Shown here piece after piece: positions 1 to 36,661 of a stretch of 36,661 bases of DNA. The notes beneath the pieces were generated by a model. It made no database searches, was not told the DNA's origin, and saw nothing but the letters and a program-made list of their open reading frames with translations. Within the stretch, counting starts at the first letter, position 1, and every line of letters begins with the position of its first letter. Source of the DNA: Planctomycetota bacterium (GTDB lineage: Bacteria > Planctomycetota > Phycisphaerae > WQYP01); NCBI GenBank assembly GCA_021785435.1, contig JAJYFE010000031.1:1-36661 (forward strand), read 5' to 3'. The position numbers and the translations under genes were made by a program.

Positions 1-65
1 TGGTCGAAATCGCGTTGTCCCCCCTCGCCTGGCTGCTAAGCTGGGCGGCCCTGCTGCTGAATTCC

Positions 66-1322
66 ATGGTGCTGAGCCTGGCCCGAGGGCTGGGCGCCTA
101 CGGCGACCTGGAATCCCTGGTCAGCCGAGTGGGATTCCGGTCGTGGCGACGCCGTTTCCGGGGCGCCCTGGGTTTTACCCTGATCGAGCTGCTGGTGGTG
201 ATTTCGATCCTCGCCATTTTGATCAGCATCCTGCTGCCGGCCCTGGCCAAGGCACGGGAGCTGGCCAACCGGGCGGTGTGCATGGCCAACGTGCGCGGGA
301 TCATCCAGGCGATGACGATATACGCGCAAAGTAACAACGGCACATTTTCCGCACCTCTGGGTGGCGCGAACGTGAACGACCTCGTGAGCACGGACGGGGG
401 GGGATGGAATCAGTACGTCAACGGCCCATACTTTGCGGAGGGGAGCTGGAGTCTTGCACAAACAGCGCCTGCCGCGGTGTACTGGTGGTATGATTCCGCC
501 GGATTTCCCGGCAACAGCCATCCGCAGGATTACTCGACAGCTAATTCAATGGCGTGCCTGTGGATATTGGTGCTCCAAGGCTACAGCACGCCGGCGAGCT
601 ATATCTGCCCGTCCGATCCCCTGGCCGCAGGCCCCTCGCAGGAGACCATGGAAGTCGGCGGGCCGCCTGCGTATATGACCAATTTCGGTCAAATGCCGGG
701 TCAACCGTTCCCTGGCTTGGGGGCTTCTGGCAACGTTAACGGCGAGGGGGAGAGTTACTCGGTTGCTTTCGCTTTTCCCTGGGTCTCCAACTCCGGCGCG
801 TCCCCCGGCCATCCCGGCATAGGGCTGCAGCCTGGCCAGTGGTTCAACACTGTGGGCGCCACTACCGAGGTGCCACTCGTCGCCGACATGGCTCCCGTGG
901 ATGGGGGCAACCTCAGCATTGCCGCTTCCACCGGCGACACCGGTTCCAGTAACGGGGTATACCAGCGCGTCACCACCACCTTGCCCACCGCCAATACCTT
1001 TGGCCCATACATCTACAATTCCGGCAACCATGCCGGCGACGGCCAGAATGTCGGCTTTGGCGACGATCACGTAACGTGGGAAATCTCGCCCTATGTTGGC
1101 CAGAATGGTGACAACATCTTCACCTACACCACCGCCACGGGCGTGATCAACGGCACCACCGACACTAATCAGGTGGGCATGAACGGCGTAAGTTTAACCG
1201 CCGTGCCGGAAATTCAGACGCTGGCCCCGTCGTTTGACAGTTGCATGTCGCCGGTTCGCACCGCCAATCCATCCATAGCAGCAGCGGCCAATGTCAGCAA
1301 TCCTTCCACGTTCGCGTGGTGA
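66..1322 (+). CDS. Type II pseudopilin-like secreted/surface protein
   Basis: The protein has a prepilin leader motif (G followed by [16 protein letters not shown]) and then a long hydrophobic helix. This is the processing and methylation signal recognised by prepilin peptidase in type II secretion and type IV pilus systems. The helix is followed by [20 protein letters not shown], typical of the large planctomycete/Verrucomicrobia pseudopilin-like proteins, and a C-terminal [18 protein letters not shown] stretch resembling the H-X9-DG tail of that group. The start is unsure. The frame is open to the left edge of the window, so the gene may begin outside it. ATG at 66 gives a long leader. GTG at 129 would give a classic short basic leader ([15 protein letters not shown]). 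No convincing ribosome binding site precedes either. The substrate or role of this pseudopilin cannot be told from sequence. Confidence 0.8.
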
Positions 1323-1451
1323 TGATAATCAGGGCGATTGCATCTTCGCGCCTCCATATAGCAGATACCGAGCAAAATGAGACTTTGTGGACATTCACGA
1401 GCAAACCGGTAGATGATGGGAAGGTTCAAATTGTTTAATTTTGGCCCAGAA

Positions 1452-4400
1452 ATGAATATGGAACGTCGAAAACGCAATCGCGCTGTGATGATAATGCACC
1501 GGATTGTAGCCAAATTGTCGCTGGCTGCCGCCACTTCAATAATGACGGTCGGCCTGATGCCGCCGGCGCGGCCCGCTCGTGCCGCCGTGCTGCTGCTTTC
1601 CACGTTCAATTCGTCGCTCAATGGCGAATTCAGTCGATACCGCCAGCCCCGAGCGACCGCGGATAACATGCGGCTCTGCAAAGTGGGCAAGGGTTACGCC
1701 TTCCAAGGCATGGCGCCGGAGCGGGCCTTGGATGCGGGCTACACTCCGGGCTGCCGGCCTGACGCGGCGATTCGATACCCTGCCGCCAATCTCGACAGTC
1801 TGTGCGGTACGATCGAGATGCTGGTCAGGCCAAATTACAGCGCTAGGCGCAGCGACCGACAGAAGATTATCCACACCCTGCTCTTCGCGCCGCTCGGTGG
1901 CCGGGGGCAGTCTCTGAGCTTGTATTACGCTTGCGGTGCTTCAGACCGTTCGATACCTGGGCTTTTTTTCACCATCCGTATAATCGATCGGACCGGCCGC
2001 TGGCACACCTACATGGCGCGTGCGCCGCTGCGCTCTTCCAGTGGGAGCGGGGGCGTGCCGTGGATCAAGGACCGCTGGTATTACGTCACGGCGTCGTGGA
2101 CTCCAACCAAGCTGCGATTGTTCATCAACGGCAAGACCGTCGGCGGCGCGAGGTTCAGCCCGCCCCTGGACGCCCCACCAGTTTCGGGGCCTATTGTCAT
2201 CGGTAACAGCGTTGGGGGTGGAAGCCTCGCCGGCGCTCTGATCAACGATTTGCGCATCAGTAATGTGCCGCTTTACAGGGGGCACGAGGCGCCAGTGTTC
2301 CCGCAAGCCCCGCTTAGCGCGCGCATCGGCCACCGGGTGGTTGTCGGCGAGGGCGGCCCCGGGATGTCGTACGCCCCTGGTGTGCGCCAATACAAGTGTT
2401 ACATGGTCCGCACCCCCCCGCAGCTTACCGGTAAACTCAGCGGCCCGATCTGGCCGCACCTGCCCGCAATGTCTGGCTTTCTCATGCTTGGAAGAACAGA
2501 CAAGTACGCTCCATTGCAGACCGAAGTGCGTATGTGCCGCGACCGGACTAATATCTATATCGCCGTGCTCTGCTACGAAAACCACCTCGGTCGGCTCAAA
2601 GCGACCGCCCGGCCTGGTCCCGCCGGGAGACAGAACCGCGCGGTATTCGATGATGACTCGGTCGAAATTTATCTGGGGCCGAACTACGGAAAACTGCCCG
2701 ACCTGCAGATTGGGGTCAACAGCCTCAACGCACACTGTGCCATTATGCACACGGTGAACAACCGGCAGCACGTTTGGCACGGCAGCTATCGAACCACCAC
2801 CGGGCGGACGGCCGAGGGCTGGCTGGTGGAAACGGCGGTGCCGTACTCGATATTTGGCCCGCCGCCAAAAATCGGCGATGTATGGGGGATGCGCGTCGGT
2901 CGCAACCGCCACGTCGGCGGCTTTTCCTGCTCGGCCATCGACTACGCCGGCAATTCCTACCAGGATCCACGGCAGTTTGCCCGTCTGGTTATGGCCGGCG
3001 CGGCGCCGACAGGTCGCGTCGCCGAACAGGAAAACCTGCTTAACGGAAAGTTTATCGCGCGCAGCCGCGCGATGTTGGGGGCGTTCCTGCGCGGGGCCGA
3101 AGCGCAAGCGGCTCTGGGCAGGGGAGCGCCCTCCCGCAAGGGCGGCACGATTGGCGCGCTATCGCTAACGGCCAGGATCCGCGACGCTGTGCAAAGGTTC
3201 CGGTCGTTGTTGAGCGAAGCGAAACCCCTGCGCGTCAGTGCGTGGGACGCGGCACTGGCACGGGCGCAGGAAACGCGGGTGCAACTTGAAAAGCTCGATT
3301 ACCTGCTGGTCAACGCCGACAGTCGACGCGCGGAACCGCCGCCGCGCGCCCTCCAAGGCGTGAGGCGGGAAAACGGACTGTGGTATATCGCCTCCAAGCA
3401 ACTCGCGGTCGCGGTCGAGCCTAGGCATGGAACGATCGTTGGCATCTGGGATCGCCGCACCAACCGGCGACTGGTTAAGGGTGCGTACATGCACTACCAG
3501 GCCCGGACCCGCGGGAGCACCGTTTATGCCGACCAATTGGCCGATGTGGTCCGGCACATCGCGGTTCACGGTAGTCGCTTGGTAGTGACCGGCGCCAACC
3601 GGGCCTTACCGGGGGTCAAGCTCCAGTATGCATACTTCATCCGGAACGTCGCTGGCGCGCCACGCCGGCTTTGCTGCCGGCTCCAAATTTCGGGGCACAC
3701 CAGGAGGCTGACCCTGCTGGAGGTCACCTCCCGGACGTTTTTCGAGCAGTCGTACCGCCGGGAATCCTGGTACGACCGAATCTTCGCCATTGGCACCCTG
3801 GGGGATCACCGTGCTTACGAACCGGCTGCGCAGGTTACCCGCCGGGTATTGGAGCGCGCCTGGTATAACACCATGAGTGGCCGCGCCCAGTTTGCACTGG
3901 TCAATCCAGTCACGGGCGTCGGCCTCGGCGAATACCTCTACAAGGAAAACGGCGTATGGGCCTATCCGCAGGCGCTGCCTTCGAGTTATTGGACGCCGTA
4001 TGGCTGGGATATGGGCTTCGCCGCGACTTTCGTAAACGATCCCATTTATCAGCGCAAACCGTACACCGCGGAGCTGTGCTACCATCTTTTCCACGGGGAC
4101 CAGCTTACTTTCAACCGCGAATACCTTGGCCTGCCGGCGTATGTTGCTCTCCGCGCGGCCGCCCCACCCTCGCCGCTGGCGGCGCGGGTGGCCGGATCCA
4201 ATGGCATTTCCATCAGCGGCCACTGGCCGCCCGACAACCCGCAACGGCGTAAGGAAGCGGTGCAGGCCCAACACGAATTGTTTCGTTCGGACGAACTGGC
4301 CTTCGACGGGTGGGCGCCATCGGATATACGTTGGCCCGATTTCGTGGCGGCCGATGGGCGAGCAGTTCAGATGCACCCCGGCGGTGCGGTAACCGCGCTG

Positions 4401-5822
4401 AAATGCGCGGATATCAGAAGATCCGTGCGCAACTTACGCCAGCTCGACCCGGACCTGCTGGTCGGGACTTACAGCTTTGTCTACGACATTTATAAGGGCA
4501 GCGCGACGTACAAAAAGCATCCGGGCTGGGTGTGCATCGGGCGCAACAGGCGGCCTGTCCCCGGCTACCTTGGTGGCGGTTATTTTCGTGCCAACTGGAC
4601 CCCGGCGTTCGTCGATTACCTCATCCGCCGGATTCTTCGGATGATGGACTACTACGACCTCAACGTGTGCTACCTGGATTACGGCGTCTGCACCTCCTTG
4701 GCGGACTGGGGAAACGGCCATGTGGTCACGTCGGCGCAGGGGTTCGACTTCATTCGGCGGCTGCAACTGGCCCTGCACAAACGAGGGGATTTGCTTTGGC
4801 TGAACTCGTTCGTGGGACAGCCCTATTGTGATATCGGTTACTTCGAGGGCTTGGGCAACCCGAATTGGGGCCGCGCCGATTGGCGCAACCAAGCCGAGGC
4901 GTACATGATGGCTAAAGTCTACCAACCACCTGGCGAGCCGATCATTCCACTGTATTGGTTGGGGGGTGAAAAATATAAGAACAGCAGCGGATATAACTTG
5001 ACAAACTACATCGATGAGACGGTCGGTGCGGGCCTGATGCCCGCCGGGTGCTGGCTTGATCCCTATGCAAAGGCCTTTCCGGCTCCTGGCGGCAGAACGA
5101 ATTGGGTGGCGGTGGGGAAGTACCAAGCCGCCGTACACCAGGCCGCCTTCGAGATCCAGCCGAGCCGCTGGGCCGACGTGGGGTTGCGGCACGCCTGGTA
5201 CGATGATTCCCGAAACGAGCTGGAAACGTATACACTTGGCCTGCCCGGAAATACGTATCTGGTCAACGTGATCAGCCATCGCCGTCGTGCGGCCGACGCC
5301 GTGATCAAGGTGAACCTGCGGAAAATGGGCCTGGACCCCGCGAAACGGGTCTTCGTGTGGCAGTTCCTGCGTCGCGCGTACCATTCGTACCTGCCGGGAC
5401 ATCCACTGCCCGCCAATTGGGACGAGCTATTCAGCTCGCGCATATGCACGGCCTTCGTTCCCGCCCGAAACGCGTTTCGCTACAGCATCGCGCACCTGCC
5501 TCCGCAGCGACTGTGCGTGACGGAGATTACCGAAACACCCGCCGCGATATGCTCGGCCGCAGGGATTCCAACACAGGTACTGCTGCCGGCCGCGCTGAAC
5601 TGCTCGATTACCGGCCGTGTGGACGCGCCGAATAAGCGCGTTGTGCTCCACGTTGTCTGCGATAAAAGAATCGGGGTCGTGGCTTGGTGGCCAAAGGTTT
5701 GGGGGACACCCCACCTGCGGGCCGGGGCTGCAAGCCTGCACGGCACGTCCGTCGTATTCGGCGCAGAACATTTCGTCCGCTTTACCCTTAAGAAGGGCGT
5801 GTGGAACGTCGTGCTGCAGTGA
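1452..5822 (+). CDS. Large secreted multidomain glycoside-hydrolase-like protein
   Basis: About 1456 residues. A basic n-region (MNMERRKRNR) and hydrophobic core ending PARPARA form a signal peptide, so the protein is exported. Next comes a LamG/concanavalin-like beta sandwich (roughly residues 45-280, with WYYVTASWTPTKLRLFINGK). A CBM9-like domain follows (roughly 330-515, with VFDDDSVEIYLGP). After a helical linker there is a beta-rich domain of the kind preceding glycosidase barrels (EPRHGTIVGIWDRRTNRRLV), a probable TIM barrel (roughly 900-1200, with NVCYLDYG and LLWLNSF) and a C-terminal beta domain. The architecture points to an extracellular polysaccharide-degrading or -binding enzyme. 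I cannot assign a GH family or name the catalytic acids with confidence. An upstream in-frame ATG at 1413 exists; 1452 was preferred because it starts directly with the charged n-region. Neither has a clear ribosome binding site. Confidence 0.8.
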   Translation: MNMERRKRNRAVMIMHRIVAKLSLAAATSIMTVGLMPPARPARAAVLLLSTFNSSLNGEFSRYRQPRATADNMRLCKVGKGYAFQGMAPERALDAGYTPGCRPDAAIRYPAANLDSLCGTIEMLVRPNYSARRSDRQKIIHTLLFAPLGGRGQSLSLYYACGASDRSIPGLFFTIRIIDRTGRWHTYMARAPLRSSSGSGGVPWIKDRWYYVTASWTPTKLRLFINGKTVGGARFSPPLDAPPVSGPIVIGNSVGGGSLAGALINDLRISNVPLYRGHEAPVFPQAPLSARIGHRVVVGEGGPGMSYAPGVRQYKCYMVRTPPQLTGKLSGPIWPHLPAMSGFLMLGRTDKYAPLQTEVRMCRDRTNIYIAVLCYENHLGRLKATARPGPAGRQNRAVFDDDSVEIYLGPNYGKLPDLQIGVNSLNAHCAIMHTVNNRQHVWHGSYRTTTGRTAEGWLVETAVPYSIFGPPPKIGDVWGMRVGRNRHVGGFSCSAIDYAGNSYQDPRQFARLVMAGAAPTGRVAEQENLLNGKFIARSRAMLGAFLRGAEAQAALGRGAPSRKGGTIGALSLTARIRDAVQRFRSLLSEAKPLRVSAWDAALARAQETRVQLEKLDYLLVNADSRRAEPPPRALQGVRRENGLWYIASKQLAVAVEPRHGTIVGIWDRRTNRRLVKGAYMHYQARTRGSTVYADQLADVVRHIAVHGSRLVVTGANRALPGVKLQYAYFIRNVAGAPRRLCCRLQISGHTRRLTLLEVTSRTFFEQSYRRESWYDRIFAIGTLGDHRAYEPAAQVTRRVLERAWYNTMSGRAQFALVNPVTGVGLGEYLYKENGVWAYPQALPSSYWTPYGWDMGFAATFVNDPIYQRKPYTAELCYHLFHGDQLTFNREYLGLPAYVALRAAAPPSPLAARVAGSNGISISGHWPPDNPQRRKEAVQAQHELFRSDELAFDGWAPSDIRWPDFVAADGRAVQMHPGGAVTALKCADIRRSVRNLRQLDPDLLVGTYSFVYDIYKGSATYKKHPGWVCIGRNRRPVPGYLGGGYFRANWTPAFVDYLIRRILRMMDYYDLNVCYLDYGVCTSLADWGNGHVVTSAQGFDFIRRLQLALHKRGDLLWLNSFVGQPYCDIGYFEGLGNPNWGRADWRNQAEAYMMAKVYQPPGEPIIPLYWLGGEKYKNSSGYNLTNYIDETVGAGLMPAGCWLDPYAKAFPAPGGRTNWVAVGKYQAAVHQAAFEIQPSRWADVGLRHAWYDDSRNELETYTLGLPGNTYLVNVISHRRRAADAVIKVNLRKMGLDPAKRVFVWQFLRRAYHSYLPGHPLPANWDELFSSRICTAFVPARNAFRYSIAHLPPQRLCVTEITETPAAICSAAGIPTQVLLPAALNCSITGRVDAPNKRVVLHVVCDKRIGVVAWWPKVWGTPHLRAGAASLHGTSVVFGAEHFVRFTLKKGVWNVVLQ

Positions 5823-5933
5823 CCTTGGGGCGGTTCCCGCGCGGGCTATCATCAAAGGATCGCGGATGGCAGAAAAGATGAAGTCCGGCCCGACCAGCAC
5901 GGCCTATCACCTCGTCTTGCGCATCTATCCGGC

Positions 5934-6146
5934 TTAGGTCGTGTTGACGAATGTTCGGGGCATAATAATGGCAGCGACCCGCTGAACGATAGCCATGAAG
6001 GTGCAGGCCAGTTTGTCGTAACGTGTGGCGATGGCTCGGAACGGTTTGAACCGGCCCGCCAGTCGCGCCACGCCATTGCAACCCCGATAAAGTTTCCGAT
6101 CCTGGGGAATAAATCGGCGACGATTGCTGGGGCTGGGGATGACAGC
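5934..6146 (-). pseudogene. IS5-family transposase remnant (C-terminal about 70 residues)
   Basis: On the minus strand the last about 70 codons before TAA read AVIPSPSNRRR, DRKLYRGCNGVARL, then RAIATRYDKLACTFMAIVQR. This is the unmistakable C-terminal end of IS5-type DDE transposases (AVIP... DRxLYRxR... F+RIATRYDKxAxxFxAxVxxA). The catalytic N-terminal part is missing: upstream codons in this frame are unrelated and no start belongs to the family. It is therefore a decayed, immobile fragment. It lies just downstream of the hpnH unit and 110 bp past the glycosidase-like gene. The outer edge at 5933-5936 reads TTAG, which fits the YTAR target preference of IS5 elements, but the other end of the element is gone. 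The gap 5823-5933 holds nothing else I recognise. Confidence 0.8.
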
Positions 6147-6286
6147 GTGGATACCGGCACGATGATGGAAACGTTGAAAAGCGTCAACCCGGCCTGATTG
6201 CGTCGCCCTCTTCGGGTCTGGGCTGTGTCCTGGTTGCGGCTGTGCGCCGGGCTGGGCCTTCTGTGGTTCTGCGGCGCCAATCCGGG

Positions 6287-6574
6287 TTAGTCGCGGTTGG
6301 CGCGTCTCTTCAGCCAATTTTGATAACTTTTTCCGGCGGCCGCGTCTTGGCCGGTGAACTCAAGTTGCGCAATATCGGCATACCACAGCGTAATCTTCCG
6401 ATCCCCCGTCCGCGGTAACAAGCGCAGGAAGCAATTGGCCGGATCGGCAGTGGGCGCGTGCCGGTCGAAAACATAGCCCTCCAGGACCTGACCCTGGCGC
6501 GTACGAATAGTGACATCACCGCGGAAATTGAACGCTTTTTCCACCGTCGCGAAGATGTCGTCACCGGCAGGCAT
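6287..6574 (-). CDS. Small conserved-looking protein downstream of hpnH
   Basis: A 95-residue protein that I do not recognise by family name. It is rich in short beta-strand-like stretches: FNFRGDVTIRTRQGQVLEGYVFDR, then CFLRLLPRTGDRKITLWYADIAQLEF, then a short basic helical tail NWLKRRANRD. The pattern (a G-rich strand pair with QGQVLEGYVFD) recalls an Sm/SH3-like small barrel; that is inference. ATG at 6574 is preceded at good spacing by GGAG (7 bases), which favours it over the GTG at 6580. It follows hpnH on the same strand after about 40 bp and is probably co-transcribed with it, so a role linked to hopanoid or membrane-lipid metabolism is possible but unproven. Confidence 0.65.
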   Translation of the reverse strand: MPAGDDIFATVEKAFNFRGDVTIRTRQGQVLEGYVFDRHAPTADPANCFLRLLPRTGDRKITLWYADIAQLEFTGQDAAAGKSYQNWLKRRANRD

Positions 6575-6616
6575 TTTCACGCTCCGTGGAACCGGGCGCC
6601 AGCACCGGCTTACACT

Positions 6617-7807
6617 TTATCGGCTGGCCGCATCGGCCACCGGCTCGGCTGCGGCCTCGTGCGGAGCTGGCGCAGGGTCCGGTTCGCCGCGCGGGGCCGG
6701 GGCGCGGCGGGGCGCGCTGATTTGAACGCCGACGAAGCGGCGCCCGGATTCCGGCGGCCGCTGCAGCGCTTCCAGCGCCGCCGGGTCAGGATAGCCCCGA
6801 CTGAAAAACGTCGCCCGGATGGTGGCCCACATACCCGCCAGAGAACTGAAAGTATCGTGCACCGCGCTGGCCTCGTAGCCGCTGTGCACCATGCAGTTGG
6901 CGCAGCGGGGATTTCCCGATTCCGTACCGTACTGCTCCCAGGCGGTGGTAGCCAGCAGCTCCTGGAACGTTTCGGCATAGCCGTCCTGCAGTAGATAACA
7001 CGGCTTTTGCCAGCCGAAGATATTGTAAGTCGGCATACCCCAGGGGGTGCAGGCGTAAGAGCGGCGGCCCATCAGAAATTCCAGAAAGAGCGGGCTTTGG
7101 TTGAAGCGCCAGCGGCGGTGCCGATTGCTCAGGATGTGGTTGAACAGGCGGCGCGTGCGGGCCCGGCCCAGAAAATGTTCCTGATCCGGCGCTTTCTCGT
7201 AGCTGTACCCGGGCGAAAGCATCATGCCTTCTACGCCGGCGTCCATCATGGCGTCGAAGAAGGCCCGCACCGCCACCGGGTCCGCCCCTTCGAACAGGGT
7301 GGTGTTGGTCGTCACGCGGTAACCGCGCCGAATCGCCTCCTGTACCGCCGCCAGCGCCGCCGCATAGGTGCCTTCGCGACAGACCGCGGAGTCGTGCTCC
7401 CGCTGCAAACCGTCCAGGTGCACGCTGAAGGTCAGGTACTTGGAGGGGACGAAGCGGTGGAGGTTTTTGGCCAGCAGCAGCGCATTGGTGCATAAATAAA
7501 TATATCGTTTCTGCTTTATTAATCCGCGTACAATGGCGTCGATTTCCGGATGCAGCAGCGGTTCGCCGCCGGGAATGCTGACCATGGGAGCGCCGCATTC
7601 CTCCGCGGCGCGCAGGCACTCTGCAACGCTTAACTGCCGCTTGAGGATATGCGGGGGATACTGAATTTTTCCGCAACCGGCGCAGGTCAGGTTGCAGCGG
7701 AACAGCGGTTCCAGCATCAGCACCAGGGGATAGCGCTGGCGGCCGCGGAGTTTCTGCGCGGTCACATAGCGGGCGACAGTCCACATCTGGGAAAAGGGTA
7801 CGCTCAT
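6617..7807 (-). CDS. hpnH: Adenosyl-hopene transferase HpnH (radical SAM)
   Basis: 396 residues. The N-terminal MSVPFSQMWTVARYVTAQKL and the radical-SAM cluster motif C38-N-L-T-C42-A-G-C45 are characteristic of HpnH. The SPASM-less C-terminal part has HFLG, the ACTPWG region and NPRCANCMVHSGYEASAV, also typical of this family. HpnH joins the 5'-deoxyadenosyl radical to diploptene to make adenosylhopane, the first step in extending C30 hopanoids to C35 bacteriohopanepolyols. It works at the cytoplasmic membrane. The ATG at 7807 was chosen because AAGGAG lies 5 bases upstream; the open frame runs further but without such a site. The last about 40 residues are a Pro/Ala-rich tail outside the conserved fold. 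No squalene-hopene cyclase or other hpn gene is in the window. Confidence 0.93.
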   Translation of the reverse strand: MSVPFSQMWTVARYVTAQKLRGRQRYPLVLMLEPLFRCNLTCAGCGKIQYPPHILKRQLSVAECLRAAEECGAPMVSIPGGEPLLHPEIDAIVRGLIKQKRYIYLCTNALLLAKNLHRFVPSKYLTFSVHLDGLQREHDSAVCREGTYAAALAAVQEAIRRGYRVTTNTTLFEGADPVAVRAFFDAMMDAGVEGMMLSPGYSYEKAPDQEHFLGRARTRRLFNHILSNRHRRWRFNQSPLFLEFLMGRRSYACTPWGMPTYNIFGWQKPCYLLQDGYAETFQELLATTAWEQYGTESGNPRCANCMVHSGYEASAVHDTFSSLAGMWATIRATFFSRGYPDPAALEALQRPPESGRRFVGVQISAPRRAPAPRGEPDPAPAPHEAAAEPVADAASR

Positions 7808-7917
7808 AGGCTCCTTGCTGGTGCGTTCTTCCAACCGGTTTATTATAGCCTTCGGTTCGACGGCGGCGGCCGGCTATGATATACGTTGGGAGGTCCCCCG
7901 CCAACCGGGAGCAAGAC
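7808..7917. promoter_or_regulatory. Divergent promoter region between hpnH and dapF
   Basis: This 110-bp gap separates two divergently transcribed genes. It holds a perfect minus-strand -10 hexamer TATAAT (7847 down to 7842), placed 35 bp before the hpnH ATG, and a plus-strand TATGAT at 7875-7880 before dapF. Neither has a good -35 match at 16-18 bp, so these calls rest on position and the -10 hexamer only. dapF has a GGGAG site 6 bases before its ATG. Confidence 0.4.
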
Positions 7918-8865
7918 ATGCGTTTTACCAAGATGCACGGCATCGGCAATGATTACATCTATGTGGACACGCTTCAGGAAACAGTGGCGGATCCGCAGAA
8001 ACTCGCCGTCCGCATCGCGGACCGGCATTTTGGCGTCGGCGGGGATGGGTTGATCCTGATCGCTCCGCCCAGTGCCGACGGCCGGCGGCAGGGCGCCCAC
8101 GTGCGTATGCGCATGTTCAACGCCGACGGCAGCGAATCGGAAATGTGCGGCAACGGCGTGCGCTGCGTTGCCAAATATGCCTACGATCATCAACTGGCCA
8201 CGGTTAATCCGATCCGGGTGGAAACCGGCCGAGGCGTGTTGACACTGGATTTGTGGCTGCAGCACGGGCGGGTCCATCAGGTCACTGTCAACATGGGCCG
8301 GCCCATTCTGGACCCCCGGCAAATTCCCGTGTTGATTCCGCGGCTGGACGCCGCCGTCGATTACCCCGCCGCGGAACTGCTTGCCGCTGCCGACCCGGTC
8401 GCCGGTCGCGGCTGGACCAACGCCGGCGGCGTGGAAGACCGTATGACCTGCGTGTCTCTGGGCAACCCGCACGTCGTGTTGTACGCGCGGCGGGTGGAGA
8501 GCATTCCGCTGGAAACCGTCGGCCCGGTGCTGGAAAGACACGCCTGGTTCCCACGGCGCATCAACGTCCACTTTGTCCAGGTGCTCGGGGCCGGCGAGGT
8601 GAAAATGCGCACCTGGGAACGCGGCAGCGGCATTACCCTGGGCTGTGGAACCGGCGCCGCGGCGGTTTGCGTGGCCGGCGTACTGACCGGCCGCACCCAA
8701 CCGATTATTCTGGCCCACCTGCCTGGCGGCCGGCTGGCTCTGAAATGGAGTCAGGAGGACAAATGTGTCTATATGACCGGCCCCGCGGAGGAAGTATTCA
8801 GTGGCGATTGGCCCGTTCCCGACGAAGCCGGGGCCAGCTCCAGCACCGCGGAATTCAGACAGTAG
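7918..8865 (+). CDS. dapF: Diaminopimelate epimerase
   Basis: 315 residues. Converts LL-diaminopimelate to meso-diaminopimelate, the last step before lysine and the source of the peptidoglycan cross-linking residue. The start MRFTKMHGIGNDYIYVD is the family N-terminus. Both catalytic cysteines are visible: Cys77 in SEMCGNGVRC and Cys243 in GITLGCGTGAAAV, which is the proton donor/acceptor pair. GGDG and SLGNPH are also in place. Length is slightly above the usual 270-280 because of an insert around residues 140-175 (PRLDAAVDYPAAELLAAADP). ATG 7918 was chosen over the upstream in-frame ATG because it begins the conserved N-terminus and has GGGAG upstream. The 3' end overlaps the oppositely oriented msrB by 97 bp. 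Confidence 0.96.
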   Translation: MRFTKMHGIGNDYIYVDTLQETVADPQKLAVRIADRHFGVGGDGLILIAPPSADGRRQGAHVRMRMFNADGSESEMCGNGVRCVAKYAYDHQLATVNPIRVETGRGVLTLDLWLQHGRVHQVTVNMGRPILDPRQIPVLIPRLDAAVDYPAAELLAAADPVAGRGWTNAGGVEDRMTCVSLGNPHVVLYARRVESIPLETVGPVLERHAWFPRRINVHFVQVLGAGEVKMRTWERGSGITLGCGTGAAAVCVAGVLTGRTQPIILAHLPGGRLALKWSQEDKCVYMTGPAEEVFSGDWPVPDEAGASSSTAEFRQ

Positions 8866-9293
8866 CGGCGCTGCGTCGGTGGCGGCCCGTCGTCGAACAC
8901 GTGGCCCAGGTGCGCCCCGCAGCAACCACATTGCACTTCGGTGCGGGTCAACCCGCCGGTGTGATCGACGCGCTCCACCACCGCCTGGGGCGTTATGGGG
9001 TTCTTAAAGCTCGGCCAGCCCGTGCCGGACTCGAATTTGCTTTCCGAATGGAACAAAGCTGCTCCGCAGCAGGCGCAGCGATAAAGGCCGGGGACGGTGC
9101 TGTTCCAGTACCGACCGGTAAACGCCCGCTCCGTGCCGGCCTGGCGGGCAATGCGATATTGCTCGGGCGTAAGGCGGCGGCGCCATTCGGCGTCGCTCCG
9201 GCTCCGCCAATACGCAGCGCCGCAGGCGCTGGATGCCTCCGCCGCATCGGGCCTGGCGCCCAGCCGGTTCGCACGGGTTGGTTGTGATGTCAT
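8769..9293 (-). CDS. msrB: Peptide-methionine (R)-S-oxide reductase MsrB
   Basis: 174 residues. Reduces the R epimer of methionine sulfoxide in proteins, repairing oxidative damage. The MsrB domain starts at WRRRLTPEQYRIAR (residue 37). Two zinc-binding CxxC pairs are visible (Cys73/Cys76 and Cys122/Cys125), as are the SGTGWPSF substrate motif and GHVFDDGP. RRYCLNSAVLEL carries the catalytic Cys145 rather than selenocysteine. About 35 residues precede the domain and contain no clear signal peptide, so the protein is probably cytoplasmic. The last 30 or so residues, after the domain, are encoded in DNA that also encodes the end of dapF on the other strand. Confidence 0.94.
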   Translation of the reverse strand: MTSQPTRANRLGARPDAAEASSACGAAYWRSRSDAEWRRRLTPEQYRIARQAGTERAFTGRYWNSTVPGLYRCACCGAALFHSESKFESGTGWPSFKNPITPQAVVERVDHTGGLTRTEVQCGCCGAHLGHVFDDGPPPTQRRYCLNSAVLELAPASSGTGQSPLNTSSAGPVI

Positions 9294-9365
9294 GGCAAAA
9301 ACCCTACGCCGCGCTTGGGTCCGGTTGGTCCAGGTCTAAGCTCGCCCAACGCGTTTGGATACAAC

Positions 9366-9371
9366 ATTATA
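9366..9371 (-). promoter_or_regulatory. Putative -10 element of msrB
   Basis: The minus strand reads TATAAT here, about 73 bp before the msrB ATG. No good -35 hexamer lies 16-18 bp upstream, so the promoter call rests on a perfect -10 and its position. Confidence 0.35.
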
Positions 9372-9482
9372 GCCCGTCCTCTTGCCAATCCGGGATCCCG
9401 CAGGGAAACGGACAGACGGCGTCAGGTACGTCGGGGGTGTGGCCGGATTTCTTGGCGAACGCCGGGCAGCGATAGCGCCAAG

Positions 9483-9541
9483 CCCCCAACGTCTTAGCGG
9501 CGGCATTCATGCCGCCCGCCCGGTATGTCTCCGCCCCCAAA
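9483..9541. repeat. Dispersed 59-bp hairpin repeat, copy 1 (partner at 19144-19201)
   Basis: Shares CCCAACGTCTTA, then GGCGGC, a short AT loop and CCGCC, then TCTCC and GCCCCCAAA with the copy at 19144-19201. The centre is an inverted repeat (GGCGGC and GCCGCC around ATTCAT). In both places the repeat sits 45-50 bp before a sigma70-like promoter. Its role is unknown; a transcript end or an upstream control element are both possible. Confidence 0.6.
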
Positions 9542-9581
9542 TCCGGCCACCCCTTGCGTCGGCACGTCCCGGCGAAAATGC

Positions 9582-9610
9582 TTGACCATCCGGCGTTGTT
9601 TCATTAAGAT
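9582..9610 (+). promoter_or_regulatory. Strong sigma70-like promoter
   Basis: TTGACC (9582-9587), a 17-bp spacer, then TAAGAT (9605-9610). The next recognised gene on this strand is rny at 10265, more than 600 bp away, and no protein-coding gene with a ribosome binding site starts soon after. The promoter may serve a non-coding transcript or a long rny leader. Confidence 0.5.
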
Positions 9611-9616
9611 AAGTAT

Positions 9617-9760
9617 AGTCTCCGAAGGCGGCGCTACTTGCTGTCCGGTGGAACCAACCGGCAGTACAAGGCGGAAAGCAGGTTATTTTGGCTTGACTTG
9701 GCTGGCGAGGCTTGGAAGAAGGTCTTAAGACCAGATTCCAACCAAAGCGGAGGGAGAAAA
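9617..9760 (+). ncRNA. Candidate structured RNA downstream of the 9582 promoter
   Basis: Starting just after the promoter, the sequence can form three helices. One closes CTCCG (9620-9624) with CGGAG (9748-9752). A second is CCGGT/ACCGG around 9633-9650. The third is a clear hairpin at 9712-9741: TTGGAA, GAA, GGTC, loop TTAA, GACC, AGA, TTCCAA, where GAA and AGA face each other as a purine-rich internal loop. I tested it by eye against 6S RNA, tmRNA, RNase P RNA, SRP RNA and common riboswitches and found no conserved motif. It could be a lineage-specific small RNA or part of the rny leader, or simply intergenic DNA. Confidence 0.3.
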
Positions 9761-9787
9761 GTTCGCTAAGCCGCTAATCGGCCATCT

Positions 9788-10047
9788 CCGGTGGCGCCAC
9801 CGGTATGTGCCGCGGTCCGTTGAAGTTGGATCGATAGAGCAGCGCGACGATTGGTAATCCAATGAATCAGCAAGGGTTCTGTGGCTACAGGTCATGCGAT
9901 AGCCGGCGGCCGGGGGCGTTTTCCCCCGGCGCTGTGCCAGCTTCGCCCTGCCGCCGGCGCGAGAGCCAGGGTGCTGGCCTGCCTCGGGCCGGCGGCGCCG
10001 CGGCGATGCGCGGCGCTACCCGATGGGGATCCCGGCGCGCCGGGATC
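9788..10047. repeat. Cluster of GC-rich palindromes upstream of rny
   Basis: Gene-free DNA before rny holds three strong inverted repeats: CCGGTGGCGCCACCGG (9788-9803), GCCGGGGG/CCCCCGGC with a CGTTTT loop (9909-9930), and a perfect 20-base palindrome GATCCCGGCGCGCCGGGATC (10028-10047). None is followed by a T run, so they are not typical intrinsic terminators. They resemble REP-type or protein-binding palindromes. From 10048 to 10264 I see nothing further beyond a GAGG ribosome binding site just before rny. Confidence 0.5.
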
Positions 10048-10264
10048 GCCTGCCCGCGTCTGATTTAATCTATTCCACATCCATTCGTCGTCCTCTGGTG
10101 GCCTTTCCTCAACGCAGGTCAAGCCTCCCCGGCCGGATGTTGGCCGGTGGCGTGTCCAGTGAACGGTCCGGTGTTCGTCCTTGGCAACGCCCGGGGGCGT
10201 TCACCAGGCAGTGCCACCTGCTGCCTGCCGGCGGCGCGCCTGGTTCCTAACAACGAGGGTAACC

Positions 10265-11923
10265 ATGTTCGTGTTAACCATGACTTTCTTACGGAGTCTG
10301 CTCCGCCCCTGGGTCGCCGCGCCTGCTCCGCCGGGGTTTCTGACAACCGCGGCCCTTAGGTGGACCCCTGCCGCGCTGCTGGCGGGCGTGGCGGGCGGCC
10401 TGCTGCTCGGCGGGCTGCTGGCGGTTCTGGCCATTGGCTGGCGGCGGCGCGGGGTGTTAAACCGCGCCCGGGCCGAAGCTGAGCGAATTATTTCCGAAGC
10501 CCAGCGTCGCGCGGCGGAAGCAGCCCGGCAGGCGGAAATGGACACCCGCGCTGCGACCCTGAAAATGCGCGAACAAGCGGAACGCGAGGTGGAAACCTTG
10601 CGCGAGGAGCTGCGCAACCTGGAGCAGCGCCTCTTGAAACGCGAAGACCTGCTCGATCAAAAGCTCGATACGCTTTCGACCAAGGAGAAAAACCTGGCGG
10701 CACTGGAAACCTCCCTGACCGAGCGGAACCAGGCCCTGGCGGCCAAAGAGCAACAGTTGGAGCAGGTTCATGAACGTGAAAAAACACTCCTGCTGCAGAT
10801 CACCAATTTATCGCCGGAGGAGGCGCGACAACTGCTGCTGAAGCGCTTCACGGACGAAGTTCGCCACGAGATGGCCGCCCTTCTGGCGCGCGAGGAAGAC
10901 CAGGCCAAAGAGGAAGCCCGCCAGCGCGCCACCAATGTCATGCTTCAGGCCATGCAGCGCTATGCCGCCGAAGTCACCAGCGAAGGCACCACCAAATCCA
11001 TCGCCATCCCCAGCGATGACATGAAGGGGCGCATCATCGGGCGCGAGGGGCGGAATATCCGCGCCTTTGAACAAGCCACGGGGGTGGATGTGATCATCGA
11101 CGACACGCCGGGCATGATCACGGTAAATTGCTTTGATCCGATCCGGCGCGAAATCGCACGGCTGACCATGGAAAAACTGATCTCCGATGGTCGGATTCAT
11201 CCCGCCCGGATTGAAGATGTCACGGAAGCCACCCGTCGGGAAATGGAAAACCAAATCCGCCAGTTGGGCCGCAAGGCGGTCCTGGAGGCCAATATCAGCG
11301 GACTGCACCCGAAGATCATCGAGCTGCTCGGACGACTGCATTATCGCACCAGTTACGGCCAAAACGTGTTGCGCCATTCCATTGAAACCGGCTTTCTCGC
11401 CCAGATGATCGCCGATGAGCTGCGCCTGGATGGCGCCCTGGCCCGTCGGGCGGGGCTGCTGCATGACATTGGCAAAGCTCTGGATCACGATCAGGAAGGC
11501 ACGCATCCGGCCTTGGGCATGGAGTTTTGCCGCAAGTTCAACGAGCCGGAGGCGGTGCTCAACGCCATCGGCGCTCATCATAACGATCTGCCTGCCACTA
11601 CGCCGTATACGCCGATTGTGATGGCTGCCGACGCCATCAGCGGGGCCCGGCCCGGGGCGCGACGCGAGTCCCTGGAGCGCTACATGAAGCGCCTGCGCGA
11701 CTTGGAGACCCTGGCCGCCGGCGTGCCGGGCGTGCGCCAGGCGTTCGCCATTCAAGCCGGGCGCGAAGTGCGGGTGATTGTTGATCCGGAGCGCTGTGAC
11801 GACGCCGGAGCAAGGCTTATCGCCCGCGACCTGGCCATGCGTATCCAGAACGAATTAACTTTCCCAGGTGAAATTCGCGTCACGGTGCTCCGCGAAGTTC
11901 GGGCCGTGGAAGTGGCGCGTTAG
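10265..11923 (+). CDS. rny: Ribonuclease Y
   Basis: 552 residues. Membrane-anchored endoribonuclease that starts mRNA decay. In order: an N-terminal transmembrane helix (about residues 35-58, LLAGVAGGLLLGGLLAVLAI), a long charged coiled coil (about 65-225), a KH RNA-binding domain (SDDMKGRIIGREGRNIRAFE, about 250-300), and an HD metal-dependent phosphohydrolase domain (LRHSIETGFLA, then LLHDIGKALDHDQEGTHP near residue 400, and AHHND). The C-terminal GARRESLERYMKRLRDLE is also family-typical. ATG 10265 has GAGG upstream and puts the membrane helix near the N-terminus; the frame is open upstream to 10181 but that extension is not conserved-looking. The N-terminus before the helix is about 20-30 residues longer than in Bacillus. 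Confidence 0.95.
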   Translation: MFVLTMTFLRSLLRPWVAAPAPPGFLTTAALRWTPAALLAGVAGGLLLGGLLAVLAIGWRRRGVLNRARAEAERIISEAQRRAAEAARQAEMDTRAATLKMREQAEREVETLREELRNLEQRLLKREDLLDQKLDTLSTKEKNLAALETSLTERNQALAAKEQQLEQVHEREKTLLLQITNLSPEEARQLLLKRFTDEVRHEMAALLAREEDQAKEEARQRATNVMLQAMQRYAAEVTSEGTTKSIAIPSDDMKGRIIGREGRNIRAFEQATGVDVIIDDTPGMITVNCFDPIRREIARLTMEKLISDGRIHPARIEDVTEATRREMENQIRQLGRKAVLEANISGLHPKIIELLGRLHYRTSYGQNVLRHSIETGFLAQMIADELRLDGALARRAGLLHDIGKALDHDQEGTHPALGMEFCRKFNEPEAVLNAIGAHHNDLPATTPYTPIVMAADAISGARPGARRESLERYMKRLRDLETLAAGVPGVRQAFAIQAGREVRVIVDPERCDDAGARLIARDLAMRIQNELTFPGEIRVTVLREVRAVEVAR

Positions 11924-11946
11924 GTGGCAACACCGAATGAATCCGT

Positions 11947-12040
11947 GGTGCGTTGCCAAACGATAAATTTCCGATTGGAAAAAGAGCCCCGGCCTCGCCA
12001 CCGAACCCGAAGCACCGGCCTTCAGGCCGGTGAGCCCGCG
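11947..12040 (+). repeat. Degenerate copy of the MITE-like element (family A)
   Basis: Reads TGCGTTGCCAAACGATAAAT, then AAAGAGCCCCGGC, ACCGAACCCGAAGCACCGG and CCTTCAGGCCGGTGA. These match the left half of the elements at 19477, 29668 and 33966. The left end lacks the TAG of the other copies and I find no matching right end, so this is a truncated or decayed copy. It starts about 25 bp after the rny stop. Confidence 0.7.
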
Positions 12041-12208
12041 GGGCGCCGTAGCCAGTCGCCCACGGCGACCTTCGGCGGATCGAGGAGTCTCCTCTGGAGA
12101 ACTTGCCGGGGTAACGGTCTGCGGGATAAAAGGATGTCCTGGTGACGAATAAAATCTTCGCACGGCGCTAAGATTCTGACGGATTGTGATACGGAGGAAC
12201 ATATTTGA

Positions 12209-12236
12209 CAGCCGCGTGGATCGCAATCCCGCGGCC
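12209..12236 (+). repeat. Single hairpin copy of the 63-bp repeat family
   Basis: Reads GACAGCCGCGTGGATCGCAA then TCCCGCGGCC, the hairpin half of the repeat found in tandem at 32921-33076 and 36546-36661. The second half of the unit (GATTCACCACGAAAGATAT) is absent here. Confidence 0.6.
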
Positions 12237-12631
12237 GCCGTGACTACGCCCCTTACACGGCCGCGGGAGATTTTATGAATTTCTTAAGTGTGACCGAGTG
12301 TTTGCACCAGAATATTTTGGATATCTTTATTTCTCCGTATCACAATCCCCGTGTTTCTTCGCGCCGTGCGAAGATTTTTTTCGTCGTAGGGATTCCGATG
12401 TTCGGCGGAGCGTTATTCCCGGCAAGGCAGCCGAGGCGGATCCGCCTCCCCGCGGACCGGGGGCTACCTACTTGCTTGCGGCGCAGTTTAGTCGCCACGG
12501 CGACCCGTGCTGGGATTTCTGTGTACTTGTGGCTCGGTGGTGAAAAATCCAGGTTAAGCGGTGACCAAGCCGTGGTAGGCACACTCCGCTGTGCCGTCGA
12601 ATCCGTGGACCAGCCACGGCGCTTCGGGCTA

Positions 12632-12657
12632 TGTCCACCGGGGCGGATCTTCGACCT
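12632..12657 (-). repeat. Family B repeat (inverted copy)
   Basis: On the minus strand it reads CAGGTCGAAGATCCGCCCCG then GTGGAC, matching the units at 27291, 29568 and 33906. The core TCCGCC/GGCGGA can form a hairpin. Just upstream, GGCACACTCCGCTGTGCCGT (12580-12599) matches the right part of the same unit in the opposite orientation, so the copy looks rearranged. Confidence 0.6.
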
Positions 12658-12726
12658 GCTGCTGGAGGGGGCCACGCAGTGCCGCCGGCGATCCAACGAT
12701 TCCTTCGGCGTTCTTACTTCGTGGTA

Positions 12727-12735
12727 TGGTATTAT
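12727..12735 (+). promoter_or_regulatory. Extended -10 promoter for topA leader
   Basis: TGG followed by TATTAT forms an extended -10 element (TGnTATTAT). The -35 region is weak, as is usual with an extended -10. Transcription would begin near 12741-12743, at the edge of the folded leader of topA. Confidence 0.45.
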
Positions 12736-12739
12736 ACTA

Positions 12740-12907
12740 CACACGGCTCTTATTAAGGCGTACCGTTCGCCAAAATAAAAGCGGCGTCCCGCCGCTTTTC
12801 TGGGCCAGATGCACGCTGGCCTGGCCTCTGGAATGTATCATTAATAGCCGTGTGCGGTATAGCCATCGGCTGAAAAGCCGATCGATGCCCGTGGACAGGA
12901 TCAAATA
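12740..12907 (+). promoter_or_regulatory. Branched structured 5' leader of topA, with terminator-like hairpin
   Basis: Four helices are visible by eye. The outer arms CACACGGCT (12740-12748) and AGCCGTGTG (12846-12854) are perfectly complementary. They enclose a 10-bp hairpin AAAAGCGGCG/CGCCGCTTTT (12777-12799) and GGCCAG/CTGGCC (12803-12821). Outside the junction sits ATCGGCT-GAAA-AGCCGAT (12865-12882), a 7-bp stem with a GNRA-type loop, 25 bases before the topA ATG. The A-rich/T-rich hairpin at 12777 could act as an intrinsic terminator, giving attenuation, or simply end an upstream transcript. A regulatory role is inference. The ribosome binding site is AGGA, 7 bases before the ATG. Confidence 0.45.
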
Positions 12908-15508
12908 ATGGCAAAAGCGACGGAAAAAAGTAATGCGGCTCTGGTGATAGTGGAGTCGCCGGCGAAGGCCAAAACCATCAACAAATACCTTGGTCCAGGC
13001 TATGTGGTGAAAGCATCGCTGGGCCATGTGCGCGATCTGCCCGAACGCGATATTGGCGTCGATGTGGAGCATGATTTCGCGCCCACGTATGAAATTCTTT
13101 CCAGCCGGTTGCGCGTCGTGAATGAGTTAAAGACCGCGGCCCGCCAGGCTAAAGCGGTCTACCTGGCGACGGATTTGGATCGCGAAGGGGAAGCCATTGC
13201 CTGGCATTTGACCCACGCTCTGAAGCTGCCGGAGAGCACGGTTCGGCGCGTGATTTTCAACGAAATTACGCGCAGCGCCATTCAGAAAGCCTTCGACCAC
13301 CCCGGCAGGATTGATCTGGATAAAGTCAATGCTCAACAGGCCCGGCGGATTCTGGATCGGCTGGTCGGCTACAAGGTTTCACCGCTGCTCTGGAAGAAAG
13401 TGGCGCGCGGTCTTTCCGCCGGACGCGTGCAAAGCGTGGCCGTTAAATTAATTGTCGATCGGGAGGCTCAGATTGATGCCTTTATTCCAGAGGAATATTG
13501 GCGACTCCAGGCGATCTTTACGACGAACCTCGCCGCTACGCGCGAGCTGGCCCGCCAGTGGTCCGCTTTTCTTGGTGAAGGGGAAGAGGTAGCGCCGGAG
13601 GATGACACCGATTCCGCCGTTGCGGCAACTGCGCCCTCTGCGGAGCGCCAGCGTGCATGGTTACAGGAAAACCAGGCGTTTCGCGCCGATTTGATTGAAT
13701 TTGATGGGCGAAAATTTGATCCGCGCCACCTGGCTGACGCCCAACGCGCCGCCCTGGCGCTGGGCCTGGAAGACTTGCAAGTACAAACCACCACCGAGGA
13801 GCCGGTGCCGACCGCGCGGGGCGGTAAGCGCGCCCCCGCGCGGAGTATGATCCGCCTTTCCGGTCATCCCGCGGTTGGCGCCGGTTCGCCCGAATTCCGT
13901 ATCTGTGGGCTCACCGAACGCGAATCGCTGTCTCGCCCACCAGGGCCTTTCAATACCAGCACGCTTCAGCAGGCCGCGAACAATCAACTTGGCTTTGGAG
14001 CCCAGCGCACGATGCGGATCGCCCAGCAACTCTACGAGGGTGTGGAAATCCCCGGCCAGGGAGCGGTTGGCTTAATTACCTATATGCGCACCGATTCATT
14101 GAATCTTTCCCGCGATGCACTGACCATGGTGCGACAGCATATTGAGCGGGAATTCGGTGCGGCCTATTTGCCTGCCGAGCCGAACCGCTTCACCTCCCGA
14201 GCCGGGGCTCAGGAGGCGCATGAAGCTATTCGTCCGACGGATGTTCAGCTGCGGCCTGAGTCTATTCGCGACGCACTAAGCGAGGAACAATATCGGCTTT
14301 ATCAGCTTATCTGGAAGCGCTTTGTGGCCTGTCAGATGACCCCCGCTGTATGGCGGATCACTGAGGCGTTGATTGAGGCACGGCGCACCCGGGACGCCGC
14401 GCTGGACCCCGCCAAGCCGCCACGGTTTAAGGGAACCGGCCGAAATTTGAAGTTTGATGGGTTTACCCGTGTCGCGGGCATTGGGTGGCACTCGGAAGAA
14501 CAGTTTCTGCCTGTGCTTGCGAATGGTCAACAGGTCGCGCCGCTTGATTTAACCCCTACCCAACACTTTACGAGTCCACCACCGCGCTATACGGAGGCCA
14601 GTTTGGTTAAAGCTCTGGAAACCGAAGGTATCGGCCGACCCAGCACTTATGCCTCTATTATCGCCACTATTCAGAATCGGCATTACGTGGAGCTTAAGCA
14701 GCGACGTTTTCACGCCACGGACTTGGGGGTAAAAGTCACTGCGAAATTGGTGGAAGGTTTTCCAGATCTTATGGCCTTGGGTTTTACCCGCAAAATCGAA
14801 GGGGAGCTGGACCAGATTGAAGAAGCCCAGCGCCCCTGGGTGCAGGTGGTGCGCGATTTTTATGACCCCTTGGCTCAGGATTTACTAACCGCCGAAAAAC
14901 GTATGACCCACGCGCGCGCGGAAGCCAGTCCGTCTGAACATAAATGTCCCAAGTGCGGGGCGATGATGGTTTATCGGCTCTCCAAACGCGGAAAGAATTT
15001 CTTATCTTGTTCGCGCTATCCTGCATGCGATGGCGCCGCAAGTGTCGACGCGGCTGGTAATCCCATTACTCTGCAGCTGACGGAATATAAATGCCCCACT
15101 TGCGGCAAACCCATGATTAAACGAAGTGGACGGTTTGGACCTTTCTTTGGATGCTCTGGCTATCCGGAATGCAAGACGATTCAGCAGGCCGATCGTGTCA
15201 CAGGATTGCCGTTGCCACCGAAACCGCCGCCAAAATCAACCGGTTTATCCTGCCCTAAATGCAATAAGAACGAGCTGGTTATTCGCAGTGGCAAACGTGG
15301 TGAATTTCTCAGCTGTGCTGCTTATCCGCGTTGTCGGATGACTTTGCCCGCTGAACGACTTGCCGAGTTTTTAGAAATGAAGTCGGCCGCTCGCTGGCCA
15401 CCACCCGATATCGCTGTAAAAGCTCATAGCGCTGCGAGTCGCCCGGGAAAGAAACGTGCTGAAGTATCGTACTCAGCCAACGCAACCACAGCGCCCCATA
15501 AGCGCTGA
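12908..15508 (+). CDS. topA: DNA topoisomerase I
   Basis: 866 residues, type IA enzyme that relaxes negatively supercoiled DNA. The TOPRIM domain opens with LVIVESPAKAKTINKYLG and carries the metal-binding ATDLDREGEAIAWHL. The active-site tyrosine is Tyr392 in GLITYMRTDSLNLS. GRPSTYASII and HYVELK mark the rest of the catalytic ring. Three C-terminal topoisomerase zinc ribbons follow from about residue 680 (CPKCGAMM..CSRYPAC, CPTCGKPM..CSGYPEC, CPKCNKNE..CAAYPRC), with a basic tail that probably binds DNA. A Gly/Ala/charged insert between about 210 and 300 is longer than in E. coli. Codon third positions look more A/T-rich than in the neighbouring pyrG and purH. Transcription runs towards the oriC-like gap. 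Confidence 0.97.
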   Translation: MAKATEKSNAALVIVESPAKAKTINKYLGPGYVVKASLGHVRDLPERDIGVDVEHDFAPTYEILSSRLRVVNELKTAARQAKAVYLATDLDREGEAIAWHLTHALKLPESTVRRVIFNEITRSAIQKAFDHPGRIDLDKVNAQQARRILDRLVGYKVSPLLWKKVARGLSAGRVQSVAVKLIVDREAQIDAFIPEEYWRLQAIFTTNLAATRELARQWSAFLGEGEEVAPEDDTDSAVAATAPSAERQRAWLQENQAFRADLIEFDGRKFDPRHLADAQRAALALGLEDLQVQTTTEEPVPTARGGKRAPARSMIRLSGHPAVGAGSPEFRICGLTERESLSRPPGPFNTSTLQQAANNQLGFGAQRTMRIAQQLYEGVEIPGQGAVGLITYMRTDSLNLSRDALTMVRQHIEREFGAAYLPAEPNRFTSRAGAQEAHEAIRPTDVQLRPESIRDALSEEQYRLYQLIWKRFVACQMTPAVWRITEALIEARRTRDAALDPAKPPRFKGTGRNLKFDGFTRVAGIGWHSEEQFLPVLANGQQVAPLDLTPTQHFTSPPPRYTEASLVKALETEGIGRPSTYASIIATIQNRHYVELKQRRFHATDLGVKVTAKLVEGFPDLMALGFTRKIEGELDQIEEAQRPWVQVVRDFYDPLAQDLLTAEKRMTHARAEASPSEHKCPKCGAMMVYRLSKRGKNFLSCSRYPACDGAASVDAAGNPITLQLTEYKCPTCGKPMIKRSGRFGPFFGCSGYPECKTIQQADRVTGLPLPPKPPPKSTGLSCPKCNKNELVIRSGKRGEFLSCAAYPRCRMTLPAERLAEFLEMKSAARWPPPDIAVKAHSAASRPGKKRAEVSYSANATTAPHKR

Positions 15509-15551
15509 TTAGCAAACGCCCCTATGACTGTCAGTAGAGGTGTGAATATTG

Positions 15552-15560
15552 TGTGGATAA
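15552..15560 (-). promoter_or_regulatory. DnaA box (perfect)
   Basis: TGTGGATAA on the + strand, equal to the consensus TTATCCACA on the minus strand. Confidence 0.6.
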
Positions 15561-15877
15561 GCAATGTTTTTAAATGCGAAAAGCCAGTATTTTCACTCCT
15601 TTCTAACCCGATCCACGTCGAAAGCCTTACCATTTCTTAACAATCCACGGCCTTTCAATGGCTATAATCGACAGAGAAGTATCAATTTACACACAGACTA
15701 TTCCAATCACACATCTTATCATAACTCGTTTAAATACAAGGTGTTACATTGAATTTCAGCGTGCCAAATCACAATCACACAGTCTCTTTAATGACTGCGC
15801 CTTTATTTAAAACCTACTTCTTCTTACCCGACCCGATAATAAATATAGGTCAAGCCAGAGAGTGAATGTAGATGAAT

Positions 15878-15886
15878 TGTGGATAA
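15878..15886 (-). promoter_or_regulatory. DnaA box (perfect)
   Basis: A second TGTGGATAA in the same orientation, 326 bp from the first, just before the end of dciA. Confidence 0.6.
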
Positions 15887-15928
15887 TCTGTCTCTAATAC
15901 AAGCTGTTAAGTTAAAAAGTAACGCATT

Positions 15929-16429
15929 TTACTCCGGAAATGCAGCTCGATTGACAGTGGTTCGTACCCGAGCAATGGTACCGTGTGAAGCTGTTTGTAA
16001 TTGCCGGAACAACCCTTGTCTTAGCATCGCGTCTAGTTCCATTTTGACTGTGGCACTACTGGTATAAACGGTTAAGACGCGATGCGCCAGTCCGGCGAAA
16101 CTTGTCTGCATGAGTAAACGCGGTGGAACCAGTTCTAGCCATAGATCGGTGATTGTGTTAAGAATACTGCCAGGTCGAAGAATATTTTTCTCAATCCATT
16201 GCGGCAGGAAATCACCAAGACGCACTGCGGCATGCGCATCGACCGGTGGTTTATAGCGAACTTGCCTGCTCAGTGAAGTCCAAGCGGCATGGCGGGACGC
16301 CGCAGGTAAAGTCTGAGGTAAAAGCTCTTTGCGCGATACCACAAGCTGCTCAGACGTATGGATTATCTTACCTTGCTGGCGGCTGAGCGTATCGCTTTCC
16401 TTCTCCTTCTGAGTACTGGAGTTCGTCAT
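15929..16429 (-). CDS. DciA-like DUF721 protein (helicase-loader family)
   Basis: 166 residues. The DUF721/DciA core runs from about residue 70: LGDFLPQWIEKNILRPGSI, DLWLELVPPRLLMQTSFAGL, then VLTVYTSSATVKMELDAMLR. DciA proteins load the replicative helicase DnaB in bacteria without DnaC/DnaI. The N-terminal 60 residues are polar and probably disordered; they match nothing I know. The start overlaps the stop of dnaN by four bases (ATGA), so translation is probably coupled and the pair forms a replication operon. It ends at the AT-rich gap with DnaA boxes. Confidence 0.8.
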   Translation of the reverse strand: MTNSSTQKEKESDTLSRQQGKIIHTSEQLVVSRKELLPQTLPAASRHAAWTSLSRQVRYKPPVDAHAAVRLGDFLPQWIEKNILRPGSILNTITDLWLELVPPRLLMQTSFAGLAHRVLTVYTSSATVKMELDAMLRQGLFRQLQTASHGTIARVRTTVNRAAFPE

Positions 16430-17574
16430 GACAGATTTACAGGCATAATCACGTACAGAAAATTATTTCCTGCTCGCAGTAGTCCTGGTTTACCGGGAGA
16501 ACGAAGCTCCAAAGTGATTTCATCCGTTGGCGCAACTTTTAGTGCATCCAGCAGATAGGTCGGGTTAAATCCTACCTCCATTGGTTCCGTGTTGTACTCA
16601 ATTGGCATTTCAATGCGTGCTTCGCCCATCTCCGGCGCTCGTCCAATAATGGCTAATAGTTTGGGGGTAAAGCTTAATCGAACCGATTGTGATTCCTGAT
16701 TGGTTAACAAAGCCGCCCGCCCCACCGCACTTTGAAAACGTTCGCGGTTCAAGACCGCCTTATGATCACAGTCTTTCGGGATAACATCCTGATACGGCGG
16801 AAAAGTACCTTCCACCAGTGCGGCACTAAGTGATGCTGTAACAGTTCTGTGATCGGCTTTCTTCGCGTCGACGCCTGTAAGAATCTGGGCGAATAGCTTG
16901 TTTTCGCGGAATTGTAGCTGCACGGTGGCTTCCGCATCAGCCAGCAACCGTTCCAGCAGGGTAATGGCTTTCAGCGGCACAATAGCCGAAACCGGCTTAT
17001 CATTATCTGTGTTCATCTCATCACGGGCTTGAGCTAAACGATGTCCATCGGTGGCGACAAGAAATAGCTTCTTATCCTTTCTTTCTATTAATACACCGTT
17101 CATGGCATACCGCGTCATTTCTTTCGCCGCGGCAAAGCGGGTGCGATCCAGCATCAGCTTGAGTCGTCCCGCCGGGATTGTTAAATCCGCAGTGCCTTCA
17201 AAGGCGCTGATGGGAGGAAATTCCTCCGGGTTATACCCCAGCAGCGTAAACGTGCTGTCAGCGCCTTTCAGCGTTGTTTTTTCCGCGTGCACCTCCAAGG
17301 TTAAGGTTTCATCCGGGGAGTTATTCACGATTTCTGCGAGCTTGTTCGCTGGCAGCAGCGCCAAGCCTTCCTGTTTGATATCAACCTGGCTTAAGAATGT
17401 CTCCAGCGTGATTTCCAGATCGGTGCAAACGCAGCGCAGCACACGACCATTGGGGGTGGAAGCCGTGTTCAAGCGCACACAGGACAGCACCGGCTTGGGC
17501 GTCCGCGTCGGCACGACAGCAGTGGCTAGTCCGAGTACATTGACCAATGCCTGACGATTGACAACTACTTTCAT
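16426..17574 (-). CDS. dnaN: DNA polymerase III sliding clamp (beta subunit)
   Basis: 382 residues, the usual length. The beta clamp forms a dimeric ring that tethers DNA polymerase to DNA. Visible motifs are MKVVVNRQALVNVLGLATAVVP at the N-terminus, TPKPVLSCVRL, GVLIERKDKKLFLVATDGHRLA in the middle, FPPYQDVIP, and the C-terminal NNFLYVIMPVNLS (the YxVMPxR/L-type end). ATG 17574 was chosen because GGAAG stands 5 bases upstream and the protein begins with the family start; the open frame reaches 17601. It overlaps dciA by four bases. Codon use is more A/T-rich than in the pyrG region, as for topA. Confidence 0.96.
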   Translation of the reverse strand: MKVVVNRQALVNVLGLATAVVPTRTPKPVLSCVRLNTASTPNGRVLRCVCTDLEITLETFLSQVDIKQEGLALLPANKLAEIVNNSPDETLTLEVHAEKTTLKGADSTFTLLGYNPEEFPPISAFEGTADLTIPAGRLKLMLDRTRFAAAKEMTRYAMNGVLIERKDKKLFLVATDGHRLAQARDEMNTDNDKPVSAIVPLKAITLLERLLADAEATVQLQFRENKLFAQILTGVDAKKADHRTVTASLSAALVEGTFPPYQDVIPKDCDHKAVLNRERFQSAVGRAALLTNQESQSVRLSFTPKLLAIIGRAPEMGEARIEMPIEYNTEPMEVGFNPTYLLDALKVAPTDEITLELRSPGKPGLLRAGNNFLYVIMPVNLS

Positions 17575-17793
17575 AGGCACTTCCATCCGAAAATATTCCA
17601 ACCGCCAGAGCCGTGCCGAGTGGGCGGTGACGATCGGAACAGCCTTGCAATCTCCGGATACCGGGATTGATGTCCGTTATCGTAATCTGTTTATGGCCAA
17701 ACGACAACCCATATCACGCCAATATTGTCCTCCCCTGCACGCCCGGCCGGCCGGCCGCGTATAAAGCATAGAAGGAGAATAAGGCAGCTGAAC

Positions 17794-18108
17794 ATGCCCA
17801 GGTGGTACAGCGCTATTCTACCGGACTTGGTGTTTGCCGGGCTTATCGTAGCTGGATTGGCCCTGCTCCAATGGTCGGTCAATGTCACGCCGCCTGACTG
17901 GGGCCTCCTCGGCAGCATCGTCAGGGCGCTCACCGCCAGGCCCGAATTGACCAGCCTGGCGCTGTTGGGATTGGCCGGGCTGCTGGCCGCCGTCCGGGTG
18001 ATGCACATGTTCGAACACGGCAGCTTGGGCCTGCTGGGCATGCAGGTCGCCGTTTATGCCCTGGCCGCTGTGGTCTGCTGGCGCTGGTTCATCTGCGGTG
18101 CCAACTAA
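17794..18108 (+). CDS. Small integral membrane protein, unknown
   Basis: 104 residues with three hydrophobic segments: LVFAGLIVAGLALLQWSV (about 13-30), LTSLALLGLAGLLAAVRVMHMF (about 52-73) and LLGMQVAVYALAAVVCWRWF (about 80-100). I recognise no family. The region is divergent from dnaN. An AAGGAG lies about 17 bases before this ATG, which is far, so the true start may be different; the frame is open back to 17725. The last 20 bp overlap the end of the convergent glycosyltransferase gene. Confidence 0.5.
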   Translation: MPRWYSAILPDLVFAGLIVAGLALLQWSVNVTPPDWGLLGSIVRALTARPELTSLALLGLAGLLAAVRVMHMFEHGSLGLLGMQVAVYALAAVVCWRWFICGAN

Positions 18109-18979
18109 GTAGGATGAAGAACACCACGGTCACCAGCGTCATCACGCCCAAGCCCGCCGCCAGCGACCAGCCCACGCTCAGCGTACGCCAATAGCCCAAC
18201 CCCACGACCATCACCCAACCCGCCAGCACTCCGCAGCCCGCGGCGATCAGAAATTTCACCCATCGGGAAACGCGGGGAAAGCGATAGTCATAAAGCCGTG
18301 CAAGGTGTTCCAAATAACGAAACTGCTCGTGCAGCGTCAGTTTGCTTTGGCCATAAGTCCGGTTGCGAAAAACGATGGGCACTTCTAGAATATGCTGCAG
18401 GCGACATTTAACCATCAATTCCAGGGCGATTTTGTAACCAATCGGGTTCAGCTCATCCGCCGTGGCCAAAACGGTGCGGGGCAGAGCGAAAAAACCGGCC
18501 ATGGGATCTCGCACTGGACCAATCAAAGGCCGGCTAAGCCAGGTAGCCGTGACACTGTTAAGCCAGCGAAAAACCCCCCAGCTCTCCGTCCGCCCCCCGG
18601 GCACATAGCGTGAGCCGATAACGAAATCCGCCCGGCCTTTCATCAGTGGCTCCAACAAGGTGGCGATAGACTCGGGTGGATGACTTAAATCCGCGTCCAT
18701 CACCAGCAGATACTCATGGCGGGCCAGCTTGAAACCAGCCAAAACCGCCGAAGCCAAACCGCGTTGCCCCTGCCGGATCAGGTAGCGCAGGCGCGGTTGA
18801 CGCCGGGCCAGGTCGGCCAGGATGGCTGGCGTGCCATCCATGGAATTGTCATCCACGACAATGGACTCCCATTCCCAGCCGCTGGCATCCATGGCTTCGG
18901 CCAGAAGGGCCATCAGTCGCGGTAAATTCTCCGCTTCTCGATACGTCGGCACAATAATACTGACCCGACCAGGCGCCAT
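18089..18979 (-). CDS. GT2 polyprenol-phosphate glycosyltransferase (DPM1-like) with C-terminal membrane domain
   Basis: 296 residues. The N-terminal GT-A domain has VSIIVPTYREAENLPRL, IVVDDNSMDGT, the metal-binding DADLSHPPE (about 95) and FVIGSRYVPGG, followed by DPMAGFFALPR and RTYGQSKLT. These are signatures of dolichol/polyprenol-phosphate mannose or glucose synthases, which transfer a sugar from a nucleotide donor to a lipid phosphate. Two hydrophobic helices at the C-terminus (FLIAAGCGVLAGWVMVVGLG and VMTLVTVVFFILL) anchor it in the membrane and resemble a short GtrA-like tail. ATG 18979 was chosen because GGGGAG lies 6 bases upstream; the open frame extends far further but is not protein-like. 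Sugar specificity cannot be told. Confidence 0.88.
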   Translation of the reverse strand: MAPGRVSIIVPTYREAENLPRLMALLAEAMDASGWEWESIVVDDNSMDGTPAILADLARRQPRLRYLIRQGQRGLASAVLAGFKLARHEYLLVMDADLSHPPESIATLLEPLMKGRADFVIGSRYVPGGRTESWGVFRWLNSVTATWLSRPLIGPVRDPMAGFFALPRTVLATADELNPIGYKIALELMVKCRLQHILEVPIVFRNRTYGQSKLTLHEQFRYLEHLARLYDYRFPRVSRWVKFLIAAGCGVLAGWVMVVGLGYWRTLSVGWSLAAGLGVMTLVTVVFFILLSWHRR

Positions 18980-19143
18980 GTTCGCTCCCCAAAGCGGTAT
19001 TGCGCTGCCAGATGCGGCGGAAAACGATGGTAGTATAAATTCAATTCGCACCGACGGCGAGGCGCCGCCGCGGGCGCCATGCTCTGGAAAGCTTCCCGCC
19101 GGTATCTTCTGGCAAACCCCAGCCATCGACCATGGCATCAAAT
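18980..19143. other. Upstream region of the GT2 gene
   Basis: Holds a minus-strand TATACT (19037 down to 19032), a possible -10 for the glycosyltransferase. A GC-rich inverted repeat (GGCGCC/GGCGCC around 19061-19078) is also present. No gene is seen. Confidence 0.3.
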
Positions 19144-19201
19144 CTCCCAACGTCTTAACGGCGGCCTTTATACCGCCTGTGGAAATCTCCCTGCCCCCAA
19201 A
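19144..19201. repeat. Dispersed hairpin repeat, copy 2 (partner at 9483-9541)
   Basis: Matches the copy at 9483 through CCCAACGTCTTA, GGCGG...CCGCC, TCTCC and GCCCCCAAA. It precedes the promoter of the small basic protein gene by about 40 bp. Confidence 0.6.
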
Positions 19202-19241
19202 CCCAGTCAGCCTTCCCCGGAAAAATCTTTCCAAAAAGTTC

Positions 19242-19270
19242 TTGCATTGACCCCGGCGAAATGCTAACTT
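19242..19270 (+). promoter_or_regulatory. Promoter of the 47-codon gene
   Basis: TTGCAT (19242-19247), a 17-bp spacer, and TAACTT (19265-19270), about 40 bp before the start codon. The layout (hairpin repeat, then promoter) parallels that at 9483-9610. Confidence 0.45.
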
Positions 19271-19309
19271 ACTTCTGTGGTACCGATTCGTGTTGCAAGG
19301 AGGCCATAT

Positions 19310-19453
19310 ATGGCACATCGGCGCACTTCCGGATCGAAGGTCCGATCCCACAAAATCGGTTTTAACAACGGGAGTTTTCACCACCGCAAGCAGGCGCGCC
19401 TGGAAGCCCGTCGCCTGTTGCAGAATCTGCCGCGCCTGCTCGATTTGGCATAA
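19310..19453 (+). CDS. Small basic protein (47 residues), unknown
   Basis: ATG at 19310 is preceded by a perfect Shine-Dalgarno AAGGAGG at 19297-19303 with 6-base spacing, the best in the window, and by a promoter-like pair at 19242-19270. The protein starts MAHRRTSGSKVRSHKIGFNN and continues GSFHHRKQARLEARRLLQNL before PRLLDLA and TAA. It is rich in Arg, Lys and His, with a probable basic amphipathic helix in the second half. Such composition suits a nucleic-acid- or ribosome-binding protein. I do not recognise the family and assign no function. It is too short for many gene finders. It ends 24 bp before a MITE-like insertion. Confidence 0.65.
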   Translation: MAHRRTSGSKVRSHKIGFNNGSFHHRKQARLEARRLLQNLPRLLDLA

Positions 19454-19476
19454 ATCACTGGCGTGCCGAAATAGCC

Positions 19477-19653
19477 GTAGTGCGTTGTCAAACGATAACT
19501 TTCGGGTTGGTGAAAGAGCCCCGGACGTGCCATCGAACCCGAAGCACCGGGCTTCAGGTCGCCAGCGGCGACTCGCCCTAATGTTTCCTGGCGGCGACCC
19601 GGTGCATGGCGGCGGACCGGGTACCCGAAAGTCAAGCGGTGACAACGCCGTAG
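19477..19653 (+). repeat. MITE-like element with GTAG target duplication (family A)
   Basis: Bounded on both sides by GTAG (19477-19480 and 19650-19653). Inside these, the left end TGCGTTGTCA and the right end TGACAACGCC are near-perfect inverted repeats. Internal sequence (AAACGATAACTTTCGGGTTG, AAAGAGCCCCGGA, AACCCGAAGCACCGGGCTTC) matches the copies at 29668 and 33966. No transposase is encoded, so it would be non-autonomous. The gap 19654-19844 holds only GC-rich short repeats (CGTAGCCCCAAACGCGGGGC). Confidence 0.75.
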
Positions 19654-19844
19654 CCCCAAACGCGGGGCCGGCGCCAAAACCGCCGTGTGGAATCGTAGGC
19701 CCACGGCCGCGGTGGAGCTGCCGCGCCGTTGGCGGCGGCTCCCAGCCGCGAACCGGCTCTCCGTTCGCACCGCCTGGATGCGCCAAGCCCATCCCTATCC
19801 CTGGCCAGGTTGCAACGCAGGCTGAAAGCGCATCACGCCGTCGG

Positions 19845-19850
19845 TATAAT
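19845..19850 (+). promoter_or_regulatory. -10 element of pyrG
   Basis: A perfect TATAAT, 30 bp before the ATG at 19881; no matching -35 is seen. The implied short leader favours the 19881 start over 19869. Confidence 0.45.
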
Positions 19851-19880
19851 CCCGGCTGGTGATCTCGAATGAGGTTCGTG

Positions 19881-21641
19881 ATGCGCGAAGATTCCCCGTT
19901 GGACCTGCTGGCTTCCCTGGGCCAGAGCTCGCCGGAAACCGAGTTCTACAGTCCCTATCCCCAAGGTTATGAAAAAGGCCGCTGCAAGTACGTCGTGGTC
20001 CTCGGAACCGTCATGAGCGGATTGGGCAAAGGCATTTTCAGCGCGTCCCTGGCGAAAATTCTCAAGGACAAAGCCCTGCGCGTAGCGCCGATCAAAATGG
20101 AAGGGTACCTGAACATCGATGCCGGAACGCTGAATCCCTTTCGCCACGGCGAGGTGTTCGTGCTGGACGACGGCCTGGAAACCGACATGGACTTGGGCAC
20201 CTACGAGCGCATGTTGGATGAAAACCTTTCCCGGCATAATTTTGTCACCAGCGGGCAAGTCTTCACGCGCATTCTGGAGCACGAGCGGCATGGACATTAC
20301 CTGGGCCGTGACGTGCAGATGATCCCTCATGTCACCGGAGAGGTTAAATACACGCTGCGCGCCTTGGCCCTGGAAACACGGGCGGATCTGGTGTTTGTGG
20401 AGGTCGGCGGCACCGTCGGAGATTACGAGAACGGCTATTTCATCGAAGCGATCCGCGAATTGGCTTACGAAGAGGGCGAGCATTCCGTGGGCGTAGTGGC
20501 GCTGACGTACATCGTCGAACCGCAGGCCTTGGGCGAGCAGAAATCCAAAGCCGCCCAGCTGGGCATGCGGCAGTTGATGCAAACCGGCCTGCATCCGCAC
20601 ATCATCGCCTGCCGCTGCGCCGCGCCGGTGACGGACAAGGTGCGGCAGAAAATATCGATGTTCAGCAACGTACCCCTGCGGCGTGTTTTTTCAATGCATG
20701 ACCTGCCCAGCATCTATCTGGTTCCGGAGATGCTCCGGGAAGCCGGGCTGGACCGCGAAGTGCTCACGCTGCTGCATTTGCATGAGCGCGTCAATCAGCG
20801 GGCCGAGGACGCGGCGCGCGCCCGCTGGACCCGCTTCGTGGGCCAGTTGCTGGCGGAAAAGGAAAAAACCGTCACCATCGGCGTGACGGGCAAGTATGCT
20901 TCCCTGCGCGACGCCTATGCCAGCATCGATAAAGCCCTGGAACACGCCGCCGCCGCCGCCCAGTGCCGTCTGCAGGTGCAGTGGATCGACACCACCGAGA
21001 TCATCCCCCGCAACGTCGCGGAAATGCTCAAAAGGTGCCATGGTATTATCGTGCCTGGCGGATTCGGGTCGCGCGGAGCGGAAGGCAAAATTCAGTGCAT
21101 CCGTTATGCCCGCGAAAACCATGTGCCGTATCTGGGCATTTGCCTGGGCTTTCAGATGGCGGTGGTGGAATACGCCCGCCACGTCTGCGGCTTGGATGGC
21201 GCCAACACCACGGAAATTGATCCGCACTGCCGGCATCCGGTGATCGACATTCTGCCGGAGCAGAAGAAGATCGAAGGGCTAGGCGGCAATATGCGTTTGG
21301 GCGGCAAGGATGTGATTCTAAAATCCGGCACGGGTATTTCCCACCTCTACGGAGACGCCACCACGGTGCGCCTGCGTTTTCGCCACCGCTACGAAGTGGA
21401 GCCGCGTTATATCGAGACCCTGGAGCGTCACGGCCTGGTCTTCGGCGGCCACGCGCCCAACCAGCCGATCATGCAGATGCTGGAATTACCAGCCACGGTT
21501 CACCCCTACTTTTTCGCCACGCAGGCCCACCCGTGCCTGACCAGCCGGCCCCTGGCGCCGGATCCGATGTTCCTGGGCCTGGTGCAGGCGGCTCTGCGCC
21601 GGGCTTATCCGCAGCAGGCCTTTGCAAGCCTGGTGGCGTGA
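19881..21641 (+). CDS. pyrG: CTP synthase, divergent form
   Basis: About 586 residues; makes CTP from UTP, ATP and glutamine. The amidoligase domain has a P-loop VMSGLGKGIFSASLAKIL in place of the usual VVSSLGKG, KMEGYLNIDAGTLNPFRHGE in place of KLDPYINVDPGTM, and FVEVGGTVGDYE. The glutaminase domain has the nucleophile Cys421 in LGICLGFQ. At the triad end it reads ATQAHPCLTSRP, so His550 is kept but the usual Glu of HPE is Cys552. The family normally has about 540 residues; the extra length is a 30-40 residue N-terminal extension. ATG 19881 has GAGG 6 bases upstream and a -10 box at 19845; ATG 19869 is the alternative. If the Glu to Cys change is real, glutamine-dependent activity may be altered while ammonia-dependent activity could remain; that is inference. 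Confidence 0.94.
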   Translation: MREDSPLDLLASLGQSSPETEFYSPYPQGYEKGRCKYVVVLGTVMSGLGKGIFSASLAKILKDKALRVAPIKMEGYLNIDAGTLNPFRHGEVFVLDDGLETDMDLGTYERMLDENLSRHNFVTSGQVFTRILEHERHGHYLGRDVQMIPHVTGEVKYTLRALALETRADLVFVEVGGTVGDYENGYFIEAIRELAYEEGEHSVGVVALTYIVEPQALGEQKSKAAQLGMRQLMQTGLHPHIIACRCAAPVTDKVRQKISMFSNVPLRRVFSMHDLPSIYLVPEMLREAGLDREVLTLLHLHERVNQRAEDAARARWTRFVGQLLAEKEKTVTIGVTGKYASLRDAYASIDKALEHAAAAAQCRLQVQWIDTTEIIPRNVAEMLKRCHGIIVPGGFGSRGAEGKIQCIRYARENHVPYLGICLGFQMAVVEYARHVCGLDGANTTEIDPHCRHPVIDILPEQKKIEGLGGNMRLGGKDVILKSGTGISHLYGDATTVRLRFRHRYEVEPRYIETLERHGLVFGGHAPNQPIMQMLELPATVHPYFFATQAHPCLTSRPLAPDPMFLGLVQAALRRAYPQQAFASLVA

Positions 21642-22224
21642 CGCTTTTTCGGGAAGCCGGGACGGTAATGGAAGCACAGTCTCAACCGTAGTCGGCGATG
21701 CCCCTGTCGCCGCTGCCGATTCATCACCGCGCCACGACGAACGGACGATTTACCGCGGGGGACGCCGAGGAACGCAGAGAAAGATGAAAATGTCGTAGCC
21801 CCAAGCGTAAGCGCGGGGTCGAGGCGTGCCATGTCAACCCTGACCCGTCGCCCACGGCGACTAAACCGGATATTTCATCGGTTTTTCAAGCGGCGGCTCG
21901 GTACGGGTCCGTCGGCCTGCTGGCGGTGCCGACCGCCGCCAATCGGGTGGTTCAGGCTTGTCACTGGCACCCAGAATACGCACTTTAGACCCTTCCGCGC
22001 ATAGTTTCCCCGCGGTCCTCCATTTCCTTTACCTATAGGTATCAAACCCCCGCCCATCAAGGGGTTGGGACACGCCTTTCGCCTCCTAACCGGTATTTTG
22101 TTGAACGGCGGCCAGCGGCCGCGTCGGCAGCGGTATTTCCCGCAACCGCCGACAGACCAGCCGGAACAATTCTTGCAAGGGATAACCCCCCGCCAGATGC
22201 AGCACCAGACGCCGCGCTCTGGGG
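21642..22224. other. Gene-free region after pyrG
   Basis: Right after pyrG, GGCGTGACGC followed by TTTTT could be a very weak terminator (3-4 bp stem). Further on are short repeats shared with other gaps (CGTAGCCCCAAGCG with GCGGGG near 21794; GTCGCCCACGGCGAC near 21847). Sequence from about 22080 to 22224 probably belongs to the decayed LuxR-type gene but is out of frame with its end. No intact gene is seen. Confidence 0.4.
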
Positions 22225-22404
22225 CTTACCCCGCGCGAAGCGCAAGTGCTGGCCTGGGTGACCACGGGGCCGCCGGACGCGGAAATCGCAGTTTGCTTGG
22301 GCGTGGCGCCGCGAACGGTGGAAAAAAATCTGGCCAACCTTTACGGAGAATTGGGCGTGCAAACACGGCATGGCGCTGGGATCAAGGCGCTGGAAATCAG
22401 TTGA
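22225..22404 (+). pseudogene. LuxR/GerE-type HTH remnant
   Basis: Codons 22225-22404 encode LTPREAQVLAWVTTGPPDAE, then IAVCLGVAPRTVEKNLANLY, then GELGVQTRHGAGIKALEIS and TGA. This is a nearly complete LuxR-family helix-turn-helix and C-terminal end, of the type found on planctomycete response regulators. There is no start codon: a TAA lies in frame at 22183 and only about 13 unrelated codons precede the domain. The upstream regulator part is lost or frameshifted. The residues of the HTH itself look intact, so decay is probably recent. Confidence 0.75.
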
Positions 22405-22426
22405 CGAACGTATCTGCGCGTACCTA

Positions 22427-22454
22427 TTGACAATCGGCATTTCAAATCTATGCT
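22427..22454 (+). promoter_or_regulatory. Promoter upstream of the autotransporter
   Basis: TTGACA (22427-22432), 16-bp spacer, TATGCT (22449-22454). It lies about 165 bp before the autotransporter ATG, with nothing else on this strand in between. Confidence 0.5.
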
Positions 22455-22620
22455 GGGTGTTCGTAGCGGCGGTTCTCCGTTATCGTGATGCGCTAATAAT
22501 CAGTATCTCGTCTGCGTCCGGGCGGCTTTTCGGCATGGTGCTGCGCAGGAGCACGACACGCCCACCCCGGCGACTCTCCGACCCGGAGGCGCCTGCGCCG
22601 CCCACACCAGGAGCAGGACC

Positions 22621-25600
22621 ATGTCTCGCAACCCGCAACTCGTAACCTCCAACCTGTCGTCCGCGGCTTCCACCGTTCTCATCACGCGCCGGCGGGCCTT
22701 GCTCTCCGCCGCCGGCCTGGCCGTGGCGGCCACACTGCTTCCGGGCTTCACGCCGCACGCCCGCGCGACGACCCTGAAGGGGATTACCGTTGACATTGGC
22801 AGCGGCGCCTACAGCACGTCCTATACGCAACTGCAGACGCTGCTCGGGAACAACCAGGCTTACTGGGTCAGTTTTTCCTTCGGCGTCGGCGGAACCCTGA
22901 ATCTCACCGCCGACAGCTCAACCGCCCCACCGATCGCCTCCACCATGAGCGGCACCCCCATTTACATCAACGCCGAGGGCGGCTACGTAACGTTGAGCGG
23001 CTTTTCCGGCGGCAGCGGCAGCGGCAGCTACGACTACCCCGGCTTAGTCAGTACCAGCGCGCGCAACACGATCGTCCTCGAGAACGGCACCTTTGGTGGG
23101 ACCGATTATTCCGGCGTCACGGCGGGCACCATCCAGATTGGCGGCGGCACGGCGACGCTGGCGGCAACCATCGTGTCCGGTGGGGGCCTTCCCCCAGGTC
23201 CCGGGGCCACCATCGCGTTTAACTTTGGCACCTTCTCGAATGCCTTCGCTGCCGGCGGGGTGGTGCCCTATAACATCTTGGTCTCCGGGGCCTCCAATGT
23301 CATCAATGGTGGCGGCGCTGCGGGTACCTTCACGGGCAGCTTTTCCGGCTCTGGCGCGCTGCAACTGCAAGATGCTACGTTCGAACTGGCTCCCCCGGGG
23401 CCGACGCTAACCAACGCCGGTTTTATCGGCACCCTGGATGTTGAAACCGGAGCAACTGTTTTGCTGGACAGCCAAGGCGCCCTCACCAGCGGCGGATTCA
23501 TCATCGACGGCGGCGCGTTGAAGAACAACAGCGGCGGCGCCTTGAATTTTTCTCCCGCCAATACCATTGCGATCAACTCCGGCGGCTTCACCTTTGACGC
23601 CTATGGCCAGAGCAGCATCCTGCAAGGCGTCATCAGCGGCGCGGGAGGCCTGACCATTTCCGATACCAGCAGCTCCGGCGGCGGCGTGGTGAATCTCAAC
23701 CCAACGGACAGTGGCGGCAATTCGAAGCCGAACACCTATACCGGCGGAACGATCATCCAAGATGGCGTTACGGCTGGCTTTACCAACAGCGCCAGCTTCG
23801 GCACGGGAACCATCACGGTCGACGCCACCGGCGGAACCCTCAAGTACGGGGCGGGCAGACTGACGCCGACGAACCCGCTGCAACTCATCGGCAATGCCAC
23901 GATTGACGCCGGCGGATTTACTGGTGCCAACGCCGAGACTTACACCGGGGCCATCCGCAACGCCCCGGACACCGGCGGCCAGACGTTGACGATCCAGAAC
24001 GGCACACTCTCGCTGACGAACAGCTCAAACCAAAACGACTTCACCAGCGGCACGCTGCAAATCGGTGACGGTGCGCACGCCGCCACGGTTCAAGCCGCGT
24101 CCCCATCCTGCCTGCCCGGCGCGAATGTTTCCATCGAACTTAACGCCGGCACGCTGAAATATACCGGCGCCAGTTCGCTCACCTTACCCAACAACGTCGC
24201 GGGCGCGGCCGATATGAACAACGCGCTCGATGCCGGTGGTAACATCATCGTCCTCGGCGGGGCCGTCACCAACCGCAGCGGCACACTAGCGCTGCAAAAT
24301 GGCACATTCTCATCAGCCAGCGCCTCCGCCGGCAACACGTTCGCCAATTTCACCGGCGGCACGCTGCAGGTCGGAAGTTCCTCCGGCGCCGCCACGCTCG
24401 AGCTTAGCGACAACGCAACCACCGGCGCGCTGTATCTTCCCGGCTCAAACGCCAGCATCGCGCTCAATGGCGGCACGGTGGCAATGCCCGCCACGCTCCA
24501 GCAACCTACCACCATCTCCAACAACCTCCAGGTTACGGGAACCGGGGGCGGCATCGAAGGCGTGGATAATGCGAACGCCGTAATTTCACTGGCGGGATCG
24601 CTTAACATCGACACGTCGAGCAATCCCGACGAGGCCCTCGTGCTGCTGAACGGCGTGTTTTCCTTCACCAAAGCCGGCAATACGACGCAGGGCGTCGTAC
24701 AAGTGGGGAACGGGACCAACCGCGGGGTCGCGAGCCTCCAGTTTAATTCCGCCCCGATTGCGCCTACAAGCCACCTCGCTCTGGACGATGGGGGCTTGGT
24801 CTTCGTCAGTTCCAGCCACGGCCCCGTTACCGTCCCGCAGGACATTTTGGTTGATCCCGCCGGTGGATTCGTGGAGACCATTTACACGGGGCCGGGTTCC
24901 GGGTCGGAGGTCATCGTGCAACCTACGGGCGACCTAAGCGGTCCTGGCAAGCTGTCGGTCGGGTCGCTTGCGTTGGATCCCTCCGCGGGTAATAACCTTG
25001 CCTTCACCGGCACGCTGCAGGTGATGACAAACCTCACTCTGGACTCCCAAAACGCGGTCACGGGCGGCGGTTTTGAGGTCGGCGGACCTTCCTCGTTCGG
25101 GGGAACCTTCACCAACAATACCAACGGGCCTCTGGTTCTCTCCGCGGCAAACACGATCAGCATGGACTCCCAAGCAAATCTCGCGATCGATACGCGCGGG
25201 CGGAGCGTAACCCTTCGCGGCATCATCAGCAGCTACAACTACAACTACAACTACTGGGGCGGTCAATTGACCTTGGAAGACACGACCGGCAGCGGCGGAA
25301 TAGTAAATCTTGATCCAACCAACCCTGCGGGCCAGTCCGTTCCCAACACCTACTCGGGGGGCACGATCGTTGCGGGCGTCACCGCCACCTTTGGCAACAG
25401 CGGAGCCTTCGGTAGCGGCCCCATCATGTTTGCAAACGGCGGAACGCTCATGCCGACGGTGGCCGGCCTGAATTTGCCAAACAACATCGGCCTGACCGAC
25501 AGTCCTTCCAGCTCCACACCCGACGTCTACAACACCAATGGTACGACCTCCGAGATCAGCGGGAACCTCCACAGCGCCGACGTGCCGACACTCCAGGGAG

Positions 25601-27249
25601 GGCTGATCGTCGACGGTGGCGGCACACTGCTTCTTAGCGGTACAAATCGTTATGCTGGCGGGACAATCGTCCGAGGCGGTTCAACGCTGGCGGCCGGCTC
25701 GTCAAGCGCCCTGGGGACCGGCGACGTGAATCTGATCGCCTCCAATCTCGCCACGATTAACGCCATACCCTTCCAGTACTCGGGAAGCCCCGCCACGATC
25801 CACGTAGGTGGCAACTACAGTCAGGACGGCGGCTCGGCCCTGCTCTTGACGATGGCCGGCCCTGATAACTACGACGTGCTGCAGGTGGCCGGCACGGCTA
25901 CCTTGGGCGGCCATCTATTGATCGAGTTCTTTGGAGGCTTCCACCCGAGTCTCGGCGAAAAATTCACGGTGGTCACGGCCGGCGGAATCAACGGCCACTT
26001 TAGCTCCGTCAGCGGGACCAACGAGCCGGTCGTTTTCTCGCAGGTCACCACGAGTACCACGGATGTGATTACCGTTGAGACGATTATCAACCAGCTGAAC
26101 AGTACCGCGGCGCAAAATATGGCCTACCTGGGCATTCAAAGCAGCATCATCGCTGGCGAGCAACTTTTCGACCAGATGGAAAATATGCTGACTGGCGGCA
26201 CCGGAGGCTTCAACGCCTCCAGCCTGAACATCATCGATACCCCCAACGCCGACCCATTCAGCACCGCCCTCGCTTCCGCGATGCAATCCGTCGGCCGGGC
26301 GGCTCAGGCCTCGGCAAATACTGATCCTATCGCTTACCTTGATAGCTTCGACTCCCATTCGCCGACGTCGCCAAGCGGTCCCGTTCCTCTGCCCCGGTCG
26401 GAATCGGCCAACACCATCTCCGGCTTCGCCGCCGGCGAGATCACGGTGGCCACCGATTTGCCCGGCTCCGCCCCCGGCCAGAGCGGTAGCTTCAATACCG
26501 GCGGCGCGGTCACAGGCTTGGGCTATAATATGGCCGGCCATCTCGTGATCGGCCCGCTGTTCTCCTACAACTACACCGGCTCGAATCTTGACAACATCGG
26601 CAGCCGCTTACGCGCCAGCGCCTACTCGCCCGGCATTTTCGTTGGTCTGCGAAAAAGCCATTTTCACTTCGAGGCCTTCGTCGATTATACTTACAACGCC
26701 TACCACATCGATCGCAACGTCACCCTGCCTGCCGGTGTGGCCACCAGCAACCCCAACGGCGACCAGTTCGATGTCAGCTCCCAGTTGACCTACTACTTCC
26801 ATGTCGCCCGCGGCCTGAAACTCGGTCCCTCCGCGGGCCTGGGATTTACCAACTTGACCATTTCCGGCTACACGGAATCCGGCGATGGCGCCGGCGACAT
26901 GACCATTTCGCCGATGTCGTTCGACTCACTGCGCAGCTTGCTCGGTGGCCAACTCAGCTACGCCTGGCGCCCCCGCCCCACCGCGCCCGCGGTTACTTTT
27001 ACCGCCAACGCTTATTGGCAGCATGAATATCTGAACCTGAGCCGCGGCGTGATCGCCCAGCCCGTCGCCGGAAGTTCGTTCGTGACCGACACCCCAGCCC
27101 CCGACCGCGACTCCGCCCTGCTCGGTTGCGGCGTCAGCGGCGACCTGGCGCGGAACATCACGCTGTTCGTGGATTATCAGGCCCAAATCGGCCCCGGCCG
27201 CGAGTTGGTCAACAGCGCCATGGCCGGCCTGGCGATCGCGCTAAGGTAG
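22621..27249 (+). CDS. Giant autotransporter with Tat-type signal and beta-barrel domain
   Basis: 1542 residues. The N-terminus has a twin-arginine-like signal (ITRRRALLSAAGLAVAATLL, cleavage likely after ARA at 47-49). The passenger (about 50-1250) is Gly/Ser/Thr/Asn-rich and made of repeated beta-strand units. It includes autotransporter-associated strand repeats such as NTYTGGTIIQDGVTAGFTNS (about 370), NTYSGGTIVAGVTATFGNSG (about 910) and NRYAGGTIVRGGSTLAAGSS (about 1010), as expected for a beta helix. About residues 1263-1542 form the autotransporter beta-barrel (GLGYNMAGHLVIGPLFSYNY, FVGLRKSHFHFEAFVDYTYN). The chain ends AGLAIALR rather than in the aromatic residue usual for outer-membrane proteins. 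ATG 22621 has AGGAG 6-7 bases upstream. The protein should be a surface-displayed adhesin-like or structural protein. Its ligand is unknown. Confidence 0.88.
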   Translation: MSRNPQLVTSNLSSAASTVLITRRRALLSAAGLAVAATLLPGFTPHARATTLKGITVDIGSGAYSTSYTQLQTLLGNNQAYWVSFSFGVGGTLNLTADSSTAPPIASTMSGTPIYINAEGGYVTLSGFSGGSGSGSYDYPGLVSTSARNTIVLENGTFGGTDYSGVTAGTIQIGGGTATLAATIVSGGGLPPGPGATIAFNFGTFSNAFAAGGVVPYNILVSGASNVINGGGAAGTFTGSFSGSGALQLQDATFELAPPGPTLTNAGFIGTLDVETGATVLLDSQGALTSGGFIIDGGALKNNSGGALNFSPANTIAINSGGFTFDAYGQSSILQGVISGAGGLTISDTSSSGGGVVNLNPTDSGGNSKPNTYTGGTIIQDGVTAGFTNSASFGTGTITVDATGGTLKYGAGRLTPTNPLQLIGNATIDAGGFTGANAETYTGAIRNAPDTGGQTLTIQNGTLSLTNSSNQNDFTSGTLQIGDGAHAATVQAASPSCLPGANVSIELNAGTLKYTGASSLTLPNNVAGAADMNNALDAGGNIIVLGGAVTNRSGTLALQNGTFSSASASAGNTFANFTGGTLQVGSSSGAATLELSDNATTGALYLPGSNASIALNGGTVAMPATLQQPTTISNNLQVTGTGGGIEGVDNANAVISLAGSLNIDTSSNPDEALVLLNGVFSFTKAGNTTQGVVQVGNGTNRGVASLQFNSAPIAPTSHLALDDGGLVFVSSSHGPVTVPQDILVDPAGGFVETIYTGPGSGSEVIVQPTGDLSGPGKLSVGSLALDPSAGNNLAFTGTLQVMTNLTLDSQNAVTGGGFEVGGPSSFGGTFTNNTNGPLVLSAANTISMDSQANLAIDTRGRSVTLRGIISSYNYNYNYWGGQLTLEDTTGSGGIVNLDPTNPAGQSVPNTYSGGTIVAGVTATFGNSGAFGSGPIMFANGGTLMPTVAGLNLPNNIGLTDSPSSSTPDVYNTNGTTSEISGNLHSADVPTLQGGLIVDGGGTLLLSGTNRYAGGTIVRGGSTLAAGSSSALGTGDVNLIASNLATINAIPFQYSGSPATIHVGGNYSQDGGSALLLTMAGPDNYDVLQVAGTATLGGHLLIEFFGGFHPSLGEKFTVVTAGGINGHFSSVSGTNEPVVFSQVTTSTTDVITVETIINQLNSTAAQNMAYLGIQSSIIAGEQLFDQMENMLTGGTGGFNASSLNIIDTPNADPFSTALASAMQSVGRAAQASANTDPIAYLDSFDSHSPTSPSGPVPLPRSESANTISGFAAGEITVATDLPGSAPGQSGSFNTGGAVTGLGYNMAGHLVIGPLFSYNYTGSNLDNIGSRLRASAYSPGIFVGLRKSHFHFEAFVDYTYNAYHIDRNVTLPAGVATSNPNGDQFDVSSQLTYYFHVARGLKLGPSAGLGFTNLTISGYTESGDGAGDMTISPMSFDSLRSLLGGQLSYAWRPRPTAPAVTFTANAYWQHEYLNLSRGVIAQPVAGSSFVTDTPAPDRDSALLGCGVSGDLARNITLFVDYQAQIGPGRELVNSAMAGLAIALR

Positions 27250-27578
27250 CGAACGGCGAAGTCTAGGTAGGAATGCGGAAGGAATCCGTGGTAAGTCGAA
27301 GATCCGCCCCGGTGGACACACGTCGATATGCCGTCGGCCTCGCGTTCCCGCCAAGGGGCGCGAACGCAACCGGGTTATTAACGACAGCGGTTTTTCCGGG
27401 CTCAGAGCCTGGGAGTTTTCGGTCCTGTTCCCCACAGGCCGGCCGACGGGTCATTTTCCAGCGCTCCCGCGCTGATGATTTTAATGGGCCACTATCACGC
27501 CAAGGCTTGGACCCATTGGTAAAAGAGCCCGCTCACCGCAGCCCTGCGCCAACGAAGTACCTCAGGCCCGTCGCGCGT
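27250..27578. other. Gap after the autotransporter
   Basis: Contains the family B repeat at 27291-27336 and, near 27516-27540, TTGGTAAAAGAGCCCGCTCA, faintly like the middle of the MITE-like element. An open frame from 27273 is made from these repeats and is not supported as a gene. No terminator is evident for either convergent gene. Confidence 0.4.
27291..27336 (+). repeat. Family B repeat
   Basis: GTAAGTCGAAGATCCGCCCC, GGTGGACACACG, then ATATGCCGTCGG, matching the units at 29568 and 33906. Confidence 0.65.
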
Positions 27579-28754
27579 CTATCGCGCTACGCCCAGCGCA
27601 TGTGCCAGGGCTTGGCCATACTGGTTGCCGTCACCGACGGTGGGAAGCATATAGCTGCCTTCGCCTAATTCATTCCACGCCTCAATAAAGATCACTGGCC
27701 GGTGCGGTGGCGGCGAAAGACGCATGCGCGGATGCCACCTGACCCAAACGATGGCCCGGCGAACGAAGCCCCCGAACTCAGCCGGCGTGCGCCGATACCA
27801 GCCCAGCTTGCCGGCGGCCCGTTCCTTCCACGGCCGCGGGTCCCATCCATCCATGACCACCGGTATATACGGCAGCGGACTGACCGCGGCAAACCGGCCC
27901 CAGGCCCATTGCCCCACCTGTACCAGGTAACGGTATGGCCGTGGTCCGTTGAAGGCGCCGCCGCCGTAGGGGTAGTTGTACTCGCTTAAAGCATTGACCT
28001 GCAATCCCCGCAGCCAGGAAAAACTCGGAAAAGCTTTCGCCTGGGGGTAAGCCTCGCCCCAGAGAACGCCGCCGACCACAAATACGCCGGGCAGGCCGTG
28101 CGCCCGGGCCACGCCCTGCAGCACTGCCAGTGCCCGATTGGCCCCTCCTGTTCGCCCGCGCCCTCCGTCGTACCCGCGAAATTGTTTCAGGAAGCGGTTG
28201 CTCACGTCGATGATCACCAGGACGGGCCGCCCGTTGACGCGTTGATAACTTCGGTCCCTGAAGTAGTGCCTTGTCCAGAATGTAACCACGGCCCGCCACC
28301 GGCGCGGTGGAATCACGAATCGGCCCACATTGACGTAAAGCAGGGCATACCGCACGCCGACGTGGCGGCGCAGGCCGTGGTACAGATACAGCGCATGGTT
28401 AAGCGGCAGCGGCCGGCCATGTCCGTAATACCAGTCGAAGATGAAAAAGGAGATTCCATCCCGGTGCGCCCAGAGGAGTTGCTGACGCATCAGCCCACGC
28501 GTGTTATCCAGCCAGCCCGACAGAGGTTTTCTCCCGGCGAAGGCCGGACGGTTGCGCCAGCCGTTAAGGTGGGGATCATGTGGCCAGGCCCAACCGTCGA
28601 AGTAATAGGCCCCGACTTTGGCCACAGGCCGCGCCGCCGACCGGGCCCCGGCCACCGCTGCCCCAACGGGAGCTAGGGGCGCGGAAAGCCCCAGCCAAGC
28701 CGCCATGAGGCATACCGGCCGCCGCAAGGAATTGAACGGATAGGGCAAACGCAT
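27579..28754 (-). CDS. Secreted GH99/WbsX-like glycosidase
   Basis: 391 residues. The N-terminus MRLPYPFNSLRRPVCLMAAW...PVGAAVAGA is a signal peptide. The rest is a WbsX/GH99-like TIM barrel: VGAYYFDGWAWPHD at the first strand, GISFFIFDWYYGHGRPL, then PVVMDGWDPRPW and VIFIEAWNELGEGSYMLPT near the end, with GNQYG after it. The E in WNELGEG and the D in FDWYYG are at positions expected for active-site acids in this clan. Members act on mannans or are found in polysaccharide gene clusters; the substrate here is unknown. ATG 28754 has GAGGA 7 bases upstream; the frame is open to 28853 but that part is not a signal peptide. Confidence 0.85.
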   Translation of the reverse strand: MRLPYPFNSLRRPVCLMAAWLGLSAPLAPVGAAVAGARSAARPVAKVGAYYFDGWAWPHDPHLNGWRNRPAFAGRKPLSGWLDNTRGLMRQQLLWAHRDGISFFIFDWYYGHGRPLPLNHALYLYHGLRRHVGVRYALLYVNVGRFVIPPRRWRAVVTFWTRHYFRDRSYQRVNGRPVLVIIDVSNRFLKQFRGYDGGRGRTGGANRALAVLQGVARAHGLPGVFVVGGVLWGEAYPQAKAFPSFSWLRGLQVNALSEYNYPYGGGAFNGPRPYRYLVQVGQWAWGRFAAVSPLPYIPVVMDGWDPRPWKERAAGKLGWYRRTPAEFGGFVRRAIVWVRWHPRMRLSPPPHRPVIFIEAWNELGEGSYMLPTVGDGNQYGQALAHALGVAR

Positions 28755-29100
28755 GGGGCGTTCCTCGTCGTGCCCTCGCCAGCCGCCTGTGGTGTCGGCC
28801 GGAGCCGGCGCCGATGATCCCAGTGTACCGTGCGCGACCCGTCTATAAAACAACTCCGTTCGGCGTGCGCACGCAACCGGGTCGTTAACCTGGTTATTTC
28901 ATCAGTTTTTGGCGTGACGGCCTTGCGCGCAGGCCTGGCCCGCTGCGAAGTCGAGGCGTTGCCAAACAGCATTGATTTTAAAACCGGAGGACAGCCACGC
29001 AGGCTATGAACTTACACCATAGGTATAGTCCATTATAGTATATATATTTGCGCATATGTAAATCTTCGGTTAAAGTATGGGGCGTGATATTCACGGCTCT
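28755..29100. other. Upstream region of the GH99-like gene with an AT-rich core
   Basis: Between about 29010 and 29060 the DNA is strongly AT-rich (TATAGTCCATTATAGTATAT and ATATTTGCGCATATG), unlike the rest of the window. It offers several TATAAT-like boxes on both strands but no clear -35/-10 pair. It could be a promoter region or the scar of an insertion. No gene is seen. Confidence 0.35.
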
Positions 29101-29463
29101 TTAATCGGTAGCGGCATGCGCGACGAACTTGTTCGTCAACAGGTCTACGTCCAATGCAGCCTTCTTGACGCTATCTTTGGCCCCGTTAAGTAAAGCCGGG
29201 TTCACAGGGTCATCATCTTGGCGGGGCGCCGCTGCCGGTTTTTCGGCCAGCTTATCAATCAGCCGGTGCTTCTCCACCGTGCGGTCGCAAGCGTGCGAGT
29301 CAGGAACTATGCAGCCGGAACGGTCTCGAGACCAGTCGGCCTCCTTTTTGCACACGACAGCTTCATCGTATTCGAGATTGGGCGACTGGACCGTGAACAG
29401 AGCGCGGCGCGTCAGCAGGTTGCAGTGCTTCGCTTTGCCGAGAAGGAACGTTTCAGCACCCAT
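29101..29463 (-). CDS. Hypothetical small protein, uncertain
   Basis: 120 residues starting MGAETFLLGKAKHCNLLTRR and ending in NKFVAHAATD. Composition (acidic and basic residues spread, DLLTNKF, EKHRLIDKLAEKPAAAP) is more protein-like than the overlapping frame on the other strand. A purine run GGGGG stands 4-5 bases before the ATG and may serve as ribosome binding site. I recognise no family. It could equally be a fragment of a degraded gene. It lies in a repeat-rich gap, upstream of the GH99-like gene on the same strand. Confidence 0.35.
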   Translation of the reverse strand: MGAETFLLGKAKHCNLLTRRALFTVQSPNLEYDEAVVCKKEADWSRDRSGCIVPDSHACDRTVEKHRLIDKLAEKPAAAPRQDDDPVNPALLNGAKDSVKKAALDVDLLTNKFVAHAATD

Positions 29464-29520
29464 TTTACCCCCAATCCCGGTGGTTAGCAGGCAGCTGGGG
29501 CCGTGGAATGAATCCGCAGC

Positions 29521-29538
29521 GCCGATAGGGGCATAGGC
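29521..29538. repeat. Family E short hairpin repeat (degenerate)
   Basis: GCCGATAGGGGCATAGGC, related to the two perfect copies GCCGATGGGGGCATCGGC at 33187 and 33216. Confidence 0.5.
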
Positions 29539-29567
29539 GACTACTACACCCCGGGCTTACCGCCCTG

Positions 29568-29616
29568 TAGTAGGTCGAAGATCCGCCCTGGCGGACACAC
29601 TCCAATGTGCCGTCGT
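29568..29616 (+). repeat. Family B repeat, next to a MITE-like element
   Basis: TAGTAGGTCGAAGATCCGCC, CTGGCGGACACACTCC, then ATGTGCCGTCG. Followed at 29617-29667 by further partial units (CGCCGTCGTCGCGCCGTCC and CACACCGCAATGTGCCGTCG), i.e. a small decayed array that leads straight into the family A element. Confidence 0.65.
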
Positions 29617-29671
29617 GGCGCCGTCGTCGCGCCGTCCAAGCCACACCGCAATGTGCCGTCGTCGCGCCGTC

Positions 29672-29838
29672 CTAGTGCGTTGTCAAACGATAAATTTCGG
29701 GTTGGAGAAAGAGCCCCGTACCCGGCACCGAACCCGCAGCACCGGGCTTCAGACCGGTGAGCTTCAGGTTACCCGCGGCGACCCGGTGAACGGCTTCCGG
29801 CCGCGATACCCGAAGGCCAAGTGGTGACAAAGCACTAG
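29672..29838 (+). repeat. MITE-like element with CTAG target duplication (family A)
   Basis: 167 bp bounded by CTAG (29672-29675 and 29835-29838). The ends TGCGTTGTCA and TGACAAAGCA are inverted repeats with one mismatch. The interior shares AAACGATAAATTTCGGGTTG, AAAGAGCCCCG, GCACCGGGCTTCAG and GCGATACCCGAAGGC with the copies at 19477 and 33966. It encodes nothing. Confidence 0.75.
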
Positions 29839-30038
29839 CCCCGTCCTAGCCACACCCCGCTGTGCCGTAAGTCCCGCCTTCTCGCCGGCCCAAACGTGCC
29901 GTGCCCCCCTCCTGACAGGTGGATCAGAGCGCTACGCCGATCGGCAAGGGTCGGTTCCTGGTTGACCGCACGCGGCGGAACGGTAAGATGGCGTGTCACC
30001 AGCGGCGCGGCAGCCCGCGCGGCCGTCGGGAGGAAGCC
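29839..30038. other. Gap upstream of the beta-propeller gene, with an empty MITE site
   Basis: At 29843-29860 the sequence GTCCTAGCCACACCCCGC equals the DNA flanking the element at 33966 with the element removed. The remainder holds the leader of the beta-propeller gene, including GGAGG shortly before its ATG. Confidence 0.5.
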
Positions 30039-31211
30039 ATGCCACGAATCACACGACACGGTTGGACGAAACGGTTAGCGGGTTTGCTCTTAGGCGGCCT
30101 GGCCAGCGCCCCCGTCGCCGCCGGGGCGGCGGCCTATTCTTATACCCAGCCGCTTCTGCCGCGGGCCACGGCGCGAAACACCGGTCTGCATACGCTCTGG
30201 CAGATCCCCATCGGTTTAACCCCGGCGGATCGGGACCGCGTGTTGCATCTCGCCCGAGTAGGCTCCCTGGTTTTTGTGTTGACCGCGCGGGGGTACTTGG
30301 TGGGCATTAACGCCGCCGATGGCACCATCCGTGGGTCCACCAAAGTGCCCGGGGAAGGCGACCTGGTCAAAGGCATCGTCCGCTTTGGCCGGCACCAGGT
30401 CCTGCTGACCGCGCTGGGCGAATTGCTGGACATGAATACGCGCACCGGAAAGATGGTGCATCGACAGGTGCTAAAATTCGCCCCGGGCACGGCGCCGCTG
30501 GTTACGCCGGCGGGCATTTTTATCGGCGACCTGGCCGGGCAGATGCACGCCTTGTCCGCCAAATTTCCGCTCTACGGGCAATGGTTCCAGGAAGCCGCGG
30601 GCGATTCCTTTCAGACCAATCCGGTCCTGGCGGGTCGCCGAAGCAGGCGACTCGACAAGGCGAGCGGAAGGCTGGTCTTCGTGAGTCGCCAGGGTGTGCT
30701 CTGGGGGCGCGATCCAGCGGATGGCCAAGGGGGATGGCGGCGGCGCCTCGGTGGGCGCGTGACCGTGGGAGGATTGACCGCCGGCGACGGTTTGGTTTTT
30801 GTGCCGTGCCTGGACCATAAGCTCTATGCCATCGACCCCGAGAACGGCATGGCCCCATGGATCATCCATTTACCCGGCCGGCTTGATCACCGCGCGCGGG
30901 TCTGCGGAAAGAAATTGTTGATTGCCAGTGGCGGGGCCGGGCTGTTCTGCCTGGCGGCGGCGTCGGGCCGGCGGCTGTGGGGGCCGGTACGCGGTGTAGG
31001 GGATGTGATCGCGCGGAATGGTTCAACCCTGGTCGCGGTAACGCAGCGGGGTGATTTGGCGTTGTTGAACCTGAAGAACGGTGCAACCGTCGGCGCGGCG
31101 CCGTTGCGGGGCGCTGCGCTTTTCGCGGAGAACCCCTACCAGAAAAACAGCTTCTATGTCGCCGCCTGGGATGGTCGCGTCGCGGCCCTGATACTGCGGC
31201 CTGAATTTTAG
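30039..31211 (+). CDS. Exported PQQ-like beta-propeller repeat protein
   Basis: 390 residues. The N-terminus MPRITRHGWTKRLAGLLLGG...APVAAGAAA is a signal peptide, so the protein is outside the cytoplasm. The rest shows repeated blade motifs of PQQ/pyrrolo-quinoline-like propellers: YLVGINAADGTIRGSTKVPG, ELLDMNTRTGKMV, KLYAIDPENGMAPWIIHLPG, LFCLAAASGRRLWGPV and DLALLNLKNGATVGAAP. Such repeats scaffold protein contacts (as in BamB) or bind ligands; the function here is unknown and there is no dehydrogenase motif. ATG 30039 has GGAGG about 6 bases upstream; the frame is open to 29919. The stop is two bases before the purH start, so the two are very probably one transcript, although their functions look unrelated. 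Confidence 0.82.
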   Translation: MPRITRHGWTKRLAGLLLGGLASAPVAAGAAAYSYTQPLLPRATARNTGLHTLWQIPIGLTPADRDRVLHLARVGSLVFVLTARGYLVGINAADGTIRGSTKVPGEGDLVKGIVRFGRHQVLLTALGELLDMNTRTGKMVHRQVLKFAPGTAPLVTPAGIFIGDLAGQMHALSAKFPLYGQWFQEAAGDSFQTNPVLAGRRSRRLDKASGRLVFVSRQGVLWGRDPADGQGGWRRRLGGRVTVGGLTAGDGLVFVPCLDHKLYAIDPENGMAPWIIHLPGRLDHRARVCGKKLLIASGGAGLFCLAAASGRRLWGPVRGVGDVIARNGSTLVAVTQRGDLALLNLKNGATVGAAPLRGAALFAENPYQKNSFYVAAWDGRVAALILRPEF

Positions 31212-31213
31212 CC

Positions 31214-32890
31214 ATGGATCTTGTTCCCGTCCGGCGGGCGCTGCTTTCCGTTTCTGATAAGACCGGCTTGGCCGAGCTGGCCGCGGCGCTGGTCCGGGAA
31301 TTTTCCGTGGAAGTGGTATCCACGGGGGGAACGGCACGGGTGCTCCGGGCGGCGGGCTTACCGGTGCGCGACGTGGCGGAGCTGACCGGCTGGCCGGAAA
31401 TGCTTGACGGGCGCGTCAAAACCTTGCACCCCGCCATACACGGGGCGCTGCTGGGCTTACGCGACGACCCCGCCCATCGCCAAGCCATGCAAGCGCATCA
31501 TATCGCCCCGCTGGACCTGCTGGTGGTGAATCTATACCCGTTTGAGCAGGTCAGCGCCCGCGCGGATAGCACGTTCGCCGAGGCCATCGAAAATATCGAC
31601 ATCGGCGGCCCGGCCATGATTCGCTCGGCGGCGAAAAACCACCGCAGCGTGACGGTCCTTACCGCGGTAACCCAATATCCAGCGCTGCTGGAACGGTTAC
31701 GCCGACATGGCGGCTGCACCGATGGACCGTTTCGGCTGCAACTGGCCCGCGAGGCGTTTGACCGCACCGCGCGCTACGACACGGCGATCCAGGCGTATCT
31801 GGAGCGAAAAAGCGCGACTCGACCAGGCCCGCCCGCCCACTGGCCCGCCGAGCCGGGCCTAGCAGCCGAAGCGCCGGCCGACGCCGCGCCGATCTTTCCG
31901 CCGCTGTTGACCACCGTGCTGCGGCGGATCCAGACGCTGCGTTATGGTGAAAATCCCCACCAGGCCGGGGCCTTCTACAGCGACCGGGCCACTCCCACCG
32001 GCTTGGCCGCCGCCCGCCAGTTGCATGGTAAAGAATTATCCTGGATCAATTTGTGGGATGCCGATGCCGCGCTGCGCCTGGTGGCGGAATTCACGCGCCC
32101 GGCCGCGGCGGTCATTAAACACGGCAATCCGTGCGGCTGCGCCGAGGCGGAGAGCCTCGCCGCGGCGTTCGACCGGGCCTATGCGGGTGATGCCGCGGCG
32201 GCGTTCGGCGGCATCGTGGCGCTGAATCGGCCGGTGGATGCCCCGGCGGCCCGGCATCTGATCAGCGGCCAGCGCTTTCTCGAAGTGATCCTGGCGCCGG
32301 ACTTCGCGCCGGCCGCCCTGGACCTGCTGCGCCCGCGCTGGAAGGATTGCCGCCTGCTGGCGGTGGCGCTTCCCGCAACGGCGGCCGGGAGCGCTGCGGC
32401 GCCGGGCGGGGGGCCGGGGGAGTGGTCGATACGGAGCATCAGCGGCGGCGTGTTGGTGCAGCAGCCCGACCATCGCGGGTTTGACCGTGCGCGGTGCCGG
32501 GTGGTATCGCAGCGCCAGCCCAGCGCGGCGCAATGGGATGATCTGCGGTTCGCCTGGCTGGTGTGCAAACATGTCCAGAGCAACGCCATTGTGCTGGCGG
32601 CGCAGGGACAGTTGTTAGCGGCCGGCGCGGGGCAGATGAGCCGCCTGACCAGCTGCCGCCTGGCTGTGGATCTGGCCCGGCGCAACGGGCATGGCGCCAG
32701 TCTGCCGGAGGCGGTCGCCGCTTCGGATGCCTTCTTCCCATTTGCCGACGCCCCGGAACTACTCCTCGCCGCCGGCGTGCGGGCGATCATCCAGCCGGGG
32801 GGATCCAAAAAAGATCAGGACACCATCGATCTATGCAACCGCCGCGAGGCGGTCCTGGTTTTCACCGGCGAGCGCCATTTCCGCCACTGA
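31214..32890 (+). CDS. purH: Bifunctional AICAR formyltransferase / IMP cyclohydrolase
   Basis: 558 residues; catalyses the last two steps of IMP synthesis. The N-terminal MGS-like cyclohydrolase domain has ALLSVSDKTGLAELA, VVSTGGTARVL, GRVKTLHPAIHGALL and IENIDIGGPAMIRSAAKNH. The C-terminal formyltransferase domain has LRYGENPHQAGAFY, AAVIKHGNPCGCAEA, AAFGGIVALNRPVD and IIQPGGSKKDQDTI. Length is slightly above the usual 510-530 because of Ala/Gly/Pro-rich linkers at about 200-225 and 390-405. It starts two bases after the stop of the beta-propeller gene and is probably translated by re-initiation or from a site inside that gene's end. A tandem repeat array begins 30 bp after its stop. Confidence 0.96.
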   Translation: MDLVPVRRALLSVSDKTGLAELAAALVREFSVEVVSTGGTARVLRAAGLPVRDVAELTGWPEMLDGRVKTLHPAIHGALLGLRDDPAHRQAMQAHHIAPLDLLVVNLYPFEQVSARADSTFAEAIENIDIGGPAMIRSAAKNHRSVTVLTAVTQYPALLERLRRHGGCTDGPFRLQLAREAFDRTARYDTAIQAYLERKSATRPGPPAHWPAEPGLAAEAPADAAPIFPPLLTTVLRRIQTLRYGENPHQAGAFYSDRATPTGLAAARQLHGKELSWINLWDADAALRLVAEFTRPAAAVIKHGNPCGCAEAESLAAAFDRAYAGDAAAAFGGIVALNRPVDAPAARHLISGQRFLEVILAPDFAPAALDLLRPRWKDCRLLAVALPATAAGSAAAPGGGPGEWSIRSISGGVLVQQPDHRGFDRARCRVVSQRQPSAAQWDDLRFAWLVCKHVQSNAIVLAAQGQLLAAGAGQMSRLTSCRLAVDLARRNGHGASLPEAVAASDAFFPFADAPELLLAAGVRAIIQPGGSKKDQDTIDLCNRREAVLVFTGERHFRH

Positions 32891-32920
32891 CCAGGATTTT
32901 CCACCGCCAAGCGCATCATT

Positions 32921-33076
32921 GGCAGCCGCGCGGATCGCAATCCCGCGGCCGTTGAACGACGATTCACCACGAAAGATATGACGGGCAGCCGCGCGGATCG
33001 CAATCCCGCAGCCGTTGAACGACGATTCACCACGAAAGATATCATGGGCAGCCGCGCGGATCGCAATCCCGCGCCC
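32921..33076. repeat. Tandem array of a 63-bp hairpin repeat (2.5 units)
   Basis: Units start at 32921, 32984 and 33047, an exact 63-bp period. Each unit has a hairpin half, GGCAGCCGCGCGGATCGCAA then TCCCGCGGCCG (stem GCCGCG.GGAT/ATCC.GCGGC with a CGCA loop), and a linear half TTGAACGACGATTCACCACG then AAAGATAT. The third unit is cut off after its hairpin. The same unit recurs at 36546-36661 and, hairpin only, at 12209. Confidence 0.85.
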
Positions 33077-33100
33077 GTGTTGACCGCGCATCCCCAACGG

Positions 33101-33120
33101 CCGTGGGTTTCCACCCACGG
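33101..33120. terminator. Hairpin downstream of purH
   Basis: CCGTGGGT-TTCC-ACCCACGG is a perfect 8-bp stem with a 4-base loop. There is no T run, so a terminator role is only possible; it may be another intergenic palindrome. Confidence 0.3.
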
Positions 33121-33186
33121 CTGCGAGTGGTGGTCCCTGTGGTGAATCCCCCGGTCGCCGTGCGGAGGTTGGGCGCTGATCGCAGC

Positions 33187-33233
33187 GCCGATGGGGGCAT
33201 CGGCCCTACATAATGGCCGATGGGGGCATCGGC
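33187..33233. repeat. Family E hairpin repeat, two perfect copies
   Basis: GCCGATGGGGGCATCGGC occurs at 33187-33204 and 33216-33233; each is a 7-bp inverted repeat with a GGGG loop. A degenerate copy lies at 29521. Confidence 0.65.
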
Positions 33234-33244
33234 GGCTACCACAC

Positions 33245-33303
33245 CGCGGGTCGGTGACGAGGCGGGTTATCTTCAGGGCGGCGGGCCAGTTAGTGCGGTT
33301 CGC
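33245..33303 (-). pseudogene. Relic of a pseudopilin C-terminus
   Basis: Minus-strand codons read NRTNWPAALKITRLVTDPR. The intact pseudopilin encoded at 34156-35709 has DRQYWPTALKITYVVTDPQ at the matching place near its C-terminus. Only about 20 codons are recognisable, sitting among short repeats, so it is a leftover of a second pseudopilin gene. Confidence 0.6.
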
Positions 33304-33313
33304 GGTTGCGCAA

Positions 33314-33574
33314 TCATCGGAGCGGTTCAATCTTCCGCAAACGCGCCTGCCGTCGCGCCCGCCGCCAATCGTCCAATAATTCCCGCTGATGGAGTGTGGC
33401 CCATTCAATCACCAGCCCCAACGCGCGTGGCGAAAGTCGGCCCGCAAATACGGATAGATTTTGTATGTCAATGAGGGCTTCCTCCCCGCTGTAATACGCG
33501 TGGAAATGAGGAGGATCGTGGTCGTCCCAGAACATGCGGACCACAATTCCCAAAAACCGGCATAGCTCAGGCAT
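33314..33574 (-). CDS. DUF4160 protein
   Basis: 86 residues. MPELCRFLGIVVRMFWDDHD followed by PPHFHAYYSGEEALIDIQNL is the DUF4160 signature (W/F-x-D-H-x-PPHFHA-x-Y). The C-terminal half WATLHQRELLDDWRRARRQA is a basic helix. Function is not established. The gene overlaps the end of the upstream DUF2442 gene by 8 bp, and these two families are often encoded together, which has led to suggestions of toxin-antitoxin or regulatory pairs. The H-x-H in PPHFHAYY may bind metal; that is inference. Confidence 0.85.
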   Translation of the reverse strand: MPELCRFLGIVVRMFWDDHDPPHFHAYYSGEEALIDIQNLSVFAGRLSPRALGLVIEWATLHQRELLDDWRRARRQARLRKIEPLR

Positions 33575-33851
33575 GCACCAACTCGCGCCGGAGGCCGGCA
33601 AACACGTCCGCCGGCTGCTTTCCTGTGACCTGCAGATACAGCGAATCGGGACACAGGTCGACTTGGTTCGACCAGATCAGCTCGCCGTTTTCACCGATGC
33701 GCACCTGCTTGAAGGCGGCCGGGTCGTTCCAGGCGGCGAACACGCCGCGCCCCCTGAGGTGGGATAGATCGACAATGCCATGAACCCCATCGGCAAAGGT
33801 CAGCGCAATGCGGCAATTTTCCAGCGGCCGGGCCTTGACTATGCGATGCAT
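33567..33851 (-). CDS. DUF2442 protein
   Basis: 94 residues. MHRIVKARPLENCRIALTFA, then DGVHGIVDLSHLRGRGVFAA, then the motif GELIWSNQVDLCPDSLYLQV match DUF2442, a small all-beta domain with a W...D..DL.PD.LY end. ATG 33851 was chosen because AAGGAG lies 10 bases upstream and it starts the domain; the open frame to 33938 runs into a family B repeat. It is the first gene of a two-gene operon with the DUF4160 gene. Confidence 0.85.
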   Translation of the reverse strand: MHRIVKARPLENCRIALTFADGVHGIVDLSHLRGRGVFAAWNDPAAFKQVRIGENGELIWSNQVDLCPDSLYLQVTGKQPADVFAGLRRELVHA

Positions 33852-33905
33852 CGTTCCGATTCTCCTTGATACCTGATTATACCCTATTCCGCTCCGCCGC
33901 AGCAC

Positions 33906-33956
33906 TGTAGTAGGTCGAAGATCCGCCCCGGCGGACACACTCCGATGTGCCGTCGT
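33906..33956 (+). repeat. Family B repeat next to a MITE-like element
   Basis: CTGTAGTAGGTCGAAGATCC, GCCCCGGCGGACACACTCCG, then ATGTGCCGTCG. It leads into the family A element 10 bp later, in the same order and orientation as at 29568-29838. Confidence 0.7.
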
Positions 33957-33965
33957 CGCGCCGTC

Positions 33966-34102
33966 CTAGTGCGTTGTCAAACGATAAATTTCGGGTTGGA
34001 GAAAGAGCCCCGGACCCGCCACCAAATCCCAAGCACCGGCCTTCAGGCCGGTGAACGGCGGCGGCCGCGATACCCGAAGGCTAAGTGCTGACAAAGCACT
34101 AG
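33966..34102 (+). repeat. MITE-like element with CTAG target duplication (family A), shortest copy
   Basis: 137 bp bounded by CTAG (33966-33969 and 34099-34102). The ends TGCGTTGTCA and TGACAAAGCA are inverted repeats. It matches the copy at 29672 closely but lacks about 30 bp of its interior. The flanks GTC and CCACACCCCGC, joined by one CTAG, occur uninterrupted at 29843-29860. The short gap 34103-34155 to the pseudopilin holds nothing else. Confidence 0.8.
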
Positions 34103-34155
34103 CCACACCCCGCCGTGCCTTTGGCCCCACAGCCTGTAAACTCATGCCTGCTACG

Positions 34156-35709
34156 TCACTGCGGCAAGGAGATGATTTGCGTAATCACCTGGCCGCCTTC
34201 CATGCGATTCTGCGGGTCGGTCACGACGTAGGTTATTTTCAAGGCGGTGGGCCAATATTGGCGGTCGGCTTGGGTGAAAACCAGCGAACTGCCGCCGTCA
34301 GGATCCGATGAAACGTAGAAGGCGGTCGGCCAGCTCGGGTACAGCGTCGGATTGGGGTTGTTGGCCGCCGTAATCGCCAGCGCGTCCGGGCCGTACCATT
34401 GCAGCTGTCCGGTGGCGTTGAGGTATCCCACATCCACCGAAAAACTCGGCACGCCGGGCAGCACAATCGGTGTCATGCGGAAATAGCCGTTGATAAGCTG
34501 CGTCGGCGTCCCCGCGGCGACCTCCGAGGCCGCGGGGGTTACCACCGACGCGAAGCGATAGCAAAATGCATCGGCGATGCTGGCCAGGGTGGGATACGTA
34601 GCTGCACTCGCAATCGCCGCCTCAATGGCCGCCGGTGTGATAGTGGCGATGTCCAGGCGCGAGGAGGTGATGTAGGTGGGGGACTCGCCCGCCACGGCCC
34701 CGCTGGCTGGAGTTCCGAAGGTGGTGTTCGAATACGCCGCGTAGGCGCCGAGCGCGGGCGGCACCGACGGAACCAATAACAGCACCCGGCGGCCGAGGTA
34801 GAAATCGCCGGCGTTTTCGCCGGACGGATAATCCCCGCTGACAAGCCAGGCCGGGCTGGACGGGTATGCCGCATCCTGCGGCCAGTAGACCAGCGGTGAT
34901 CCCGCCGTCGGGGCAGTCGTGGCGTTCTGGGCGATTAGCTGCCCATACCACACCGCTGCGGAACTGGAAGTGACATAATCCACGAGCGAGCCGGTGCTGT
35001 TGCCCGTGCGGCTCTGGAAATTGCCGTTGGCAAGGAAGGTCAGCTGATCGGCACGCCAAACGGGAGGCAGTGGGCTCCAGTAGGGCGCCCCCCCCGCCGT
35101 TCCGGGCTCGTTGGCCGCCGATGCCGTGTTTGCTTGTATGCAGAGGTAGTTGGCGCCGTCGTACACGACCTCTTCGCCCGCGGTGTATGACGTGCCGCTG
35201 GTCCAGGCGAGCGTGATGTTGAGCGGCGTCCAATACTGCTGCCACGCCGCCCCCGTGCCGGGCTGGTTGGCCGCGGCGGCGGCGTTCGCCTTGGTGCAAT
35301 AATAATAGCTGCTGCCGTAAGCAACTTCGTCGCCGGGCTGGTATTGGATCCCGGGACTCGCTCCGCCCGGATTCCAGAGCGGTGCATAATTTTCCTGCCG
35401 AATAATCAGATAGCCGCCGGTATCCAGATTGCCGAGATCCTTGGCCAATTGGGCCTGCACGGCCCGCACGTTGGCCATGACTTTCAGCGTGGCCTGGCCC
35501 AGGCGGGTGGCGTGGCCGGCCAGGGAAAAAATTTCGCCGATCGCGGCCATCATCACGGCCAGAATCGCCAGGGCCACGAGCATCTCGACGAGCGTAAAAC
35601 CGGTTCTTACCGCGGAGGCGCAGAGGCCGCGGAGGCCGAAATCCCGGGGTCCCGATGGCCGTCGGGATGTAACGGGAAACACTGGAAACTTGAAACCGAA
35701 AATGTTCAT
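34156..35709 (-). CDS. PulJ-like pseudopilin with two CBM5/12-like repeats
   Basis: 517 residues. The prepilin signal is G37-FTLVEMLVALAILAVMMAAI after an unusually long 36-residue leader. Residues about 110-163 and 164-214 hold two similar modules: YQPGDEVAYGSSYYYCTKAN..QPGT..QYWTPL and YTAGEEVVYDGANYLCIQAN..EPGT..PYWSPL. This pattern (Y.xG..V.Y.g..Y.C...n....P....W) is that of CBM5/12-type carbohydrate-binding modules. The C-terminal part is Ser/Ala/Pro-rich and ends WPTALKITYVVTDPQNRMEG. It should be a minor pseudopilin of a type II secretion-like system, possibly recognising polysaccharide. Its start overlaps the stop of the upstream pseudopilin gene by one base (TAATG), so translation is coupled. 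Confidence 0.85.
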   Translation of the reverse strand: MNIFGFKFPVFPVTSRRPSGPRDFGLRGLCASAVRTGFTLVEMLVALAILAVMMAAIGEIFSLAGHATRLGQATLKVMANVRAVQAQLAKDLGNLDTGGYLIIRQENYAPLWNPGGASPGIQYQPGDEVAYGSSYYYCTKANAAAAANQPGTGAAWQQYWTPLNITLAWTSGTSYTAGEEVVYDGANYLCIQANTASAANEPGTAGGAPYWSPLPPVWRADQLTFLANGNFQSRTGNSTGSLVDYVTSSSAAVWYGQLIAQNATTAPTAGSPLVYWPQDAAYPSSPAWLVSGDYPSGENAGDFYLGRRVLLLVPSVPPALGAYAAYSNTTFGTPASGAVAGESPTYITSSRLDIATITPAAIEAAIASAATYPTLASIADAFCYRFASVVTPAASEVAAGTPTQLINGYFRMTPIVLPGVPSFSVDVGYLNATGQLQWYGPDALAITAANNPNPTLYPSWPTAFYVSSDPDGGSSLVFTQADRQYWPTALKITYVVTDPQNRMEGGQVITQIISLPQ

Positions 35710-36560
35710 TATAAATTCACCGTAAACACGAACACATAAACCAATGGGCTGGCGGTTTGGCCCGTCGCGGGGGGCGCGTAGAGCAGCGTATCGGCCGGAG
35801 GGGTCGTGGTGCTGGCCGGCGCGGGGAGATCACTGCGCCACAACTGCGCGGGGTTGCCATTGGTGGGCGTGACAACAATCTTCCGGAACACCGACCCGGT
35901 CGTCAGGTCGACGCCGCTCGAGCCGATCGGAAAAGCGGCGTCGGCCAAGACTCCCGCGTAGAGCTGGGGCGCCAGAGTCGGGCCGGCTGGGGTGGCACCC
36001 GTGGTGTTGTAAACGTTGCTCATATCCCCCTTGTTGAACACGAAAATATACACATCGTAAGCCGTGCCGGAACTCGAGCTGGCGCTGGCGCCGGCGGGTG
36101 CGGGGACGATCGCCGCGGTCCAATAGTACATGGCGGCGGGAGGCGTTGGGCTGCTGGTGGTGTAGAACGCGCCGGCGGAATTCGAGACAAAGGGCTGGGG
36201 AACCTGCAACACGTTGTAGTAGCTGTACTGCTGCGGCGACGTACCGGGGATTGGCACGGATGTCCAGCCGACCCACGCGGCAGTTGGCGAGAAGTCCGGA
36301 ACCGGGCCGGTGGTGTTCGGCGTGGGCGCGGCCGGCGGGGCGTCGGCAAGGCTGGTGACGCTGCATTGCGTCCGAATAATGCCTGCCGCATCCTGGGCGA
36401 TGACTTCGGCGATGGTGCTGTGGGCATTCTGGGCCGTCCAATGCACGGCGATCGGGTACGCCGCGGCGATCAGGATCAGGCCCAGGCCCAGAATCGCGAT
36501 CGCCAGCAGCATTTCCACGAGGCTGAAACCGCCAACGGCATCATGGGCAGCCGCGCGCAT
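35709..36560 (-). CDS. PulI/PulJ-like pseudopilin whose start lies in a repeat
   Basis: 283 residues. The leader MRAAAHDAVGG precedes FSLVEMLLAIAILGLGLILI, a canonical prepilin cleavage site after GG with Glu at position 5. The rest is Ser/Thr/Pro/Ala-rich with strands such as YDVYIFVFNKGDM and ASPLVYVFVFTVNL. The only plausible start, ATG at 36560, falls inside a 63-bp repeat unit; other copies have G instead of C on the + strand there (ATC, not ATG, on the coding strand). No good ribosome binding site precedes it. Unless the gene begins beyond the right edge, the repeat supplied the start. It is first of a coupled pair with the next pseudopilin. Confidence 0.78.
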   Translation of the reverse strand: MRAAAHDAVGGFSLVEMLLAIAILGLGLILIAAAYPIAVHWTAQNAHSTIAEVIAQDAAGIIRTQCSVTSLADAPPAAPTPNTTGPVPDFSPTAAWVGWTSVPIPGTSPQQYSYYNVLQVPQPFVSNSAGAFYTTSSPTPPAAMYYWTAAIVPAPAGASASSSSGTAYDVYIFVFNKGDMSNVYNTTGATPAGPTLAPQLYAGVLADAAFPIGSSGVDLTTGSVFRKIVVTPTNGNPAQLWRSDLPAPASTTTPPADTLLYAPPATGQTASPLVYVFVFTVNL

Positions 36561-36661
36561 CGCAATCCCGCGGCCGTTGAGCGACGATTCACCACGAAAG
36601 ATATTATGGGCAGCCGCGCGGATCGCAATCCCGCGGCCGTTGGACGACGATTCACCACGAA
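36546..36661. repeat. Tandem 63-bp hairpin repeat, continuing past the window
   Basis: Units begin at 36546 and 36609 with the same 63-bp period and sequence as the 32921 array; the second is cut by the window end. The first unit differs from the others by GCGCATCGCA in place of GCGGATCGCA, which creates the pseudopilin start codon on the minus strand. Confidence 0.85.

Follow-up and report, generated by a model that had tools for sequence, protein, structure and literature searches.

The DNA analysed here, a window of 36,661 nucleotides forming contig C56 of a draft genome (G000; 4.4 Mb, 234 contigs, 94% complete), harbors copies of a genus-restricted MITE family that very probably derives from an insertion sequence (IS) of the IS630 family and was mobilized in trans by an IS630 transposase acting with a 4-bp stagger at CTAG-like targets. 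This is a genuine MITE family, new as a family although its kind is already known. The copies in the window and the duplications that flank them are as follows.

33970..34098, forward strand: MITE copy 1, 129 bp, intact
33966..33969, no strand: target-site duplication of copy 1, left, CTAG
34099..34102, no strand: target-site duplication of copy 1, right, CTAG
29676..29834, forward strand: MITE copy 2, 159 bp, with a longer internal hairpin segment
29672..29675, no strand: target-site duplication of copy 2, left, CTAG
29835..29838, no strand: target-site duplication of copy 2, right, CTAG
19481..19649, forward strand: MITE copy 3, 169 bp
19477..19480, no strand: target-site duplication of copy 3, left, GTAG, non-palindromic
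19650..19653, no strand: target-site duplication of copy 3, right, GTAG
11949..12033, forward strand: truncated MITE copy that has lost its right end and keeps the left end with the conserved interior; left flank GTGG

A sequence-only reading of the window had already recognized the three full copies with their 4-bp flanks, as well as a decayed fourth copy at 11947-12040, and all of these were recovered, the fourth with its left end only. It had also described common ends; these hold for the full copies, with TGCGTTGTCA as the left end, except that the 19481 copy has TGACAACGCC in place of TGACAAAGCA at its right end. As that reading stated, no transposase is encoded: the elements are gene-less, and their interior contains no recognized remnant of a transposase gene. 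Copies 97-99% identical to copy 1 are present on two other contigs of the source genome (C197 and C138).

Throughout the source genome, a single copy used as query gave 46 matches, while an 18-base left-end pattern and a 26-base right-end pattern were found at 60 and 71 places, respectively, with none for either in the control (reversed pattern for the left end). Merged, the family occupies approximately 93 places, comprising 69 two-ended elements and 24 single ends. The paired elements have a median length of 156 bp, 67 of the 69 falling between 84 and 206 bp with clusters near 129, 143, 156 and 170-173 bp, and are thus too short for a transposase gene. Ragged ends, a lack of NTAG duplications and homology running past the ends, which had been named beforehand as signs against a MITE family, were not observed family-wide in this search, which had likewise been proposed in advance. 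Every MITE hallmark examined here was found, namely short gene-less elements, terminal inverted repeats with fixed ends, target-site duplications with empty sites, and ends common to autonomous elements (in relatives).

The interior combines a conserved scaffold with a hairpin segment that varies, and the 129-bp class folds as a hairpin of nearly full length. Across 11 related sequences, five pairs were altered on both sides versus 2.6 in shuffles, although such compensated changes in so few related sequences are no proof of RNA function, since inverted repeats pair by design. A search against Rfam found no family anywhere in the window.

Perfect 4-bp duplications flank 23 of the 69 paired elements, and at least three of the four bases agree at 43. 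When right flanks were swapped among elements, a control that keeps the target preference, 5.4 perfect duplications were expected and the maximum in 5000 shuffles was 14; flanks taken 4-20 bp farther out yielded only 0-1 perfect matches, and exact duplications of 3, 5 or 6 bp were absent from the paired elements. The flanks co-vary at positions -4/+1 (z 8.3) and -1/+4 (z 4.8), the inner TA is near constant, and mutual information is significant for these two pairs alone, which are exactly those predicted by a 4-bp duplication. The earlier suggestion, drawn from the window copies, that a co-varying first base marks a true target-site duplication is therefore borne out across the genome. At -4/+1 the base pairs are C/C in 37 elements and G/G in 13, with nine mixed (C/G or G/C). 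The perfect duplications comprise nine CTAG, seven GTAG, three CCAG, two CTGG, one CTCG and one CTAC; as 14 of the 23 are non-palindromic, they are not explicable by a palindromic target. The sister species (G001) showed a similar trend, with six perfect duplications in 33 against 1.7 expected (shuffle maximum 7). In the source genome, the perfect duplication is gone from 46 of the 69 copies, and decay is the likely reason.

Empty sites were sought by comparing joined element flanks with the available genome sequences. For the element at C180:10825 (CTCG/CTCG), C105 contains a paralogue without the element, and the alignment continues across the junction with one CTCG; the element at C100:21830 (GTAG/GTAG) has several element-free paralogues, each with one GTAG, and one element of the sister species has its empty site in contig C214 of the source genome. 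For the window copies, the sister species provided no orthologous empty sites, as the matching contigs stop short of the insertion points.

The left end, exact or with one mismatch, was found in the source genome and in G001, which belongs to the same genus, as does Planctomycetota YP1.bin19, the one carrier in the named collection; it was absent from 59 other genomes of the family or class, and the left-end pattern had no match in the IMG/VR viral contigs. Judged by this end, the MITE family is restricted to one genus among the genomes searched. Several other planctomycetes show strong enrichment of the bare end with its target, TAGTGCKTTGTCA (for example 48 in G219, 29 in G022 and 29 in G215). 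Part of these matches are different MITE families, such as L239, which is approximately 125 bp long with CTAG on both sides, and others lie approximately 127 bp from contig starts, as fits the collapsed ends of multi-copy ISs. Short elements ending in the same TGCTTTGTCA and located at CTAG sites also occur in other planctomycetes (G215:C62:3057-3187, G158:C41:831-925 and contigs of G219); these are apparently independent MITE families from the same IS630 subgroup.

The contig-edge TAGTGCKTTGTCA ends encode the C-terminus of a transposase, the stop codon lying in or adjoining the inverted repeat. These tails of 37-41 residues were too short for a match in Pfam or NCBIfam, and tblastn against plasmids led to genes annotated as IS630 family transposase, the best in Methylobacter (66%). 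In G215, a PF13358 (DDE_3) match above the cut-off terminates at TGCTTTGTCACAGCTTAATGTTCGGGTA, which is identical to the MITE right-end consensus at 25 of 28 bp. Plasmid-borne IS630 elements in Methylobacter and Acaryochloris lie between CTAG sites and end in sequences of the TGC...TGTCA...GGG type. Within the genus, the sister species contains an internally deleted IS630 relic of approximately 775 bp with MITE-like ends and CTAC/CTAC flanks, showing 55% identity over residues 1-67 of ORF1 and retaining residues 1-57 and 168-229 of ORF2. The source genome has two IS630 fragments: that in C57, at the contig start, is deleted much as the G001 relic is, and that in C110 is an IS630 left end, in which CTAG and TAGTCCGTCACTCTTGAAGTTTCGGGTA are followed by the first codons of ORF1. 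The decayed copies L282 (G000:C57) and L281 (G001:C175) are both missing the middle of ORF2, approximately residues 58-167, which suggests that they may stem from one internally deleted ancestor.

The sequence-only reading had advised looking for a full IS with matching terminal repeats. Such ends do occur at IS630 elements in relatives, but the source draft assembly contained only fragments and no intact IS630 of the subgroup with MITE ends. Multi-copy ISs are frequently missing from draft assemblies, and the helper is probably an IS630 element now decayed or absent from this one. As the MITE ends are common to IS630 genes in relatives and to the relics, and IS5/IS4-type and rve loci lack them, IS630-type transposases, and not IS5, most likely moved the family. 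The rve candidates (IS481/IS3 type) were considered in view of the TG...CA ends and the CTAG target, and none of the nine PF00665 matches in two genomes had MITE ends.

We therefore envisage that the parent was an IS630-family IS of the subgroup with ends TGCTTTGTCA...TTTCGGGTA, whose transposase would recognize in trans two imperfect inverted ends of about 26-28 bp. It would excise the element and insert it into a CTAG-like target (NTAN, with C or G favored outside the TA), and repair of the 4-bp stagger would leave NTAG-type duplications. Movement by cut-and-paste is the probable mode, and the proposal of the sequence-only reading that a helper moves the elements in trans finds support, with an IS630 transposase as the putative helper.

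An IS5-type helper, as originally suggested, is very unlikely. The IS5 group too duplicates 4-bp YTAR/CTAG targets, so that the CTAG-type duplications fit it well without being specific to it, and MITEPsy1, tentatively assigned to IS5, uses CTAG or YTAA with a 4-bp duplication (PMC3189936). The source genome contains 21 loci with DDE_Tnp_1 (IS5/IS4-type) matches. The IS5-type relic placed at 5934-6146 of the window corresponds to a PF13586 (DDE_Tnp_1_2) match at 5934-6317 (E 0.0022), but its 18.9 bits lie below the cut-off of 29.2 and nothing links it to the MITEs. None of the 21 loci is enclosed by a pair of MITE ends, whereas the same ends belong to IS630 elements in relatives and to IS630 relics with a 4-bp duplication in the genus itself; an IS5 helper is thus strongly disfavored.

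In descriptions of Tc1/mariner-type transposition, strand transfer proceeds with a 2-bp stagger at TA; IS630 belongs to this superfamily, and the 4-bp duplications are a modest surprise for it. As related in PMC2170065 (citing Tenzen and Ohtsubo 1991), IS630 of Shigella sonnei favors TA inside CTAG, a preference that resembles the MITE targets, and both IS630 and ISY100 of Synechocystis duplicate TA only, in contrast to the 4 bp with co-varying outer bases found here. Alternatively, an IS630-type MITE might duplicate only TA, in the canonical way, with the outer C and G belonging to the element ends or to a CTAG target. The published behavior of IS630 and ISY100, the TA, which varies least within the flanks, and two relatives with unmatched outer bases, ATAG/CTAG in G021 and TTAG/CTAG in Isosphaeraceae EP7, agree with this. 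However, the +1 base would then belong to the element and could not follow the -4 base as it does in the counts above, and the CTCG/CTCG element and its empty site are wholly without TA. Moreover, non-palindromic 4-bp duplications flank IS630 copies themselves, GTAG/GTAG in Gloeocapsopsis and CTAA/CTAA in Deinococcus (plasmid relatives), in addition to the CTAC/CTAC of the G001 relic. A TA-only duplication is thus highly improbable for this family, and it seems not to define the IS630 subgroup, which appears to use 4 bp instead of a 2-bp stagger; the assignment to IS630 consequently rests on end identity and the relics.

We tentatively extend this, with somewhat less than even confidence, to the proposal that a widespread IS630 subgroup (planctomycetes, cyanobacteria and Deinococcus) makes a 4-bp NTAN duplication rather than that of TA, which is regarded as fixed in the IS630/Tc1/mariner superfamily, and that some 70 variously decayed MITE copies, with an exchangeable and partly co-varying internal hairpin, record that chemistry. 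Among the papers found, none states a 4-bp duplication for this subgroup, which ISfinder may already record. This testable point on IS630 chemistry is the one of wider interest, and look-alike CTAG duplications from IS5 and IS630 caution that the target site alone is insufficient for assigning a helper.

Two further features bear on the surroundings of copies 1 and 2.

33905..33966, forward strand: dispersed repeat around copy 1, target DNA outside the element, with 51 matches in the genome
29843..29860, forward strand: empty-site candidate of the sequence-only reading, 18 bases identical to the flanks of copy 1 when these are joined

The dispersed intergenic repeat (GTAGGTCGAAGATCCGCCCCGGCGGACACACTCCGATGTGCCGTCGTCGCGCCGTC) lies at 33905-33966 and 29564-29672, one match to the former spanning 29562-29625 beside copy 2, and some of its matches are paired or oppositely oriented. 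Because both copies sit inside it, 29676 and 33970 have approximately 60 bp of left flank in common. The empty site proposed at 29843-29860 does exist. As it falls within a tandem-like part of this repeat, and only 5 bp separate it from the target-site duplication of copy 2, it is weak alone and supportive only; the paralogous empty sites described above are stronger. The common flank and the strongly conserved, hairpin-rich interior would accord with segmental duplication, or with ordinary hairpin repeats between genes, as the way in which the copies spread, the CTAG flanks then being part of the repeat. This reading is scarcely credible and is refuted for the family, and could hold at most for the pair 29676/33970: outside the 4-mer, the flanks of different family members are unrelated, the 14 non-palindromic duplications differ between copies, and element-free paralogues carry a single 4-mer.

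The IS630-derived MITE family can be set beside several known systems. Its closest counterparts in ends and targets are split-ORF IS630 elements on plasmids (Methylobacter sp. YRD-M1, NZ_CP091425; Acaryochloris, NZ_CP071722), a subgroup whose named relatives are ISPna1 and ISMae29 and which has the TGC..TGTCA..GGG ends and CTAG-type sites described above, whereas the window elements, at 129-169 bp, encode nothing. MITEPsy1 of Pseudomonas syringae is similarly gene-less, at approximately 100 bp (PMC3189936), but its ends, GGAAGGTCTGAAAAAGCC, are unrelated to TGCTTTGTCA, and its proposed helper comes from another family. Correia elements and Nezha are likewise short, high-copy, gene-less bacterial MITEs with terminal inverted repeats (PMC10969869), although they occur in other hosts and are likened to the present family by description, not by sequence. 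No earlier MITE family in Planctomycetota was described in the literature searched, and the present one is a well-populated family for that phylum, with IS630 instead of IS5 as its probable helper.

Other repeats also occur in the window. Two short tandem arrays, at 32921-33072 and 36543-36661, are built from the same 63-bp unit, GGCAGCCGCGCGGATCGCAATCCCGCGGCCGTTGAACGACGATTCACCACGAAAGATAT, and the second of them runs into the contig end; intergenic palindromic repeats of the GATGGGGGCATCGGC type recur at 33187-33240 and 29522-29560.
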